Source of the DNA: Nitrosococcus halophilus Nc 4
GTDB taxonomy: Bacteria; Pseudomonadota; Gammaproteobacteria; Nitrosococcales; Nitrosococcaceae
NCBI RefSeq assembly: GCF_000024725.1
Contig: NC_013960.1
Coordinates: 2,900,001 to 2,964,000 of the forward strand
Direction of reading: 5' to 3'
DNA: 64,000 nucleotides
Shown piece by piece: positions 1-64,000 of the stretch. The notes beneath the pieces are model-generated. The model saw only the letters and a program-made list of their open reading frames with translations, made no database searches and was not told the origin of the DNA. Made by a program: the position numbers and the translations under genes. The stretch's first letter is position 1, and each line of letters opens with the position of its first letter.

Positions 1-1034
1 TGTTGCAGAATATGTCTCCTCCGCAGAAGCGGGATTTACAGCGGCTGTTGGATAACAATCAGTTCACCAAAGCCCAGGCAGTAATTCGCCATGCCTGCGA
101 TCCCGCACGCCACAGCCTTTCTTCTTGTGGGGTGGGTGCAAAAAGCTACCATGAATTGAATAATATTTTGCAGCGCCCGGAGCGGAACTGCGAAGTGCAT
201 CCTTTTGTGCGGAATCCCGGAGATAGCCGCCCTTATTTACCCGGTTCCTCCCTTAAGGGGGCCATTCGTACTGCCGTGATTAACTACTTTACTAACCATT
301 TTCCTCGAGGGAATCGTGATGAAATTCATTCCGTTGTGAAAGAAAAGCCATTGAAGGAGCAGGCGCGCGTTTTGGAAGAACAGGCTTTAAATCGGCGGTT
401 CTCGGCCACGGAAAAAGATCCGTTGCGGTTGCTGAAAATACCGGATGCGCCATTACCTTTGGATTGTACTCAGGTGGATCGGGCCGTTCAATGGAAAAAG
501 GGGGATAAGGGCGACGCCAGGAAGGGAATGCAAATGCACTTTGAACGCTTGCATTGCCGCCAGGATGACTCTGATTTTCATTTTAATCTTACGATCCATT
601 TTGATGAGATCCAAGCAGAGCATGGTTACATCAAAAAACTGCTAGGCCGTTCCTTGGATTGGCCCCTGATTCAACAAGCTTGTAATCAGTTTTACTGGGG
701 CCGGTTAAACGCCGAGCTGAATAAGTTCTATCCCAAGGGCAGTGAAATCTATCAGAAGGTCAAAGGGGGGATTGCTTGGCAGGATGCCGATGGCCGCAGA
801 ATTTTAGCTCACCCACCGTGGAAGGATCGGCTGTTGCTGCGAGTGGGCCGCTTCAGCCATTTTGAGTCCCTGTCCGTGGATGATTTGCGGAACGGTCATC
901 GGCCCCAGGCTAAGAATCCTCGCCATAAGCGCATTACTGACATGGGCAGCACCCGAACTCTCTGCGAATACAATGACCAGGGCGAGCGGCTGCCCTTTGG
1001 CTGGCTATTGTTAATATTATGCGAGAAAGGGTGA
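1..1034 (+). CDS. csm5: Type III-A CRISPR RAMP protein Csm5 (3' part)
   Basis: Csm5 is the crRNA 3'-end capping subunit of the type III-A (Csm) interference complex. The reading frame is open from base 1. The usual N-terminal RAMP start with its His-x-Gly-Ser/Thr-Gly loop is absent, so the start lies upstream of the window. Visible are the glycine-rich loop with LPGSSLKGAIRTA (about bases 237-275) and the typical C-terminal segment ending FGWLLLILCEKG. It is followed at once by an Uma2-type gene and CARF genes, as in a csm operon whose cas10-csm4 part would lie to the left. Subtype III-A rests on this one protein, since no other Csm subunit is in view. Confidence 0.85.
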   Translation, partial: LQNMSPPQKRDLQRLLDNNQFTKAQAVIRHACDPARHSLSSCGVGAKSYHELNNILQRPERNCEVHPFVRNPGDSRPYLPGSSLKGAIRTAVINYFTNHFPRGNRDEIHSVVKEKPLKEQARVLEEQALNRRFSATEKDPLRLLKIPDAPLPLDCTQVDRAVQWKKGDKGDARKGMQMHFERLHCRQDDSDFHFNLTIHFDEIQAEHGYIKKLLGRSLDWPLIQQACNQFYWGRLNAELNKFYPKGSEIYQKVKGGIAWQDADGRRILAHPPWKDRLLLRVGRFSHFESLSVDDLRNGHRPQAKNPRHKRITDMGSTRTLCEYNDQGERLPFGWLLLILCEKG

Positions 1035-1051
1035 TTGAAAGGACAAGTCTC

Positions 1052-1645
1052 ATGCCTACTGTTGCATCCCAGGCGGGTCGAGCCGCGAACTCATTACCTG
1101 CAAAGCACCTCATCACTGTCGAGGCTTATCGCAAAATGGGAGAAGCCGGTATTTTTTCGCCCGAGGCGCGAGTGGAATTAATTGAAGGGGAGATCTTCGA
1201 TAGGGCGCCCATTGGAAGCGAACATGCCTCCATGGTGAAAAGGATCAACGAAGGGTGGGTATCTGCTTTGCGGGGACGGGCTATTGTTTCCGTTCAAGAT
1301 CCCGTGGTGCTAGGGGATCTCTCGGAACCGCAACCTGATCTTGCCCTGTTGCGGAGGAGGGAGGACTTTTACGCGGGATGTCATCCGAGCAGGGAAGATA
1401 TTCTCCTTATCGTCGAAATCTCAGACACGTCCGCGCGTTATGATCGAGAGGTCAAGGTGCCCCTCTACGCCCGCCATGATATACCCGAAGCCTGGTTGAT
1501 GGATCTCCAGCAACAACGCTTGGAAGTCTATTATGGCCCGAAAGCAGGTGAGTACCAGCATATTGATTTTTACCGAGAAGGGGTAGTTTCGCCCCAGGCT
1601 TTTCCCGATCTCAAACTGTCATTTGCCGGCTTGGGTTGGAAATAG
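1052..1645 (+). CDS. Uma2-family PD-(D/E)xK nuclease
   Basis: About 197 residues, matching the Uma2 (PF05685) restriction-endonuclease-like fold. Visible core: a VELIEGEIFD strand-loop near the N-terminus, then EPQPDLALL, then DILLIVEISDTSARYDREVKVPLYA, giving the spaced acidic residues and the E..K pair of a PD-(D/E)xK site, and an EAWLMD strand. The ATG at 1052 is preceded by AAAGGA; an in-frame GTG/ATG upstream at 1019 would overlap csm5. It lies in the same direction between csm5 and the Csm6-type gene, so it is probably co-transcribed with them. Uma2 proteins are common outside CRISPR loci, so a defence role is inference from position alone. Confidence 0.85.
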   Translation: MPTVASQAGRAANSLPAKHLITVEAYRKMGEAGIFSPEARVELIEGEIFDRAPIGSEHASMVKRINEGWVSALRGRAIVSVQDPVVLGDLSEPQPDLALLRRREDFYAGCHPSREDILLIVEISDTSARYDREVKVPLYARHDIPEAWLMDLQQQRLEVYYGPKAGEYQHIDFYREGVVSPQAFPDLKLSFAGLGWK

Positions 1646-1690
1646 CAAGGCGGAGTTTTTCACAAAAAAATAAAGATAACGATAATTAAT

Positions 1691-2980
1691 ATGACCACCA
1701 TTTTAATCTGCACCGTGGGCGGCTCCCATCAACCCATTGTCACTACTATCCAAGAAGCCCGCCCCGACTTTGTTTGCTTTATCTGCACGGGCAGAGATCT
1801 GGCCACGGAAAAACCCGGATCGGAGGTGCAGATTGTAGGGCAGGGTAATATCATCAAAGCCAATCCCAACGACCGCTCCCCTACCTTGCCTAATATCCCT
1901 ACTCAAGCGGGTCTCCAAGCCGATCAGTATGAGCTTTGTATCGTTCCGGCGGATGATCTGGAAGAGGGGGTAGAGGTAATTTTACGGAAGTTGGCCGAGC
2001 TGCGGGAGCGTTTTCCTGGAGCCCGCTTGATGGCGGATTACACCGGCGGCACCAAGACCATGACCGCGGCCCTGGTCATGGCGGCCCTGGAGGGGGAGGA
2101 GACCGAGTTGCGGCTGGTCACCGGCGCCCGAGCCGATTTGCTTAAGGTTCGGGACGGAACCCAACGGAGTGCGGCGGCTAGTGTGGAAAATCTCCGCTTG
2201 CAGCGGGCCATCGCAACCCATTTGGCCGCTTGGCGGCGTTTTGGTTATGGGGAAGCGGCTCAAGGTTTGAACGCATTGCCCATGCCGCGGGATCGGCAAT
2301 GGCGGGCGGAACTCCAAATCGCCCAGGATCTCAGCCTGGGTTATGACGCCTGGGATCGCTTCGATCATGGGACTGCGCGGCGATACCTGTCTCTTTACCG
2401 GGCGCGGATTGGGCCGGTGGCTGGTTTACAGCTTAAATTTCTCGATTTGTTGACCCTGGAGGAAACGGACCCGCGCCGGGAACCCGCTCAACTTCTGGAT
2501 TTGTGGCTCAACGCCGAACGGCGGGCGGCCCAGGGCCGTTACGACGACGCCGTCGCCCGTGCTTACCGGCTGTTGGAATGGACCGCCCAATGGCTGCTGC
2601 GGACGGGTTGCGATTTGGATACCTCGGATATCCGGGAAGAACAGCTTGTTGAGGGCGTGAGCATCATCCGCAACCGGAAGGGAAAGTGGCAGGCGGCTTT
2701 GTTGGCGGCCTGGGATCTGGTGGCCCATTATCTTGGCGGGGAGGCGCGGGAATTTGCCCAGGCGCAACGGGAAGTGTTGCAGGATCATATCCAGATTCGC
2801 AATCAATCCATTCTGGCCCATGGCTATAGGGCCGTGAGCCAGGGGGATTGGGAATCATTGGCTGGGTGGATGAGTACTGCCTTTTTGCCCCTGCTCCGGG
2901 CCAAAGCCGAGGAAGCGGGGGTAAGGTTGTCCCCGCTCCAGTTGCCCACCCGCCCCTTTTGGCGGGAGGGTATGGTTTGA
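1691..2980 (+). CDS. CARF-HEPN effector of the Csm6 class (Cas02710/TIGR02710 family)
   Basis: Cyclic-oligoadenylate-activated RNase of type III CRISPR immunity. The N-terminal half is a CARF domain: strand TILICTVGGS at residues 3-12 and the ligand-loop motif DYTGGTKTM at about 116-124. The C-terminal half is helical and ends in a HEPN active-site motif, RNQSILAH at about 370-377 (R-x6-H), the RNase signature of Csm6/Csx1 proteins. 429 residues is normal for the family. It follows the Uma2 gene by 45 bases. Family knowledge: Cas10 makes the cyclic oligoadenylate that opens such RNases. Which ring size it binds cannot be read from the sequence. Confidence 0.88.
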   Translation: MTTILICTVGGSHQPIVTTIQEARPDFVCFICTGRDLATEKPGSEVQIVGQGNIIKANPNDRSPTLPNIPTQAGLQADQYELCIVPADDLEEGVEVILRKLAELRERFPGARLMADYTGGTKTMTAALVMAALEGEETELRLVTGARADLLKVRDGTQRSAAASVENLRLQRAIATHLAAWRRFGYGEAAQGLNALPMPRDRQWRAELQIAQDLSLGYDAWDRFDHGTARRYLSLYRARIGPVAGLQLKFLDLLTLEETDPRREPAQLLDLWLNAERRAAQGRYDDAVARAYRLLEWTAQWLLRTGCDLDTSDIREEQLVEGVSIIRNRKGKWQAALLAAWDLVAHYLGGEAREFAQAQREVLQDHIQIRNQSILAHGYRAVSQGDWESLAGWMSTAFLPLLRAKAEEAGVRLSPLQLPTRPFWREGMV

Positions 2981-3009
2981 GGGGAAAAGGATTCGGCGGC
3001 GGTTTTTTC

Positions 3010-3107
3010 GTAGGGTGCGCAGAGCATAGCGATGCGCACCATCAAAATGATAAAGAGGATGGTGGGTTTTGCTGCCCTACAGGTAGGGAAGCATCGCGAT
3101 GCGCACC
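3010..3107. repeat. REP palindromes upstream of the RAYT gene
   Basis: Two related units at 3010-3040 and 3083-3107 share the core GCATCGCGATGCGCACC (the first has GCATAGCGATGCGCACC). GCATCGCGATGC is self-complementary, giving a hairpin. A third copy lies at 3743-3773 on the far side of the RAYT gene. Pairs of REPs around a RAYT are the normal arrangement of such non-autonomous elements. Confidence 0.8.
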
Positions 3108-3143
3108 GCTAAAAGAACTATCGGCAAGGGATAATCCCCAGCG

Positions 3144-3680
3144 ATGCCTAATTACCGACGGTTATATATAGAAGGCGGCGCCTATTTTTTTACTGTGGTG
3201 ACCTATGAACGCCGTCCATTATTTGCTGATGAGGACACTGTGCTCCAATTGAAGCAGGCGTTTCGCCATGTCAAGGCTCAACTGCCGTTCGTGATGGAGG
3301 CTATTGTGGTATTGCCCGATCATTTTCACGCGGTGTGGAGGTTGCCGCCGGGAGACAGCGATTATTCGGAGCGTTGGCGCCGGATCAAATATCGTTTCTC
3401 GCTTCAGTTTGAGGGCCTCTCGTCATGTTCCTCTTCCCGGCGTCGCCGTCGCGAGAAGAGGGTATGGCAGCGCCGCTTTTGGGAACATATTCTCCGTGAT
3501 GAGGAAGATTACCGCCGGCATTTGGATTACATTCATTATAACCCGGTTAAGCATGGTTACGCGGTGGCGCCTAGGGAATGGCCCTATAGTAGCTTTAGAC
3601 GTTTTGTGCAGTGGGGAGTGTATTCGCCGGATTGGGGAGAGTCTATGCCCCATTCCCTTCAAGGTTTGGAGCTAGAGTGA
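3144..3680 (+). CDS. REP-associated tyrosine transposase (RAYT)
   Basis: A 178-residue Y1/HUH single-strand transposase of the IS200-related RAYT family, which recognises and mobilises REP palindromes. Visible: the N-terminal GGAYFFTVVTYERRPLF block, the metal-binding HFH of the HUH motif in LPDHFHAVWRLP at about residues 57-68, and the C-terminal YIHYNPVKHGY block with the catalytic tyrosine region. Length and ends look intact. It interrupts the run of CRISPR effector genes in the same orientation and is flanked on both sides by matching REP units, so it probably arrived as one unit between the Csm6-type and Cam1-like genes. Confidence 0.9.
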   Translation: MPNYRRLYIEGGAYFFTVVTYERRPLFADEDTVLQLKQAFRHVKAQLPFVMEAIVVLPDHFHAVWRLPPGDSDYSERWRRIKYRFSLQFEGLSSCSSSRRRRREKRVWQRRFWEHILRDEEDYRRHLDYIHYNPVKHGYAVAPREWPYSSFRRFVQWGVYSPDWGESMPHSLQGLELE

Positions 3681-3773
3681 CGGTGGGTTTCGCTGCGCTC
3701 AACGCCACCCTACGAGGGAGGGGGGTTGGCAGTGGTTTCTTGGTAGGGTGCGCAGAGCATCGCGATGCGCACC
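3681..3773. repeat. REP/BIME sequences downstream of the RAYT gene
   Basis: Directly after the RAYT stop there is a GGTGGGTTTCGCTGCGCTC-type unit ending in CCACCCTACG (3681-3713). It is followed at 3743-3773 by a copy of the upstream REP, with GTAGGGTGCGC at one end, GCATCGCGATGC in the middle and GCACC at the end. The 3743-3773 copy runs to within 20 bases of the next gene's start, so this gene's original upstream region has been replaced. Confidence 0.75.
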
Positions 3774-3792
3774 AGCAGAAAATTTATGCATT

Positions 3793-4413
3793 ATGAACGA
3801 GAATCTTTTCGGCTGGAATGACGGAATTTGGCTGCTGCTCGATCAAATGGGCATTTTGCTCAGCAATCTCGCGTTCCTATTTGCCTTGGGGGGCGCCGTG
3901 GTGGGGTTTATCCGCCGCGAGGATCTCCGCGCGTGGCTCACGCGAAATCGTTTTCCTAGGGTTGGCGGCGTTAGCGAAAGCACCGTCCAATGGGAGGGGG
4001 TGGTGTTTACCGTGAGCAACGAGAGCGTTCCCCGGTGGGTGATGGCCCAGATCCAACCGGCCTATATGGGGTTGGTGGCCACCCAAGCTTCCCTGGCCGC
4101 CGCCGAGGCGGTGGCCGCAGTCGCCCGCCGTCGCGGCATCGAGGTCCATGGCCCTCTGCAAGTGGCCGATCCCAACGACCCGGCGGCCAGCCGCTCCCAG
4201 GTGGCCCTGCTATTGAGCGAACTCCGCCGGGCCGGTTGCCGCGAGATCGCCGTGGATCTGACCGGCGGCAAGCTCCCCATGAGTTTAGGGGCTTTTATGG
4301 CAGCGGAAGAGGCCGGTGTTGCCAGTTTATATGTGGCCACGGATTTCGATAAGCATCTCAAGGTGCCGGATATGCGCACCGCGACTCTGCGCCAAATCTC
4401 TCAACCGGAGTAA
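3793..4413 (+). CDS. Cam1-like CRISPR membrane effector (TM-CARF protein)
   Basis: A 206-residue protein with one hydrophobic helix near the N-terminus (about residues 19-40, ending in FIRRE, a basic stop-transfer) followed by a CARF domain: strand GLVATQAS, a helical segment, then AVDLTGGKLPM (about 153-163) as the nucleotide-loop motif and a final YVATDFD strand. There is no nuclease domain. This is the architecture of Cam1, which family knowledge describes as a cyclic tetra-adenylate-gated membrane protein causing depolarisation. The ATG at 3793 is chosen because the in-frame extension upstream to 3748 is encoded by the REP. It is 6 bases from the Card1-type gene, so the two are probably co-expressed. 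Identity with true Cam1 is by architecture, not by alignment. Confidence 0.78.
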   Translation: MNENLFGWNDGIWLLLDQMGILLSNLAFLFALGGAVVGFIRREDLRAWLTRNRFPRVGGVSESTVQWEGVVFTVSNESVPRWVMAQIQPAYMGLVATQASLAAAEAVAAVARRRGIEVHGPLQVADPNDPAASRSQVALLLSELRRAGCREIAVDLTGGKLPMSLGAFMAAEEAGVASLYVATDFDKHLKVPDMRTATLRQISQPE

Positions 4414-4419
4414 TTCTCC

Positions 4420-5577
4420 ATGGTCCATGAAATTCATCTGGCGCTCGTTTCCCGGCAGGCAACGCCCAATATTACTCCGGCCTTGGACCCGGATTTCCGG
4501 CCACGGGAAGTGGCGTTGCTGGTCAGCCCGGATATGATCCGGCAAGCGGACGCCTTGACGGAGGTGCTCTCCGCCTATGGTCTGAAGGTTTCTCGCTGGC
4601 CCATTGAGAATGCATGGGACATTGAGCATGTGCGGGATCGGGTGCTGGATTTCCTCGCCGGAAGGGAGGGGGAGGCGGTCGCCCTCAACGCCACCGGCGG
4701 CACCAAACCCATGAGCATTGCCGCCTACGAAGCCTTCCGCGCGTTGGAACGGCCTATCTTTTATGTGCACCCGGAGAAGGACCGGGTGGTCTGGCTTTAT
4801 CCTCATGGGGAATCCCATGATTTGGGTGACCGGGTAAAGTTGCCGGCTTTTTTGCAGGCCCATGGGGCTCGTTTGGAGAAACAGGGCGGCAACCAGGGGG
4901 TATCCCCAGCGCGGCGCGAACTGACTAACCGCTTGGTCAACGATGTCAAATGCCTGGCTCCCGCCCTAACCACCCTCAATTGGGCGGCCGCCCAAGCCCA
5001 GAAGGGGTTGGTATCGCCGCCGTTAAACCCGGCGCAGCGGAGAAATCCCCTACTTTTGGATCTCATCGGCCGCTTCGAAGAGGAAGGGCTGCTGGCATGG
5101 GAGGGCGATGGGCTACGCTTTCCTGATGAGGAAGCCCGCGCTTATGTCAATGGGGGTTGGTTTGAGGATCATGTGTATGGGGTGATCTTTGGTTTGCGGG
5201 CTCGGATGCAATCCAAAGGACGTTCTATTCAGGATTTTGGCCGCCACCTTCAAGTTTCCCGCCGAGTGGGTAGGGAGTTAGTGAGAAACGAGCTAGATGT
5301 GGCTTTCCTGGCCGATAACCGTCTATATATCATCGAATGCAAAACCCAGCGTTTTGATAATAGCGCCCCTGGGCCGGGCAGCAGAGGTGCCGCTGCCCTC
5401 TACAAGCTCGATGCCCTCAAGGATCTCCTCGGAGGGTTGCAGGGGCGGGCAATGTTGGTGACCTATCAAGTTTTGCCTCCCGTGGACCGACAAAGGGCCA
5501 GGGATTTGAACATTCAGGTCTGTAGCGGCGCCGAGACCTCTGGGCTGGGCAAAAAAATTGAGGCTTGGGTGCAGTAG
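4420..5577 (+). CDS. Card1/Can2-type CARF nuclease (DUF1887)
   Basis: A 385-residue type III CRISPR ancillary nuclease. An N-terminal CARF domain carries the loop NATGGTKPM at about residues 90-98. A linker/winged-helix region follows, and the C-terminal PD-(D/E)xK nuclease shows ELDVAFL (acidic residues near 291-293) and IIECKTQ (E306, K308). This order is that of Card1/Can2, which family knowledge describes as a cyclic tetra-adenylate-activated metal-dependent nuclease acting on single-stranded nucleic acid and supercoiled DNA. It starts 6 bases after the Cam1-like gene and is the last gene before the CRISPR leader. All catalytic residues I can recognise are present. Confidence 0.88.
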   Translation: MVHEIHLALVSRQATPNITPALDPDFRPREVALLVSPDMIRQADALTEVLSAYGLKVSRWPIENAWDIEHVRDRVLDFLAGREGEAVALNATGGTKPMSIAAYEAFRALERPIFYVHPEKDRVVWLYPHGESHDLGDRVKLPAFLQAHGARLEKQGGNQGVSPARRELTNRLVNDVKCLAPALTTLNWAAAQAQKGLVSPPLNPAQRRNPLLLDLIGRFEEEGLLAWEGDGLRFPDEEARAYVNGGWFEDHVYGVIFGLRARMQSKGRSIQDFGRHLQVSRRVGRELVRNELDVAFLADNRLYIIECKTQRFDNSAPGPGSRGAAALYKLDALKDLLGGLQGRAMLVTYQVLPPVDRQRARDLNIQVCSGAETSGLGKKIEAWVQ

Positions 5578-5750
5578 TAGCTTGTAATAGGGGGAACCCC
5601 AGTGTGGGTTCATTGCCATTTTTGTTTGTTAATAAGTGCTTGGAAATAGAATTAAAGAGAAGATTATGGAGAGTCAGCTTTTGAGCTATCGAAAAAATTG
5701 GGAACCCCCTCTGCAACTTTTTGAAACAAAAGGAGGAATAACAGCGAGGA
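5578..5750 (+). promoter_or_regulatory. CRISPR leader region
   Basis: A 173-base AT-rich stretch between the Card1-type stop and the first repeat. The array end far from it carries a degenerate repeat, so this side is the leader and new spacers should enter at 5788. I see no clear -35/-10 pair. An apparent open frame starting in it is only translation across the repeats. Confidence 0.65.
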
Positions 5751-6533
5751 GTTTGAAACGTAGACCTGATAAAGAAGGGATTAAGACGCACGGCCAACAT
5801 TACGTTAGCACGAATTTCGGTTTGAAACGTAGACCTGATAAAGAAGGGATTAAGACACGTACCTGGTTATGGAATATCTCGCTCACCGTCTGTTTGAAAC
5901 GTAGACCTGATAAAGAAGGGATTAAGACTGTCGAACCGGCTATCTAGTATATCGAATAGGGTGTTTGAAACGTAGACCTGATAAAGAAGGGATTAAGACG
6001 TCATGATATGTCTCCTATGTTGATGGTGTTGAGGGTTTGAAACGTAGACCTGATAAAGAAGGGATTAAGACTCGAGTTCGGAGTTGTCTTCTTCTGTGAG
6101 TTGGTTTGAAACGTAGACCTGATAAAGAAGGGATTAAGACATCTAAATATACCCCATTGAATTCTATATCAGCGTTTGAAACGTAGACCTGATAAAGAAG
6201 GGATTAAGACCATCCACGGTGATACGTTTAATGCCTGTGGCGAGTTTGAAACGTAGACCTGATAAAGAAGGGATTAAGACTCAGTATTGATGATCTTTTC
6301 CTTCCTATCCTTCTGTTTGAAACGTAGACCTGATAAAGAAGGGATTAAGACTTAGGGATATTGGAAAAGTCTGTTAAAGCTTTCGTTTGAAACGTAGACC
6401 TGATAAAGAAGGGATTAAGACTCAGTATTGATGATCTTTTCCTTCCTATCCTTCTGTTTGAAACGTAGACCTGATAAAGAAGGGATTAAGACCATCAATC
6501 TTTGTATCTTTATATTTATCTTTTAGTTTGAAA

Positions 6534-8267
6534 CCGTGTTTCCGCACCCTGATGAGTAGACAAAAGGATTTTTAGCCTCCAAATTAGCTTTTCTATTTTA
6601 GCTGAGCCAAGGGAGGAAGGGGGCATGGCCGAAGCATACCAGAGCCAGACTTTAGACCATTTAGGGTTAGTGGCCTCAATGTTTGATGAATTGGGTCTGG
6701 GCGAGGGTTTGGATGAACAGATCCCGCAGGATCGAGAGCAGCGAAAAGTCTCGGTAGGTCAAGCGGTGAAAGCCCTGGTGCTCAATGGGCTAGGGTTTGT
6801 TAATCAACGGCTTTATCTGGTGCCGCGTTTTTTTGAGAACAAGCCTACCGAGCGACTGATGGGTCCGGGGGTGGAACCGGCCCATTTAAATGACGACACC
6901 CTGGGACGTGCCTTGGACACATTGTATGCCCATGATGTGACCGCTCTGTATGCGGTACTGAGTGCTCAGGCGGCAAAGCGGCTAGGATTAGAGGGCCGCT
7001 TTGGGCAGCTGGATAGCACGAGTTTTCATGTCGATGGAGACTATAACAGCGCCGAGGAACCGCAAGCCAGGGTCATTCATATTACCCGGGGCTACAGCCG
7101 TGATCACCGCCCCGACCTTAATCAAGTGGTGCTGAACTTGATGACCGAACACCAGGCAGGATTACCCCTTTTCATGCAGCCGCTCAATGGCAACAGCGAA
7201 GATAAGGCCCAGTTTAAGCAAGTGGTCGAAGCCCACCTAGAGCAACTTTGCCAGGCCAGCCCCCTTGAATACCTGGTCGCCGATAGTGCCTTGTACACCC
7301 AAGCCACGCTCCAAAGTCTGGGTGAGCGCAAGTGGATCACCCGGGTGCCCGCCACCTTGAAAGAAGCACAGAGGGTGCTGACCTCCACCCCCTCAGAGCC
7401 CATGAACGTCCTGGATGAGGATTATCGCTACCAAGAACGGGTCTCCACCTACGCCGACATCGAACAGCGTTGGTTGCTGGTCGAATCCACGCCGGCCCGC
7501 CAGCGGGCACTGAAGACCGTTAACCGCCAGGTGTTGAAAGAAAGCGGCAAAGAAGCCCAGGATTTCCAGCGCCTTTGCCAACAAACGTTTGCCTGCTCCA
7601 GCGATGCCCAACAGGCGCTCGAACAGTTTCAAGCCACCCTCAAGTTCACCACCGTAGAGGAAGGCGCCGTTGAAGCGCTTCCCGCTTATGACAAGCCAGG
7701 ACGACCGGCGACCGGACAACCTCCCACCACGGTCCGCTTTCGCCTGCGCGGAGCACTGGCCTCAGCTCCCCAGACCCGCGAAGCGCTGCTCACCCGCAAA
7801 AGTCGCTTTATTGTGGCCACCAACGAACTCGATGCCCACCAACTCCCACCGGCTGAACTGCTGACCGCTTACAAGCAACAGAGCCAAGTAGAGCGTGGCT
7901 TTCGCTTTATGAAGGACCCCTTGTTTCTCGCCTCTTCGCTGTTTCTCAAATCCCCTCAGCGTATTATGGCCCTGATGATGGTCATGACCTTGTCTCTGCT
8001 CGTCTACGCCGCCCTGGAGTATCGGATGCGCCAGGCCCTCACCCAACATCAACAGACTTTCCCCGACCAAAAAGGTCAACCCACTTCCAAACCTACTGCC
8101 CGTTGGGTCTTTCAGTGCTTTGTCGGCATCCATGTATTAATTGTGCAACAGAGCCAGACCTACGTCCTCAATCTCCACGACCACCACCGAGGCCTCTTGG
8201 CGATCTTAGGTCCCCCTTATGAAACCCTTTATTCTTGAAAATCCACTATAGGGGTGCGGAATGTCGG
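6534..8267 (+). mobile_element. IS1634-family (IS4-like) insertion sequence in a CRISPR repeat
   Basis: A 1,734-base element. Imperfect terminal inverted repeats: the left end reads CCGTGTTTCCGCACCC and the right end, read inward, CCGACATTCCGCACCC. It is flanked by a 6-base direct repeat TTGAAA (6528-6533 and 8268-8273), which is bases 3-8 of the CRISPR repeat, so the target was the 12th repeat. One intact transposase gene fills it. The near-perfect match of broken repeat halves to the other repeats suggests a recent insertion. Confidence 0.93.
6625..8238 (+). CDS. IS1634-family transposase
   Basis: A 537-residue DDE-type transposase. The N-terminus (LDHLGLVASMFDELGLGEGLDE) is the DUF4277-type domain of this family. 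The catalytic core begins at about residue 125 with QLDSTSFHVDGDY, continues at LVADSALY (second acidic residue), and the C-terminal block with QSQVERGFRFMKDPLF carries the E-R-x-F-R signature of IS4-like enzymes. The frame is uninterrupted and fills the element, so it is likely functional. It is transcribed in the direction of the array and could affect the distal repeats by read-through. Confidence 0.92.
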   Translation: MAEAYQSQTLDHLGLVASMFDELGLGEGLDEQIPQDREQRKVSVGQAVKALVLNGLGFVNQRLYLVPRFFENKPTERLMGPGVEPAHLNDDTLGRALDTLYAHDVTALYAVLSAQAAKRLGLEGRFGQLDSTSFHVDGDYNSAEEPQARVIHITRGYSRDHRPDLNQVVLNLMTEHQAGLPLFMQPLNGNSEDKAQFKQVVEAHLEQLCQASPLEYLVADSALYTQATLQSLGERKWITRVPATLKEAQRVLTSTPSEPMNVLDEDYRYQERVSTYADIEQRWLLVESTPARQRALKTVNRQVLKESGKEAQDFQRLCQQTFACSSDAQQALEQFQATLKFTTVEEGAVEALPAYDKPGRPATGQPPTTVRFRLRGALASAPQTREALLTRKSRFIVATNELDAHQLPPAELLTAYKQQSQVERGFRFMKDPLFLASSLFLKSPQRIMALMMVMTLSLLVYAALEYRMRQALTQHQQTFPDQKGQPTSKPTARWVFQCFVGIHVLIVQQSQTYVLNLHDHHRGLLAILGPPYETLYS

Positions 8268-8804
8268 TTGAAACGTAGACCTGATAAAGAAGGGATTAAG
8301 ACAGTGTTAGGTAGTCATCATCGCTAAAATTGGCCGTTTGAAACGTAGACCTGATAAAGAAGGGATTAAGACCCCGAGCAATAAAGCTATCTCTGAAACG
8401 CTGATATGTTTGAAACGTAGACCTGATAAAGAAGGGATTAAGACGCCGACCGGCTAGCAGTTCGATTCCTTTATAGTTTGAAACGTAGACCTGATAAAGA
8501 AGGGATTAAGACGAGGAGGATCGACGGAATGAAGTAGCATACGGAAGGTTTGAAACGTAGACCTGATAAAGAAGGGATTAAGACCTATTTTTACTGATGG
8601 AATCATTATGACCCTCCGTTTGAAACGTAGACCTGATAAAGAAGGGATTGAGGCCTATTTATCGCCTCGTTATTGATCTATTTTCTACTGCACCAAAAAT
8701 TTTTTAGCCGCAACTTTCCTCACCCTATCCCGCAAGCTTGTCATGCCAGACTTTTCTGGGTGGTTATGTTTCAATGGCCGCCATGATGGAATGTGGAGAA
8801 AACA

Positions 8805-9089
8805 ATGGCATCTCGACAGCTTTATCTTGCTGCTTATGACATTGCCAGCGCGACTCGTCTGCGCCAGGCTTTGTATTGTTTGAAAAAGTACGCTACGGGT
8901 GGGCAAAAATCTGTCTTTGAGTGTTACCTCACGAAAACCGAGCGACGGAAGCTGTTGCGTGAGATGGAAGGAATCATTGATGCCGAAGAGGACCGGTTTT
9001 TGCTATTGCGTCTCGACCCTCGCAGTCGGGTTAGAACCTTGGGTATCGCGGTAAAGCCCGTGGACCCGGCATTTTTTTATGTGGGTTGA
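8805..9089 (+). CDS. cas2: Cas2 (first copy)
   Basis: A small ferredoxin-fold protein of about 94 residues that forms the Cas1-Cas2 spacer integration complex. The first strand YLAAYDI carries the conserved aspartate, followed by LRQALYCLKKYATGGQKSVFECYL and the LLLRLDP strand. The ATG at 8805 has GGAG 6 bases upstream; a GTG at 8793 is in frame but has no Shine-Dalgarno. It starts 150 bases after the array and is separated from cas1 by a repeat-rich gap of about 300 bases, so the two may not share one transcript. Confidence 0.9.
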   Translation: MASRQLYLAAYDIASATRLRQALYCLKKYATGGQKSVFECYLTKTERRKLLREMEGIIDAEEDRFLLLRLDPRSRVRTLGIAVKPVDPAFFYVG

Positions 9090-9148
9090 GAAGGTATAGC
9101 GTTTCCCCAAATAAATAGGGCGCGAATATCCGACGCAGTGGGAATTTA

Positions 9149-9330
9149 ATTTCCCCCTCCCTCCAGGGGAGGGGGATAAGAAATAGCGGCGCTAGCACAG
9201 GAACAGCATTGGCATCTTCCCTCTAAGGGAAGTGGATAAGAAGGAGAACTCTGTTTCGGAAATCGCCTGAGTGAGGAAACGCTATAGCATTCCCTCCCCC
9301 TTGATGGGGGAGGGTTAGGGTGGGGGTGAA
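9149..9330. repeat. C/G-run palindromic repeats between cas2 and cas1
   Basis: The 298-base gap 9090-9387 holds three short hairpin-forming blocks: CCCCTCCCTCCAGGGGAGGGG at about 9152-9172, CTTCCCTCTAAGGGAAG at about 9218-9234, and CCCTCCCCCTTGATGGGGGAGGG at about 9292-9314 followed by TTAGGGTGGGGGTG. Such blocks are common dispersed intergenic repeats in proteobacteria. The first two are each followed by GGATAAGAA. Confidence 0.6.
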
Positions 9331-9387
9331 AACAAGGCGGGATAGAAAACTTAGCGTTTTGGTTTGGATACTGCATAGGGAGAGACA

Positions 9388-10371
9388 ATGGAGATGACAA
9401 CCTTATATCTTGATCGCAAGGGCCTGGAACTGGTCCGGGACGGGGGTAGGATGATGCTTTACCCGGCAGGGATCGCGGGTAGCGGAATTCCGTTGACGGG
9501 TATCAGCCGGGTGGTGATCCGGGGTGATGTGACTCTGAGCAGCGGTTTGTTGGGGGTTCTGGCGGAACAGGGGGTGGGCGTGCTGATGCTGAGCGGCCGC
9601 CATGGCCGCCGCACCGCCTGTCTTTTGGGCCGGCCCCACGCCGATGTGGCCCGGCGTTTAGGGCAATACCGGCTGTTTTTTGATCCGCGCCAACGCCTGG
9701 CCTGGTCCTGGCGTCTCATCGCCGCCAAGTTGACGGCTCAGCATCGGGGTCTGGAGCAGGCTTTGGCCGGCCGGCCCGATCAGCGCCGGGTCTTGACCGG
9801 CGCCCTGAGGAGTATCGAATCGATCCGGGATAAGGTCAAAGATGCCGAGAACCTGGAGGTGCTGAATGGTTACGAAGGGGCGGCAGCGGCGGCTTATTTT
9901 CGCGGCTATGGTGCTTTGTTTCCGCTGGAGCTGACCTTTAGCAAGCGGACCCGGCGGCCGCCCACGGATCCGGTCAATGCTTGTCTTTCCCTGGCCTATA
10001 CCCTGGTCCATTTTGAGGGGGTGCAGGCTTGTCAGGGGGCGGGGCTGGATCCCTTCCTGGGATTTTTTCACCAGCCGGCCTATGGCCGCGAGTCCCTGGC
10101 CTGCGATCTGATAGAGCCCCTGCGTCCCCGGATTGATAATTGGGTGTGGCGGTTGTTCCGTCAGCGGACTCTGCGGGCGGATAACTTTCGGCAAGAGGAT
10201 TCGGCCTGCCTGCTGGGCAAGGCCGGGCGGCAGCGTTTCTACCGGGACTACGAAGCCACCGCTCCCGCCTGGCGGCGCTGGCTGCGGCAACAGTCCAGAA
10301 TCATGGCTCGCCGGGTCTTGGCGCTCAGTCCCCAGGAGATTTTGCCGGCAGTAAAGGAGCCCCGGTCATGA
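9388..10371 (+). CDS. cas1: Cas1 integrase
   Basis: A 327-residue CRISPR integrase, which with Cas2 inserts new spacers. The N-terminal beta domain begins TTLYLDRKGLELV. The catalytic residues of the alpha domain are visible: E163 in NGYEGAAAAAYF, H228 in FFHQPAYG and D240/E243 in CDLIEPLRP. GGGAGAG precedes the ATG at 9388; ATG 9394 is a possible alternative. The stop overlaps the start of the next gene by four bases, so the pair is translationally coupled. Confidence 0.95.
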   Translation: MEMTTLYLDRKGLELVRDGGRMMLYPAGIAGSGIPLTGISRVVIRGDVTLSSGLLGVLAEQGVGVLMLSGRHGRRTACLLGRPHADVARRLGQYRLFFDPRQRLAWSWRLIAAKLTAQHRGLEQALAGRPDQRRVLTGALRSIESIRDKVKDAENLEVLNGYEGAAAAAYFRGYGALFPLELTFSKRTRRPPTDPVNACLSLAYTLVHFEGVQACQGAGLDPFLGFFHQPAYGRESLACDLIEPLRPRIDNWVWRLFRQRTLRADNFRQEDSACLLGKAGRQRFYRDYEATAPAWRRWLRQQSRIMARRVLALSPQEILPAVKEPRS

Positions 10372-11156
10372 AGACTCTCTACTTGGATATTTCAGAGCCC
10401 TACGCGGTGACTTTGGATGGGCCGGCCTTGCGCCTTCAGCGAGAGGGTTCGGCGGATCGTTGGTATCCTCTCAGCCGGTTGGCGCGGGTGGTGGATACGG
10501 GAGCCGGCAAATGGGAGATAGAGGCCTTGTTAGCTTGCCTGGATGGGGGCGTTACCTTGACTTTTCTCCACCGAGGAGGGCGCTTGCGGGGGCAGTGTTT
10601 TGGCGCTCGGGTCCGGGAGTTGGGATTGGGGGAGCGGTTACGGGAGTTGGTCAGCCAGCCTGGGTGGGAATCTGCTTATCAGATATGGCGGCAAGCGGCG
10701 GAGCAGGGAGTCATTCTGAATTTGCAGGTCACATTGCCGCTAGGTCAGGTCAATCCTCGGGTTCAATCCCTGCGCCGGGCCGTGACCACCTTGGCGCTTC
10801 AGTATGCTCGAAAGCCCCTGGTGCTCAAGGTGGAGCGGATGCTGGGGGGATTGGTCAGCGCCCAGGTGGCGGAACAGATTGAGCGCCGGGGTTTGGCTCG
10901 CCACCTTGCCTTTTTCAACCACAAGGGGTTGAAGCTTGTTCCTGATATGACTCAGCTGGCGTTATGGGCGGTGGAGCTGGAAAAACTTCACTTTTTGCAG
11001 CATTATCACCACCGCTACGGGCTCCTTACTCCGAGCATGTGGCCCCGCTTGCGCTATCCTTTGATTAGGGCCTATGAGCGCCATAGTCCCCAGATAGAAG
11101 GGCAAATTCGCTGTCTTTTAGATAGCTTGCATGGCTGGTTAGTGGAGCGGAGCTAA
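10368..11156 (+). CDS. Cas1-like protein lacking the integrase active site
   Basis: 262 residues. The first 80 or so align by eye with the beta domain of the Cas1 just upstream: KTLYLDISEPYAVTLDGPAL and LSRLARVVD correspond to TTLYLDRKGLELVRDG and LTGISRVVI, and VTLTFLHRGGRL to VLMLSGRHGRR. The C-terminal part is helical, with a WAVELEKLHFLQHYHH stretch, and has no EGxAAxxYF block and no H...DxxE motif, so integration chemistry seems impossible. It overlaps cas1 by 4 bases and the second cas2 by 1 base (TAATG). It could be a structural partner of Cas1 in a heteromeric adaptation complex. The function is unknown to me. Confidence 0.75.
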   Translation: MKTLYLDISEPYAVTLDGPALRLQREGSADRWYPLSRLARVVDTGAGKWEIEALLACLDGGVTLTFLHRGGRLRGQCFGARVRELGLGERLRELVSQPGWESAYQIWRQAAEQGVILNLQVTLPLGQVNPRVQSLRRAVTTLALQYARKPLVLKVERMLGGLVSAQVAEQIERRGLARHLAFFNHKGLKLVPDMTQLALWAVELEKLHFLQHYHHRYGLLTPSMWPRLRYPLIRAYERHSPQIEGQIRCLLDSLHGWLVERS

Positions 11157-11494
11157 TGCCGGACAATGCCAGACGTTTGCATTTGATTTGCTATGATATC
11201 GCTTGTCCGAGGCGGCTCGGCCGGATTCATCGCTATCTCAAAGGCCGGGCCGCGCCGGTGCAGTACTCGGTTTTCGTGGCTAAGCTGAATCGCCGGGAGA
11301 TCAGCCTCTTGGCGGCCCGATTGGCCCACCGGATTCATCCCCGCAAGGATGATATTCGCATTTACCCTCTGCCGGAGAAACTGGCCCTCCAGCGCTTGGG
11401 CAGGGGGGCTTTTCCGGAGGGAATTTACCTCTTTGCCGGCGGTGTGGAAGACTTTCTGGAAGCCCTTGAGCAGAACGAGCAACTAACGAGGTGA
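11156..11494 (+). CDS. Cas2-family protein (second copy)
   Basis: 112 residues. The N-terminus RRLHLICYDIACPRRLGRIHRYLKG matches Cas2, including the conserved aspartate in CYDI, then VQYSVFVAKL as the second strand and DDIRIYPL as the fourth. It differs clearly from the first Cas2 and has a longer C-terminal tail (GAFPEGIYLFAGGVEDFLEAL). Its ATG overlaps the stop of the Cas1-like gene (TAATG), so those two are translationally coupled and may work as a pair. Confidence 0.88.
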   Translation: MPDNARRLHLICYDIACPRRLGRIHRYLKGRAAPVQYSVFVAKLNRREISLLAARLAHRIHPRKDDIRIYPLPEKLALQRLGRGAFPEGIYLFAGGVEDFLEALEQNEQLTR

Positions 11495-11497
11495 GCC

Positions 11498-12895
11498 GTG
11501 GAAAAAAAAATACCTCACCGATTCGCCGGGAGCGAATCGGGACATCCGGAGGATGCCCCCAAGGGTCGCGCCAGGGAGGGCGCGCATCAAGGTCCGCGCA
11601 TCTATAATCTTTTCCCCTTGCTGGTGGGTTCGGTGCCTGATTGGGGGCAGCGTCTTCCCGAGATTGCCGCCATGAAGTTTAATTGGGTCTTTCTAAATCC
11701 TTTCCATGCCCCCGGTTTTTCGGGAAGCCTGTACGCCATCAAGGATTACTATCAATTGCATCCCTTGTTTCAGGGGGATCATCAGGAACCGCCGGAGCAG
11801 TTGCTGAAAAAGTTTGTTCGCCAGGCCGAGAAGCAAGGGTTGGGGGTGATGATGGATTTGGTCATCAATCATACCGCTAAAGACTCGCCCTTGGTCTCCC
11901 AGCATCCGGAATGGTATCTCCACGGGGAAGACGGTTCGGTCCGTTCCCCCTTTGTGGTGGACCCGGATGATCCTCAAAACGTCACGGTGTGGGGGGATCT
12001 GGCCGAGATTGACTACCGGCAACGGCCGGCCCGGAAAAGCCTCTTGGCCTATTGGAAAAAGTTGGTCCGCCATTATACTCAACTGGGGTTCCATGGCTTT
12101 CGTTGCGATGCCGCCTATAAGGTTCCGGGGGACGTGTGGGCGGAATTGATTGAGACCGCCCAGGAACTCAATCCAAAGGTCCATTTTTTCGCCGAAACCT
12201 TGGGCGCGCCCCTCCATCAAATCGAGCAGCTCCATTCCGCGGGTTTTGATTACTTTTTCAATAGCGCCAAGTGGTGGGATTTTCACGCCGATTGGTTGCT
12301 GGAGCAGTACGAGCAGTTTCGCCACATTGCCCCCTCCATTGCTTTTCCGGAAAGCCATGATACGGAGCGCTTGGCGGCGGAGTGGGGCGGTGAGGAGCGG
12401 CGGTCCCGCACTTGGTATCTGTTTGCCGCCTTCTTTTCGGCGGGGGTGATGTTGCCCATCGGCTATGAGTACGGTTTCCAGCGCAAATTGCATGTGGTGG
12501 AGACCCGGCCGGAAGACTGGGAGGAGCCCCTGTTCGATCTGGCCTCTTTTGTCACCGCGGCCAATGCCATGAAGGCCAATACGCCGGTGTTGAACGAAGA
12601 AGGCCCCCAAAGGCGTTTTACTTCGTCCGGCCACCCCCTAGTGGGGCTGCTGCGCCAATCGGAGCACACTGGGGAAAGCGCCGTGGGGCTGATTAACACG
12701 GATACGGAACACAGCCATGATTTTGGACTGGACCGCTTGGGGGAGGCGATGGGCGTGGACATCGACGCCATCCAGGAAATCACGCCTCTCCATCAAGCCG
12801 ATTCCCTGGCGGGACATCAGCGGATTCGGGTCGCCCCTTATAGCATGCGTATCTTCCATACGCCGGGGAAGAAAAAGCCCAAGCGCTCTTCTTGA
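11498..12895 (+). CDS. GH13 alpha-amylase-family enzyme
   Basis: A 465-residue retaining alpha-glucan-active enzyme of family GH13. Conserved regions are visible: MMDLVINHT (region I), FHGFRCDAA with the nucleophile aspartate (region II), FAETLG with the acid/base glutamate (region III) and FPESHDTER with the transition-state aspartate (region IV). No signal peptide, so it is cytoplasmic and would act on storage glucan or maltodextrin; hydrolase versus glucanotransferase cannot be decided here, though the IYNLFPLLVGSV start and PFHAPGFSGSLYA segment recall GlgE-related proteins. The GTG at 11498 has GAGG upstream. Residues 7-32 are encoded by an inserted palindromic element (11518-11592). It starts 3 bases after the second cas2 but is functionally unrelated. 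Confidence 0.82.
   Translation: MEKKIPHRFAGSESGHPEDAPKGRAREGAHQGPRIYNLFPLLVGSVPDWGQRLPEIAAMKFNWVFLNPFHAPGFSGSLYAIKDYYQLHPLFQGDHQEPPEQLLKKFVRQAEKQGLGVMMDLVINHTAKDSPLVSQHPEWYLHGEDGSVRSPFVVDPDDPQNVTVWGDLAEIDYRQRPARKSLLAYWKKLVRHYTQLGFHGFRCDAAYKVPGDVWAELIETAQELNPKVHFFAETLGAPLHQIEQLHSAGFDYFFNSAKWWDFHADWLLEQYEQFRHIAPSIAFPESHDTERLAAEWGGEERRSRTWYLFAAFFSAGVMLPIGYEYGFQRKLHVVETRPEDWEEPLFDLASFVTAANAMKANTPVLNEEGPQRRFTSSGHPLVGLLRQSEHTGESAVGLINTDTEHSHDFGLDRLGEAMGVDIDAIQEITPLHQADSLAGHQRIRVAPYSMRIFHTPGKKKPKRSS
11518..11592 (+). repeat. 75-base palindromic element inside a coding sequence (copy A)
   Basis: Three hairpins in a row: CCGATTCGC/GCGAATCGG around CGGGA; CATCC/GGATG around GGA; CGCGCC/GGCGCG. It ends GCGCATCAAGG. 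A full inverted copy lies at 38308-38382 and a partial one at about 14737-14772. Here it is translated as part of the GH13 N-terminus. Confidence 0.85.
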
Positions 12896-12930
12896 AAAAA
12901 ACGCCCGGGCAAGCGGTAGGGAGTTCTGCC

Positions 12931-14739
12931 ATGAGCCAATTACCCATCGCTGACTATGCTTTGATTTCCGATTGCCACTCCAGTGGGTTGATTAGCCGGG
13001 GGGGTTCGGTGGATTGGCTCTGCTTTCCTCGCTTTGACTCCCCCTCCGTCTTCACCCGCTTGCTGGATGACACCGGCGGCCACTGGTCTCTCCGGCCTAC
13101 CTCGGAGGCGATGATCACCCGGCGGTATTTGGAAGGCAGCCTGGTTCTTCGAACCACTTTTCGGACCCCCACCGGCACGGCGGTGCTGCTGGATACCCTG
13201 GCCGTGGGACCCAATCTAGACGGCCACCATCTAGGGGCTGAGGTTCCCCATGGACTGCTTCGGCGGGTGCGTTGCACCCATGGAAAGGTGGAATTTGAAA
13301 TCGAATATGCCCCCCGCCCGGAGTATGGCTTGGTGCTGCCCCAACTGCGGCAGGTGGAGGGGGGGGTGCTGGCCCGTGGGGGGGCGGTGGTATTGCTGCT
13401 GTCCTCCACGGTACCCTTGAAAATTAGCGGTTCCACGGCCCGGGGACGATTTCGGCTCGATGCGGGTCAGGCCCTGGAGTTTTCCTTGCAGTACCGCTCC
13501 AGCTCGGAGCCCCCGCCCACGCCCTGGGTGCCCCATCGCATCACCCACCAGCTGGAGCAGACCGTCCGGGCTTGGCGGAGTTGGTCGAAACTGCACCAAA
13601 ATTATCAGGGGCCGTGGAAAGCCTTGGTTCAGCACAGCGGCCGGGTGCTTCAGGCGTTAACCTATTATCCCACCGGGGCGATTATCGCCGCCCCTACCAC
13701 CTCCTTGCCGGAAGTGGTGGGGGGAACCCGGAACTGGGACTACCGTTATAGCTGGGTGCGGGATGCCAGCCTGACCCTCGATGCCCTTTGGATCGCCGCC
13801 TGTCCCGATGAGTCCTATAAATTTTTTGATTTTATGGCGGCCTCGGCCCTGACCCAAGTTCAGCGGGGGGTGGATATGCAGATCATGTTTGGGGTGGGGG
13901 GGGAGCATGATCTCAGCGAGCGGGAGCTCTCCCATCTGTCGGGATGGCGGAGGAGCCAGCCGGTGCGGATAGGCAACGGCGCCTGGGACCAGCGCCAGTT
14001 GGATGTTTATGGAGAGCTGTTGAATGCGGCCCATCGGCTGCGGGACTATTTTCCCCACCTCGAGGAGACCCGCCAATTTCTGGCCCAGGTGGCGGACACG
14101 GCCGCCCGCCGTTGGCGGGAGCCCGATCAGGGAATTTGGGAAGTGCGCGGCCCGCCCCAGCATTTTCTTTACTCCAAGCTCATGTGTTGGGTCGCCCTGG
14201 ACCGGGCCATTGCCTTGGCGGATCTCTTGCAAACTTCCCACCGGGTGGAATATTGGCAAGAGATGCGGGCAAGTATTCGCCAGGCCATTCTCACCCAGGG
14301 ATGGAATGGGCAAAGGCGGGCCTTTACCCAAGCCTTTGGCAGCGATGTTCTCGACGCCGCCAGTTTGATGATGCCCATTGTGGGCTTCCTGCCGGCGGAT
14401 GATCCCCGAATGCTGAGCACCATCGATACTCTCGAAGCCCATTTGACTGATGGGCAGGGTCTGGTGTACCGGTACCGGAACGAAGATGGGTTGGAAGGAG
14501 AAGAGGGGGCCTTTCTGTTGTGTACTTTCTGGTTGGCCCACGCAGTGGCATTGGCGGGACAAGTGGACCGGGCCAAAAAGATTTTTTCCCGGGCCATTGC
14601 CTTTACCAACGACCTGGGCCTGCTCGCGGAAGAAGTGGACCCTCAGAGTGGGGAATTGCTCGGCAATTTTCCCCAGGCTTTTAGTCATATTGGCCTCATT
14701 AACGCCGCTTGGGCCATTGCTCAAGCGGAACGGGGGTGA
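12931..14739 (+). CDS. GH15 glucoamylase/trehalase-like hydrolase (first)
   Basis: About 602 residues, an inverting (alpha/alpha)6-barrel enzyme of family GH15 that releases glucose from alpha-glucans or trehalose. Motifs: an N-terminal ADYALISDCHSSGLISRGGSVDW super-sandwich start, GGTRNWDYRYSWVRDAS, DQGIWEVRGPPQHFLYSKLMCW with the general acid, and AEEVDPQSGELLGNFPQAFSH near the C-terminus with the general base. ATG 12931 follows TAGGGAG; the upstream in-frame ATG at 12892 would overlap GH13. No signal peptide, so it acts inside the cell. It follows GH13 by 35 bases and converges with zwf, whose last codons overlap its end. Confidence 0.9.
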   Translation: MSQLPIADYALISDCHSSGLISRGGSVDWLCFPRFDSPSVFTRLLDDTGGHWSLRPTSEAMITRRYLEGSLVLRTTFRTPTGTAVLLDTLAVGPNLDGHHLGAEVPHGLLRRVRCTHGKVEFEIEYAPRPEYGLVLPQLRQVEGGVLARGGAVVLLLSSTVPLKISGSTARGRFRLDAGQALEFSLQYRSSSEPPPTPWVPHRITHQLEQTVRAWRSWSKLHQNYQGPWKALVQHSGRVLQALTYYPTGAIIAAPTTSLPEVVGGTRNWDYRYSWVRDASLTLDALWIAACPDESYKFFDFMAASALTQVQRGVDMQIMFGVGGEHDLSERELSHLSGWRRSQPVRIGNGAWDQRQLDVYGELLNAAHRLRDYFPHLEETRQFLAQVADTAARRWREPDQGIWEVRGPPQHFLYSKLMCWVALDRAIALADLLQTSHRVEYWQEMRASIRQAILTQGWNGQRRAFTQAFGSDVLDAASLMMPIVGFLPADDPRMLSTIDTLEAHLTDGQGLVYRYRNEDGLEGEEGAFLLCTFWLAHAVALAGQVDRAKKIFSRAIAFTNDLGLLAEEVDPQSGELLGNFPQAFSHIGLINAAWAIAQAERG

Positions 14740-16280
14740 TGCGTGCTTTTCCCTGGCGCGCCCCCTTTAGGCTCAGGTAGAGTGGGGGCCAGCCAGCTCC
14801 TGCCACTGTGGGCGATTAAAACCTCGGCCGCTTCCGGCCCCCAGGTTCCGGCGCGGTAGTTGGGAAAATCCGTGGCCGGGTTGGCCTCCCATACTTCGAG
14901 GATGGGCATCAGCAGGCGCCAAGCTGCTTCTACCTGATCGGCGCGGGTGAAGAGGGTGGCGTCCCCTTTCATGATATCCCAGAGCAAGGTTTCATAGGCG
15001 GTAGGGGAAGTGGCCTGGAAAGCTTCCTGATAGCTAAAGCGCATCTCCACCGGACGCAGGACCAGATGGGGGCCGGGCTGTTTGGCCATAAATTTGAGCA
15101 CAATCCCTTCCTCCGGTTGTAGCCGAATAACCAATTGGGCGGGTTGAGCATTGAGTCCCGCTGAGGTGGGGAAGGCCTGGTGGGGAATGTCCTGGAAGCG
15201 AATGGAGATCTCCGAAGCCTCCACCGGCAGGCGCTTGCCCGTACGCAGATAAAAGGGCACCCCTTGCCAGCGCCAATTGTCCACGTGGAATTCCAAGGCG
15301 CAATAGGTTTCGGTATTGGAATCAGGGGCGACCCCTTTTTCTTCTCGATAGGCGGGCACCTGAGTCCCATTCATCCAGCCTGCTCCATATTGACCCCGAG
15401 CAGCATAGCGTTGCACTTCTTCTGCCGATATGGGCCTTATGGCGTGCATGACATCCATCCGGCGATCCCGCAAATCGTGGGCATCAAAGACGACTGGGGG
15501 TTCCATGGCGACTAAACATAACAATTGGAGGAGGTGATTTTGGACCATATCCCGCAGGGCGCCGGCACCTTCATAGTAGTTGGCCCGGTGCTCCACGCCC
15601 AAGGTTTCGGCCACGGTAATGGCGATATGATCAATATAGCGGCGGTTCCAGATAGGCTCGAAAATGGGATTAGCAAAGCGCAGGGCGAGAATGTTCTGCA
15701 CGGTTTCTTTGCCGAGGAAATGATCGATACGATAGATTTGTGACTCCTGGAAATAATGGTTTAAGGCCTGATTGATCCCACGAAAGGATTCCAAGTCGTG
15801 ACCTAGCGGTTTTTCCACCACGATCCTTGCCCGTTGCCGCGCTTTGGCCAAGTTGGCTTCACCTAACCCTTTGGCAATATCGGCGAACAGGAAAGGCGGC
15901 GTGGCTAGATAAAATACTCGTTCAGCCTTTCCATGCCAGGTTTTATCCTGTTCCACGAGTGCTTTTGCGAGCTGGGTATAACTGGTCGGATCGGTGATAT
16001 CGGCTTGCTGATAGCGGAGCGCTTGACTGAAGGATTGCCAGGTCTTGTCATCAGGAATGCCACGGCGGGAGTATTGCTGGATGCCTTCCCGGTAGTGTTG
16101 AGCCAAGGAATGCTGATCATAGTCTTGGCGGTCGACACCTATCAGGAGCCACTGCTCCGGAAGGTATTTATCCAAGTAGAGGTTAAACAGCGCCGGCAGG
16201 ATGAGACGCCAGGAGAGATCCCCTCCAGCGCCAAAGAGCACAAAAACCGTGGGTTGTTGCTGGGGGTGGTTAGGTTCCAT
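14721..16280 (-). CDS. zwf: Glucose-6-phosphate dehydrogenase
   Basis: 519 residues. Oxidises glucose 6-phosphate to 6-phosphogluconolactone, the first step of the oxidative pentose phosphate pathway. The N-terminal NAD(P) fold has FGAGGDLSWRLILPALFN; the active-site signature IDHFLGKETVQNILALRFAN is intact at about residue 188. Its start is 3 bases downstream of the gnd stop, so gnd-zwf form one operon. The last 15 or so residues (EPKGGAPGKSTHHPRSA) come from a partial copy of the palindromic element and look like an acquired tail. The gene end overlaps the convergent GH15 end by 19 bases. Confidence 0.96.
   Translation of the reverse strand: MEPNHPQQQPTVFVLFGAGGDLSWRLILPALFNLYLDKYLPEQWLLIGVDRQDYDQHSLAQHYREGIQQYSRRGIPDDKTWQSFSQALRYQQADITDPTSYTQLAKALVEQDKTWHGKAERVFYLATPPFLFADIAKGLGEANLAKARQRARIVVEKPLGHDLESFRGINQALNHYFQESQIYRIDHFLGKETVQNILALRFANPIFEPIWNRRYIDHIAITVAETLGVEHRANYYEGAGALRDMVQNHLLQLLCLVAMEPPVVFDAHDLRDRRMDVMHAIRPISAEEVQRYAARGQYGAGWMNGTQVPAYREEKGVAPDSNTETYCALEFHVDNWRWQGVPFYLRTGKRLPVEASEISIRFQDIPHQAFPTSAGLNAQPAQLVIRLQPEEGIVLKFMAKQPGPHLVLRPVEMRFSYQEAFQATSPTAYETLLWDIMKGDATLFTRADQVEAAWRLLMPILEVWEANPATDFPNYRAGTWGPEAAEVLIAHSGRSWLAPTLPEPKGGAPGKSTHHPRSA
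14737..14772 (-). repeat. Partial palindromic element forming the zwf C-terminus (copy C)
   Basis: On the minus strand it reads AAAGGGGGCGCGCCAGGGAAA then AGCACGCATC, matching the third hairpin of the 75-base element. The peptide GGAPGK is shared with the copy at 38308-38382, so the same reading frame is used. The first two hairpins are missing. Confidence 0.7.
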
Positions 16281-16283
16281 GAT

Positions 16284-17726
16284 TTATTTTTTGTCCCATT
16301 CTACATGAAAGCTCCCTTCCCGGTCGGTACGCTGGAAGGTGTGGGCGCCGAAATAATCCCGCTGGGCTTGCAGCAAATTGGCGGGGAGCCAAGAACTGCG
16401 GTAGCTGTCGTAGTAACCTAGCGCAGCCATAAGGCCTGGCACGGGAAGTCCCCAACAGGCCGCCGCCTGGACTACCGCTCGAAGCCCCTCCTGGGTATGG
16501 GTGAGGGCGGCCCCGTAATCCTTGTCAAGAAGGGGATTGATGAGTTCCGGGGTGCGCTGGTAAACAGCGCGCAAGTCTTCCAGCAGTTGGGAGCGGATAA
16601 TGCATCCTCCGCGCCAGATGGAGGCGACAAGTTCTAAGCAAAGACGATAGTCATAATGCTGATTCGCCGCTTGCAACAGATGCATGCCCTGGAGGTAGGT
16701 CAGTTGCATCGCCCCTTGGAGGGCATGACTCAAGTGGGTGATAAAAGTCTCCTGCTCAATGGGTGCCAACTCGATAGGCCCTCCGAGTTGCTGGCTGGCC
16801 TGCTGGCGTTGGGCTTTTGCCGCTGACAGTACCCGTTGGGTGACGGCGGTATTGATGAGGGGAGTGGGGACCTGGAGGGCTAGGCTCTCCTGGGAGGTCC
16901 ATTGGCCGGTGCCTTTCTGGTGGGCGGAATCGAGAATTTTGCACAGCAGGTAACCTTCGCCTAGAGGGTCCTGTTGTTCCAGGATGTCCACTGTGATTTC
17001 CAGGAGAAAGCCTCCCATGGGTCCTTGGGCCCAATGGCTATAAATAGCGCCCATTTCCTCTTGGCTGAGGCCCAATCCCCGGTGCATGAGATCATAGCTT
17101 TCGGCGATAAGCTGCATCAGGCCATACTCGATGCCGTTGTGAACCATCTTCACGTAGTGGCCGGCGGAGCCTTGCCCTAGCCAGCCGACACAGGGCTCTC
17201 CCTTTACTTTTGCAGCGGCGGCTTCTAGTAATGGACGAAGCCGTTCCCAAGCCGCCGGATCGCCTCCCGGCATTAAACTGGGGCCGTGGCGGGCACCGGC
17301 TTCGCCGCCGGACACGCCCATCCCCACAAAGTGGATATTTTGCTCCGTCAGTGCCTGAAGACGGCGGTCAGTGTCCTGAAAATGGGAGTTTCCCCCGTCA
17401 ATCAGGATATCGCCCTGGTCGAGATGGGGGGAAAGTGTCTCAATCACTGCGTCCACTGCCGCCCCGGCAGGAACCAGCATAAGGATGGCCCGGGGCCGGC
17501 GCAAGGCGGCGATGAAGGGGGCGATATCACTATAGGCCTTGATCCGTTCCGGCTCCGGAAGCTGTTCTTGGGCGGCGTGAGCGAATCGGGTTCCTTTATC
17601 CGGATCCCGGTCATAACCGCTGACGGTAAAGCCGTGTTCGGCGATATTCAGCCCCAAGTTGGCGCCCATCACGCCAAGACCGATGAGGCCAATATCCGCT
17701 GACGCTGGTGATTGTGGAGCGGCCAT
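16284..17726 (-). CDS. gnd: 6-phosphogluconate dehydrogenase (decarboxylating)
   Basis: 480 residues. Converts 6-phosphogluconate to ribulose 5-phosphate with CO2 and NAD(P)H. Rossmann start IGLGVMGANLGLNIAEHGF; substrate-site blocks GMGVSGGEAGARHGPSLMPGG and YVKMVHNGIEYGLMQLIAES; the C-terminal ILQAQRDYFGAHTF-type block is present (LLQAQRDYFGAHTFQR). Normal length for the long (480-residue) bacterial form. First gene of a gnd-zwf operon, divergent from the second GH15 gene across a 145-base gap. Confidence 0.97.
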   Translation of the reverse strand: MAAPQSPASADIGLIGLGVMGANLGLNIAEHGFTVSGYDRDPDKGTRFAHAAQEQLPEPERIKAYSDIAPFIAALRRPRAILMLVPAGAAVDAVIETLSPHLDQGDILIDGGNSHFQDTDRRLQALTEQNIHFVGMGVSGGEAGARHGPSLMPGGDPAAWERLRPLLEAAAAKVKGEPCVGWLGQGSAGHYVKMVHNGIEYGLMQLIAESYDLMHRGLGLSQEEMGAIYSHWAQGPMGGFLLEITVDILEQQDPLGEGYLLCKILDSAHQKGTGQWTSQESLALQVPTPLINTAVTQRVLSAAKAQRQQASQQLGGPIELAPIEQETFITHLSHALQGAMQLTYLQGMHLLQAANQHYDYRLCLELVASIWRGGCIIRSQLLEDLRAVYQRTPELINPLLDKDYGAALTHTQEGLRAVVQAAACWGLPVPGLMAALGYYDSYRSSWLPANLLQAQRDYFGAHTFQRTDREGSFHVEWDKK

Positions 17727-17871
17727 CTTCTTCTCCTGTTCGCATATGAATTATTTTAGATTAAGGGTGGAAGGCTAGGAGTAGCTTATCCCAGATAACT
17801 TGACTAGGCTTCTAGCCAAATAGAGCAGCCTCTCTATCTAAGAGTGTCAACTCCCCGACTATAAAGGATAA

Positions 17872-19722
17872 ATGCCCTTGAAGGATAAATACCCTCCCCT
17901 TAGCGACTATGGCTATATCGCCGATTGCCATTCCTCAGCGCTGATCTCCAAATCCGGCTCCATCGATTGGTGCTGTATGCCGAGAATCGATTCCCCCAGT
18001 TGTTTTGGTCGCCTTCTTGGCTGGGAGCAAGGCGGGTACTGCCAAATTGCCCCCCTAGGTCCTTATGAGATCTCCCGCCGTTATCTTCCCCAAACGCTGA
18101 TTCTTGAAACCACCTTTCGAACTCAGGAAGGGGAAGCTCGCCTTTTGGATTGTTTCACCATGCGAGAAGGGGGAGAACATCATCCTCATCGGCAGATCTT
18201 AAGAGTCGTTGCAGGGATAAGAGGGCGGTTGAAATTCCGGGTTGAGATTGCGCCGCGTTTTGATTACGGCGCTATCAAACCTTGGATTCGGCGGCGTTGT
18301 GAAGATTGCCAAGGAGAGCATTACCTCGCCATCGGCGGCAGTGATGGTTTGTTGATTTCCGGTAATTTCCCCCTGACAATGAAACATCGTCATGAGTTGG
18401 TGGGAGTTCAGAGGGTGGAAGAGGGGCAGCGAGCGTACCTTTCGCTGCTCTATCGACTCCCAGAAAAGCTCGATGAAGGCCGGGTGGATATCCCCCCTAT
18501 TGAGCTACTGGAGCAGCGTTTTGAGGAAACGATTCAATGGTGGGAGGCCTGGTCTTCCCAGGGCCAGTTCGAGGGTTGCTATGCCGAACAAGCGCAGTGC
18601 TCAGCCCTGGTTCTCAAAGGCCTTTGCAATGCCCCTACTGGGGCCATTGCCGCAGCACCGACCACTTCTCTTCCCGAAGCGCCCGGGGGGACACGGAACT
18701 GGGATTATCGCTTTACTTGGATTCGTGATTCCACCTTTACGGCAAGGTCATTGGCAGAGCTGGGATATGTCAAGGAGGCGGATGGTTTTCGCCGCTTTAT
18801 CGAGCGCACTGCAGCAGGGAGTGCAGAGGAGATCCAGATTTTATTCGGGATTGGGGGAGAGCGGCGTTTGCATGAGTATGAAATCAAAGAATTATCGGGC
18901 TATCGGGGGGCAAAGCCGGTGCGTCAAGGCAATGCCGCAGAAGGGCAGTTGCAGTTGGATGTCTATGGAGAGCTGCTCGAACTGGCCTGGCGTTGGTACC
19001 AGCGGGGGCATATACCAGATGAAGATTATTGGGAATTTTTGGTGGAACTGGTGAATGGAGCTGCTGAACGCTGGCAGGAGCCGGATCAAGGTCTCTGGGA
19101 GATACGAGGTACACCCCGCCATTTCGTCCATTCCAAGGTCATGTGTTGGGCGGCACTGGACCGAGGAATCAAATTGGCAGAGGAACTGGGCAATCATGCG
19201 CCGGTGGCGTGGTGGGCGCGGGAAAGGGCAGCGATCCGCCGGGCCGTAGAGGAAAAGGGATACGATCCTCGGCGGGGTATTTTTATCCAAGCCTTTGACC
19301 ATTTTGAAATGGACGCAGGGTTGCTGTTGCTCCCCCTGGTGGGGTTTGTGGATTATCAAGACGAGCGTATGGTACGGACGACTGACGCCATTTGGGAAGC
19401 ATTGGGGGAAGCGGGTCTGCTGCGCCGCTATCGGGCCAACAACGATGGCCTGGAGGGCAAAGAGGGCGTGTTTCTGGCCTGCTCGTTTTGGCTGGTAGAG
19501 TGCTTGGCTTACCAAGGCCGCCTTGAGGAGGCCCATGGGCTGTTTAAACGGGCTGCTGCTACGGGCAATGATCTTGGCCTATACTCGGAAGAATACGACA
19601 CCGAAAGAGGAGAGATGTTGGGCAACTTCCCTCAAGGTCTGACCCATCTTTCTCTTATTGCCGCCGTAATGGCCTTGGAGGCGATGGCAGGAGGGGAAAG
19701 GGTCAGAAAGTCTTGGGGCTGA
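17872..19722 (+). CDS. GH15 glucoamylase/trehalase-like hydrolase (second)
   Basis: 616 residues, a paralogue of the gene at 12931-14739 with the same motif order: DYGYIADCHSSALISKSGSIDW, GGTRNWDYRFTWIRDST, DQGLWEIRGTPRHFVHSKVMCW, YSEEYDTERGEMLGNFPQGLTH. Both acidic catalytic positions are kept, so both copies should be active. No signal peptide. The two proteins are clearly diverged, hence not a recent duplication, and may split substrates (trehalose versus glucan ends). Divergent from gnd and convergent with gdhA, whose stop is 2 bases away. Confidence 0.9.
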   Translation: MPLKDKYPPLSDYGYIADCHSSALISKSGSIDWCCMPRIDSPSCFGRLLGWEQGGYCQIAPLGPYEISRRYLPQTLILETTFRTQEGEARLLDCFTMREGGEHHPHRQILRVVAGIRGRLKFRVEIAPRFDYGAIKPWIRRRCEDCQGEHYLAIGGSDGLLISGNFPLTMKHRHELVGVQRVEEGQRAYLSLLYRLPEKLDEGRVDIPPIELLEQRFEETIQWWEAWSSQGQFEGCYAEQAQCSALVLKGLCNAPTGAIAAAPTTSLPEAPGGTRNWDYRFTWIRDSTFTARSLAELGYVKEADGFRRFIERTAAGSAEEIQILFGIGGERRLHEYEIKELSGYRGAKPVRQGNAAEGQLQLDVYGELLELAWRWYQRGHIPDEDYWEFLVELVNGAAERWQEPDQGLWEIRGTPRHFVHSKVMCWAALDRGIKLAEELGNHAPVAWWARERAAIRRAVEEKGYDPRRGIFIQAFDHFEMDAGLLLLPLVGFVDYQDERMVRTTDAIWEALGEAGLLRRYRANNDGLEGKEGVFLACSFWLVECLAYQGRLEEAHGLFKRAAATGNDLGLYSEEYDTERGEMLGNFPQGLTHLSLIAAVMALEAMAGGERVRKSWG

Positions 19723-19724
19723 GA

Positions 19725-20996
19725 TCAAAACCCCCGTAATTCAATGGCCCGTTTCACCCGTTTAGTAGCAATCACGTAGGCGGCTTCCCGGTAAGAGAGG
19801 TTATCTTCTGCCGCCCTTTTTCGGACCTTCTCCCAAGCCTTTTTCAGGGTTCTCTCTAATCGTTGGTCCACTGTTTCCAGTTCCCAGCGATAGCGCTGTA
19901 AGTTTTGGGCCCATTCGAAATAGGAAACCGTGACGCCCCCCGCATTGGCCAGAATGTCAGGCACCACCGGGATCCCCCGATCTTTAAAAACCTCAGCCGC
20001 CCCGCAGGTCGTGGGCAGGTTGGCCCCTTCCACAATCAGGCGGGCTTTGACTTGATCGACATTGCTTTCGTGTAATACCCCTTCTATTGCTGCCGGTATC
20101 AGAATATCCACATCCAGGGTCAGCAATTCCTCGTTGCTGATGGATTCCCCTTTTACGTCTAGCTCTGTGACGGAAACAGATTTTCCCGCAGCGATCTTGG
20201 AAGCAATAAGGTTTTTGATATCCAGACCATCGCCCTTGTAAAGGCCGCCCCGGATATCGCTGATGGCCACCACTTTGGCTCCCTTTTCAGCAAGGAAACG
20301 GGCAATGTGGCTGCCGACATTGCCAAAGCCTTGGATGGCCACTGTCGCGCCCTCAAGGGGAAGGCCTCTGGCTTGCATAACCCAAGCGGTAACTAAGGCT
20401 AAGCCACGGCCCGTGGCTTCAGTGCGGCCATAGGAGCCCCCCAGTCCCAAGGGTTTGCCGGTGACCACCGCCGGTTCATCCCCATGACCTTGGGAATAGG
20501 CGTCATAGAGCCAGGCCATGATTTGCTCATCGGTGCCCATCCCGGGCGCGGGGATATCCCGATCCGGTCCTACTAAAGGACCTAATTTAATCATAAAGCG
20601 CTTGCTCAGAGTCTCCAGCTCTAGGGGAGTGAGAGTGTTGGGATCACAATCGATACCCCCTTTAGCGCCGCCAAAGGGGATGTCGACCAGTGCCGTTTTC
20701 CAGGTCATGATGGAAGCAAGGGCGCGAAATTGTTCCCAATCCACATGGGGGCGGTAACGGATCCCCCCTTTGAAGGGACCACGGCTGCGATGGTGTTGGA
20801 CCCGGTAGCCATGGAAAACAGCTAATGATCCGTTTTCCCGCACTAAAGGTAATTCGAATTTTATTTCCCGATAGGAAGCCTGAAGAAGATGATTCATCTC
20901 TTCATTAGCGCCAATCCGTTGCAGGGCTCGGGCGAGATAACTTTCCAGGCATTGCTGGGGATTATAACCGCTAGTTGGATTTACCACCCTAGACAT
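19725..20996 (-). CDS. gdhA: Glutamate dehydrogenase (Glu/Leu/Phe/Val family)
   Basis: 423 residues, the small hexameric type. Reversible amination of 2-oxoglutarate, linking ammonia to glutamate. Visible: GGIRYRPHVDWEQFRALASIMTWKTALVDIPFGGAKGGI with the catalytic lysine, VAIQGFGNVGSHIARFLAEKGAKVVAISD as the dinucleotide fold, and VEGANLPTT. NAD versus NADP use cannot be told safely. Monocistronic, convergent with the second GH15. Confidence 0.94.
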   Translation of the reverse strand: MSRVVNPTSGYNPQQCLESYLARALQRIGANEEMNHLLQASYREIKFELPLVRENGSLAVFHGYRVQHHRSRGPFKGGIRYRPHVDWEQFRALASIMTWKTALVDIPFGGAKGGIDCDPNTLTPLELETLSKRFMIKLGPLVGPDRDIPAPGMGTDEQIMAWLYDAYSQGHGDEPAVVTGKPLGLGGSYGRTEATGRGLALVTAWVMQARGLPLEGATVAIQGFGNVGSHIARFLAEKGAKVVAISDIRGGLYKGDGLDIKNLIASKIAAGKSVSVTELDVKGESISNEELLTLDVDILIPAAIEGVLHESNVDQVKARLIVEGANLPTTCGAAEVFKDRGIPVVPDILANAGGVTVSYFEWAQNLQRYRWELETVDQRLERTLKKAWEKVRKRAAEDNLSYREAAYVIATKRVKRAIELRGF

Positions 20997-21029
20997 CCCT
21001 CTCTTGTTTAGAGCTCAGATTAAATAGGA

Positions 21030-22175
21030 CTAATGCTCCTCGGCCCATTGGTGTAAACGAGGTAAGATCAACTCAGTGAACAGGATTTTGGCGCAGGCCG
21101 CAATGGGAATGCAGAGCAACAGTCCATAAATCCCGCCAACCGTACCGCCAATCAGCACCACGATGATCACGGTGATGGTACTCAAATTGAGATTGCGTCC
21201 CTGGATCCAAGGGGTAAGCAACCAGCCATCGATAAATTGAACGATGCCATAGGCAAGGCTCGGCCAAATGATTACCGCCCACAGTTGAAAACCGTTGCCG
21301 AAGCCTATTTCCAGCCCCTTAAAAATAAGGGCCGCCAACCACGCTAATGCCGCCGCGTAAGGGATGAAGTTCAATAATCCCCCGCTAATCCCCAGTATCA
21401 GCCAATAGGGCACATCCGCCAGTAATGGCGACCAGCTGATAGAAAATAATCCGGCAGTGATCAAAGAAACCACCAAGCGTCCGCGGAAAAAGGCCGCTAC
21501 CGCTTCATCCATTTCTTTGGCGATAGCGAGGGTTTGCTCTTTTTTCTTGACCGGAATGAGTCCCTTTATCTTGTCCATGATGGAACCGAAATGCCAGGCG
21601 ATGAAAAAAAAGTAGAAAGGGACTAATAAAATCATGGCCCCCATATAGGTGGTCGTGCCCAGGACCCGACCCACCACGGTGACGGCTTGGGTTGTGCCGG
21701 TGAGTAATATTTCAGTGTTTTCGATGACGAACCTTACCGGGTTTTCCTCCATCCGCTGAACCCATTTTCCCAGTTGGGTCTCCAGGGTCCTGAGGGGATC
21801 GAGATCGTATTTAAGGGTAAGGATCTGGAGGTAGTGGGTCAGCCCCCGCAGCAGCTCTGCAAATTGTTTGAGAAGCTCCGGTCCTAGCCAGGCGAGCAGA
21901 GACATGCCGCCAACAACTAACAGGATCAGGATAAGGCTGATGGTCACGGGCCGGGGCAGTTTGTAGTAGCGTTCCCCCCAACGGAACAGGGGATCAAATA
22001 AATAGGCCAGGGCGAAGGCGAGGAGCAAGGGAATAAAAATAGCCCGCAGTTGATAGCCAAACCATAACAGGAATACGCCTAGTAAAATCCACAGCACATC
22101 ACGCACCGGCACAATTTGCCAGAGGTGGCGTTGGTGCCAAGGGGGTGATTTTAAGCGTTGATCGCCTGGCAACAT
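21030..22175 (-). CDS. AI-2E family (PerM/TqsA-like) membrane transporter
   Basis: 381 residues with about eight hydrophobic helices: a pair at the N-terminus (WILLGVFLLWFGYQLRAIFIPLLLAFALAYLFDPL), a central soluble segment, then the conserved C-terminal block (LADVPYWLILGISGGLLNFIPYAAALA, FIDGWLLTPWIQGRNLNLSTITVIIVVLIGG). This is the AI-2E transporter/UPF0118 family; the transported substrate of most members is not established. It is followed by gdhA in the same direction across 33 bases. Confidence 0.9.
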   Translation of the reverse strand: MLPGDQRLKSPPWHQRHLWQIVPVRDVLWILLGVFLLWFGYQLRAIFIPLLLAFALAYLFDPLFRWGERYYKLPRPVTISLILILLVVGGMSLLAWLGPELLKQFAELLRGLTHYLQILTLKYDLDPLRTLETQLGKWVQRMEENPVRFVIENTEILLTGTTQAVTVVGRVLGTTTYMGAMILLVPFYFFFIAWHFGSIMDKIKGLIPVKKKEQTLAIAKEMDEAVAAFFRGRLVVSLITAGLFSISWSPLLADVPYWLILGISGGLLNFIPYAAALAWLAALIFKGLEIGFGNGFQLWAVIIWPSLAYGIVQFIDGWLLTPWIQGRNLNLSTITVIIVVLIGGTVGGIYGLLLCIPIAACAKILFTELILPRLHQWAEEH

Positions 22176-22235
22176 GACTCCTGGGGTTGTTTTGATGAGA
22201 AGGGGTTTAGTAATAACGCTAGGGAGAGGCGATTA

Positions 22236-23366
22236 CTAGCCCTGCCTTCTGCGCTGCTCCAGGGTGGCTAGCAATTGCTGATAGGGTTCAATGAACTGCG
22301 CTATTCCTTCCTTTTCCAGATTTTCATCCACAATGCGCAGATCAATTTTCAACTCCGCCAACCGATGCATGATTTCAGGGGCCTCATGAACAGCCGTCCA
22401 TATCCGAATTTCAGGTTGTCCGTGTTCGCGGTAGGCCTCTAGGGTGGCTATGGGCATGGCATTGACGGTTTCCGGACCGATGAGGGAGTCCACGTATTTA
22501 ATATCGCTGTACAGGGGATCCTCGGTCGAGGTGGAGGCCCAAAGCAACCGCTGTTTCCGGCCACCTTGCTCGGCTAAATGTTCCCAGAGGGGCTTGCCAT
22601 GGAATTCCTCGAAGCGCTCATAGGCAAATCCCGCGCTGGCTAGGGCCGCCTTACCCCGCAATCCCCGGGCCAGTTCAACACGCTGGGGATCCTTTTCCTT
22701 GGCAATTTCATCCAGGAGACGATCTACCTTGAGATCAATGCGGCCGAGGAAAAAACTGGCGACCGAAGCGACCCGCTGAATAGGTTGGCCCGCTGCCAAA
22801 CGTTTTTCCAATCCGGTCATATAGGCGTGAGTCATCTCCAGGTAACGTCCCACGGAGAACAGGAGGGTGACATTGACATTAATGCCTTCGCTGATCAGCT
22901 GTTCGATGGCGGGTAGTCCGGCTTTGGTTCCGGGGATGGCAATCATGGCATTAGGTCGATCCACCCATTGCCACAGGCGCCGTGCCTCATTCACCGTGGC
23001 CTCGGTGTCATGGGCGAGGAGGGGCGAAATCTCCAGGCTGACAAAGCCCTCTTGTCCCTCGGTTTGGCGGTAAAGAGATTGGAAGCGATCGGCGGCCAAG
23101 CGGACATCTTCCACTAGCAGGCGCTCGTAGATCTCGGTGGCGGAGTGTCCTGCTTTGGCCTCTTTTTCGATGGCAGCCTGATAATTTTCATCTTGCTCAA
23201 TCGCTTTCTCGAAAGTAGCGGGGTTGGTACTGAGGCCCGCAATGCCGTCTGCTTCAATGAGGCGCTCTAAGGTGCCATCCATAAGTCTCTGACGGTCAAT
23301 CCCATCGAGCCAAATAGCTTGGCCTAGCTCATGCAACGCCAGTAAGCTGTTTTCTGTATCGTTCAT
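22236..23366 (-). CDS. tal: Transaldolase (long, Tal subfamily)
   Basis: 376 residues, non-oxidative pentose phosphate pathway enzyme. SLEISPLLAHDTEATVNEARRL and NAMIAIPGTKAGLPAIEQLISEGINVNVTLLFS carry the family signature, with the Schiff-base lysine in IPGTKAG. The longer type is common in cyanobacteria and actinobacteria and in operons with zwf/gnd. Divergent from mgtE. Confidence 0.94.
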   Translation of the reverse strand: MNDTENSLLALHELGQAIWLDGIDRQRLMDGTLERLIEADGIAGLSTNPATFEKAIEQDENYQAAIEKEAKAGHSATEIYERLLVEDVRLAADRFQSLYRQTEGQEGFVSLEISPLLAHDTEATVNEARRLWQWVDRPNAMIAIPGTKAGLPAIEQLISEGINVNVTLLFSVGRYLEMTHAYMTGLEKRLAAGQPIQRVASVASFFLGRIDLKVDRLLDEIAKEKDPQRVELARGLRGKAALASAGFAYERFEEFHGKPLWEHLAEQGGRKQRLLWASTSTEDPLYSDIKYVDSLIGPETVNAMPIATLEAYREHGQPEIRIWTAVHEAPEIMHRLAELKIDLRIVDENLEKEGIAQFIEPYQQLLATLEQRRRQG

Positions 23367-23485
23367 GGGAGTTACCTCACCAGTTCGTGGTTTTGAAGAG
23401 CTGGGTTCCCTAACATATTTATTAATATTTATAGCGTTATAGTGTAGACAAACTCTCGCCCTAGAAGCAGTTGGAAACCCCTGAA

Positions 23486-24799
23486 ATGAACGCTACCCAT
23501 GAGAGTATTCAAGCACTGCGTCAGGTATGGTCTACCTTGTCGCCGGCAGAGCAAGCGCAAAAATTTAGCGCCTTGTCTTCAAGGAAGGCGAAAAATTTCT
23601 TCCACAGACTGACGCCATTGGAGCAATCCCAGCTATTGATGGAATTGTCCCCCTTGGATCGCCGGCGTTGGTTTTTAACCCTCGCCCCGGATGATGCCGC
23701 CGATGTGATCCAAGAATCTCCCCTCTTGATGCGCCGGGAACTGCTTGACATGCTGGATGTAAGGACTCGGCGGGAAGTGTTCCACTTGCTCCACTACGCC
23801 GAGGATGTGGCGGGGGGTATCATGAGCCCCCGCTTTGCAAGGGTGCGCCCTGAAGCCAGTGTTGAGGAGGCTCTGATTGCGTTACGCATGCAAGCCCTGA
23901 ATCAGACGGAAACCATTTATTATGCCTATGTGGTGGATAGGGAAGAACGGCTCTGTGGGGTGATCTCCATTCGGGAATTGTTCTCCGCCCGTAGCCATAT
24001 CAAAGTCGCCGATTTGATGCACACCGAGGTGGTTTCGGTTCCTGAGGATGCTGATCGAGAGGCCGTGGCCAAGGTCATTGCCCACCATGACCTGCTTGCC
24101 GTGCCAGTAGTGGATGAACAAGGGCGGATGAAAGGAATCATTACCGTGGATGATATTGTGGATGTGTTGACCCGGGAAGCGACCGAGGATATTCAGAAAC
24201 TCGGTGGTTCGAGGGCGTTAGATATGCCCTTCCTACAAACGGGGTTTAAGGCCATGGTGGGAAAACGGGTCGGTTGGCTGGCGCTGCTGTTCCTGGGGGC
24301 CATGTTGACCGCCGGGGCCATGTCCCAATTTGAGGAACAGCTGGCCGAGGTGGTCGCTTTGACCTTGTTTGTTCCCTTGATTATCTCCAGTGGCGGCAAT
24401 GCCGGATCTCAAGTCTCCACCTTGGTGATCCGCGCCATTGCCTTGGGGGAGGTTCGGCCTCAGGACTGGTGGCGCGTGGCCCTCCGGGAAATTCGGGCGG
24501 GGTTGGCCCTGGGCGGGATTTTGGCCTCCCTGGGACTGATTGTTTTGTTTCTGGCCAGTTTTTTTTGGGGGGGCGATAGTCACTCGACCGCCTTGCTTGC
24601 CTTGACGGTAGGGCTCAGTATCATTGGCGTGGTGACCACGGGGACGTTGGTGGGCTCCTTGCTCCCCTTTGTTTTGCACGCCTTGGATTTTGACCCGGCC
24701 ACGGCCTCGGCTCCCTTGGTCAGTACCCTGGTAGACCTATTGGGATTAGTGCTTTATTTGAGCATTGCGCGGCTGGTTTTCTCGAACCTGTTAATCTAG
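23486..24799 (+). CDS. mgtE: Magnesium transporter MgtE
   Basis: About 437 residues. The N-terminal superhelical MgtE-N domain (LSPLDRRRWFLTLAPDDAADVIQES), two CBS domains (GIMSPRFARVRPEASVEEAL and VADLMHTEVVSVPEDADREAVAKVI, DIVDVLTREA), the connecting helix and five membrane helices with FVPLIISSGGNAGSQ and FDPATASAPLVSTLVDLLG, which form the pore. The frame can begin at TTG 23471 or ATG 23486; neither has a strong Shine-Dalgarno and I prefer the ATG. Confidence 0.93.
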   Translation: MNATHESIQALRQVWSTLSPAEQAQKFSALSSRKAKNFFHRLTPLEQSQLLMELSPLDRRRWFLTLAPDDAADVIQESPLLMRRELLDMLDVRTRREVFHLLHYAEDVAGGIMSPRFARVRPEASVEEALIALRMQALNQTETIYYAYVVDREERLCGVISIRELFSARSHIKVADLMHTEVVSVPEDADREAVAKVIAHHDLLAVPVVDEQGRMKGIITVDDIVDVLTREATEDIQKLGGSRALDMPFLQTGFKAMVGKRVGWLALLFLGAMLTAGAMSQFEEQLAEVVALTLFVPLIISSGGNAGSQVSTLVIRAIALGEVRPQDWWRVALREIRAGLALGGILASLGLIVLFLASFFWGGDSHSTALLALTVGLSIIGVVTTGTLVGSLLPFVLHALDFDPATASAPLVSTLVDLLGLVLYLSIARLVFSNLLI

Positions 24800-24860
24800 T
24801 TCCAGGGAAGAATACTTCCAGCGGGAGGAGTTTTTTGCTTTTTAATTTTTCAATTAGACC

Positions 24861-25349
24861 ATGGTGAAGCTTGAATCTTACATTCGGGTCCATTTCCTGG
24901 AACAACGGCTTACCCTGAGACAGGGGCGGAAGGTAGTGTTTGAGACGCCCGTCTCCCTGGCAAAAAATGGGCCTGGGGAGGAAATGGGGAGTGAATGCAC
25001 GCCCCGGGGTTGGCACCAGATCCGGGCCAAGATCGGCGCCGGTTGTCCTGTGAACACCGTATTTCGGGGACGGCGGCCCACGGGTGAGATTTATACTCCG
25101 AAATTGGGGCGGGCCTATCCGGAGCGGGATTGGATATTGACCCGGATTTTATGGTTGAGTGGTTTGGAACCAGGGAAGAATCGTTTCGGCAAGGTGGACA
25201 CCATGGGCCGTTATATCTATATCCATGGGGTTCCGGACGAGACGGCCATGGGCATACCGGGCTCCCATGGTTGCATCCGTATCCACAATGGTCCCTTGTT
25301 GGAGTTGTTTGCGCGGGTCAAGCCGGGAATGCGGATATTCATTGGTTGA
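24861..25349 (+). CDS. YkuD-type L,D-transpeptidase
   Basis: 162 residues. The catalytic motif is complete: YIHGVPDETAMGIPGSHGCIRI, with the active cysteine in SHGCIRI at about residue 139. L,D-transpeptidases cross-link or trim peptidoglycan stems in the periplasm. I see no signal peptide on this start, as for some small stand-alone members of this group (ErfK/YbiS-like), so the export route is unclear. It leads a tight run of genes that ends in nagZ, which suggests a role in wall turnover. Confidence 0.88.
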   Translation: MVKLESYIRVHFLEQRLTLRQGRKVVFETPVSLAKNGPGEEMGSECTPRGWHQIRAKIGAGCPVNTVFRGRRPTGEIYTPKLGRAYPERDWILTRILWLSGLEPGKNRFGKVDTMGRYIYIHGVPDETAMGIPGSHGCIRIHNGPLLELFARVKPGMRIFIG

Positions 25350-25358
25350 GTGGATGCC

Positions 25359-26288
25359 ATGGGATATTTCCTTCTTAGCCGGCTGCTGAGTGCAATGGTG
25401 GTGGTGCTGGGGGTGGCTTGCCTCGTTTTTCTGCTTATCCACCTCATCCCGGGTGATCCGGTGGAAGTCATTCTGGGGGAAGGCGCTCAGCCAGCCGATC
25501 GGGAGGCATTGCGTCAGGCCTTGGGATTGGACCGCCCCTTGCTCGTGCAACTGGGGCAATTTCTCCAGGGGCTGGCCCAATTCAATCTAGGGACTTCGCT
25601 CTATTCCCAACGGCCGGTGGTGGAGCTGCTGGCTGAACGTTTACCGGCAACCGCGGAACTGGCCTTGGCGGCACTCCTGGTGGCGATAATCATTGCCTTT
25701 CCTTTAGGAATATTAGCCGCAGTGCGGCGGGGCACGATTTGGGATCGAGTGGCGACCACCTTTGCTTTGGTGGGAGTCTCGGTGCCCAATTTCTGGCTGG
25801 GGCCCCTGCTGATCTTGGTGTTTTCCATTGGTTTAGGGTGGTTTCCGGTTAGTGGACGAACCGGCTGGGATTCTTTGGTGTTGCCGGCCCTGACATTGGG
25901 GAGTGCCATGGCCGCCATTCTCTCCCGGATGGTTCGGGCGGCCCTGTTGGAAGTCTTGGGCGAGGATTATATCCGGACGGCGAAGGCGAAAGGTTTGTCC
26001 TTAAGTCGGGTGATAGGACGGCATGCCCTGCGCAACGCCCTGCTTCCGGTGATTACGGTGCTGGGCCTGCAATTGGGTACCGTGTTGGGGGGAGCGGTGA
26101 TTACCGAAGTGGTGTTTTCCTGGCCAGGAATCGGCCAGCTCACTGTGGAGTCCATTCAACGTCGGGATTATCCTGTGGTACAGGGGTGCGTATTGCTGAT
26201 TAGCCTGATTTACGTGGTAGTCAATACCTTGACGGATCTTATTTATGGTTGGGCTGATCCCCGGGTGCGGTTAGGCACTCGGCAATGA
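25359..26288 (+). CDS. Oligopeptide-type ABC transporter permease (DppB/OppB family)
   Basis: About 309 residues and six membrane helices. N-terminal LLSRLLSAMVVVLGVACLVFLLIHLIPGDPV and the DQALGLD-like REALRQALGLDRPL segment are typical. The EAA loop for the ATPase contact is IRTAKAKGLSLSRVIGRHALRNALLPVI. ATG 25359 is preferred over GTG 25350. The stop overlaps the next permease by 4 bases. No ATPase or binding protein gene lies next to the pair, so those must be supplied from elsewhere. Confidence 0.9.
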   Translation: MGYFLLSRLLSAMVVVLGVACLVFLLIHLIPGDPVEVILGEGAQPADREALRQALGLDRPLLVQLGQFLQGLAQFNLGTSLYSQRPVVELLAERLPATAELALAALLVAIIIAFPLGILAAVRRGTIWDRVATTFALVGVSVPNFWLGPLLILVFSIGLGWFPVSGRTGWDSLVLPALTLGSAMAAILSRMVRAALLEVLGEDYIRTAKAKGLSLSRVIGRHALRNALLPVITVLGLQLGTVLGGAVITEVVFSWPGIGQLTVESIQRRDYPVVQGCVLLISLIYVVVNTLTDLIYGWADPRVRLGTRQ

Positions 26289-27085
26289 GGGGAGCGCGGC
26301 TACCCTTGGGGATTCTTCTGGCATGGGGGATGTTGGCCTTACTGGGACCTTGGTGGGGGTTGGAGCCCAATGCTATTCATCTGGAACGAATCTTAATGCC
26401 CCCCTGCCCGGAGGCCTGGTTGGGTTTTGATGATTTGGGCCGGCCCCTGTGGGATCGTTTGGTGGTGGGGGCCCGCACTTCCTTTCTCGTAGCGTTTGGG
26501 GTGGTGTCTGTTGCTGGGTTCTGCGGAACTTTGCTGGGGATGCTAAGCGCCTATCTGGGAGGTTGGTGGGATCATGGGGTCGCCCGGCTGATGGACATTT
26601 TTTTGGCCTTTCCCGGGATCTTACTGGCCATCGCCCTGGCAGGGATTTTAGGACCGGGGATTGAAAATGTGGTCTTTGCTTTGGCTGCGGTGGGGTGGGT
26701 AGGTTACGCTCGTTTGGCGCGGGCTCAGGTGCTCAGTCTCCGGCGCCGTGAGCATGTGCAAGCGGCGATTGCCCTGGGGGCAGGGACGATGCGCATTGTG
26801 GGGCGGCATTTACTCCCCTTGATTCTGGCGCCGCTGATTGTGGAGGCCACCTTTGGGGTGGCCGGGGTGGTGATAGCGGAAGCAGGCTTGTCTTTCCTGG
26901 GACTGGGGGTGCAGCCGCCGGCGGCTTCTTGGGGCAGCATGATCCGGGATGGGACCCGCTATCTTCTGGTTGCCCCCCATATGGTGTTGGTCCCGGGAAT
27001 TGCCCTGATGCTGGTGGTGCTAGCCGTCAATCTCCTGGGGGATTGGTTGCGGGATCGACTAGATGTGAGGCAGTCAGGGAGGTAA
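26285..27085 (+). CDS. Oligopeptide-type ABC transporter permease (DppC/OppC family)
   Basis: 266 residues, the partner of the upstream DppB-type permease. N-terminal helix, then LGFDDLGRPLWDRLVVGARTSFLVAF, the family block for this subunit (usually GTDxxGRD). EAA loop: VQAAIALGAGTMRIVGRHLLPLILAPLIV. End block: EAGLSFLGLGVQPPAASWGSMIRDG. 4-base overlap upstream and a 3-base gap to nagZ downstream fit an operon moving wall-derived peptides, but the substrate is inference. Confidence 0.9.
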   Translation: MRGARLPLGILLAWGMLALLGPWWGLEPNAIHLERILMPPCPEAWLGFDDLGRPLWDRLVVGARTSFLVAFGVVSVAGFCGTLLGMLSAYLGGWWDHGVARLMDIFLAFPGILLAIALAGILGPGIENVVFALAAVGWVGYARLARAQVLSLRRREHVQAAIALGAGTMRIVGRHLLPLILAPLIVEATFGVAGVVIAEAGLSFLGLGVQPPAASWGSMIRDGTRYLLVAPHMVLVPGIALMLVVLAVNLLGDWLRDRLDVRQSGR

Positions 27086-27088
27086 GCC

Positions 27089-28114
27089 ATGACCATAGGC
27101 CCGTTGATGATTGACTTAAAAGGCATGACTCTGGACCCGGCAGAACGGGAGCTGTTACGGCATCCCTGGGTAGGCGGAGTGATTTTATTCAGCCGTAACT
27201 ATGAATCTCCAGAACAAATTGCAGCGTTGATCGATAGTATCCACACTCTCAGGGGGCCTCGGCTATTGGTGGCCGTGGATCACGAGGGCGGGCGAGTACA
27301 GCGTTTTCGGGAGGGTTTCACTTCCCTGCCTCCGGTGCGTCTCCTGGGGCAGATCTATGACCGGGATCCGCCACAAGCTCGGCGTTTGGCGGCCATCACC
27401 GGGTGGTTGATGGCGGCTGAATTGCGAGCAGTGGGGGTGGACTTTAGTTTTGCCCCGGTCTTGGACTTGGATCAGGGAGTCAGCAGGGTGATAGGGGACC
27501 GGGCCTTTCACTCGGAACCTGATGCCGTGATAGCCCTGTCCAAGGCCTATGTTCGAGGGATGGCCTGGGCGGGCATGGCCGCGGTGGGGAAACACTTTCC
27601 GGGACACGGCTCAGTGGCGGCTGATTCCCATGTGGCCCTTCCAGTGGATGAGCGCCCTTGGCAGCAGATCCGAGAGCGGGATCTTTTGCCCTTCGAACGT
27701 CTGATAAGTGCCGGTTTGCCGGCGATAATGCCGGCTCATGTACGCTATGCTTCAGTAGATCTCCTCCCCGCCGGTTTTTCCCCCTTTTGGCTAGAGGAAG
27801 TCTTGCGTGGGCAATTGGGTTTTCAGGGGGCCATTATTAGCGATGATTTGGGTATGGCCGGCGCGGCGGGAGTAGGGGGCATGAGCGAGCGGGTACGGGC
27901 GGCTTTAAGTGCCGGTTGCGATATGGCCTTGGTTTGTAATGATCCCCATGGCTATGCCCCCTTGCTGGATGAACTGGAGGGGGACCACCTTCCGGGCACC
28001 CCCGCCCGCCTGCTTCGCCTTTATGGACGCTATCCCTTGACGCGTTCTCAGTTATCCCGGAATTCGGCCTGGCAAAGGGCGGTGCAGGCAGTTACCGCTT
28101 ACGCTAGGTTTTAG
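27089..28114 (+). CDS. nagZ: Beta-N-acetylhexosaminidase NagZ
   Basis: 341 residues, family GH3, cytoplasmic. Removes N-acetylglucosamine from anhydro-muropeptides in peptidoglycan recycling. Visible: [59 protein letters not shown] with the catalytic His of NagZ enzymes, and [13 protein letters not shown] with the nucleophile aspartate. Its last codons lie in a sequence that is repeated at 29603-29641, the end of the convergent DUF2232 gene. Confidence 0.95.
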
Positions 28115-28137
28115 GAGGGGCAGGGGGGGCTGCGAAG
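28101..28137. repeat. Left copy of a duplicated junction (end of nagZ)
   Basis: Reads CGCTAGGTTTTAGGAGGGG then CAGGGGGGGCTGCGAAG. A near-copy stands at 29603-29641 (CGCTAAGTTTTAGGAGGGG, then GAGGGGGGGCGCTGCGAAG). The two copies bound the toxin-antitoxin segment. Confidence 0.75.
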
Positions 28138-28198
28138 GTGGATGTCCTTTTTTGGCCTTTTTGTCGCCAAAGCCTGACCCGGTTCTCGTGCGCATTCC

Positions 28199-28408
28199 CT
28201 ACTTCAAATCATTTTCCGTCAAGCCCGCGTCCTTGGGCAAACGGCGAAACGTGCCGATTTTTAATTCTCTGTTGCCGTGAAGGGGTACAGTCAAAATCGT
28301 TGGGTTATCAGACTTTGCATAAATATGGTGACTTCCCCGTGCCCGTTGTAATTCCCATCCATGTTTTTTCAGTATCTGGCACAAGCGCTTGCCGGAGACT
28401 GATTTCAC
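28199..28408 (-). CDS. hicA: HicA family mRNA interferase toxin
   Basis: 69 residues, double-stranded-RNA-binding-fold ribonuclease toxin. KSVSGKRLCQILKKHGWELQRARGSHHIYAK contains the catalytic histidine in GSHHIY; VPLHGNRELKIGTFRRLPKDAGLT is the family end block. It begins with GTG inside the last codons of hicB (GTGA overlap of 4 bases), the usual coupling when hicB comes first. The toxin frame is intact, which is odd beside the interrupted antitoxin. Confidence 0.9.
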   Translation of the reverse strand: MKSVSGKRLCQILKKHGWELQRARGSHHIYAKSDNPTILTVPLHGNRELKIGTFRRLPKDAGLTENDLK

Positions 28409-28608
28409 AAATCGATTTCCATGACTTGAGTTTGGGGATCTAGCACAGGTCTCTCAGCGGCTACTTCCAGCCATCATTCGGCTGCTTCTCGGATATTAGC
28501 CAGGACCTCTTCAAGGGTGTCTCCTTCGGATACACAGCCTGGCAGGGCGGGCGCTTCGGCCCAGTAGCCTCCTTCCTCGGCAGCATGGATCAAGACCTTT
28601 AATTTCAT
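28405..28608 (-). pseudogene. hicB: HicB antitoxin interrupted by a stop codon
   Basis: From ATG 28608 the frame reads MKLKVLIHAAEEGGYWAEAP, then ALPGCVSEGDTLEEVLANIR, then EAAE, and hits TGA at 28474-28476. Past it the same frame continues WLEVAAERPVLDPQTQVMEIDL to a TGA at 28405-28407 that overlaps hicA. HicB proteins usually read EAAEGWLEV here, so GGA has become TGA by one base. The shortened product would be 44 of 67 residues and lose its C-terminal helix and strand. Confidence 0.82.
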
Positions 28609-28805
28609 GATCTTACTCCTCACTAAATGGGCACGGAAATCGGAGTATGGCCATGGCTGGAGCATAGATCAATATAAAGTGGATGTCCTTTTATCTTTTC
28701 TTTTATCTATTTATCTCTTCACCCGGTTTTTTTGCTTGCGCCTAGACGCTGGATCGTGCTATGAACACAAATGATTGCTTTGCATTTTTTTAAGAGGCCA
28801 AATCC

Positions 28806-29072
28806 ATGACGAGCAGCACAATCACGATTCGTACCGATCCAGAGATTGCTAAGCAGATCACGGCACTTGCCAAGGCGATGGAGCGCTCGCGAAACTGGGT
28901 CATCGAGGACGCGCTAAAGCACTATATCGAAGAGCAGGCGTGGCAGGTCGAGGGAATTCGGGACGCTATGATGGCTTTGGACCAAGGTGAAGGCATCGCG
29001 CATGAAGATGTCATGGTCGAGATGGAGGCGCTCATCGAAGCGAAGATCCGGGCGCACGAAGGCCGGACGTGA
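28806..29072 (+). CDS. Ribbon-helix-helix antitoxin (ParD/CopG-like)
   Basis: 88 residues. The N-terminal TSSTITIRTDPEIAKQITALA is a ribbon-helix-helix strand and helix, with SRNWVIEDALKHYIEEQAW as the second helix. The acidic helical tail binds the toxin. The stop TGA overlaps the GTG start of the toxin by 4 bases. Such proteins repress their own promoter; I did not find a clear operator in the 140 bases upstream. Confidence 0.9.
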   Translation: MTSSTITIRTDPEIAKQITALAKAMERSRNWVIEDALKHYIEEQAWQVEGIRDAMMALDQGEGIAHEDVMVEMEALIEAKIRAHEGRT

Positions 29073-29392
29073 GAGTTGTCTGGTCGCCGCAGGCGCGGCG
29101 GGATCTGCGGGAGATCTATCTGTATATCGCCGAAGACGATCCTCACGCCGCGCGCGTGCTCCAGGAGCGCATTAAGGCGTGTGTGACGTTGTTGACAGAA
29201 AATCGGTCCCTTGGCCGTCCCGGCCGGGTGCCGGGAACACGGGAGTTGATTGTTCCACGAATGCCTTACCTTTTGCCCTACCGGGGCGTGAAGGAACGCC
29301 TGGAGATTCTGCGCGTCTATCACGGCGCGTGGCAATGGCCGGAGACGTTCGACCAGTGTCATGAGCGCCATGGAGTTGATCGAACACCCTAA
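29069..29392 (+). CDS. RelE/ParE-family toxin
   Basis: 107 residues. RVVWSPQARRDLREIYLYIAEDDPHAARVLQERI is the typical start of ParE/RelE toxins; GRPGRVPGTRELIVPRMPYLLPYRG and LEILRVYHGAWQWP form the conserved core. GTG start, translationally coupled to the antitoxin. Whether it poisons gyrase (ParE) or cleaves mRNA (RelE) cannot be told from the sequence. The tail after WQWPETF is longer than usual. Confidence 0.9.
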   Translation: MRVVWSPQARRDLREIYLYIAEDDPHAARVLQERIKACVTLLTENRSLGRPGRVPGTRELIVPRMPYLLPYRGVKERLEILRVYHGAWQWPETFDQCHERHGVDRTP

Positions 29393-29489
29393 TTTCGCAC
29401 GGGTTATTGGAATGTTAGACCTGACCCCTTGTGCGCTAAGCCATTGAAATATTTGCGTTCATGGGCGTTAATTCGCGGCTAACTGTTTT

Positions 29490-29581
29490 ATACCAATTTC
29501 ATGTGATTTTGCATTGTATGGATTCAGTCTAAACAACCACTTGAAGCCTTAATAGATTGCATTCTTTGGTTAAATTGGTAT
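29490..29581. mobile_element. MITE-like element, 92 bases
   Basis: Perfect 10-base terminal inverted repeats ATACCAATTT (29490-29499) and AAATTGGTAT (29572-29581), with an AT-rich interior and no gene. Ends of this type are found on small IS630-related elements that insert at TA. It lies at the right edge of the toxin-antitoxin segment. Confidence 0.5.
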
Positions 29582-29602
29582 TAGTGGGAATAGTCACCGT
29601 CT

Positions 29603-29641
29603 CCGCTAAGTTTTAGGAGGGGGAGGGGGGGCGCTGCGAAG
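29603..29641. repeat. Right copy of the duplicated junction (end of DUF2232 gene)
   Basis: Matches 28101-28137 except for a few bases and a 2-base insertion. Here it encodes the last residues (SAPPPPPKT) of the minus-strand DUF2232 gene. In the left copy the same sequence holds the nagZ stop. Confidence 0.75.
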
Positions 29642-30511
29642 ATTCATTAGGCTATCCACAACCCCGACCATGGCCAGGCCGATGATAAAATGGGGGGGAA
29701 GGACAAATAGCCCTATGTAGAGAGGCAGGAGCCACCATGAGGATAAGCCGCGAAGGGCAGCCATTCCATGCATGGCTGCCAATCCTTGGAATAGGTATAT
29801 CATCACTGCCACGATGAACAGATCGGTCAAGACGTGACCTCCGCCATCAAGCACTCCTGTCAGCACCAGGGCGGAGAGAAGAATGACGAGATAGGTCAGG
29901 CTACGGGGCAAATGCAAGGAGTGGAATTCTTTCGAAAACCCTCCCGGATTGTAGAGAAGGGCTTGCCACCAGCGGGCCAGCAGAATGGTCAACATGAGGT
30001 TGAGGCCAAAAAACATGGCCACCAGGCCGTTCATCAAGGCTAGGGCGCCTTCTTGGGAGATCTGTTCAACCGTGACGCCCTCAATATTGGCCTGGGTAAT
30101 GGTTTGCTCAATCCATTGTTGCCACCAGGCGATGACGTCCCCCGTTAAAATATGCATACTCACCACAAAGAAAGCGGCAAATCCTCCGACAACTAACAGG
30201 GTCCAGGCTTGAGATTGAGTGATCCGCAAGACCCAACAACCTAAGGCATTGGGTAGCCATAGTCCCAGTATCAGGAGAAAGGATAAATCCGCCCTCCCCG
30301 CAATGGCTAAAAATATTACCGCCACCACTAAGGCCGCACCTGCGGTAACGGTTAGCCCTTCTTTCATGCCGTGCCGCAAGGTCACTAAGCCGACTGCGGC
30401 GCCACTGAATAAAGATAGGGGCGGCAGAGCAACTGCGAGCGCGCCGAACGACCCTGCTATCGCTATTGCATAGAGGCGGCCTCGCATAATGAACCGGGCA
30501 AATTCACGCAT
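29606..30511 (-). CDS. DUF2232 family integral membrane protein
   Basis: 301 residues with about eight hydrophobic segments from residue 15 to 290. Blocks such as LRHGMKEGLTVTAGAALVVA and LVILLSALVLTGVLDGGGHVLTDLFIVAVMIYLFQGLAAMHGMA are typical of DUF2232 (YybS-like) membrane proteins. No established function in this group. The proline run at the end is encoded by the duplicated junction, so the original C-terminus may have been slightly different. Confidence 0.85.
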   Translation of the reverse strand: MREFARFIMRGRLYAIAIAGSFGALAVALPPLSLFSGAAVGLVTLRHGMKEGLTVTAGAALVVAVIFLAIAGRADLSFLLILGLWLPNALGCWVLRITQSQAWTLLVVGGFAAFFVVSMHILTGDVIAWWQQWIEQTITQANIEGVTVEQISQEGALALMNGLVAMFFGLNLMLTILLARWWQALLYNPGGFSKEFHSLHLPRSLTYLVILLSALVLTGVLDGGGHVLTDLFIVAVMIYLFQGLAAMHGMAALRGLSSWWLLPLYIGLFVLPPHFIIGLAMVGVVDSLMNLRSAPPPPPKT

Positions 30512-30705
30512 GGTTGTGTTCCCTTTATTACAAAGCTTAAAAAAGCTTCTGTTATTCAGATGGTGATTAGACGCTATGGTAAGCGGATGTCATAAAAAAC
30601 AATTTTTTAAACATAGACTATCCTAAGCCTAGGCAACATTGCCAGCGGGTAAGGGCGATCACACTAAAGTGGGCCATTTTAGAATAGTTTCCGAGGAATT
30701 TTCTG

Positions 30706-31665
30706 TTGGCTAAAGATAATATTGACTACGGGGTTAAAACAACTCATGGGGAAACTCAGCTTCGCCCTCGTATCGGGCTTGCTCTGGGAGGAGGGGCTGC
30801 CCGGGGGTGGGCCCATATCGGTGTGATTCGCGCTTTAGCAGAGCACGGCATTATTCCTGATTTAGTGGCGGGGACCTCCATCGGGGCCCTGGTGGGAGCC
30901 GCCTATGCTGCTGGGATTTTGGATAACTTGGAGCGATGGGCCCGTTCCCTGGTGTGGAAAGACACCGTTGGCTTTTTTGATATCCGGCTTCGTGGTGGCC
31001 TCATCGAGGGAAAAAAACTCTTTAAATTTTTAGGCCGGCGTTTTCCTTATCGGGAAATTCAGGATTTGCCGATGCCTTTTGCCGCCGTGGCCACCGACTT
31101 GGAAAATGGGCGGGAAATTTGGTTGCAACAAGGTTCCTTGCTGGAAGCGGTGCGTGCTTCTGTTGCTTTACCCGGATTATTGACTCCAGTATACTGCAAC
31201 GGTCATTGGTTGGTGGATGGTGGCCTAGCTAACCCAGTGCCGGTGAGTGTTTGCCGGGCCTTGGGTGCGGCGCAGGTCATTGCAGTGGACCTTAATGCGG
31301 GTTTGTTGGGTCGTCGGGTGCGTTCAGCGATTCAGTCCCAGGAGCAGGCAACGCCCCCCTTCCGGGATCTGGGCTCTACCTTAACCCAAGCCCTCTGGGC
31401 TAGCTTCTGGGGTGAGTCTGAGGGACGTACCAAGGATCAAGAGAACAATACGCCGCCCTCACTGTTTGATATCGTCGCCAGTAGCATTAATATCATGCAA
31501 GTGCGCATTACCCGTAGCCGTCTGGCAGGGGACCCTCCTGACCTGTTGATCGCTCCTCGTCTTAACGACCTTGCCCTGTTAGATTTTCACCGAGCAGAGG
31601 AGGCTATTGCCGAAGGGCGAGAGGCGGTAGCACGGGTTCAATCGGAACTCACCGCCCTAAAGTGA
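30706..31665 (+). CDS. Patatin-like phospholipase (RssA-like)
   Basis: 319 residues. Ser-Asp dyad hydrolase: GLALGGGAARGWAHIGVIRALAEHGI (oxyanion glycine loop), GTSIGALVGAAYAAG with the nucleophile serine (GxSxG), and LVDGGLANPVPV with the catalytic aspartate (DGG). No signal peptide or beta-barrel, so it is a cytoplasmic NTE/RssA type rather than a secreted toxin. TTG start with GAGGAA upstream. Downstream are two purine salvage genes in the same direction. Confidence 0.92.
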   Translation: MAKDNIDYGVKTTHGETQLRPRIGLALGGGAARGWAHIGVIRALAEHGIIPDLVAGTSIGALVGAAYAAGILDNLERWARSLVWKDTVGFFDIRLRGGLIEGKKLFKFLGRRFPYREIQDLPMPFAAVATDLENGREIWLQQGSLLEAVRASVALPGLLTPVYCNGHWLVDGGLANPVPVSVCRALGAAQVIAVDLNAGLLGRRVRSAIQSQEQATPPFRDLGSTLTQALWASFWGESEGRTKDQENNTPPSLFDIVASSINIMQVRITRSRLAGDPPDLLIAPRLNDLALLDFHRAEEAIAEGREAVARVQSELTALK

Positions 31666-31702
31666 TCCTTGCCCTTATTCTGCTATCGAAAAGACTCTAT
31701 TG

Positions 31703-32251
31703 ATGGGAAATATGTTGGAGGAGATTCAATCGGTTTACAGTGAAGCGGACCGTCTCTATACCCAGGCTCAAGTGGAGGCCGCGCTGGATCAGCTCGCGAT
31801 AGAGATTACCGCCAAGCTAAGTACCCAAAATCCCCTGCTGTTGTGTTGTATGGTGGGGGGGATTATTCCTTGCGGGTGTCTTCTGCCGCGTCTTGACTTC
31901 CCGCTGCAACTTGATTACATCCATGTTACCCGTTATCAGGGAAACACTGCCGGAGGGACCCTGCGTTGGCTGCGCAAGCCTATGATTTCCCTCCAGGATC
32001 GAGTGGTGCTGGTGGTGGATGATATCCTCGATGAGGGACATACCTTGGCTGCGATCATGGAATATTGCCGAGGGGAAGGCGCCACGGCTTACAGTGCCGT
32101 ATTAGTGGACAAGCTACGGGACCATAAACAGGGTTCGCCGGCGGATTTCGTGGGGCTTGAAACGGGTAACCGTTACTTGTTCGGGTATGGCATGGATTAT
32201 AAGGAGTATCTTCGCAATGCTCCTGGAATCTATGCGGTGAAAGGGTTGTGA
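31703..32251 (+). CDS. hpt: Hypoxanthine(-guanine) phosphoribosyltransferase
   Basis: About 182 residues. The PRPP motif VVLVVDDILDEGHTLAAI is intact at about residue 94-111; the N-terminal PLLLCCMVGGIIPCGCLLPRL and FVGLETGNRYLFGYGMDYKEYLRN segments complete the HPRT fold. Converts hypoxanthine or guanine with PRPP to the nucleotide. It sits 10 bases before the methylthioinosine phosphorylase, whose product is hypoxanthine, so the two enzymes form a pathway. ATG 31703 or 31712 may be the start. Confidence 0.9.
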   Translation: MGNMLEEIQSVYSEADRLYTQAQVEAALDQLAIEITAKLSTQNPLLLCCMVGGIIPCGCLLPRLDFPLQLDYIHVTRYQGNTAGGTLRWLRKPMISLQDRVVLVVDDILDEGHTLAAIMEYCRGEGATAYSAVLVDKLRDHKQGSPADFVGLETGNRYLFGYGMDYKEYLRNAPGIYAVKGL

Positions 32252-32261
32252 GCACACTGGG

Positions 32262-33002
32262 ATGACGGATCTAGCAATTATTGGTGGCACTGGGTTAACG
32301 ACCTTGAAAGCCCTGGAGGTCACCCGGCGAGAAGTGGTGCATACCCCTTTTGGAGAGCCTTCCTGTCCGCTGACTTATGGTCAACTTTGTGGTAAGGAAG
32401 TGGTTTTTCTGCCACGTCATGGTCCTGGGCATACCATTCCTCCCCATAAGATTAATTATCGCGCTAATCTCTGGGCTCTCCACAGAACAGGCGTCACCCG
32501 AGTGTTGGCCGTCGCCGCGGTGGGAGGGATTAGCGCCCATTTGGGTGTCAGCGAGCTAGCCATTCCTGACCAGATTATTGATTATACTTGGGGCCGTGCC
32601 CATACTTTTTTTGAAGAAGATTTAAGGCAGGTCGTCCATGTGGATTTTACCTACCCTTACTCTGCGGAATTGCGGGACTTGTTGCTTAAGGCGGCGGCCG
32701 CCGCCGAGTTAAAGGTAGCCGATAGGGTGACTTATGGTGCGACCCAAGGGCCGCGCTTAGAGACCGCAGCGGAGATCGATCGCCTGGAGCGGGATGGCTG
32801 TCATGTGGTGGGAATGACCGGCATGCCCGAAGCTGCCCTCGCACGGGAACTGGAATTGAGCTATGCCGCGATTACCGTCATTGTTAACCGGGCGGCGGGC
32901 CGTAGCGAAGGGCTGATTGAGATGGCCAGCCTCGAGCAAAATCTTAAAATAGGGATGGAAAAAGTCCGTCGGTTGCTGGAGCATCTCATTCCCCTGGCTT
33001 GA
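32262..33002 (+). CDS. S-methyl-5'-thioinosine phosphorylase (MTIP)
   Basis: 246 residues of the MTAP/PNP family. LAIIGGTGLTTL at the start is the phosphate-binding glycine loop; LPRHGPGHTIPPHKINYRANLWAL and GMTGMPEAALARELEL are family blocks. At the base-contact site it has VNRAAG rather than the Asp-x-Asp of adenosine-type MTAP, as in the Pseudomonas MTIP (PA3004), so 6-oxopurine use is likely. It overlaps the convergent csiV end by 17 bases. The nagZ...MTIP...csiV order resembles that around PA3003-PA3005. Confidence 0.85.
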   Translation: MTDLAIIGGTGLTTLKALEVTRREVVHTPFGEPSCPLTYGQLCGKEVVFLPRHGPGHTIPPHKINYRANLWALHRTGVTRVLAVAAVGGISAHLGVSELAIPDQIIDYTWGRAHTFFEEDLRQVVHVDFTYPYSAELRDLLLKAAAAAELKVADRVTYGATQGPRLETAAEIDRLERDGCHVVGMTGMPEAALARELELSYAAITVIVNRAAGRSEGLIEMASLEQNLKIGMEKVRRLLEHLIPLA

Positions 33003-33792
33003 TGGCTTTGCCAGCTTCATCCGGCAACATTTCCTGAACAGCTGTGGCCTCCAAGGGAAATGTTTTGGGGGTACTCAGGTTGTCGGCATGGGGAGCGTTG
33101 CCCGGTCGGACCTGAACCAATACCCCCAATAGAGGATGGTCAAAATAATGCAGTTCCTGGATATGAATGCGCCGTGATTCGGTAAGACGAAAATATCTGC
33201 CGGGGGGCGGGGGTTGAGAAGCCTCCTCTTCTGCTCCAGGGAGGGTGGCCTTTGAGGAGTGCCGGTAGCGCAGATCGAGGGATATTTGCAAGAAGCGCCC
33301 TTGGCTAAGTGTAGCGGTCCCTTCTAGTTGAGGGCCTGGGTATTCCCTAGGAGAAGATGTCGGCTCTGTTTCCGGAATGGTTTCTCCCCTACGGCTGGAA
33401 AGTTCCGAAGCTGGAAGCCGTAAATAGACCGGCCGAGCACCCTGAGGAAAGGTTGCCGGTTGATTCCAGGAGCGATGTAATAGGTTGCGATAACGGGACG
33501 ATTGATGTAAGCGCTGTTCGATGCCCGTGAGTTTCCAAGTGCGGGAGGGGAGGGGGAATAAGCTCGTGCCTTCTTCGGTCAGTGTTTGGGTACCCGTAGA
33601 AGGTAATTTCAAGGCGCGGCTTAGGTCTAGTGGGGCAGGATTAGAGAGGCCAGTTCCCGAGACTCTGGTTTTTGGGGGCAAATGTTCGAAGATCAGAATC
33701 TCTACCTCATACCATGTGGTGGGTGCCCCTAGGATTTCTGTCGCTAAGAACGTCAAAAATAATAATGAAAGATAGCTACTAAGGTATTTCAA
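32986..33792 (-). CDS. csiV: CsiV family periplasmic protein
   Basis: 268 residues. Signal peptide MKYLSSYLSLLFLTFLATEI followed by LGAPTTWYEVEILIFEH, then the C-terminal ESRRIHIQELHYFDHPLLGVLVQVRP, which is the defining end block of the CsiV family (peptidoglycan-binding protein known from Vibrio as D-amino-acid responsive). The middle is low-complexity and rich in Ser/Pro/Thr. Probably periplasmic; the exact role here is unknown. Confidence 0.8.
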   Translation of the reverse strand: MKYLSSYLSLLFLTFLATEILGAPTTWYEVEILIFEHLPPKTRVSGTGLSNPAPLDLSRALKLPSTGTQTLTEEGTSLFPLPSRTWKLTGIEQRLHQSSRYRNLLHRSWNQPATFPQGARPVYLRLPASELSSRRGETIPETEPTSSPREYPGPQLEGTATLSQGRFLQISLDLRYRHSSKATLPGAEEEASQPPPPGRYFRLTESRRIHIQELHYFDHPLLGVLVQVRPGNAPHADNLSTPKTFPLEATAVQEMLPDEAGKAIKPGE

Positions 33793-34159
33793 AGCGGGTT
33801 TCTAGTCTTGTCTAAAACCGCCTAGTATCTCTTAAACGTTTATAAAAATCGAGGAAGCTATCCTAACCTTACCGATATTCCTACCTTATCCCGTAGGATG
33901 GTATGCTGTTGACCATCGGCCTGCGAATCGCCGCTGCGAAAAATCTCCCTTGGCTGCGTCAGCCAACGGATCTCAGTGTCCAGGTTGATTCGAGCTATGT
34001 CGCCCTTCCGCTCTGGCTCATCGGTTGGCCCCCCGTTCGTGATCTCAACTTAGTTTCAGCCCGCCCCAGCGTAGACTTCGGCCTCGATCCTCAGACAGAG
34101 AAGGCCGAGAATTGTTTAGAGGCATTAAATTGGAAAGCCACGTGAGGGAGTAGTTTTTT
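33793..34159. other. Intergenic stretch with no convincing gene
   Basis: 367 bases. It holds an 80-codon open frame (33903-34145) with no recognisable family and no Shine-Dalgarno, which I do not call a gene, and a perfect 7-base hairpin TTGGCTG-cgt-CAGCCAA at 33950-33966. It may be gene remains. Confidence 0.4.
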
Positions 34160-34789
34160 GTGAATAATAAAATTTATTATAGGTTGTACGGACTTATTTT
34201 AACGGGATTGGTCATTGTTACTATTTTTTTGCAGTCAGCTAGTGTGGCTCTTAAAGATTCGATTATTAAGGAGGGAGGGGTTATCGAGTCACTGTCTGCC
34301 ATCGGCTACTTTGCTGGGGCAATTTTAGCGATCCTTATAAAAAGAAAAATTCCCCACCCTACTCATGTAATATTTATTTTGGTTCTCTTGGGGTTAAGAG
34401 AACTAGACTTCCATAATCGTTTCACCACGATGAGCCTGTCTAAAATCACGTTTTATGTGAGTTCTGAGGTGCCCCTATTAGAGAAAATGATTGGTGTAGC
34501 TATAGTCTCGCTGGTTCTATACGTTATTGTTCACTTAGCAAAAACTCATTTTCATGGATTTATAAGTGCAGTAAAAAAAAGAGAACCGTCCGCTATAGGA
34601 GTTGGAGTGGGAATATTGCTTATATTTTTAACTAAAATCCTTGATGGCCTATCGAGAAAGCTTGCAAGCGTGGGTGTAACTCTGAGTAATAACATGGAGC
34701 AGTTGACGGAAATTATAGAAGAAGTTTTTGAACTGGGTATTCCAATGATGTTTATCATTGCAATTGTAGCTCGTTTCCGAACAGTCTGA
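34160..34789 (+). CDS. Hypothetical integral membrane protein
   Basis: 209 residues, not recognised. About five hydrophobic helices: LYGLILTGLVIVTIFLQSA, SAIGYFAGAILAILIK, THVIFILVLLGLREL, MIGVAIVSLVLYVIVHLA, AIGVGVGILLIFLTKIL, and a last one IPMMFIIAIVARF. Charged residues ELD, DG and EIIEEVFELG lie between or beside helices and could be functional. GTG start after GGGAG. The base composition is markedly more AT-rich than its neighbours, which points to horizontal acquisition. Confidence 0.6.
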   Translation: MNNKIYYRLYGLILTGLVIVTIFLQSASVALKDSIIKEGGVIESLSAIGYFAGAILAILIKRKIPHPTHVIFILVLLGLRELDFHNRFTTMSLSKITFYVSSEVPLLEKMIGVAIVSLVLYVIVHLAKTHFHGFISAVKKREPSAIGVGVGILLIFLTKILDGLSRKLASVGVTLSNNMEQLTEIIEEVFELGIPMMFIIAIVARFRTV

Positions 34790-34823
34790 TGAAATACAGC
34801 TACTCTATTTAAAATTTCCACTG

Positions 34824-35450
34824 ATGCCAACTATTCTCTACTATATTCACGATCCCATGTGTAGTTGGTGTTGGGCATTTCGCCCGACTTGGCAGAAAAT
34901 CCGCGCGGCTCTTCCCGAAGAGATTCTTATTCAGTATGTCCTGGGGGGGCTTGCCTCCGATACCCATCAGCCCATGCCCCTTGAACTGCAACAGAAGATT
35001 CAAGGAATCTGGGGGACTATAAAAAAGCAGGTGCCGGGGACGGAATTTAATTTTGATTTCTGGATTAAATGTCAGCCACGCCGTTCTACTTATCCGGCTT
35101 GCCGGGCTGTGATTGCTGCGGCAAGGCAGGAAGATAAATTTGGAGAAGCGATGATTTTGCTGATCCAACGGGCCTACTACCTGCAAGCACGTAACCCCTC
35201 GGATGACAGCACCCTCATTGAGTTGGCTATGGAGCTGGGATTGGACGAACAGCGTTTTATCAGTGATTTGAACTCATCGGAAACCCAGGAAGAGCTGTTT
35301 CGGCAAATCCAGTTTGCTCAGATCATTGGGGCACAGGGCTTTCCTAGTTTAGTTCTCCAGCAGACGGATGAGTATTTTCCTATCCGCTTCAGTTACCATG
35401 ATCCTTCAGTGGCTTTGAGTCGAATTAGGGCGTTACAGCGTTTCCCCTAA
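34824..35450 (+). CDS. DsbA-family thioredoxin-fold oxidoreductase (FrnE-like)
   Basis: 208 residues. The thioredoxin start ILYYIHDPMCSWCWAFRP has a CSWC active site at about residues 13-16, and IIGAQGFPSLVLQ contains the cis-proline of the fold. No signal peptide, so it is a cytoplasmic DsbA-like protein of the FrnE group rather than periplasmic DsbA. Partner and substrate unknown. It stands alone before a 530-base gap. Confidence 0.9.
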   Translation: MPTILYYIHDPMCSWCWAFRPTWQKIRAALPEEILIQYVLGGLASDTHQPMPLELQQKIQGIWGTIKKQVPGTEFNFDFWIKCQPRRSTYPACRAVIAAARQEDKFGEAMILLIQRAYYLQARNPSDDSTLIELAMELGLDEQRFISDLNSSETQEELFRQIQFAQIIGAQGFPSLVLQQTDEYFPIRFSYHDPSVALSRIRALQRFP

Positions 35451-35910
35451 AAGGGGTTCCAAGTGGGGTATCTTTATGGGCGGATGTTATGGTTCCCCGA
35501 AGACTTTCCTACGGGATAAGAGTGGGTAAGAAGCCGTTGGAAAATTCTTTATAGGATGAATTGCGTACGGCAAACCACTTCTGATTTTTATAAGCGTTTA
35601 TTCGCGTGCATTTGCGGCTAAAAACCGAATCTAGGTTGTCCCTCATCTCTATTTCTTTGTCCCTGTCGGTAGGTTCTAGCGTAGAGCCGTAGAGGAACGA
35701 AGTGAACTGGTCCCATCTATAATAGGGTTTATGGACCTTTTTGGTTCTATATAAAAGACTAATTGTGGCTCTTTATTGAGTCCACCGAAAAATAGTATCT
35801 TATTTGCAACACGACGACGGTCCTGGGATGACTAGTTTTTCTGAGGGCATCCCGGGAATCTGTTACACCCGTGTTACAGCTTCATAGTTGTATTTATATG
35901 CCTCTCCTTA
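35451..35910 (+). ncRNA. Possible small RNA in a 530-base gap
   Basis: No gene fits 35451-35981. Features on the plus strand: a perfect TATAAT at 35718-35723 without a good -35, a weaker pair TTTATT (35772) and TATCTT (35796), a 10-base stem TCCTGGGATG/CATCCCGGGA (35821-35830 with 35848-35857), a short repeat GTTACA...GTTACA at 35862-35878, and then the terminator at 35911. A transcript of roughly 130-200 bases ending there is plausible; I cannot assign it to a known family, and its 5' end is not fixed. Confidence 0.4.
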
Positions 35911-35936
35911 CCCCCGACAACCGTCGGGGGTTTTTT
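35911..35936 (+). terminator. Rho-independent terminator
   Basis: Perfect 8-base stem CCCCCGAC / GTCGGGGG with loop AACC, followed by TTTTTT on the plus strand. No plus-strand protein gene ends nearby (dsbA-like stops 460 bases upstream), so it more likely ends a small RNA. Confidence 0.85.
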
Positions 35937-35981
35937 CTGTAATACCTTAGGTCTCATTAAACGAGAATGCTATAGAGACCG

Positions 35982-37058
35982 TTACCAACGCCAATCCACC
36001 ATGAATACGTTTGTTTCCCCTTTCACCTTGCCGTTGCGGTTGGAGGCAAACACCAGCTTTTTGCCATCATGGGAAAACATGGGGAAACCGTCGAAATCAG
36101 GATAGTAGGTGACCTGTTCGATTTCCCGGGTTTCCACGTTAATGAGAAATAGGTCGAAATTACGGCCTTTTGGATTATGCATGTTGGAAGAAAAGATGAT
36201 GTGTTTGCCATCCGGGTGCCAATAGGGACCGAAGTTGGCGGCGCCATTGTCGGTGAGCTGGATAGGCTTGCGCTCTTCTAGGTTCATGATGAAAATTTCC
36301 AGCTGACCGGGACGGATCAGGCCTTGCTTGAGCAGATGTTGATAATCCTCCAGCGCCTTGCCTTGGGGGCGGGAGGCCCGCCAGACAATCCACTGCCCGT
36401 CGCGGGAGAAGAAGGCCCCGCCATCGTAGCCAGGTTCATCGGTAAGTTGTTCCACCCCGCTGCCGTCTGGATTCATCGTGAACAGTTCCAGATCCCCGGT
36501 GCGCACTGAAGTGAATATGATTTTGTCTCCTAGGGGTGAGTAGACCGCTTCGGCGTCGTACCCAGGAGTATCGGTCAGGCGTACCAGATTATCCCCTTCC
36601 GGGTCGGCCCGGAAAATATCATAGCCCTTGTAGAGGGGCCAGACATAGCCCTGGGAGTAGTCCGGCTTGGGGGGACATTGCTCACCTGCCAGATGGGTAG
36701 AAGCATAAATAATGGATTGGTTATCGGGGGCGATAAATGAGCAGGTGGTGACCCCTTTGCCAGAGGAGACCATGCGTACGTTCTTGCCATCGGCATCCAT
36801 GCGGAAGATGGCGTCGCACTTTAGATTGTCACGGGTGGACTGGAAAATCAGTTCACTGCCGTCAAAGGAGAAATAGGCCTCGGCGTTCTGGCCGCCAAAG
36901 GTGAGTTGGCGAATATGGGTCAGGTGTTTTTCCCCTGGATAGCGCAGATCTTCCGCCGCTGGAGTCGGGTTGTCAGTGGGTTCTGCCGCCATAGCTCCAG
37001 TTCCCGCTCCCAGTGCTATCGCTAAGAACCCTGAAGCTATACCCTTGATTTTTTGCAT
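35982..37058 (-). CDS. TolB-like WD40/PD40 repeat protein, exported
   Basis: About 358 residues. Signal peptide KIKGIASGFLAIALGAGTGAMA, then repeated PD40 beta-propeller units (for example AEAYFSFDGSELIFQSTRDN, AVYSPLGDKIIFTSVRTGD, PYWHPDGKHIIFSSNM, PMFSHDGKKLVFASNRNG). ATG 37058 has GGAGG 7 bases before it and is preferred over the in-frame ATG at 37079, which overlaps the upstream peptidase stop. It is a propeller in the periplasm, likely a binding or scaffold protein, co-transcribed with the large peptidase. Confidence 0.85.
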   Translation of the reverse strand: MQKIKGIASGFLAIALGAGTGAMAAEPTDNPTPAAEDLRYPGEKHLTHIRQLTFGGQNAEAYFSFDGSELIFQSTRDNLKCDAIFRMDADGKNVRMVSSGKGVTTCSFIAPDNQSIIYASTHLAGEQCPPKPDYSQGYVWPLYKGYDIFRADPEGDNLVRLTDTPGYDAEAVYSPLGDKIIFTSVRTGDLELFTMNPDGSGVEQLTDEPGYDGGAFFSRDGQWIVWRASRPQGKALEDYQHLLKQGLIRPGQLEIFIMNLEERKPIQLTDNGAANFGPYWHPDGKHIIFSSNMHNPKGRNFDLFLINVETREIEQVTYYPDFDGFPMFSHDGKKLVFASNRNGKVKGETNVFMVDWRW

Positions 37059-37075
37059 AAATTTACCTCCGAAAA

Positions 37076-40000
37076 TCATCGTGCGACCACCTGAGCGGTA
37101 ACAGTCTGTTGTTGCTGGTCGCGCAGAAATTCAATCGTTAATGAATCGCCCGATTTGAGGGCGCGAAGGACGTTGGCGAAATCCGCCAGAGTATGGATAG
37201 CCGTGTCATTGAGTCGGATGATGATATCATTTTTTTGTAGACCCACTGCTTCAGCCGGGGTCTCGGGAGTGACCCCTGAGAGCCGGACTCCCGTTCCCGT
37301 CCAGCCAAAATCCGGTACGGTACCCAACACCACCCGCCGGCTTTGGCGGGGGTGATCCCTGGTTTCTCCCTGGTTGGCTAGCTGTTTTGAGTGCAGGGGG
37401 TCAGGACGGAAGGCCAGATATTCTACCGCCTCTTTCAGTACGGCAGCGATTTTGGCCAGCCCTTCAGGGTTGATCTTATCAATGGTGTCTGTGGGGCGGT
37501 GGAAGTCGGCATGGGGTCCAGTGAAAAGCTGCACAGCGGGAATCCCTGCGGTTAGGAAGCTGGTATGATCGCTGGAGCCAATGTCCTGGGGGACGGTTTT
37601 AATAGGCACGCCGGTAACGAAACCTATTCCCCGAAAGATATGCACCCACTCCCGGGCAGAATTGGCGGCAAGCACCAGGAGTTCACCACTGTCCAGGCGG
37701 CCTACCGTATCCAGGTTGAGCATGGCCATGGTAGTGTTTGCAGGAGACTCGCCTGAGTGTTCCACATAGTGAGCTGAGCCCAGCTTACCGGCTTCTTCGG
37801 CGGTAAAAGCGACCCACACCAGGGTGCGTTCGGGCCGCCAATGGGGGCCCAAAACCCGGGCCAATTCTAGCATCACGGCAATGCCGCTGGCGTTGTCATC
37901 GGCGCCGGGATGGATTTTGCCTTCATCACCTCGGTGCACATCCGGCCAGCCGCGGCCCAGGTGGTCATAGTGGGCGCCCACCACCACCTGGGGGAGTTCC
38001 GGGCGGGTGCCGGGGAGTATGCCCACCACGTTGCGAAGGGTGACGGTTCGTTCCGGTTCGCCGACCGTCGTGGTCCAGGTCTGATAGTAACTTCCCCCGT
38101 CCCCGCCAGGCTTGAGCCCCGCAGCCTGGAATTCATGAGCAATATACTGGGCGGCTTGGTCCAGTTCCGGCGTGCCCAGACCCCGGCCAGCCATCTTAGG
38201 ATCGGCCAGGTAAGCAATGTCTTGCATCATCCGTTGGGTTTTAAAGAGGGGAGGGAGTTCCACCAGGGGCTTGCGAGGGGCAAGTTGGGCCTTAATGGGA
38301 GAGTGATCCTTGATGCGCGCCTTTCCTGGTGCGCCCCCTTCGGGCCTCCTGGGGAGGTCCCGATTCGCTCCCGGCGAATCGGTAGCCAGCAGGACCGACA
38401 TGGGCGAATTGACCACCGGCCACTGGCCTTTCACCATATTTTCAGGTTCAGTGCCGGTGAAGCCTAAGTAGCTGTACTTGCCGTAATGGGGGAGTTTGCG
38501 GGCCAGTCCCGGCATAGCCGCCACCTGGTCCGTAGCCACCCAGGCGAGGGCATGATCGGGGTTTTCCCGATGGCGGCCCACCACCACGACCGAATGTTGC
38601 TTCCGACGGAGCTCGCTCCCCTCTAAGCGGAGGCGGTTTGCTTCTGCCTTATAGGCATAATCGGTGAGGGCTTCATTGAGCTGGGAGCGAAAGCGGTTCT
38701 CCCACCCGAATAGCCACACGGCCCGATCCGTTGGCAGCACGTCCAGGTCCGCATCGGTGTTGATTTCCAAATTTTCCCGCCCCCGCTGCCAGGCCCGGGC
38801 CAGTGCGGCGTAGCCTTCCCGCACCGCCCGAGGGGCTTGGGAAGGTAATACCGCCAGGGCCCGATCAGCGCCAAAAGCTTGGCTGAGTGCCGGTGGAATC
38901 TCATTGCGGTGGAGTCGCCGGAAAACATCAAACTGGGGATCCACCTCCAGCCGTAAGGGGCGGGCCGGTAACCGCAGTTTAAGCGAGTGGGTTTTTTCCC
39001 CCATGGAGAGGCGAGTTTGATACGCCTTCTCGGTACCTTCCAGATAAATGGCCAGGGGCAGCTCCAATTGATAGGGTTTGCCGGGCTGAAGCTGCTCGAT
39101 AGTGGCCGTCAAGAGGTATTCTTCCTCTAAGGGTTCAGCCTGTGCCTGGCGAACGCGTAAAAAGGGCGCTCCGGTGCCCTCTACCCACTGCTTAAAGAAA
39201 GATTGCAAGGGTTGATCACTCACCTGATTGAAAATTTCCGCTACCTCGTTAAAGCTTGCCACTTGGAACCGATACTGGCGATAAAGGCGCTGGAGGGCCT
39301 CGATAAAAGTTGAATCGCCCAATTGTTGGCGCAACATGTGAAATAGCATCAGGGTTTTGCCGTAGCCCACGGCTTGGGTGGCGGCACTGTGGCGGCTGCG
39401 GAATTCGGTCAGGGGGAAGTCTCCTTCTTCCCGCACATAATCGGTGTACTTTTGCAGCGTCTCACGCCGGTATTTTACCCCCTGGCCTTGCTGTTCTTTG
39501 AGCAGATGATCCGCCAGATAGCTGGTCAACCCCTCGGCCCAGTTGCCGGAATCGTAGTCCACATACACCCCGTTACCCCACCAGTTATGGAGAATCTCGT
39601 GGGGATAGGAGGAGCGGAGGATAAAGGGGAAGCGAATGACCCGTGAGCCTAGCAAGGTGAAGGAGGGCATTCCATAACCCGTCTCCCAGAAGTTCTCCAC
39701 CAGGGCAAATTTGCGGTAAGGGTAAGGGCCAATGAGTTGGCGGTACATTTCAATATACTGGGCGGTGGCGTCCAGGTATTTTCGGGCTAAGGCTTGGTCG
39801 GGTTGGCGCAAAAATGCCATGGTTTCCACCTGACCGGCTTGCTCCCGGTATTCGGTAAAGGGGCCCGCTATCAGATAGATTTCCTCCTGGGGGTGATCAA
39901 TGGCCCAGACTTCCTCGGTGCTGTCGTCCTCTTTAGCTTGCTGGGTGCGATTGCCCTGACTGATGGAATGCCATCCTGGAGGGAGCTGGGTCGCCAGGGA

Positions 40001-40465
40001 AAAGGTCACCATGTTCTCGCCGAAGTGGGGGTACCAGTAACTGGGACCGGCGAGGAAAACCCCTTCGGGGGCGATCAATCCCGGTGAAGCGCTAAAGCTG
40101 CGGGCATATTCTTCGCTGATGGGGGTGATGGGATGAAAGATTTCCCCCCTGTATTCCAAGGTGAATTGGCGGAGTCCTGTGGGAAGAACCACAGCGTAGT
40201 CTTCAATGAATTGGGTTTTTCTTACCTGCCGAAGCCGGACCCCTGGACTTATGGTTTGGGGCTGGAGGCCCGAATGAAGTCGGAAAGTCACCGGGGAGGA
40301 AACATCTTCCGGTAGGGTGATGGTATCTGTCGCGGTGAGACGATGGGTCTCCGGGTCAAGAGTGATATGCAATTGATGGTGGATCTGGGCGCCCACGGGC
40401 CCCGAGATCAGCAGCAACATCATTAACCCGAGGGCTAGAGAAGGTAATATTTTTTGCCAGCGCAT
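37076..40465 (-). CDS. Exported M1-M28-PDZ peptidase fusion
   Basis: 1,129 residues. Signal peptide LPSLALGLMMLLLISGPVGA. Residues about 30-520 form an M1 aminopeptidase-like part with zinc motif HEILHNWW and the downstream GNWAEGLTSYL glutamate (near 288-310). Residues about 735-1020 form an M28 aminopeptidase with metal ligands in GAHYDHLG, GADDNASG, AFTAEEAG, NLDTVG and SSDHTSF. The last 80 residues are a PDZ domain (GVTPETPAEAVGLQKNDIIIRLND). All metal ligands are present, so two active peptidases on one chain are likely, acting on peptides in the periplasm. The linker before M28 contains an inserted palindromic element (38308-38382). Confidence 0.88.
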   Translation of the reverse strand: MRWQKILPSLALGLMMLLLISGPVGAQIHHQLHITLDPETHRLTATDTITLPEDVSSPVTFRLHSGLQPQTISPGVRLRQVRKTQFIEDYAVVLPTGLRQFTLEYRGEIFHPITPISEEYARSFSASPGLIAPEGVFLAGPSYWYPHFGENMVTFSLATQLPPGWHSISQGNRTQQAKEDDSTEEVWAIDHPQEEIYLIAGPFTEYREQAGQVETMAFLRQPDQALARKYLDATAQYIEMYRQLIGPYPYRKFALVENFWETGYGMPSFTLLGSRVIRFPFILRSSYPHEILHNWWGNGVYVDYDSGNWAEGLTSYLADHLLKEQQGQGVKYRRETLQKYTDYVREEGDFPLTEFRSRHSAATQAVGYGKTLMLFHMLRQQLGDSTFIEALQRLYRQYRFQVASFNEVAEIFNQVSDQPLQSFFKQWVEGTGAPFLRVRQAQAEPLEEEYLLTATIEQLQPGKPYQLELPLAIYLEGTEKAYQTRLSMGEKTHSLKLRLPARPLRLEVDPQFDVFRRLHRNEIPPALSQAFGADRALAVLPSQAPRAVREGYAALARAWQRGRENLEINTDADLDVLPTDRAVWLFGWENRFRSQLNEALTDYAYKAEANRLRLEGSELRRKQHSVVVVGRHRENPDHALAWVATDQVAAMPGLARKLPHYGKYSYLGFTGTEPENMVKGQWPVVNSPMSVLLATDSPGANRDLPRRPEGGAPGKARIKDHSPIKAQLAPRKPLVELPPLFKTQRMMQDIAYLADPKMAGRGLGTPELDQAAQYIAHEFQAAGLKPGGDGGSYYQTWTTTVGEPERTVTLRNVVGILPGTRPELPQVVVGAHYDHLGRGWPDVHRGDEGKIHPGADDNASGIAVMLELARVLGPHWRPERTLVWVAFTAEEAGKLGSAHYVEHSGESPANTTMAMLNLDTVGRLDSGELLVLAANSAREWVHIFRGIGFVTGVPIKTVPQDIGSSDHTSFLTAGIPAVQLFTGPHADFHRPTDTIDKINPEGLAKIAAVLKEAVEYLAFRPDPLHSKQLANQGETRDHPRQSRRVVLGTVPDFGWTGTGVRLSGVTPETPAEAVGLQKNDIIIRLNDTAIHTLADFANVLRALKSGDSLTIEFLRDQQQQTVTAQVVAR
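38308..38382 (-). repeat. 75-base palindromic element inside a coding sequence (copy B)
   Basis: The reverse complement matches copy A (11518-11592) along its full length. It is translated as TDSPGANRDLPRRPEGGAPG plus KARIKD in the peptidase linker. The middle stem is CCTCC/GGAGG here and CATCC/GGATG in copy A, so a base pair has changed on both sides. The reading frame differs from copy A. Confidence 0.85.
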
Positions 40466-40597
40466 AGAGTTTTTATAAATCTTTGAATAAATAAGGGCCC
40501 ATTGAGCGTTAGAGAAAAGGGCTTCGATTTAAAAGGAAATAGTGTAATTTGACTACCTGTTTAGCACTACCCCGTTCTTGGAGCCCTTTGTAAAGCA

Positions 40598-40951
40598 GGA
40601 GTTCGCAAATTTACTATCAACCCCTATGAGGGGGGGGAGGTGATCGCGCCAGGGGGCCGGAGTTTGGGGCATGTCCAGTCAGCCTTGCAGACTATGGGTT
40701 ACTTTGCCCATACTGGGGGCCATAAAGGCGAGCCGCTTCGCTCAACAGTGGTGGCTGCCCAGGCTCCGGGGGAGAGCTGGGTTGAAGAAATCGCTTGGCG
40801 CACGCCTGGAAAACCCGAGGTACGGCTTTACATCGTGCACGGGGGCGGGCATACAATACCCGGCCCAAAGGGAAGTTTTCCGGCCTTTTTGGGTCTCACG
40901 GAACGTCGTTTTGATGCTGTGGAGGCGGCAGTGCGGTTTTTTTTTCACTGA
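40598..40951 (+). pseudogene. Fragment of a poly(3-hydroxybutyrate) depolymerase-like esterase
   Basis: Only the C-terminal part of an LpqC/PHB-depolymerase-type hydrolase remains. NPYEGGEV, then EVRLYIVHGGGHTIPGPKG holds the catalytic histidine region, and RRFDAVEAAVRFFF is the last helix. The nucleophile serine half is missing, and upstream sequence to 40466 has no matching frame. Too short to work. Upstream it abuts the peptidase gene's promoter region. Confidence 0.65.
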
Positions 40952-41074
40952 TGGAAAGAGAACTTGCAGTGCGGGATGGGGTCCTCTTCGAACGGTTCAA
41001 AATGGAGAAAAACATCGGCATGATCCCTGCAGCAAAGTACAGTTCCCCTTTTCACCCAAATCAGTAGGATCTTA

Positions 41075-41524
41075 ATGAGCATGCGCCACACATTTCTATT
41101 CGAGCCTGCAGTATGGGAAGCTGAGGGAACCTTCTTTGATGCGACGGGGCATGCACTGCGGCTGGAAGGAGAAACACAGGTAACCCATACCGCTCGAGGT
41201 TGGCGTAATGAGGGGCGGATGCGCGTACTGAGCGAGCCGCCCTTAGTCATTGAGAATCGCTACGATATTATTCCCTTTGCGCCAGGACGTGATACCACCT
41301 CATGGGTATCCGTGAACCCCGTGTTGGGGAAACTTTCCGGCCGATTTGTCTTGGTCGGGGAGATGATCCTTTCCCTGTTTGAAAGTAAAAAGGGAGAGCA
41401 TAAGGGCATGGAAGTGCTGGTTAAGCAGAACGATGAGAGTTACCTGGGGCGGGGGGCATTGCTAGCAAGAGGTGGCAAGGTGTCATCATGGTCCATCACC
41501 CTCAAACGTCAGCACGAGGTGTGA
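41075..41524 (+). CDS. Hypothetical protein
   Basis: 149 residues, no family recognised with confidence. No signal peptide or membrane helix. The sequence looks like a compact beta-rich fold: HTFLFEPAVWEAEGTFFDA, LRLEGETQVTHTARGWRNEG, SYLGRGALLARGGKVSSWSITL. Such a pattern of alternating hydrophobic strands suggests a lipocalin- or THAP4/DUF1794-like barrel, a guess from pattern only. Starts ATGAGCATG (41075 or 41081). Convergent with the exporter operon. Confidence 0.6.
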   Translation: MSMRHTFLFEPAVWEAEGTFFDATGHALRLEGETQVTHTARGWRNEGRMRVLSEPPLVIENRYDIIPFAPGRDTTSWVSVNPVLGKLSGRFVLVGEMILSLFESKKGEHKGMEVLVKQNDESYLGRGALLARGGKVSSWSITLKRQHEV

Positions 41525-41587
41525 GGATTAAAGAGAAAGTCCCTATCAAGATTTACGGGAAAGGCAGTTTTGTAGTGTCGGCGACCC

Positions 41588-42337
41588 TTATGTGGCGGCA
41601 TTTCCCTCTCTCACCGGTGCTTTGCCCTCAACGCTTTCTAATCGCCCATCGCGGAGGTGAAAAATACGATCAAAGCAGTCGAAGATTTTCTCATCATGAG
41701 TCACCACAATAATGGCCGCTTCCTGCTCCTGGGCGAGCTGGCGCAGGAGATCCATTACCTGTCTGGCGCGGACGGAATCCAGGGATGCTGTCGGCTCATC
41801 GCCGAGAATAATGTGGGGATGGTTAGCCAGCGCCCGGGCAATCGCCACCCGTTGAGCTTGTCCGCCGGATAACTGGGCGGGATACTGGTTTCGACGGTCA
41901 GCCACTCCCAGATAATCAAGCAATTCCATTGCTCGCCGGTGGGCTACTTCTGGCTTCCACCCAGCAAGGTCCAGGACTACCTGTACGTTCTCTAGACAAG
42001 TCAGAAAGGGGATCAGATTGTGGAATTGAAAGATAAAGCCGATCTTCTCCAGCCGCAGCCTCCGCAGGTCCCCTTTCTGCCAGCGGCCATCGTAAACGAC
42101 CTCCTGCTCCAGGCGAATACGGCCATCGCTGGGATCGGTGATGGCGCCGATGACATTGAGCAGCGTGCTCTTGCCTGAACCGCTGGGGCCAAGAAGCCCA
42201 ACCACTTCGCCGGGATAGATATCCAGACTCACCTGCTGCAGTGCATCCACCCGGGTGGGCCCGCTGCCGAAGTGCTTGGAGACTTCTCGCAGTTCGACCA
42301 GCGAGCGGAGGGGCGAGGAGGCATGCGGCGGCATCAC
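41588..42337 (-). CDS. ABC exporter ATPase (MacB/LolD/DevA type)
   Basis: 249 residues. Walker A GPSGSGKSTLL, Q-loop FQFHNLIPF, signature LSGGQAQRVAIARAL, Walker B IILGDEPTASLD, H-loop VVTHD, all intact. Belongs to the MacB/LolD branch that works with FtsX-type permeases. Starts exactly after the permease stop. Last gene of a four-gene unit TetR - adaptor - permease - ATPase. Confidence 0.94.
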   Translation of the reverse strand: MMPPHASSPLRSLVELREVSKHFGSGPTRVDALQQVSLDIYPGEVVGLLGPSGSGKSTLLNVIGAITDPSDGRIRLEQEVVYDGRWQKGDLRRLRLEKIGFIFQFHNLIPFLTCLENVQVVLDLAGWKPEVAHRRAMELLDYLGVADRRNQYPAQLSGGQAQRVAIARALANHPHIILGDEPTASLDSVRARQVMDLLRQLAQEQEAAIIVVTHDEKIFDCFDRIFHLRDGRLESVEGKAPVREGNAAT

Positions 42338-43468
42338 TTATCCTCCGAGTGCTTGGGCGGGATCGATACGGAGCGCCAGACGTAGACCGAGCACGCTGGA
42401 CAGCAGGCATACGAGGATTACCACGCCGCCCAATGCCAGTCCGTCTTCGGGTTGGAGAATGACTCGGCGGGGGAAGTGTTCCGCAACGGACGCAATGAGG
42501 CCAGCACCCAGTGCAAAGCCGATGACTCCCATCGCCAGTGCCTGTTGCACGATGAGGCCCGCGATTGTCCGATCGGGCGCGCCGATAAGTTTAAGCGTGG
42601 CGATCTCCCGCGTCTTGTCTATGGTCATGGTATAGATAATAAGGGCGATGATTACGGCCGAGACAGCCAGCAGGAGGGCAGTGAACAGCCCGATTTGTTG
42701 ACGCGCCTTCTCGACCACCGATTCCAGCAGCAGCACCTCCTGCTGGGGTTGCGTTAGGGCTGATAAATGTTTCCAGCGTGAGGCGGCTGCGGCCACGTTT
42801 TCAACCGATACATGGGGGGAGACCCTGGCCACGACGGCATTGATGGTATCAGTCTCCGGTAATACACCGTGGGCTGCGTAATGACGGGCGATGGCCCCTT
42901 CTAGCTCGAATTGCAACTCCTGGGTGTCAAGCAACGTCATATAGACGACCGGGTTTCCCCCGGAGTCCACTTGGTCCTCGGTCAACCCCACTACCGTGAA
43001 TGTCTGGTCGCCAAGGCGGATTCTCTCGCCGAGTGCCAATCCCGTTCGGCGGTCGGCGATGAGTTCATAATGGGCGCGGGTGATGGGTCGCCCGGCGGTG
43101 ATTTTTTGAGGACCTCCGGGCCTGCCAGGTTCGAAGCCGACCACATAAAGTCGCAGTTTGCGGCCGCGGTGCTTCAGCTCTAAGGATTGATAGGTGACTG
43201 CTCCAGCCGCGGTGATGCCATGGAGTCGGGCAATGGCCTCGCGGGCGGCCCCGGGAATACGCGAGGCTTCGGCAAAGGGACCTCGGGTGCCGGATTCGAC
43301 CACCCAGAGCTGAGCCTGGGGGGTACGCACCAGGACGAGCGCATCATCCACCAAGCCCCGGTAAATACCAATCATCGAGAGGACGACCCCAAGCAAGAGG
43401 CTCAGGCCGAAGCAGGTCAGGATAAAACGCCCGAGATGGTGGCGGATGTCACGGTAGGCAAGATTCAC
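42338..43468 (-). CDS. ABC exporter permease (FtsX/DevC type)
   Basis: 376 residues. One N-terminal helix (FILTCFGLSLLLGVVLSMIGIY), a large periplasmic domain, and three C-terminal helices (LFTALLLAVSAVIIALIIYTM, IAGLIVQQALAMGVIGFALGAGLIA, GLALGGVVILVCLLSSVLGLRLALRI). The ARVSPHVS...VLLLESVVEKARQQIGL segment and overall plan match DevC-like permeases. Start overlaps the adaptor stop by 4 bases. Confidence 0.92.
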   Translation of the reverse strand: MNLAYRDIRHHLGRFILTCFGLSLLLGVVLSMIGIYRGLVDDALVLVRTPQAQLWVVESGTRGPFAEASRIPGAAREAIARLHGITAAGAVTYQSLELKHRGRKLRLYVVGFEPGRPGGPQKITAGRPITRAHYELIADRRTGLALGERIRLGDQTFTVVGLTEDQVDSGGNPVVYMTLLDTQELQFELEGAIARHYAAHGVLPETDTINAVVARVSPHVSVENVAAAASRWKHLSALTQPQQEVLLLESVVEKARQQIGLFTALLLAVSAVIIALIIYTMTIDKTREIATLKLIGAPDRTIAGLIVQQALAMGVIGFALGAGLIASVAEHFPRRVILQPEDGLALGGVVILVCLLSSVLGLRLALRIDPAQALGG

Positions 43469-44625
43469 TTTTCTGCCTCTCTGTCAACGGTCACCCATCG
43501 GCTTTGGCGCATGCCGGGCACTAAGGTCGTTACCACCCCGGCATCCGCCGACAAGCCAGCGACGATCTCCAACCGGCCGTCAAGGGTCTGGCGGCCCAAC
43601 TGGACTTCGCGCTTTGCTAAGCGGCCGTCTTCCACGGTCCAAACTTGGCCTTGGGTGCCCTTGAAGGCTTCAACGGCCGTTTGGGGGACCAGGGTTGCGA
43701 TCTCCAACCACCCCGTCGTAATAAGGACTTCCGCCTGCTCATGGAGATGAAAGCTATCCGGGATATTCTCAAACGCAACGTAGGCCCGCCGCTCTTCGCT
43801 TACCTGGTCGCTCTCTATGCCAATGCGGGCAATCTGCCCAGAAAAGACCTCATGGGGCAAGGAACGCAGCCGAATCTCGGCGGGTTGGCCCACTTGTAAC
43901 TCCCCGGCCCGGCCCTCGTCAACATAGGCTTGGACCCATACCGTGTGGGAATCGATGAGTGTAAATACTGGTTCACCGGGGGCGAGGACGGTGCCAAGTT
44001 CCTTATGGCGTTCCACTACTAGCCCCTCATAGGGACTGGTGAGGGTATGGTGGGCAAGTCTCACCGCTTCCAGTTTGTGGGTCCCCTGGGCTTCGGAGAG
44101 GGCCGCCGCCGCGACGGCCACCTCGCTTTGGGCCACCGCCAGTTCGGCCTCGGCAATCTCGACTTCTGTCTGGGTTTCCTCCGCGGTTTCAACAGAGACC
44201 ATCTGGCGGGCGGCGAGTGCCTGTTGACGCCGGTTGGCCTGTTGTTTCTGGACAAGCGCCGCTTGGGCCTGTTCGACCCGGGCGCGGGTCCGCTTGAGTT
44301 CAGCCATGGCGCGGGAAACAGCGGCCGCTGCTCTGCTTACCTGGGCCTGTTGCTCTGTCTGTTGCAATCGGGCCACCGTGGCCTGGGCCGAGACAGGATC
44401 TCCATGATCGGCGTGAAGTTCGGCCAAGGTGCCGGCGACTTTAAACCCGATCTCGGAAGCAATCCGGGCCTCGACGGTGCCTAGGCCGTAGATCTGGACT
44501 GGGATATTCCTCTGAGGGAGCGCAATCTCAACCGCCAGGGGTCTCAGATGCAAGAATAGGAAGATCCCGGCTACCAGCACTAACACCCCCAGGACAGCCG
44601 TAAAATATCGGAAATAACGCTTCAT
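43465..44625 (-). CDS. Membrane-fusion (HlyD/DevB-type) adaptor
   Basis: 386 residues. N-terminal membrane anchor YFTAVLGVLVLVAGIFLFLHL, then a lipoyl half, a long coiled-coil hairpin (about residues 80-190, rich in Ala/Gln/Glu with RAAAAVSRAMAELKRTRARV), the second lipoyl part LTSPYEGLVVERHKELGTVL and a beta-barrel. It joins the inner-membrane permease to an outer-membrane channel, which is not encoded here. 4-base overlaps on both sides show tight coupling. Confidence 0.92.
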   Translation of the reverse strand: MKRYFRYFTAVLGVLVLVAGIFLFLHLRPLAVEIALPQRNIPVQIYGLGTVEARIASEIGFKVAGTLAELHADHGDPVSAQATVARLQQTEQQAQVSRAAAAVSRAMAELKRTRARVEQAQAALVQKQQANRRQQALAARQMVSVETAEETQTEVEIAEAELAVAQSEVAVAAAALSEAQGTHKLEAVRLAHHTLTSPYEGLVVERHKELGTVLAPGEPVFTLIDSHTVWVQAYVDEGRAGELQVGQPAEIRLRSLPHEVFSGQIARIGIESDQVSEERRAYVAFENIPDSFHLHEQAEVLITTGWLEIATLVPQTAVEAFKGTQGQVWTVEDGRLAKREVQLGRQTLDGRLEIVAGLSADAGVVTTLVPGMRQSRWVTVDREAEK

Positions 44626-45266
44626 TCTCGGTTAGTCTCTGGGGCTAGGGGATACCCAGCCGGATCGCGTTTGCAGGCGGTTAGTCCGCACAGCAATTGA
44701 TCAAATAATCGTTCGCCTTCGGCGGCGAGATCAAAGGCGCGATCGCTCAGGGACCAACGGAGTGTGGTTCCCTGGATGATGCTGACCATCAAGAGGGCGG
44801 CTTCCTCAGGCTTTACTTCAGGGCGAAACTCGCCGCTGGCGCAGCCTCGAGCAATGATTTCCGTGAGTATCTTTTGGAAATGCTGCATGAGTTCGTAGAA
44901 GCCTTTCCGAAGGCTTTCTCTATGGACATGCAGTTCCCGGGAAAAGAGAATTGCCGGAATTGCCGGTATGGCCTGGATGAGTCTGAGCTGGGTGCAGAGA
45001 AGGGCGCGCAACTGCTGACTGGCGGGTTCGTTCGTATCCTTCACCGCTGTCCAACTCTCCTCTAAACGGCTACCTACAAAGTGAGCCACAGCTTCCCAGA
45101 GTTGATCCTTGGTTGGAAAATGCCGAAATAATCCGGGTTGGGTGATCCCCACGTGCTTCGCAATCGTTTCGGTTGTGAGACGCTCGGGGCCTAGCTTGTC
45201 TGCAAGCCGAAGTGTGGCCTCAATAATCTGTGCTTTCCGCGCTTCGGCGCTTTTACGCTCCCGCAT
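44622..45266 (-). CDS. TetR-family regulator of the exporter operon
   Basis: 214 residues. N-terminal helix-turn-helix: RKAQIIEATLRLADKLGPERLTTETIAKHVGITQPGLFRHFPTKDQLW. The C-terminal part is a ligand-binding helical domain of the AcrR-like class. First gene of the unit, so it controls its own operon. A 22-base palindrome at 45284-45305, starting 18 bases upstream of its start codon, is the evident operator. Ligand unknown. Confidence 0.93.
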   Translation of the reverse strand: MRERKSAEARKAQIIEATLRLADKLGPERLTTETIAKHVGITQPGLFRHFPTKDQLWEAVAHFVGSRLEESWTAVKDTNEPASQQLRALLCTQLRLIQAIPAIPAILFSRELHVHRESLRKGFYELMQHFQKILTEIIARGCASGEFRPEVKPEEAALLMVSIIQGTTLRWSLSDRAFDLAAEGERLFDQLLCGLTACKRDPAGYPLAPETNRE

Positions 45267-45283
45267 AGGGGTAGGACCTTATT

Positions 45284-45305
45284 AGTTAGTGATTAATTAC
45301 TAACT
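45284..45305. promoter_or_regulatory. Operator for the TetR-family regulator
   Basis: AGTTAGT - GATTAATT - ACTAACT: the 22 bases are their own reverse complement except for one pair in the centre. Spacing and position just upstream of the tetR start fit a self-regulated operator. Confidence 0.75.
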
Positions 45306-45461
45306 TTAATGGGGGTTTGCCAAATCGTCAAGGGTGGATGGTTATTTGAAGAAGTTAACCCGGATTTAAATCGGGTTCGTTTTTGGAGCAGAAAAACGGA
45401 GGCGCGGCGGGCTGTGAGCTCCAAGCCCTAGCTCCGCCGCGTTCACTAAGCAAGTTTGCAA

Positions 45462-46652
45462 TTAATGTGAATGGCTACCCCCACTCCATTCAGGGAGAAG
45501 TACGAGGCAATTGGGATTGAATCCTTGATTTTTAAGGGTATCAATTTGAGCAATGGCCTCGCCTTTTACGAGATCAATCACGCTGATGGAACCATCGCTC
45601 ATTTCCGGCAAGTTGAGGAGGCTATTCTGGACGAAAGCGTAACGTTCATCGGGTGACAATTCCAAGTGGTGAGCGCCGGGAGCCGCCGGAATGGTCTGCA
45701 GCAGTTTAGGGGTTTGGGGATTGCTAATATCAAAAATGTTCAAATGACCGGGTTTGGCGGTGGTTACGAAAAGCCGATCACCCTTGCGGTTGAACTGCAT
45801 GGCTAGGGGAACGCCCTGGCCGCGGGGGGCGAAGTCCGCCACTTGCTGGAAATCGAAAGCTTCTTGGTTCGGGTCCCAAACGGCCGACCAGAGCGTTCCT
45901 TCATACATATTGGTGATATAGGCCAGTGGTGGATTAGAGTCGGGCAGGAAGTAAACCTCTACGGGGGCTGCCCCTGAAGGAGAAGGTTTCATGGAGACCT
46001 TGTGGGTAGAAAGCACCTTCCCCGTGCTGGGCTTAATTACCGTAATCGTTTCTCCCGGATCGCCTAGATCCGAGTGCCGTACCGTACTCGTAACCAATAG
46101 ACGATCAATGCCTTCGTGAAGGGCAATTCCATGGGGATAACGCACGAAGGGGGGGCCTGGGGGTGGGGCCTCGATGCTCTTGATGGGTTTATCCGTGGTG
46201 GCATTGCCTACAATCACATTATCGGAGCCCATGCAGGTGAGATACCAAGTTTGGTTATCCTTTGAGAAGGTCATGTCTTCCAGAACCTTACATTCAGGAA
46301 TGGCGACCCCTTTCATTCGGTAGGGAAACTGGGTCATATCCAGGACATGTAAAATGCTTTTCCCAAGGGCAGTTACATAGGCTTTGCTGTGATCCTTATT
46401 GTAATAAATATGGTGGGCTACCAAGTCAGGAGGGAGGGGAATATCCATTAACATTTTGCCAAAGGTGGGTGATTTGGGGTCAACATCAATGATTGCTAGC
46501 CCTTCCTTGCGGACGATCTGCTCCGGTTTCGTCTCGTAATTAAGCATAGCGAGTATTTCCCCCTGAACCCGGGGGGCAAAAAACATCAGGATCATGACGC
46601 TAAGAGTCAGCGCAAAAGCATGGCAAGTGGGAAAGTAAGATCTTTCTTTCAT
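45462..46652 (-). CDS. Exported YncE/YVTN-type beta-propeller protein
   Basis: 396 residues. Signal peptide FALTLSVMILMFFAPRVQGE. Repeated propeller blades such as HHIYYNKDHSKAYVTALGKSILHVLD, GIALHEGIDRLLVTSTVRHS, QFNRKGDRLFVTTAKPGHLNIFDIS and ELSPDERYAFVQNSLL. Ends in a His-containing tail GGSHSH. Proteins of this type bind or process unknown ligands in the periplasm; a specific role is not supported. Starts upstream of a gap shared with a regulator pseudogene. Confidence 0.82.
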   Translation of the reverse strand: MKERSYFPTCHAFALTLSVMILMFFAPRVQGEILAMLNYETKPEQIVRKEGLAIIDVDPKSPTFGKMLMDIPLPPDLVAHHIYYNKDHSKAYVTALGKSILHVLDMTQFPYRMKGVAIPECKVLEDMTFSKDNQTWYLTCMGSDNVIVGNATTDKPIKSIEAPPPGPPFVRYPHGIALHEGIDRLLVTSTVRHSDLGDPGETITVIKPSTGKVLSTHKVSMKPSPSGAAPVEVYFLPDSNPPLAYITNMYEGTLWSAVWDPNQEAFDFQQVADFAPRGQGVPLAMQFNRKGDRLFVTTAKPGHLNIFDISNPQTPKLLQTIPAAPGAHHLELSPDERYAFVQNSLLNLPEMSDGSISVIDLVKGEAIAQIDTLKNQGFNPNCLVLLPEWSGGSHSH

Positions 46653-46843
46653 GGCGAACCTCTTTGGGTTTTATTTCTCAATATTGATTGTCTTTATAGT
46701 AGCTTTCTCAGTATTGGGGTAAAAGCTTGGGGTGCTGGTTGCACTCTGTTCCCTTTAAAGGCGAGTTTATTGAAAAGGCGTCAAAAAATCATCAAAAATA
46801 GGTTTTGGTTTCGATCTAGAGTCGACCATTGCTTGGGGATGTC

Positions 46844-47008
46844 ATGGCAACCTTACGACTTGTTCTTTTTGGCGGTTTTCAGGTGGTTTCCTGCCCGGGT
46901 GCGCCTATTTCCATCGGGGCCAAAAAAGCTAAGGCCCTGCTAGCCTATCTAGCGTTGCATCCGAGGCAGGCTTGTTCCCGGGAGAAACTGGCCACTCTTT
47001 ATCTATAA
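46844..47008 (+). pseudogene. N-terminal remnant of a SARP/BTAD-type regulator
   Basis: 54 codons, LRLVLFGGFQVV then ISIGAKKAKALLAYLALHP and REKLATL, the start of the winged-helix domain found in BTAD/SARP-like regulators and related TPR signalling proteins. It runs into a stop at 47006. The rest of the gene is missing, apart from the 3' part after the IS200/IS605 element (48657-49404). Confidence 0.7.
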
Positions 47009-47108
47009 ATTACACCGCGCGGGGAGTGCCGACTTTAGGCGGCAGAGGAAGCGCGGCCCTCCGTTTGGTTGTTGCTAGTATATGTCTGCCGGGCGTATAA
47101 TTAATGGC

Positions 47109-47504
47109 ATGTCTCGTTACGCCAAGAATTCTGGGGCGGTTTTCGCTCTCAAATATCACTTGGTCTGGTGCCCCAAATACCGTCGCAGCGTGTTGGTTGA
47201 TGGCGTCGCTAAACGTCTTGATCAGTTGATACGCGAAGTCGCAAACGAATTTGAAATGACAGTGCATGCGATGGAGATCATGCCGGACCACGTACACCTG
47301 TTCGTCGAATCCGACCCTCGCTGGTGCGTTGCCGAGATAGTCAATCGCTTTAAGGGTCGAAGCAGTCGTATCTTGCGTTCCGAATTTCCAGTTTTGCGTA
47401 GCCGTTTGCCGACCCTCTGGAGTCGCAGTTACTACGCTGGCACGGTGGGCCACGTATCCGAAGAGAGCGTTCGCCGCTACATTGAAAACCAAACGGGAAA
47501 GTAG
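47109..47504 (+). CDS. tnpA: IS200/IS605 transposase TnpA
   Basis: About 131 residues, Y1 HUH single-strand transposase. FALKYHLVWCPKYRR at the start, HUH motif in MPDHVHLFVES, and the C-terminal SYYAGTVGHVSEESVRRYIENQ with the catalytic tyrosine. Starts at ATG 47109 (SRYAKNSGAV); an in-frame ATG at 47082 would add nine residues and neither has a Shine-Dalgarno. The frame ends where tnpB begins. Looks active. Confidence 0.92.
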   Translation: MSRYAKNSGAVFALKYHLVWCPKYRRSVLVDGVAKRLDQLIREVANEFEMTVHAMEIMPDHVHLFVESDPRWCVAEIVNRFKGRSSRILRSEFPVLRSRLPTLWSRSYYAGTVGHVSEESVRRYIENQTGK

Positions 47505-48626
47505 TTGATTAAAGCATTCAAATACCGACTGTATCCGAACACCGCCCAGGTGCGTGAGCTTGAGATCATGCTTGAAACGCACCGACGCCTGTATAACGAG
47601 TGTCTTGCTCAACGAAAAGAGCGCTACGAAACAGCTCAAGAAAGCGTGAAGTACACGCAGCAATCGGCTTGGTTTAAATCCGCCCGCGGCGCGAACGACT
47701 GGTACGCTAGGCTCAATTTCTCCTCTGCCCAGGCAACGATGCGGCGCCTCGACAAGGCGTTTCAGGCATTTTTTCGGCGCATTAAGACAGGCGATAAACC
47801 CGGTTATCCGCGCTTCAAGGCGCGTGGTCGCTTCGATAGCTGGACATACCCGGCGCACGGCGACGGCGCGCGGTTGCTCGATGGCAAACTGCGCCTTCAG
47901 CACATTGGCGTGGTTAGGGTACGCCAACATCGCCCTGCGCAAGGCACGATCAAAACCGTACAGATCAAGATTGAAGCCGGAAAGTGGTTCGTCATCGCCA
48001 GTTGCGAAATCGGTGATGCGCCACCGCCTCGGACTGAAGATACGGCTGTCGGTATTGATGTTGGATTGGAGCATTTCCTGTCCACCGATCAAGGCGAGCA
48101 GGTCGATAATCCGCGCTACCAAAAAGAAGCATTGCGCCGGCTGCGCGTTGTTGGGCGCGCTGTTTCGCGTAAGAAAAAAGGCAGCCGAAACCGAGGTAAA
48201 GCGGTTTCCAAGCTGCGCTCGATACACGCCCGAGTGTCCAACAAAAGACGGGACCACCACCACAAGGTGGCCCGCGATTTCGTGAGTCGATACGCTTTCA
48301 TCGCGGCGGAAAGCCTGACCGTAAAAAACATGGTCAGGAACCGCCGGTTGAGTCGGTCGATTTCGGATGCTGGCTGGAGCCAGTTTCTGAACATACTCCG
48401 TGCCAAGGCTGAAAGCGCCGGGTCGGTGTTTGTCGAAGTTCCTCCGCAAGGCACATCGCAAGCGTGCTCCGGCTGCGGAGCAGTCGTGCGAAAGGCGCTC
48501 TCCGTGCGCCAGCACAGATGCCCCGAATGCGGTTTGTCTCTGCAAAGAGATGTCAACGCGGCCAGAAATATCTTGGCGCGTGGCCAGGCTCGGATGGAGC
48601 CTGTGTGGCTTAACGTGGCGCATTAG
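47505..48626 (+). CDS. tnpB: TnpB RNA-guided nuclease of IS200/IS605
   Basis: 373 residues. N-terminal helix-turn-helix-like start IKAFKYRLYPNTAQ. RuvC residues: D in GIDVGLEHFL (about 184), E in FIAAESLTVKNM (about 268), D in QRDVNAARNI (about 349). Zinc finger CSGCGAV...HRCPECG between them. All catalytic residues present, so nuclease activity is expected. TTG start directly after the tnpA stop. Family knowledge: TnpB uses an omega-RNA encoded over its 3' end and the right end of the element. Confidence 0.93.
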   Translation: MIKAFKYRLYPNTAQVRELEIMLETHRRLYNECLAQRKERYETAQESVKYTQQSAWFKSARGANDWYARLNFSSAQATMRRLDKAFQAFFRRIKTGDKPGYPRFKARGRFDSWTYPAHGDGARLLDGKLRLQHIGVVRVRQHRPAQGTIKTVQIKIEAGKWFVIASCEIGDAPPPRTEDTAVGIDVGLEHFLSTDQGEQVDNPRYQKEALRRLRVVGRAVSRKKKGSRNRGKAVSKLRSIHARVSNKRRDHHHKVARDFVSRYAFIAAESLTVKNMVRNRRLSRSISDAGWSQFLNILRAKAESAGSVFVEVPPQGTSQACSGCGAVVRKALSVRQHRCPECGLSLQRDVNAARNILARGQARMEPVWLNVAH

Positions 48627-48665
48627 CGCGAGCGTGCCGCAAGAAGCCGTCTGCTTTTGCTGACG
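48500..48665 (+). ncRNA. Likely omega (reRNA) region of TnpB
   Basis: By family analogy the guide RNA covers the 3' end of tnpB and the right end of the element. Here this includes the GCCGTC/GACGG hairpin near 48650. The guide part would begin at the element border around 48665. Placed by analogy only; no covariation evidence. Confidence 0.4.
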
Positions 48666-49404
48666 GTTCATCACTTTTATCGAAATGAGATGGAGGCGGC
48701 ATTGGAAGATAATCATGCCGCAATCATCCTGGTGGCCCAGGTAGGGGCACAGCGTGAAGAGGTTTTAGCCCGACGTAATGTGGCAACAGTATTGCTTCAC
48801 CTAGGAGACTGGGAGGCAGCCAAGCAACAAGTTGAAGAAGGCCTGGCCTTGGCGAGGGATTTGGGGGCAAAGCGATTCATTGCCGGTTTTCTCCACAACC
48901 TGGGAAGCGTATTGGCCGCATCGGGTCAGCGGCTCGAAGGTGAGGCCTGTTTGCAAGAAGCCTATGGGCTTATTTGTGAATCGTTGTGAATCGGGGACGG
49001 CTTTTCTCGGTCCTTGGATACTCGGTTCCCTAGCGCTAGTTACGGAGGATACTAAGAAAAGACGCTGGGCTCTTGGGGAGGGGGAGAGGCTTTTGCAAGA
49101 AAACAGTGTCAGCCACAATTTTCTTCACTTTTATCAAAATGCTATTGAAGCTGCCTTGGTAGAAAAGGATTGGTATGGGGCAGAGCGTTATGCCGCATTG
49201 TTGGAGGAATACACCCGGCTAGAACCACTGCCTTGGAGTGATTTCTTTATAGGACGGGCCCGGGTACTCGCCGCCTTAGGAGCTGGTGTTTGGGAGAGTA
49301 CAATGGGGAAAACATTGCAGCAGCTTTATGCAGAGGCTAGGCGAGCGAATCTTAAGGCGGCATTGCCTGCACTTGAGGAAGCGCTTGAGGTCATTAAACC
49401 TTGA
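48657..49404 (+). pseudogene. TPR C-terminal remnant of the same regulator, frameshifted
   Basis: First frame 48657-48989: TPR-like helices (VLARRNVATVLLHLGDWEAA, FIAGFLHNLGSVLAASGQ). It stops at 48987-48989 after ICESL. The next frame continues ESGTAFLGPWILGSLALVT to 49404 as the usual end of such TPR regulators. The shift is caused by a tandem 10-base duplication TTGTGAATCG at 48974-48983 and 48984-48993; without one copy the two frames join as LICESGTAFLGPW. The gene's 5' end is at 46844. Confidence 0.8.
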
Positions 49405-49455
49405 ATGGTTAGGTGACTATTTGGGGTAATTGCCGGTTTTCCTTTTTTGGTTTTT

Positions 49456-49659
49456 TTATTTTGGAAAATTGGGCTGATCTCGGTAATCTGAATTAGCTTC
49501 GCGTAAAACCGGCTCTAAGTCCAATTCTCGAATGGCCTCTACTGCACATTCCCACCGGCCTTCAGCGCAAAGTCCGCTTATTCCAGCATCCTCGTAAGCC
49601 TCTAGCGCAGCCTCTAAACAGGCCAGCCGGACGGCTTCTGCGATTTTAGTATCGTTCAT
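49456..49659 (-). CDS. Small acidic conserved hypothetical protein
   Basis: 67 residues. ALEAYEDAGISGLCAEGRWECAVEAIRELDLEPVL is a pattern I associate with small conserved proteins of unknown role in gammaproteobacteria. No membrane helix or export signal. Standalone on the minus strand between the pseudogene and the DUF59 gene; function unknown. Confidence 0.55.
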   Translation of the reverse strand: MNDTKIAEAVRLACLEAALEAYEDAGISGLCAEGRWECAVEAIRELDLEPVLREANSDYRDQPNFPK

Positions 49660-50028
49660 AAAATATTCATTAGAGCACTTGATTTTGGTGTCTAGGGTTA
49701 GCCGAAAACAGGAAAATCGTAATTATCGGTTATATTTTGAAAGTTATCACTTAGGCAGTTCCGTCTCCATGACTCTAATTCCAATGTGATCCAATTTTTT
49801 TATCTGCATCCTGTTCACCTATGGTTAGTTAGGCGGTGCCAAAAAGAATTTAACCATGACTCTCATCTTGGATCATACTATCTTATGGTAAAGATTCCCG
49901 GCACGCTTTTTTGCCCCCACTCTTGGTTTGGGATATGAAGCGTTAGTCGGGCACTTTGCTCTGGCGCAAGTGGATGATACTCTTACCTTTATTTCAATTA
50001 TTGATTATATTTAGAAGCTGTGCTAAAA
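49660..50028. other. AT-rich intergenic region, nothing recognised
   Basis: About 370 bases without a gene. It holds AT-rich sequence likely to include promoters for the flanking divergent genes, but I see no clear -35/-10 pair, terminator or repeat. Confidence 0.4.
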
Positions 50029-50045
50029 AAGTATAAAAAATACAT
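50029..50045. promoter_or_regulatory. Possible NsrR operator
   Basis: AAGTATAA-A-AAATACAT. The right half matches the NsrR half-site AAATRCAT fully and the left half matches ATGYATTT at 5 of 8 bases. It ends 23 bases before the start of the DUF59-nnrS pair, which fits repression relieved by nitric oxide. AT-rich surroundings make a chance match possible. Confidence 0.35.
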
Positions 50046-50068
50046 TTTTACTTGGGGGCAAATTTACT

Positions 50069-50374
50069 TTGGACCAAGACAAACTCACTGTTGCATTACA
50101 TGAAGTAGTTGATCCCAAAGTTGGCGTTAGCATTATCGATTTAGGCCTCGTCTATCACATCCAGGTGGAAGGGGGGCGTGTTGATATCAGGATGACGATG
50201 ACAACCCCGGCTTGCCCCTTACCCGAATCCATCCGCATGGGGATGGAGACAGCGATCCAGCGCCACTTGCCAGAGATAACAGAAGTCTATATAGAAGTGG
50301 TGTGGGATCCCCCCTGGCACCCGGGTAGGATGTCTGAGCGAGCTAAACGCCAGTTGGGTTGGTTCGGTCAGTAG
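50069..50374 (+). CDS. DUF59 (MIP18/SufT-like) iron-sulfur assembly factor
   Basis: 101 residues. Core LTVALHEVVDPKVGVSIIDLGLVYHIQVEGGRVDIRMTMTTPACPLPESI contains the DPE/DPK..DLGL pattern and the conserved cysteine in TTPACPL typical of the MIP18/PaaD family. Proteins of this kind help load Fe-S clusters. TTG start. It is followed by nnrS after 42 bases, so a link to repair or assembly under nitric oxide stress is suggested by context. Confidence 0.88.
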   Translation: MDQDKLTVALHEVVDPKVGVSIIDLGLVYHIQVEGGRVDIRMTMTTPACPLPESIRMGMETAIQRHLPEITEVYIEVVWDPPWHPGRMSERAKRQLGWFGQ

Positions 50375-50416
50375 GAAGCTTTCGAGGATCTTTTTTAGGC
50401 AATCAATGTTGGCGGG

Positions 50417-51565
50417 ATGAACTACCGTTTATCTCAAACCCTATCGGCTGATCCGATTTTTTTTCCCGCTGCAGCCATTTTTGCTATGCTCACCATCCCC
50501 AGTTGGATGGCAATGGTGGAAGGTTGGATACCCCTCCCTGGACTCTACTGGCATGGACATGAGATGTTGTTTGGTTATGCCCTTGCCGTGGTTTCCGGGT
50601 ATCTTATTACCCGGGCATCGCTAGTGATGCTAGGACTTCTCTTCGTCAGTTGGTTAGCTGCGCGCCTGGCTGCCCTTGGTCTTATGGGAGCGGGATTGTT
50701 TGCCGCTCTGCCAGGTTTGATTTTTGCCGGATTGGTGGTTAATTGTATTGCACCTCCTTTTCTGCGGGCAGCAAAGAAAGCTGAAAACAGAGTTTTTGGG
50801 CCTTTGTTTATTGGGATTGGCGCTTGCGAGCTTGTTTACCAGTTGGGGCATATCGAAGTGCTCCCTGGTGCGGAACCCTTTGCTTTGCTGATAGCCGTGG
50901 ATCTGTTCGCGTTGCTGTTATTGCTCATGGGAGGACGTGTGATTGCGCCTGCGGTAGCGGGTTACTTCTATCGGAGTGGGGGAGTTCTTGCTGCGCGGGT
51001 CCAGCCTCGCCTGGAGCGAATGGCAATTGGGTTGATGATCGGGATGCTGTTGTTGGATTTGATTCCCAATGCAGGATCCATGGGGGGCGTGTTTGCTTTA
51101 GGCGCTGCCGCTGTGACTGGGGTCCGTCTTTGGCGCTGGCGGTTATGGGGCGTGCTGGAGCAGCCGCATTTATGGGCTCTGGGGCTAGGCTATCTTTGGT
51201 TGGTTCCGGCTCTTGCCCTCAAGGGGTGGGCGCAGGTTGTGGGAAGGCCCGATCTGAATTGGTTTCTGCATGGCATTACGGTGGGAGCCTTAGGAACTTT
51301 GACTCTAGTCATGATGGCTCGCATTCGTCTGCAACGGAGTCGCCAAGGATTGGGGGAGTTTAAGGATATGGGTGCTGCGGCGTTGCTGGTGAGCCTTGCT
51401 GCGGTACTGCGCCTGGGTGCACCGCTGGCGGGCGGGGAGTATACTTCCTTGTTTTTATGGGGTTCGGCTGCTGCTTGGTCAATTGCTTTTGGATTGTTGT
51501 TGCGCTGTTTGATTTTATTTCCTCGCAATGTATCTGAGGTTGTTGAAAGGGGTCGGGAATCTTAA
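50417..51565 (+). CDS. nnrS: NnrS family haem-copper membrane protein
   Basis: 382 residues and about 12 hydrophobic helices. Start LSADPIFFPAAAIFAMLTIP, WHGHEMLFGYALAVVSGYLITRA with conserved histidines, NWFLHGITVGALGTLTLVMMARI near the end with the third. This is the NnrS family, induced by nitric oxide and linked to NO tolerance in denitrifiers and nitrifiers. Runs in the same direction as the DUF59 gene. Confidence 0.92.
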   Translation: MNYRLSQTLSADPIFFPAAAIFAMLTIPSWMAMVEGWIPLPGLYWHGHEMLFGYALAVVSGYLITRASLVMLGLLFVSWLAARLAALGLMGAGLFAALPGLIFAGLVVNCIAPPFLRAAKKAENRVFGPLFIGIGACELVYQLGHIEVLPGAEPFALLIAVDLFALLLLLMGGRVIAPAVAGYFYRSGGVLAARVQPRLERMAIGLMIGMLLLDLIPNAGSMGGVFALGAAAVTGVRLWRWRLWGVLEQPHLWALGLGYLWLVPALALKGWAQVVGRPDLNWFLHGITVGALGTLTLVMMARIRLQRSRQGLGEFKDMGAAALLVSLAAVLRLGAPLAGGEYTSLFLWGSAAAWSIAFGLLLRCLILFPRNVSEVVERGRES

Positions 51566-51672
51566 GCGGATAGAGTGCCTTTCCTGATGAGGTGATTCCG
51601 CAAGACTAGGGGCCCTTAACTGTTTGATTAAATCTATGATTTTTTCTGAAAATATCAGTTTTTGCCGCGCCC

Positions 51673-51702
51673 TTGACACGCCTAAATCCTCGCGTTTATC
51701 AT
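51673..51702 (+). promoter_or_regulatory. Strong sigma-70 promoter without a following gene
   Basis: TTGACA at 51673-51678, 18-base spacer, TATCAT at 51697-51702. Predicted start is near 51709, where a 6-base stem GTGCTC-tt-GAGCAC (51709-51722) begins. No plus-strand protein gene follows within the window, so an RNA gene is possible. Confidence 0.6.
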
Positions 51703-51850
51703 GGCTTCGTGCTCTTGAGCACCGTCCCGACAGGCTGCGGCGAGACGTTAAATGCGCGCAAGAGCCATATAAGACCACGGTTTTAAAGCCTGGCAATGGC
51801 AGAGACGGCGCGAACGAACCTATGAGATTTTCATAGATTCTGAGTAGCGG
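51703..51850 (+). ncRNA. Candidate small RNA downstream of the orphan promoter
   Basis: Begins with hairpin GTGCTC/GAGCAC; CTCTTG (51712) and CAAGAG (51760) could pair at longer range; a CTATGA-GATTT-TCATAG hairpin lies at about 51819-51835. No T-rich terminator is clear. The 51566-52198 gap otherwise holds only the MITE-like element. Confidence 0.35.
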
Positions 51851-51916
51851 CATTTCCTTAGTCGGCTTTGTGGTGTGGTCTAGTGACAATAAAGGGACCA
51901 TGAAACAGTATTATAT

Positions 51917-52062
51917 TAACGTCAGTTCGACATATTTCATGGCTCTACGCAGGGTATAAAGTACCTGTGAAAATATGAGATATTTGGGGAGCGAACCGGT
52001 GGTGTTCCGTAAACCTGTTCTTCCTTGCCCATCGGCATTTAGTTTATGCCGAACTGACGTTA
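51917..52062. mobile_element. MITE-like element, 146 bases
   Basis: Terminal inverted repeats of 18 bases with one mismatch: TAACGTCAGTTCGACATA at the left (51917-51934) and TATGCCGAACTGACGTTA at the right (52045-52062). No gene inside and no certain target duplication. Looks like a non-autonomous derivative of an IS with these ends. Confidence 0.55.
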
Positions 52063-52198
52063 TTTTTATATAATTAGGTTGGTAAGGGGGAGTTTCACTT
52101 CCAATGGGTTATTAGGGTAATCAAGGAAAAATGGTAAGGGGTTGGGGCCCCTGGAAGCTAGGAAATAAGTGCTGTACCATTGCAAACACAGAGAATGC

Positions 52199-52945
52199 CT
52201 AAACCATCAAGGTGTCCATGAGGTCAATCATAAATTCGGTGTTCTCTTGATCGACGGGTTCCCAGCCGCTGAAACCGAGGCTTTTCAAAACGCCTTGGCC
52301 TTTTTCATCTTCCATCATGTCCATTAACGCCTGTAATAGGATTTCTTGTTTCGCCGCTAGGGCAGGTCCGAGCATTAGTGAGTGATGAATGACATGAATC
52401 TGGCTGTTGACTAAAACCCGAAGCTGGTTTTTGACGACAGAAGACAAATTATCAAAAGCTTCTGCAAGGAAAATGCCCACATCACTTTCACCTCGTAATA
52501 AATCCTTTGCAACCATGATGTAATTATCTCGTATATTCAACTGAATATTGGCGGAATTCAGATCGGCCGGCTCAAGCATAATTAGTCCCATCATGTGGAC
52601 ATCCGGATCATTGGTAATCGCTACTTTTACCCCGGCTTCCAAATCTTCTACGGATTTTGTAGGATTGTTCGCATTAACGGCGATAGTGGCTTCGTCGGAC
52701 TCACCCTTGGGTTTAACTAAAGCCGTGAACCCTTTTTCTCTTACCAGCATAGAGGCATCGTAGGGATTAGCGTAAATCAAATCTACCTTTCCCGCCTCGA
52801 TGGCATCACGCTGAGTTTTAAAATCATTATACATTTCTAGGTGAACGGCTTCGCCGAGGGCTTTCTGTAGCCAAGTATTAAAAATATACCAGCCAGACAA
52901 ATGATCCGGAGTAAAATCTGGACTGACTGTAAAGTTATATGGCAT
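52199..52945 (-). CDS. PhnD-like substrate-binding domain protein, cytoplasmic
   Basis: 248 residues, the fold of phosphonate/phosphite-type periplasmic binding proteins (PF12974): FTVSPDFTPDHLSGWYIFNTWL, DLIYANPYDASMLVREKGF, SDVGIFLAEAFDNLSSV. There is no signal peptide and no transport gene near it, so it is unlikely to serve an ABC importer. ATG 52945 follows GGAGA. It is the last gene after a PAS and a roadblock gene in the same direction; a sensor role is inference. Confidence 0.78.
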   Translation of the reverse strand: MPYNFTVSPDFTPDHLSGWYIFNTWLQKALGEAVHLEMYNDFKTQRDAIEAGKVDLIYANPYDASMLVREKGFTALVKPKGESDEATIAVNANNPTKSVEDLEAGVKVAITNDPDVHMMGLIMLEPADLNSANIQLNIRDNYIMVAKDLLRGESDVGIFLAEAFDNLSSVVKNQLRVLVNSQIHVIHHSLMLGPALAAKQEILLQALMDMMEDEKGQGVLKSLGFSGWEPVDQENTEFMIDLMDTLMV

Positions 52946-52968
52946 TGATTTGTCTCCGCGATTTTAGA

Positions 52969-53445
52969 TTAAAACATGCTTGGGTATTGGGTGATGCATT
53001 CTTCAATTTTGTTACGGGAAGGTTTGCGGCGCACCGAGGTGTAGCCGATGACTTCACCATTGCGGACATTGGGGAGTACGGTTGCTTTTACCCAGTAATA
53101 ACCTCCATCTTTGCGAAGATTTTTGATAAATCCCTGCCATTTATTTCCTTTTTTCAAAGTCTCCCAGAGATCTTTATATATTACCGGTGGGATGTCGGGG
53201 TGTTTTAAAATGGAATGAGGAACACCGATTAATTCTTCTTTGGTATAGCCGGACATATCAACGAAAGATTTGTTGCAATGAGTAATGAGCCCTTCTGGAT
53301 CCGTTCTTGAGACAATAAGGCGGCCGTCTGGATAAGGCGCTTCTATATCCGTATAGAGAATACGGCGCGGCCCGATGCCATAGAGTTCCAGAGTCGTTTC
53401 CTTATAATCTCCCACAATATCCTCGGGCACCATATCCTTAATCAT
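52969..53445 (-). CDS. Single PAS-domain protein (Aer-like)
   Basis: 158 residues, a stand-alone PAS domain: SRTDPEGLITHCNKSFVDMSGYTKEELIGVPHSILKHPDIPPVIYKDLWETLKKGNKWQGFIKNLRKDGGYYWVKATVLP, which strongly resembles the Aer FAD-binding PAS. No output domain (no kinase, GGDEF or methyl-accepting part) is present. Spaced 23 bases from the PhnD-like gene. A redox or ligand signal passed to a partner protein is likely but unproven. Confidence 0.88.
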   Translation of the reverse strand: MIKDMVPEDIVGDYKETTLELYGIGPRRILYTDIEAPYPDGRLIVSRTDPEGLITHCNKSFVDMSGYTKEELIGVPHSILKHPDIPPVIYKDLWETLKKGNKWQGFIKNLRKDGGYYWVKATVLPNVRNGEVIGYTSVRRKPSRNKIEECITQYPSMF

Positions 53446-53536
53446 TTAGTTTCTCCCCCCGGATGAATTGAAAATACCACCAGAACCGGCAATAAATCTT
53501 CGGAAATGTGATCTTTTATGTTGCGATTACTTATTT

Positions 53537-53899
53537 TTATAACATCGAAGCGATGCTCTCGGCCGCTCTTTTGACATCAAGAAAGATTAATCCGAGTTTG
53601 GCATTGGGCTTTGCCATTACCGTAAGCACAGCTTCATTGCCTGCATAGGTCATTAATACATAGCCATGATCCCCTTTAATCAAAACCTGTTCTAAGGTTC
53701 CACGCTCCAGCTCTTTAGCGCTTCTGTCGCCTAGTGACAGCATGGCGGCACTCATTGCACCCACTCTGTCTTCATCAAGGGTGGCGGGCAAGACGGCGGC
53801 CATCATTAGGCCGTCTGTTGAGATTACCCCCGATGCCTCAATGTCGGCTGAAGTACCATTGAGGTCATGCAGGACAGCAGTCAGCATATCTGCGCGCAT
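53537..53899 (-). CDS. Roadblock/LC7-domain protein
   Basis: About 120 residues. ADMLTAVLHDLNGTSADIEASGVISTDGLMMAAVLPATLDEDRVGAMSAAMLSLGDRSAKEL is the typical Roadblock/LC7 start, with VLIKGDHGYVLMTYAG in the second half. In bacteria such proteins often work with small GTPases (MglB type); no GTPase is nearby. ATG 53899 has AGGA upstream and is preferred over TTG 53923. First gene of the roadblock-PAS-PhnD set. Confidence 0.88.
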   Translation of the reverse strand: MRADMLTAVLHDLNGTSADIEASGVISTDGLMMAAVLPATLDEDRVGAMSAAMLSLGDRSAKELERGTLEQVLIKGDHGYVLMTYAGNEAVLTVMAKPNAKLGLIFLDVKRAAESIASML

Positions 53900-54307
53900 T
53901 TCATAATTCCTATTGCTAGTCAATTAGAAGAAAAAAGATCTTTGAAAGCCTGCTAACACAGCTTTAGCCAGCTATGTTTCTTTTTTGCCTAACTTTACTT
54001 TTTAAGTATGTGCCAAAATAGGTATTGAATACCTAGATTAGGTTCACAAAATACTCAGCCTCTTCGTGCGCTGTTTGTCGGCCCAGAGGAGCGGTTGAAC
54101 TGCGCGAGCGATTCTTCTCAAAATTTTTGCAGGGATATTTGACTATTGGGAAGTGATTTTTGCTTCGAAATTGGATCGCGAAGATCTTGAAGGTGAAGAA
54201 GGATTACAGGATTAGGGTTGGGAGGTAAGGAGAGAGATCTCTTTGGGCTGGAGACCCAGGATTGAGTGTGGGTCAGCTTGGAATATTGCAGGAAGGGGGG
54301 CTTTATT

Positions 54308-54341
54308 TTACTCCCGCTTCAGTAAACTGAAGCGGGAGTAA
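54308..54341. repeat. Perfect 16-base palindrome in a gene-free stretch
   Basis: TTACTCCCGCTTCAGT then AA then ACTGAAGCGGGAGTAA. The region 53924-54667 has no gene. The stem lacks a following T-run on either strand, so it is more likely a transposase recognition hairpin or REP-like remnant than a terminator. Confidence 0.6.
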
Positions 54342-54667
54342 GTCCGTATCAGATCTCCCCTAGCAAGGGAAGGGTTCTAGTCAGTTGGAGTTTCATCGTG
54401 ACTGATTTCAATTTTGTCCGTTCAAAATTTCCATCAGTCCGACAAATTCGCGTTTCTTAGCAGTCCTCGGCGAAGAGTTAACCTTGGCCTCGGGGTTTTT
54501 ACCGCTCCACGCGCTTTCACTTCGGGTCCTCCCGACCCTAGGCTCCGTGAGCAAGGAAATCATAGCGCCAATTTGACGCTGAAACAACATTTAACCGGCC
54601 CTCGCGTGTGGGGCGCCGTTTCACTTCGCGACCTCGCTAGGGGGTCGTTCACCATCCATGGAGGACT
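54342..54667. other. Gene-free stretch, possible decayed transposon end
   Basis: Contains two similar blocks, TTTCACTTCGGGTCCTC (about 54519) and TTTCACTTCGCGACCTC (about 54618), and a 60-codon minus-strand frame (54408-54590) rich in Arg/Ser with no recognised family. I do not call it a gene. Confidence 0.35.
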
Positions 54668-56245
54668 TCAATGATGGTTTGGCTGTGGTGCAGTCTCATA
54701 AGGGGCCTGCTGTGCCAAAACCTCCTCGGCGGCGTCACTTGCCACCGGGGTAGTTTCCAGACGTGCGACCCAGCTTTGCAAGGATTTATTGGTGGTGTCG
54801 AGCACCCCTTGTGGAAAGAGGCCCAGGAGCAACGCCAAGGAGACCATGGCACCAGCTATCCAGCGTTCCCGCGGACGCAAATCTACGGTTTCTTTTACTG
54901 TGGGCTGGGTCAGGGGACCAAGGAATGCCTTCTGATAAAAAGCTAAAAAGTAAGCTGCCCCTAAAATAACACCTACTAACGCGGCTAGGCCCATGCCGGT
55001 ATGAGATTGAAATGCGCCGATCACAATCAGGTGTTCGGCAGCAAAGCCGTTGGTCCCAGGTACGCCAATGCTGGCTAGGCCGAGGATGAAAAACAATGAT
55101 GCCAAAATAGGCATGGGACGCGCTGCGCCGCCAAGGGCGGTCAACTCGGTCGAGCCCAGCCTATGCTGGATAAAGCCGGCAATAAGGAAAATCCCGCCGG
55201 CGATAATGCCGAAATTGAAGAGTTGAAACACCGCACCCTGGATCCCTTGGATATTGAAAGCGGCAACGCCAATCAACACAAATCCCACGTGGCTGATACT
55301 GGAGAAGGCCAGCATACGGCGCAGATTAGTTTGTCTCAATGCTACCAATGCCCCATAGATAGCTCCAGCCGCACCCAGTAGCACCATCAGGACAAAATAC
55401 TGGCTGGCAGCCTGGGGAGCCAAAGGTATGGCAAAGCGAATGATGCCAAATAGGCCTAGTTTTAACCCCAGCAGTAAGGCGGTAACACCCGCCGGGCCTT
55501 CCATGGCTGCTGTAGGTAGCCAGACATGGAAGGGAAACAAGGGGGCCTTGACGGCAAATCCAAAAAATAACAATAGGAAAATTAACGACTGGGTTTCTAG
55601 GGGGATCGGGGTTTCCAACAGACGCATATAGTTGAAGGAAAGCCCTGCCGGTGTAGCCACTCCTGTTTCATTGGCATGGTTGAGTCCCAGTAGGATAAAG
55701 CCAAATAGTAAGGCGACTCCGCTAGCTAGCATAAAGAGAGTGTATTTCGTTGCAGCGTAGCGGCGCTGGGCGCCAATTCCCCACAAGCTGATGAGAAAGA
55801 ACAGTGGAGGCAAGGTAAGTTCCCAAAAGAGGAAAAACAACCCCAAGTCCAGAGCACAATAAACACCGATAGTGATGCCCTCTAGCGCCAGCAGGAGCGC
55901 AAAATATAGCCGGGGCAGAGTCTGGACGCTACGCCAAGAAGCTAATACCACAGCGACGGTAAGCAATGCGGTCAGCGGTACAAACAGCACGGATAGGCCA
56001 TCGACGCCTAGGAGGTATTCTATATTCAGCGTTGGTATCCAGCGATGCTGTTCCACGAACTGCATTCCATCCTGGTAAGGGTCGAAGAGCATCAGCAGAA
56101 GGACAGAGAGCAACAACTCGATGACCGCCACGCCTAGCGTCACGGATAAAATCCGGCGTTCATCGCGAATGCGAAATAGGGCCATCCCCGCTATTAGGGG
56201 GAGGAAGATCAAAAGACTGAGAAGGGGAAAATCAGACGTTTCCAC
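54668..56245 (-). CDS. NuoM-like proton-translocating subunit (terminal gene of DAB cluster)
   Basis: About 525 residues with 14 predicted helices, of the NuoL/M/N-MrpA/D antiporter family. Blocks: YLLGVDGLSVLFVPLTALLT, LGLFFLFWELTLPPLFFLISLWG with the key glutamate, GFAVKAPLFPFHVWLPTAAMEGP with the key lysine, LRRMLAFSSISHVGFVLIG. The C-terminus has an unusual soluble tail ending in EEVLAQQAPYETAPQPNHH. GTG 56245 fits AGGA better than TTG 56254. It is the last gene of the operon. Confidence 0.9.
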   Translation of the reverse strand: METSDFPLLSLLIFLPLIAGMALFRIRDERRILSVTLGVAVIELLLSVLLLMLFDPYQDGMQFVEQHRWIPTLNIEYLLGVDGLSVLFVPLTALLTVAVVLASWRSVQTLPRLYFALLLALEGITIGVYCALDLGLFFLFWELTLPPLFFLISLWGIGAQRRYAATKYTLFMLASGVALLFGFILLGLNHANETGVATPAGLSFNYMRLLETPIPLETQSLIFLLLFFGFAVKAPLFPFHVWLPTAAMEGPAGVTALLLGLKLGLFGIIRFAIPLAPQAASQYFVLMVLLGAAGAIYGALVALRQTNLRRMLAFSSISHVGFVLIGVAAFNIQGIQGAVFQLFNFGIIAGGIFLIAGFIQHRLGSTELTALGGAARPMPILASLFFILGLASIGVPGTNGFAAEHLIVIGAFQSHTGMGLAALVGVILGAAYFLAFYQKAFLGPLTQPTVKETVDLRPRERWIAGAMVSLALLLGLFPQGVLDTTNKSLQSWVARLETTPVASDAAEEVLAQQAPYETAPQPNHH

Positions 56246-56263
56246 GGTAGACAATCCTAAAAG

Positions 56264-57805
56264 TTAATGCAAGGCTAGGGAAGTTTCAAAACGCTGCGAT
56301 AGCGTATCCAGGGAGGTGTAGACCATTTGGATCCAGGGCTCTGTGTTGAAGCCAATGCCCACAAGAACGCCGCAAATAGCGCCCGCCAATAAGACTTCAG
56401 GGACATCTAGCTTGATTTTCTTAGGATGAAGAGACCTCTCCCGGCGTTGGGCAAGGAAGGCACGCTGAAAAGCCCAAAGCAGAAAGGCGGCGGATGCGAC
56501 ACTGCCTAAACCGACAGCAACGGCGATACTCCAGTGATAGGTTTTAACCGCCCCTTCCAGTATTAGATGGGCAGCATCAAACCCCGGCGTGCCAGGCATG
56601 GCCATGGTACTAAGGGCTGCGATCAAGAAAGTAAAACCCAACAGGGGAGTGGCGTCGAATAGACCCCCCAAGCGGGGCAAGAAGGTGGTTCGGGTACTGC
56701 GGTAGAATATCCCCATCACAAAAAACAGCCCACTGGCGGCAACGCCAAAAGTAATCGACAGTATCAGGCTGCCCTCCATGGCGACTCTATTGAGGCAGAA
56801 TATGCCAATGACGAGCATACCGGTGTGGCATACCGCAGCGAAGGCTAAGAGGCGGCGCAGATTAATTTGCAGCAACGCCATCAATGCGCCGTAGAGGATG
56901 CTGATGGCAGCTAACGCCACGACAAAACCCTTCCATTCTTCAGTGGCAGCGGGCATGAGGGGGAGTACGAAACGCAGCAAGGCATAGACGCCTACTTTGA
57001 GTCCCACCAGGAAAATGCACAGGGTGCTCAAGGGACCGTGTTGGGCGACAACAGGGAGCCAAGCGTGAAAGGGGAATAAGGCCAAACGGGGGGCAATACC
57101 GAATAAAAACAGCACAAAAATGGGGACTTGCGCCGCCTTGGCAATGGGTGAGGCGAGCAAATCGGTGAGGGCGAACGACCAACTTCCCGTCATTTCGGCA
57201 TAACGCCAACCGAGGATCAAAATAGCAGCCAACACCAGTGCTAATCCTCCACCCATGTCCTGGAGATAGCGGGAAAGGGCCCAATTTTTTTCTCGACCTC
57301 GGCTGGTCCCCCAGCGGTGTAAAATAAAAGCTGCTGGGATCAGCTCCAGTGCTAAGAGCAGCCAGAACTCCAGCAGGTTGATACTCATAAAGATCCCCAT
57401 CATCACGGCTTGAAAGCCAAAGACGCTGGCGACGTAAATGCCTATAGGCCGCTCATCGACGATTTCGGTGGAAACGGTTTTGCAATAAAGGATGAGCAGC
57501 AGAGTCAGCAAGGCAGTAAGGGCAACGAACAAAATACTGATACCATCCACGCCCAGGTGATAGGACAGGAAGGGCGGCAGCAATGGAACGCGCTCGACGA
57601 ATTGGAGGCTGGCGGTATCAGATATAAAATGCGTGAGCAGATAAATTGCCAGCCCAAATTCCAAGGTGGCGGCAATGGTGCCCCAGAGGACGGCTCGATT
57701 GGATTTGATGATCCAGGCGACCGCCATAGCGACGAGTGGCAGCACGATCATCGTGCTCAGGATCGGAAAGCTTACTTGCTCGGACCAACTTATTTCGGCA
57801 ATCAT
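56264..57805 (-). CDS. NuoM-like proton-translocating subunit (second)
   Basis: About 513 residues. FLSYHLGVDGISILFVALTALLTL, INLLEFWLLLALELIPAAFILHRWG (glutamate in helix 5), APRLALFPFHAWLPVVAQHGP (where most family members have VKAP; the lysine seems replaced by R/L) and LLQINLRRLLAFAAVCHTGMLVIG. ATG 57805 with GAGG is preferred to 57844, which overlaps the NuoL-like end. The altered key lysine suggests a structural or modified role. Gap of 9 bases to the last gene's alternate TTG start. Confidence 0.88.
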   Translation of the reverse strand: MIAEISWSEQVSFPILSTMIVLPLVAMAVAWIIKSNRAVLWGTIAATLEFGLAIYLLTHFISDTASLQFVERVPLLPPFLSYHLGVDGISILFVALTALLTLLLILYCKTVSTEIVDERPIGIYVASVFGFQAVMMGIFMSINLLEFWLLLALELIPAAFILHRWGTSRGREKNWALSRYLQDMGGGLALVLAAILILGWRYAEMTGSWSFALTDLLASPIAKAAQVPIFVLFLFGIAPRLALFPFHAWLPVVAQHGPLSTLCIFLVGLKVGVYALLRFVLPLMPAATEEWKGFVVALAAISILYGALMALLQINLRRLLAFAAVCHTGMLVIGIFCLNRVAMEGSLILSITFGVAASGLFFVMGIFYRSTRTTFLPRLGGLFDATPLLGFTFLIAALSTMAMPGTPGFDAAHLILEGAVKTYHWSIAVAVGLGSVASAAFLLWAFQRAFLAQRRERSLHPKKIKLDVPEVLLAGAICGVLVGIGFNTEPWIQMVYTSLDTLSQRFETSLALH

Positions 57806-57815
57806 TTCAAAACCT

Positions 57816-59351
57816 CTATTGTATTGCTGCCAGTAGCGCCGCAATGATCAGAGCGACCAGGAATCTTGGTTCGTTCAACAGCGCTTCAAACCGGTTGAGA
57901 AAAATACTCAGCCGGCGGCGGCTGGTACGTACTTTCTCTTGACCCCCCGCCCGCAGAATCAAGCGGTCTTCGAACCAGTGCAGGAGGTTGGCTAGAGCGT
58001 AGACCACACGCCCTCCTAGACCACTCACTCGAATGACCTCCGGATCCGCTTGATTGGCTTCCCGTATAGTGGGTGCGGTACGCGTTTTGGTGACGGGTAA
58101 GCCGGCAACCGAGTCGAGAATATGGCTATCGAAGTAATGGAGATCGCTACCGAGCCGTTGGATCGGTCTGACGGTCATCGAGTCACCTAGATTTTCCAGC
58201 CAAAGGCGTTGCAATGAAGCCAGGTAAAGCCAGCGTTGCTTGGTGATGAATTTGGGCACGGAACGTATGGGTTGGCTACTGCCCTGGTGCATAATAGAAG
58301 GGACAGTCAGGAACTGATACCCTCGGAATACGGCATGGGCGCACAGATGCCACAGGGCCAGATCCCAGAAACCTAGGCCAGCTTCAAGGAACATCAAGCC
58401 CACTTGGGCAGTGGTAGAAAAAATCAGCGCGCTTTTTGCATCTGTTTGGGTTAGACCACAAATGAAACCGTAAACCGCAGTCACAAGCCCCACGGCAGCC
58501 AGCAGTCCCATGACTAGCGGGGCATGTTCGAACACCGGCTCCAGCCTGAGGATAAGATAGATACCTGCATGAATCATTACTGCCCCATAAAAGATGGCGC
58601 TGGAGGGGGTTGGCCCTTCTACCGCCCGCGCTAGCCATGGTGCTAGGGGCACTTGAGCCGATTTGGCAATGGCGGCTAGCAGGAAACAGGTGGCCAGTAC
58701 CCGGGCTTGCCAATGGGGCAGTTCGGTAACATTGCTGGCGATCTCCGTCCATTCGATGCTGCCGATCCAGAAAAAAGCAAAAAAGATACCTAACACGAAA
58801 CCGGCATCGCCAATGCGGTTGGTGACGAAGGCCCGAGTCGCATTGTTGGCTGCTATAGGCCGATCATAGGCGTAAGCGATCAGCAAATAGGAGGTGACCC
58901 CTGCCAGCTCCCAACCCACAAAGGTGAGCACGCTGCTGCCGGCGGTTGCCAGCAATAGCATGGCGCCCACAAATAGAGAAAGTACCAGAAAAAAACGGTG
59001 GTAGCCCACCTCCCGGTGCATGTAATTGACGGAAAAACGGACCACCATCAGCGAAAGGACAATGGTAGTGGCGGCCATCGCCAGGCTGAGGTTGTCGAAA
59101 ATGAAGCTGATGTTAATGCGATAGCTGCCGCTTTCAAACCAGGTGCCCAGAACGACATGTTCTGCAAGGGTGCCTTGCAGTTTCATGACGATGGCTATCC
59201 CCACCGCTATCAAGGAAATGACTGCTGCATACAAGGTGATGCGTCCAGTAAGGCGTTCACTGGCTTCGCCGGCAATACGGCCTGAGAGAATCCCTATCCC
59301 AAGAAAAAGGGCGGCCAAGAAAGGAGGCAGAACGATAAGTTCAGACAGCAT
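57816..59351 (-). CDS. dabB: DabB: NuoL-like partner of DabA
   Basis: About 511 residues, 12-14 helices. FDNLSLAMAATTIVLSLMVVRFSVNYMHREVGYHRFF, FVGWELAGVTSYLLIAYAYDRP with the glutamate, and IAKSAQVPLAPWLARAVEGPTPSSAIFYGAVMIHAGIYLILRL with the lysine are typical of the NuoL-type subunit that stands next to DabA. ATG 59351 follows GGAG and overlaps the dabA stop (59341) by 11 bases, showing coupling. It is thought to use the proton gradient to drive DabA. Confidence 0.88.
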   Translation of the reverse strand: MLSELIVLPPFLAALFLGIGILSGRIAGEASERLTGRITLYAAVISLIAVGIAIVMKLQGTLAEHVVLGTWFESGSYRINISFIFDNLSLAMAATTIVLSLMVVRFSVNYMHREVGYHRFFLVLSLFVGAMLLLATAGSSVLTFVGWELAGVTSYLLIAYAYDRPIAANNATRAFVTNRIGDAGFVLGIFFAFFWIGSIEWTEIASNVTELPHWQARVLATCFLLAAIAKSAQVPLAPWLARAVEGPTPSSAIFYGAVMIHAGIYLILRLEPVFEHAPLVMGLLAAVGLVTAVYGFICGLTQTDAKSALIFSTTAQVGLMFLEAGLGFWDLALWHLCAHAVFRGYQFLTVPSIMHQGSSQPIRSVPKFITKQRWLYLASLQRLWLENLGDSMTVRPIQRLGSDLHYFDSHILDSVAGLPVTKTRTAPTIREANQADPEVIRVSGLGGRVVYALANLLHWFEDRLILRAGGQEKVRTSRRRLSIFLNRFEALLNEPRFLVALIIAALLAAIQ

Positions 59352-62300
59352 GGTAGGTCTCCATTGTCTGTTTGGGCTCAATCAAGGCGGGTGTTAGAGG
59401 ATCGGAATGGCCGTCGTACCATTCGGTGGAACGTTCCACCACGGGCAAGGGGCCTCGTGTACTGGTCCAAGGCACGAATCCTTGCTTAGGATCAAAAATT
59501 GTCATTTCGCCGGTTTCCGGATGCATAGAGACTAGCACCAGCCAACCGCCGCCTACCAGTTCCTGTATCATTGTTTGGCGCTTATAGATTTCTGTTAGCA
59601 TTTCCGGTGTTGATTCCACTACGGTGAGCAGGCGCATGGCTTCATGGATTTCAATCATCTGACGCGGCAGTCCCGTACGCAGATCGCTGCTCGCCCCCTC
59701 CATGACGGCAAAGTGACCGGTCACGTTATGGGGTACTTTGGAACCGCAGCCGAAACGCTCGTTGTCCACGGTTGAGAAGTAATACTCCAGATTGATGCCG
59801 ACGCCTACCACACCTTGAGTCATGAGCGTATTTTCAAGGATCTTGCCATCCGGGTCCTGGGTCGGATCATAGGAAACCAAAAAGACGCGGCGGTCAAAGA
59901 ATGCCCCCCGGGTTACGTAACGACGTCCTATATGGGCCCAGCAGACGGTGGCATGGCCCAACTCCGGCCGGACCTGGCTGAAGTCGGTGGAGCGTTCCAC
60001 GATATGCTTCATCGCTTTTTGCAAACTGGGCCTACGGGGCGCCGAGGCAAGGCGCCGGCAGCGCTCGTGGGCCGAAAACAGCAAAGCATGGTCGATTTCA
60101 GCTTTCAGTTTCTCGTAGGCCGGTTTAAAGTCCGCGGGAAGAAGGCCCAGATCGTACCAAAAGAATTCCTCGGAGCAGGTGTTATGTTCCGTGCCTATAA
60201 ACCAGGTGTCATCGGGAATTTTAATTCCTTGCTCGGCCAGCAGGGCGCGTATTTCAGGGCGATTAGCCATGGCTGCAAAGACGCGCGCGTTGGGGCCACC
60301 ATGGCGTCCGCTACAAGCACCGCAGTCATAGGCGGCCATATGGGGATTGTTTTGGCTGATGGATCCATGCCCAGCTAGCAACACCAAAGGCGCGAAGCCA
60401 TAGGTTAAGCCACTAGCGCGCAGCACGGCTGCCACCTGAGCGGCTTGTTCAGCATCGGTGAAACCTAAACGCGGATGCTCGGCGGTACCCGCAGGGCTAT
60501 CGCTGGGCGCAGTGAATTTCAGTTCGGCACCGACTGGGGGAAGGAGCGCAGCAGTAGCTTTGCGGGTCAAAGTCGCTTGTTGATAGGGAAAGAATACCTT
60601 CCCTGCCAGAACGGCTAGGAAACCAGGGGAGAGGAGATCAATCAGAAGTTTTGAACTCAACAGATTACGACGGGTTTCCTGATAGAGCAGGCGGTTTAGG
60701 GCATTTCTGAGGTTCTGGAGTCGCTTTCGAAGGCCGTACTTTTTCTCTGCACCCGGTTGGGGTTCCTCGCGAACTTCGTGGGGGGGCGTCACCCAATCAA
60801 TGGAAATGGGCCTTTCAGCATGCGGATTTTCATTAAGTTCACGGGCGGATTTGAAGACTACCGGGCAAAGGGGCGTAAGTTTAGTATCATCTAATCCCCG
60901 CCAGTTGATTTTGACGCCAAAAAAGCCTGCTGCCGCTAGGGTTTCAATGTTGGGATTGATTTCTTCCAAGTGCCGCCGAATGCTTTCCTCCCGGTCATCG
61001 ATGCAGAAGATCATCTGCGCTTCTGGGCGGGTATCTCGGCGGGCCCAACGGCCGCGGCCAAAATTCTGGGCCAAGGCGGTGAGAATGTTTTCCTGGAAAT
61101 GGTGTTCGTAAGCACAGAGCCAGATATACCCCCGTTCGGAAGAGGTCAGTTCATCCAAAGCAGCAAATAAACGTTCAGCGCCATCGAGGGACAGTTGGTC
61201 CACCTGGCTCCCGCTCAGGCCTAGGTGCTGGGCTAGGCGGAACAAGCGCCAAGCGCTGCGGTAGACGGTGTGGCGTTCCGGCCTTTCAGCCAGGGGGCTA
61301 TGCTTCCAAGCCTGGATCATGCTGGCCACTATGCGCCAGTTTTGGTGATATTCCGGGGGCGCCATTATGAGTTCTTGTACCCGGGTAGCTAGGTACTCCG
61401 GTAGATGATTTGAAAATAGTGCCTGCCGCCCCGAGAACTCTGCCAGGTTGTGCTCAAAATAGACTTTGAGTTCGTCCAGGTTGCCAGCCACTCCCCAGTT
61501 TTTTTGGCAAGTATGCTCAATCCAAATGACGTCCAAGAATAGGCGGACGGCTAGATAATCCATGAGCGAGGTGGGCGCTTGCTGGTTGGCCTTATACTCA
61601 GGCCGTTGGTGCCGCCAGTTAATAAGACCGGACCAGCCCGGAAGCTCCAGTGCAATTCTTTTCAGGTAACCGTCCCAGCGGGACTCTGGGATTCGTAGCC
61701 GCTCCAAGCAAGCGATGACCGCATCCACCGAATGCTCCGGCAATTCTGCATGGAACTGGCGCCACCAATCCGGCAATTCGGCAAGGTCTAGCGCGAAATC
61801 GGTAGAGGCACATTTCCGCCACGCCGCATAGAGTCCCTGGTCCCGATCCGGCAAACTCCAGGCGGCGAGTCCTTCATCAAGGTGGGAAGCGCAGAAACGG
61901 ATCAGAATAGGACGGACCTGATTCAATAGATCCTCACCGGTCAGGGTTAGCAATAGGCCGCGTAGTGATAATCCCTTACCCACATCGTCAAGCCGCTGTT
62001 TGAGTTCTTCCCGCGCTTCGGCGAGCATGCGGCTTTGGGTAACCGGATTAGTACCATCCGCTTGGTAGGCGGGGAATTCTTCGAGTTCTTCCGGGTGGAG
62101 GTGGGGATTCTTGAGGTGAAAAGTCGCCAAGCAAGCATTCCACAGATCCTGGAGGACTTCGCTTTCTGTGCAGCGGCCCTGCATGGTTTCCCGAGCCCCC
62201 TCAAGTAGAGCACTGCGTGCGGCTTCCGGGATGTCGTCCTGAAAGCGTTCCAGGGCATTGAATTCTTCCACCTGCCAACGGAAATGGTTGGGGGGAATGG

Positions 62301-62688
62301 CGTTGATATTGTAAATGAGCCCGATGCGCCAGAGATCCCGTTTGGTGATGGTGCGATGATCGCTAATATGCAACACCACTTCCCGGTCGCGGCCATCGGT
62401 ATTGTTCTCTAGGGAGGCGTTGAGGTCCGTGTCGTCAATGCGGCCCTGGGCATAATAGTTACGAAAGTCCTCTTCAGGTAGGTAACCACGGATGCCGGTT
62501 AATTTTTCCGAAGCTTCCAGGGCTTCAGTGAAGGGCAAGTGTTGGTAGCCGTGCAACGTATTGTGATGCACGAAATCGCGTATAGGCGGTTGGCCTGGCA
62601 GCACGTGCTCCAAGTGATCCACGGCTGCCATGAGTTTTTCTCGAATATCCAAGGGCGAATCCGCCCGCTCGGCGTGGTGTGCGCTCAC
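59341..62688 (-). CDS. dabA: DabA: carbonic-anhydrase-like subunit of the inorganic carbon uptake complex (DUF2309)
   Basis: 1,115 residues, UPF0753/DUF2309. The zinc-site residues expected in DabA are present: [17 protein letters not shown] (Cys and Asp near residue 563) and [29 protein letters not shown] (His and Cys near 770-790). [15 protein letters not shown] at the start is the family's N-terminal signature. Family knowledge: DabA hydrates CO2 to bicarbonate in one direction, powered through DabB. GTG 62688 has AGGAGG upstream. Longer than the 800-1,000-residue DabA proteins I know of, with a large middle domain. Confidence 0.9.
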   Translation of the reverse strand: [1115 protein letters not shown]

Positions 62689-62715
62689 GAGATCCTCCTA
62701 GTTATATAAGGTCTG

Positions 62716-64000
62716 CTAAAAACTGGCGCTGAGATTGGCCACAGAAGCTGCAACCAACTCCAGAGCAGGGGCTGGCGCCAGGCCCAGGGCAACAATGCCG
62801 AAAGTCAACACCCCAGCGGATGCGAGCTCTGCGCCATGCAGGTCTTTTACATTATGCATTTCGGCTCGGACGGGTCCGGTGAACAAACGCCCGATGGTAC
62901 GGATGGCGTAAGCGGCGCTCACTAAGACACCCAGACTGACTAGCAGCATCCACCAACCCCAGCGTTCAAATCCGCCGATGAGGGCATGAAGTTCCGCCGG
63001 AAATCCGGCTAGCCCCGGCAAGCCCAGAGAAGCCAGCAAGGCTAAGGTGGTAAACAGTGCAAACTTGGGCGTTACCTGTACCAGTGAACTATAATCAGCG
63101 ATCTCCCGGCTATGGGTTCGCTCATAGAGCAGCCCAATCAGCAAGAACAGCGCTCCAGCCACTAGACCATGGGCCATCATTTGTAGGGTGGCCCCCAAGA
63201 GCCCGGTTTCGTTGAGAGTAGCGATACCCAGCAGCACGATGCCCATATGGCTGATGGAGGAGTAAGCGATCATGGCTTTAAGATCACTCTGGCGCCAGGC
63301 GAGCAGTCCCCCATAGATGATGCTAAATAGCGCCAGTCCCGCTAACAGGGGTTGCAGAACAAGCGTTGCTTCGGGAAGCATGCCGGTGGCACGAATGATC
63401 CCATAAGCCCCCATTTTTAGCAGTATTCCGGACAACAGAATACTGACGGGGCTCGGGGCCTCCACATGGGCCAGGGGAAGCCAGCCATGGAGGGGGAAAA
63501 TGGGGATTTTAACTCCGAAACCGATGAGCAGCCCTAGAAAGACCAGGATTTGTTTATCCAACGGCAGTTGGGCGGCAACTTGACTCATGGATGCCATCGT
63601 CGTGGAGTGCTCATGGGATGAAGTGTAAATAATGAGTAGGCTGACCAGCATGAATACCGAGCCGCCCATGGTGTAGAGCACGAAATTCAAACTGGCGGTA
63701 TGCCGGCGTTTCCCTCCCCATTGGTCGATGAGAAAAAACAAGGGGATTAACGTCAATTCCCAAAACAGGAAAAATAATGCCCAGTCCTGGGCCATGAAAA
63801 CACCCAGCATGCCAAATTCCAGCATCAGCATGGAGACATTGTAGCCTTTGACCCGGTCTGCCATATGATAGGAAGCCAAAATGGCGATAAACGAGAGCAG
63901 CGTTGATAATAGAACTAAGGGCAAGGAGAAACCATCCACGCCTAAGCCATAAAAGCTGCCTAGCTCTGGATTCCAGTGTCTCAATTCAATGTATTGAAGT
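62716..64000 (-). CDS. NuoM-like proton-translocating subunit (first, 5' end outside)
   Basis: At least 427 residues, frame open to base 64000, so the start lies beyond the window. Reading in: LQYIELRHWNPELGSFYGLGVDGFSLPLVLLSTLLS, MAQDWALFFLFWELTLIPLFFLIDQWGG (glutamate), GFGVKIPIFPLHGWLPLAHVEAPSP (lysine), DLKAMIAYSSISHMGIVLLG. The key residues of the pump are intact. It is followed 27 bases later by dabA in the same direction. Confidence 0.9.
   Translation of the reverse strand, partial: LQYIELRHWNPELGSFYGLGVDGFSLPLVLLSTLLSFIAILASYHMADRVKGYNVSMLMLEFGMLGVFMAQDWALFFLFWELTLIPLFFLIDQWGGKRRHTASLNFVLYTMGGSVFMLVSLLIIYTSSHEHSTTMASMSQVAAQLPLDKQILVFLGLLIGFGVKIPIFPLHGWLPLAHVEAPSPVSILLSGILLKMGAYGIIRATGMLPEATLVLQPLLAGLALFSIIYGGLLAWRQSDLKAMIAYSSISHMGIVLLGIATLNETGLLGATLQMMAHGLVAGALFLLIGLLYERTHSREIADYSSLVQVTPKFALFTTLALLASLGLPGLAGFPAELHALIGGFERWGWWMLLVSLGVLVSAAYAIRTIGRLFTGPVRAEMHNVKDLHGAELASAGVLTFGIVALGLAPAPALELVAASVANLSASF

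Follow-up and report, generated by a model that had tools for sequence, protein, structure and literature searches.

The window, meaning the whole 64,000-nucleotide stretch of Nitrosococcus halophilus DNA that was analysed, carries a gene for a GH13-type protein in which a short structured element reads in frame as part of the coding sequence. A CRISPR Cas2 gene (PF09827) lies directly upstream of the GH13 gene at 11156–11494, preceded by a 262-aa ORF (10368–11156) that reads like Cas1 and gave no Pfam match at E ≤ 0.001. A second full copy of the element was located in an exported peptidase gene, and a probable partial one at the end of zwf. The features were as follows:

11518..11589, + strand: full 72-base element in the GH13-type gene, within codons 7–31; absent in three orthologues
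38311..38382, − strand: full 72-base element in the exported peptidase gene, in the gene's own direction; clean 72-base insertion relative to three orthologues
11518..11540, + strand: hairpin 1, CCGATTCGC-CGGGA-GCGAATCGG, GGA in the loop; covarying across the class
11543..11555, + strand: hairpin 2, CATCC-GGA-GGATG
11556..11565, + strand: small hairpin region, CCC..AAGGG; in many relatives CCCGAAGGG
11567..11584, + strand: hairpin 3, CGCGCC-AGGGAG-GGCGCG, GGA in the loop
11498..12895, + strand: host gene 1, GH13 / hDGE_amylase-type protein, 465 aa
37076..40465, − strand: host gene 2, Peptidase_M1 + M28 + PDZ domains, 1129 aa; insert between M1 and M28
14737..14772, − strand: probable partial copy in the last codons of zwf (14721–16280), mainly the third hairpin, E 0.0067

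The original prediction had described a 75-base element with three hairpins at 11518–11592 and, inverted, at 38308–38382, and both copies were located there. The element proper was found to comprise 72 bases (CCGATTCG...GCGCATCA), the trailing AGG being target sequence, as indicated by empty sites; the three main hairpins were recovered together with an additional small CCC..GGG hairpin. With a covariance model searched against the window, the GH13 and peptidase copies, both also part of the model's alignment A1, scored 97.3 and 95.6 bits (E 4.3e-19 and 9.8e-19). The paired change noticed in the middle stem (CATCC/GGATG vs. CCTCC/GGAGG) was borne out among 24 copies, where the pair was C-G in 11 and A-U in 10. 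GGA was present in loop 1 of 98 and loop 3 of 99 of the 104 unique elements, counts to be read with the fact that the selection pattern for most loci included part of these two loops.

Because the peptidase gene is inverted in the window like the copy that it carries, both full copies run with their gene. As claimed, the GH13 gene used one reading frame (RFAGSESGHPEDAP...) and the peptidase another (TDSPGANRDLPRRPEGGAP...), which by eye was also that of the zwf piece. The zwf piece itself, proposed as a partial copy, gave a weak match in the window, confined mainly to the third hairpin. In orthologues of zwf, two relatives gave no alignment at this site and the third carried unrelated sequence, and the piece was therefore rated a probable remnant only.

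To count further copies, a covariance model (R1) was built from 24 copies of the N. halophilus genome only. At E ≤ 0.01 it returned 47 matches in that genome, so that the search for other copies called for by the original prediction was answered amply, and 45, 2, and 3 matches in three other species of the genus (G003, the sister species, G001, and G002, respectively). A DNA search of the N. halophilus genome with the element gave 43 matches at E ≤ 1, and the repeat count is above chance expectation. By location, 14 of the 47 copies lay in 13 genes, 30 were intergenic, and 3 were ambiguous; some copies stood in tandem or were combined with other repeats. Eight copies, one of them weak, were clustered among metal-related genes (G000:C2, ~1.67–1.73 Mb), where the loci L012, L016, L017, L020, L037, L041, and L044 encode MerA-like, MerR, CusA/B, HlyD, and ATPase proteins, several of them interrupted in frame. 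In a DNA search of plasmid and phage collections, the 75-base element was unmatched.

The Pfam-supported host genes encoded GH13, a heavy-metal P-type ATPase, a solute-binding protein (SBP; two tandem copies), a glycosyltransferase, HAD, HlyD, an oxidoreductase taken for MerA-like, MerR, the M28 peptidase, CusA (at its C-terminus), a methyltransferase-glycosyltransferase, a cation ATPase, and MutL. Genes were called with a codon model trained on 33 long ORFs found in the window. This count left out an HMGL-type protein whose 5′ end sits in a composite repeat, a 642-aa ORF lacking a Pfam match, a protein touched solely by its last codons, the partial CusB and zwf pieces, and a 123-aa ORF, which we take to be recombinase-like. 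Ten of the in-gene copies ran with their gene and four against it, and three of the six frames were in use, so the coding share and frames asked about in the original prediction amounted to 14 in-gene against 30 intergenic copies and three frames. Several sites were termini or linkers; the insert separates the two conserved halves of MutL and, in the M28 peptidase, the M1 domain from the M28 domain. In MerR and the methyltransferase it fell inside a domain, and these products may consequently be damaged.

Spans divisible by three were counted in 13 of 14 in-gene copies, 17 of 30 intergenic copies, and 15 of 45 copies of the sister species overall (raw counts); the sole in-gene exception was one unit of a tandem pair totalling 150 bases. 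These in-gene multiples of three fit selection for translation and speak against excision from the RNA. A special design that keeps frames open found no support, with 4.35 of six frames open per copy (23 copies) vs. 4.09 in shuffles, no more than base composition yields. Frame keeping needs no such design, since 72 bases make 24 codons and, on composition alone, some four of six frames stay open. The copies in MutL and the heavy-metal ATPase were shared with the sister species, and two further sites also matched it on both flanks. The shared ATPase copy was identical at 74/75 bases, its flanks at 72/80 and 823/900, and the frame stayed open.

Comparison with orthologues pointed to insertion rather than to an ancestral protein segment, the residues being missing from the orthologues of three relatives. 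For the M28 peptidase and HAD, the orthologues in all three were shorter by exactly 72 bases, with clean joins; for GH13 the difference was 72 bases relative to the sister species and 69 relative to the other two, with a nearly clean join. The partial 31-base copy in CusB was missing from both relatives compared. Relatives lacked the element in the glycosyltransferase gene, yet the site bears an element-like tail, and an element-like remnant was found at the SBP site of the sister species. Alignments of HlyD and MerA orthologues were ambiguous, those of CusA and FAH uninformative, and MerR and HMGL had no usable orthologue.

Intergenic repeats supplied independent evidence of insertion. An outer repeat of ~64 bases with two hairpins (GGGACAGGGAAGTCCCC and TTTTTTCAGGGAGGAAAAA, e.g., G003:C1:2979349-2979412), the loops of which are also AGGGA, was free of the element in at least 40 places (at least 13 in N. 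halophilus and at least 27 in the sister species), and these copies continued through GCA|AAC, the exact interruption point of the filled copies. For a second outer repeat, one full-length empty copy was seen among the matches listed, in the sister species. Target-site duplication was absent at the clean 72-base joins (M28, HAD, and empty outer repeats); judged from these sequences, there is no duplication longer than one base, and a 1-bp duplication of A is compatible with the joins. The target was mostly A|A, with A at position −1 in 90/99 and at +1 in 73/99. Hairpin loops as targets, suggested by T-arm, REP, and GH13 sites, were rejected, since stems of ≥5 across the site were found in 3/99 vs. 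a permuted mean of 4.2.

Beyond the genus, R1 found matches in other genomes of this order, where the stems differed and the loops were the same. In an alignment of 28 sequences, 93.9% of cells were paired and 17/21 pairs had two-sided changes, with 0/500 shuffles as high. The wider model (R2) built from this alignment matched 154/369 genomes of the class at E ≤ 1e-4, N. halophilus included, and 88/398 genomes of the phylum sample at E ≤ 1e-5. For 113 matches (106 distinct), in an alignment fitted to the structure, 97.5% of cells paired, the covariation score was 0.626 vs. 0.150 in shuffles, and 18/21 pairs had two-sided changes (562 two-sided cells vs. 158.3 in shuffles). Among the matches listed from a pattern scan were contigs of Pseudomonas, Marinobacterium, Rheinheimera, Methylophaga, and Enterobacter, and R2 matched loci from all five genera. 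Most units of the family measure 67 or 72 bases and have covarying stems and as many as four hairpins. In other lineages it was found in frame in UbiD (L147), YqeY (L150), and a DEAD-box helicase (L187), and reversed in a Mutator transposase (L162), as judged by domain matches flanking the copy or by a gap within the domain; these were 4 of the 20 frames scanned, from 35 candidate frames, with a one-sided domain in 3 more and none in 13. In G001, a DUF6079 protein contained the element in frame mid-protein within an open frame of 833 codons (L113:2-2500).

The two models, both built without any E. coli or Enterobacter sequence, recovered the core of the E. coli tRNA-linked repeat (TLR) rrB, which lies between the rrnB terminators: R1 at 49.0 bits (E 2.8e-10 in 2,502 bases) and R2 at 58.7 bits (E 1.5e-12 in 20,063 bases). 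The rrnB T1-T2 terminator piece is used in laboratory vectors. Twenty-two TLRs are reported from E. coli (PMC8144298); the present analysis covered rrB and the RttR locus. Among 111 elements, counted with arrays taken per copy and with L154 and L231 repeating the same three places, 26 lay no more than 600 bases downstream of a tRNA, including 14 at 69–97 bases. At 12 of 41 places (10 loci, by eye) the flanks spelled a tRNA T-arm interrupted in its loop. Interrupted whole tRNA genes were rejected because ARAGORN gave no tRNA for the joined flanks of the 41 places, and the interrupted sequences were thus regarded as tRNA fragments; intact tRNAs were nearby in most of the T-arm loci scanned. Elements also stood behind a 5S gene in L116 and L120 (by eye in partial 5S copies) and in L143. 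Judged from their flanks, copies outside the genus occupy incomplete 3′ ends of tRNA or 5S genes, as published for TLRs. A tRNA search found none in the 43 N. halophilus copy loci or in the 64-kb window, so those copies, judged by tRNA genes, are not in a TLR position.

RtT RNA (RF00391; E. coli RttR) is probably a diverged member of the family. This link rests on two intermediates and on reading by eye, because neither model matched the E. coli RttR repeats (R2 at E ≤ 1; R1 likewise). The intermediates L161 and L299 matched both R2 and the Rfam RtT model, L161 over the full RtT length at 40.5 bits (gathering score 45) and R2 at 75.5 bits. The RF00391 model had no match in the window or the N. 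halophilus genome, no Rfam family reached its gathering score in the window or four other loci, and the E. coli rrB core had no Rfam match at E ≤ 0.1. Weak Rfam matches in the window, e.g., PrrB_RsmZ (11.6 of 44), were taken as chance. The annotated E. coli ORF tpr (L290:1488-1577) runs through the RttR/TLR core, a parallel open frame.

Taken together, these comparisons of sequence and predicted fold led us to interpret the element, with a probability of roughly 0.85, as a dispersed core copy from a family of structured repeats found widely in Gammaproteobacteria, E. coli rrB among them, with RtT/RttR probably a diverged member. They also suggest that a sequence long regarded as a puzzle is one member of a mobile-element family. 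The element would be non-autonomous, moved in trans by an enzyme recognising its fold or conserved loops. Insertions in genes would survive if the frame was open and the site tolerant, and would then add 24 translated codons, neutral tolerance probably being the simplest reading of the gene copies. In stable-RNA operons, the unit would be retained as RNA, the GGA loops of which may bind CsrA, as RrB does in vitro. A bolder and tentative proposal, to which we give somewhat less than even odds, is that the E. coli TLRs, including the rrnB T1-T2 piece, could descend, through domestication, from an RNA-like element mobile across the class, one that inserts exactly into stable-RNA and protein genes without target duplication, through an undescribed process that may be guided by RNA or by the fold.

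How the element moved leaves two competitors to dedicated mobilisation of this kind. Passive spread by template switching or recombination between similar repeats, with no dedicated enzyme, would account for the lack of duplication, the tandem copies, and the composites with other repeats; it is nevertheless rather unlikely, given an exact insertion point biased to A|A in unrelated genes and flank pairing across the site no commoner (3/99) than in permuted flanks (4.2). We regard as quite unlikely a REP-type palindrome mobilised by RAYT (Y1) transposases. Matches to Y1_Tnp numbered 17 in the N. halophilus genome, Y1 was commoner in genomes with the element (118/154) than in those without (123/215), and some copies interrupted hairpins beginning GTAG (by eye). 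Against this, 36 of the 154 element-bearing genomes had no Y1 match at E ≤ 0.001, the Y1-less draft genomes including two with at least 12 and at least 11 copies, and the length and hairpin number are unlike those of REPs, described as 20–40 bp (PMC3733652). RAYT as a required mover was thus unsupported, though Y1 is commoner where the element occurs. Within the window, Y1_Tnp (RAYT/IS200-type) matches were present at 3183–3536 and 47139–47492.

The copies inside genes invite two further explanations. If the folded 72-base unit were an RNA-level intron or excised segment, spliced or cut from transcripts, its tolerance would follow, and both the precise insertion without duplication and the strong conserved fold would suit it; splicing would not, however, require the stop-free spans divisible by three of 13 of the 14 in-gene copies, and the ATPase copy shared with the sister species keeps an open frame, making excision very improbable. 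That the segments are ancestral parts of these proteins, alike by coincidence, has a negligible chance of being correct: nothing was found in its favour, the segments are missing from orthologues, both strands and three frames are used, and intergenic repeats interrupted by this DNA also occur empty.

A possible function is provided by RrB, reported to bind CsrA in vitro via GGA motifs, while the 19 TLRs in tRNA operons are described in the same source as not predicted CsrA binders (PMC8144298). A CsrA gene was found in 10/10 genomes tested, and CsrA binding by an RNA form of the element is a plausible function by analogy with RrB. The class-wide set of GGA-looped structured sequences may, on this analogy, act on CsrA. 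According to PMC8144298, the first description of TLRs dates from 1978, and no function was known for them until the 2021 work on CsrA. Titles and abstract openings in the literature yielded nothing joining TLRs to intragenic insertions or to repeats of the N. halophilus genus, and no account of TLR origin. Linking a TLR to a dispersed, gene-invading repeat makes the origin of TLRs testable.

The resemblance to Rickettsia palindromic elements (RPE) drawn in the original prediction held for behaviour (in frame, tolerated, several frames) and failed for length and form. Both are palindromic repeats in frame in unrelated ORFs, here 14 copies in 13 genes, and RPE are reported from many unrelated genes, RNA genes included (PMC2229807, PMC10969869). 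RPE differ, by their descriptions rather than by sequence comparison, in being long stem-loops of 105–146 bp with terminal inverted repeats, vs. consecutive hairpins over 72 bp here, and in belonging to another bacterial class. Protein-coding palindromes are thus known from Rickettsia and, as REPs, from other bacteria, intragenic GTAG and CGTC REPs being reported for several species, including Thioalkalivibrio and Xanthomonas (PMC3733652). REPs are described there as palindromes of 20–40 bp with a tag at one end, unlike the 72-base element, and the GTAG type as linked to tyrosine transposases (PMC3733652). The present family is a different, structured one, reaching conserved proteins such as UbiD and MutL. 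MITE traits, i.e., terminal inverted repeats and target-site duplication, were lacking in the element, the 72-base joins being clean.

The comparison with RPE overlooked the closest family: the element matches the core of an E. coli TLR. In RtT, a core containing CCCGAAGGG likewise breaks into the T-loop of a tRNA 3′ fragment (by eye), and E. coli RttR overlaps the small ORF tpr. With rrB, the element shares GGA loops and a core whose sequence and fold match both models, and by eye the rrB core splits an incomplete copy of the 5S 3′ end. Published TLRs occupy tRNA/rRNA operons and carry 18–19 bp of the RNA gene's 3′ end, whereas the N. halophilus copies are dispersed, some of them inside protein genes. 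A 3′ end repeating 18–19 bp of an upstream RNA gene was lacking in the window copies, the flanks of which are protein-coding, and they therefore represent the TLR core rather than a TLR in the strict sense. The original observation is thus real and more general than its first reading: it is of a dispersed TLR core behaving as a protein-coding palindrome.
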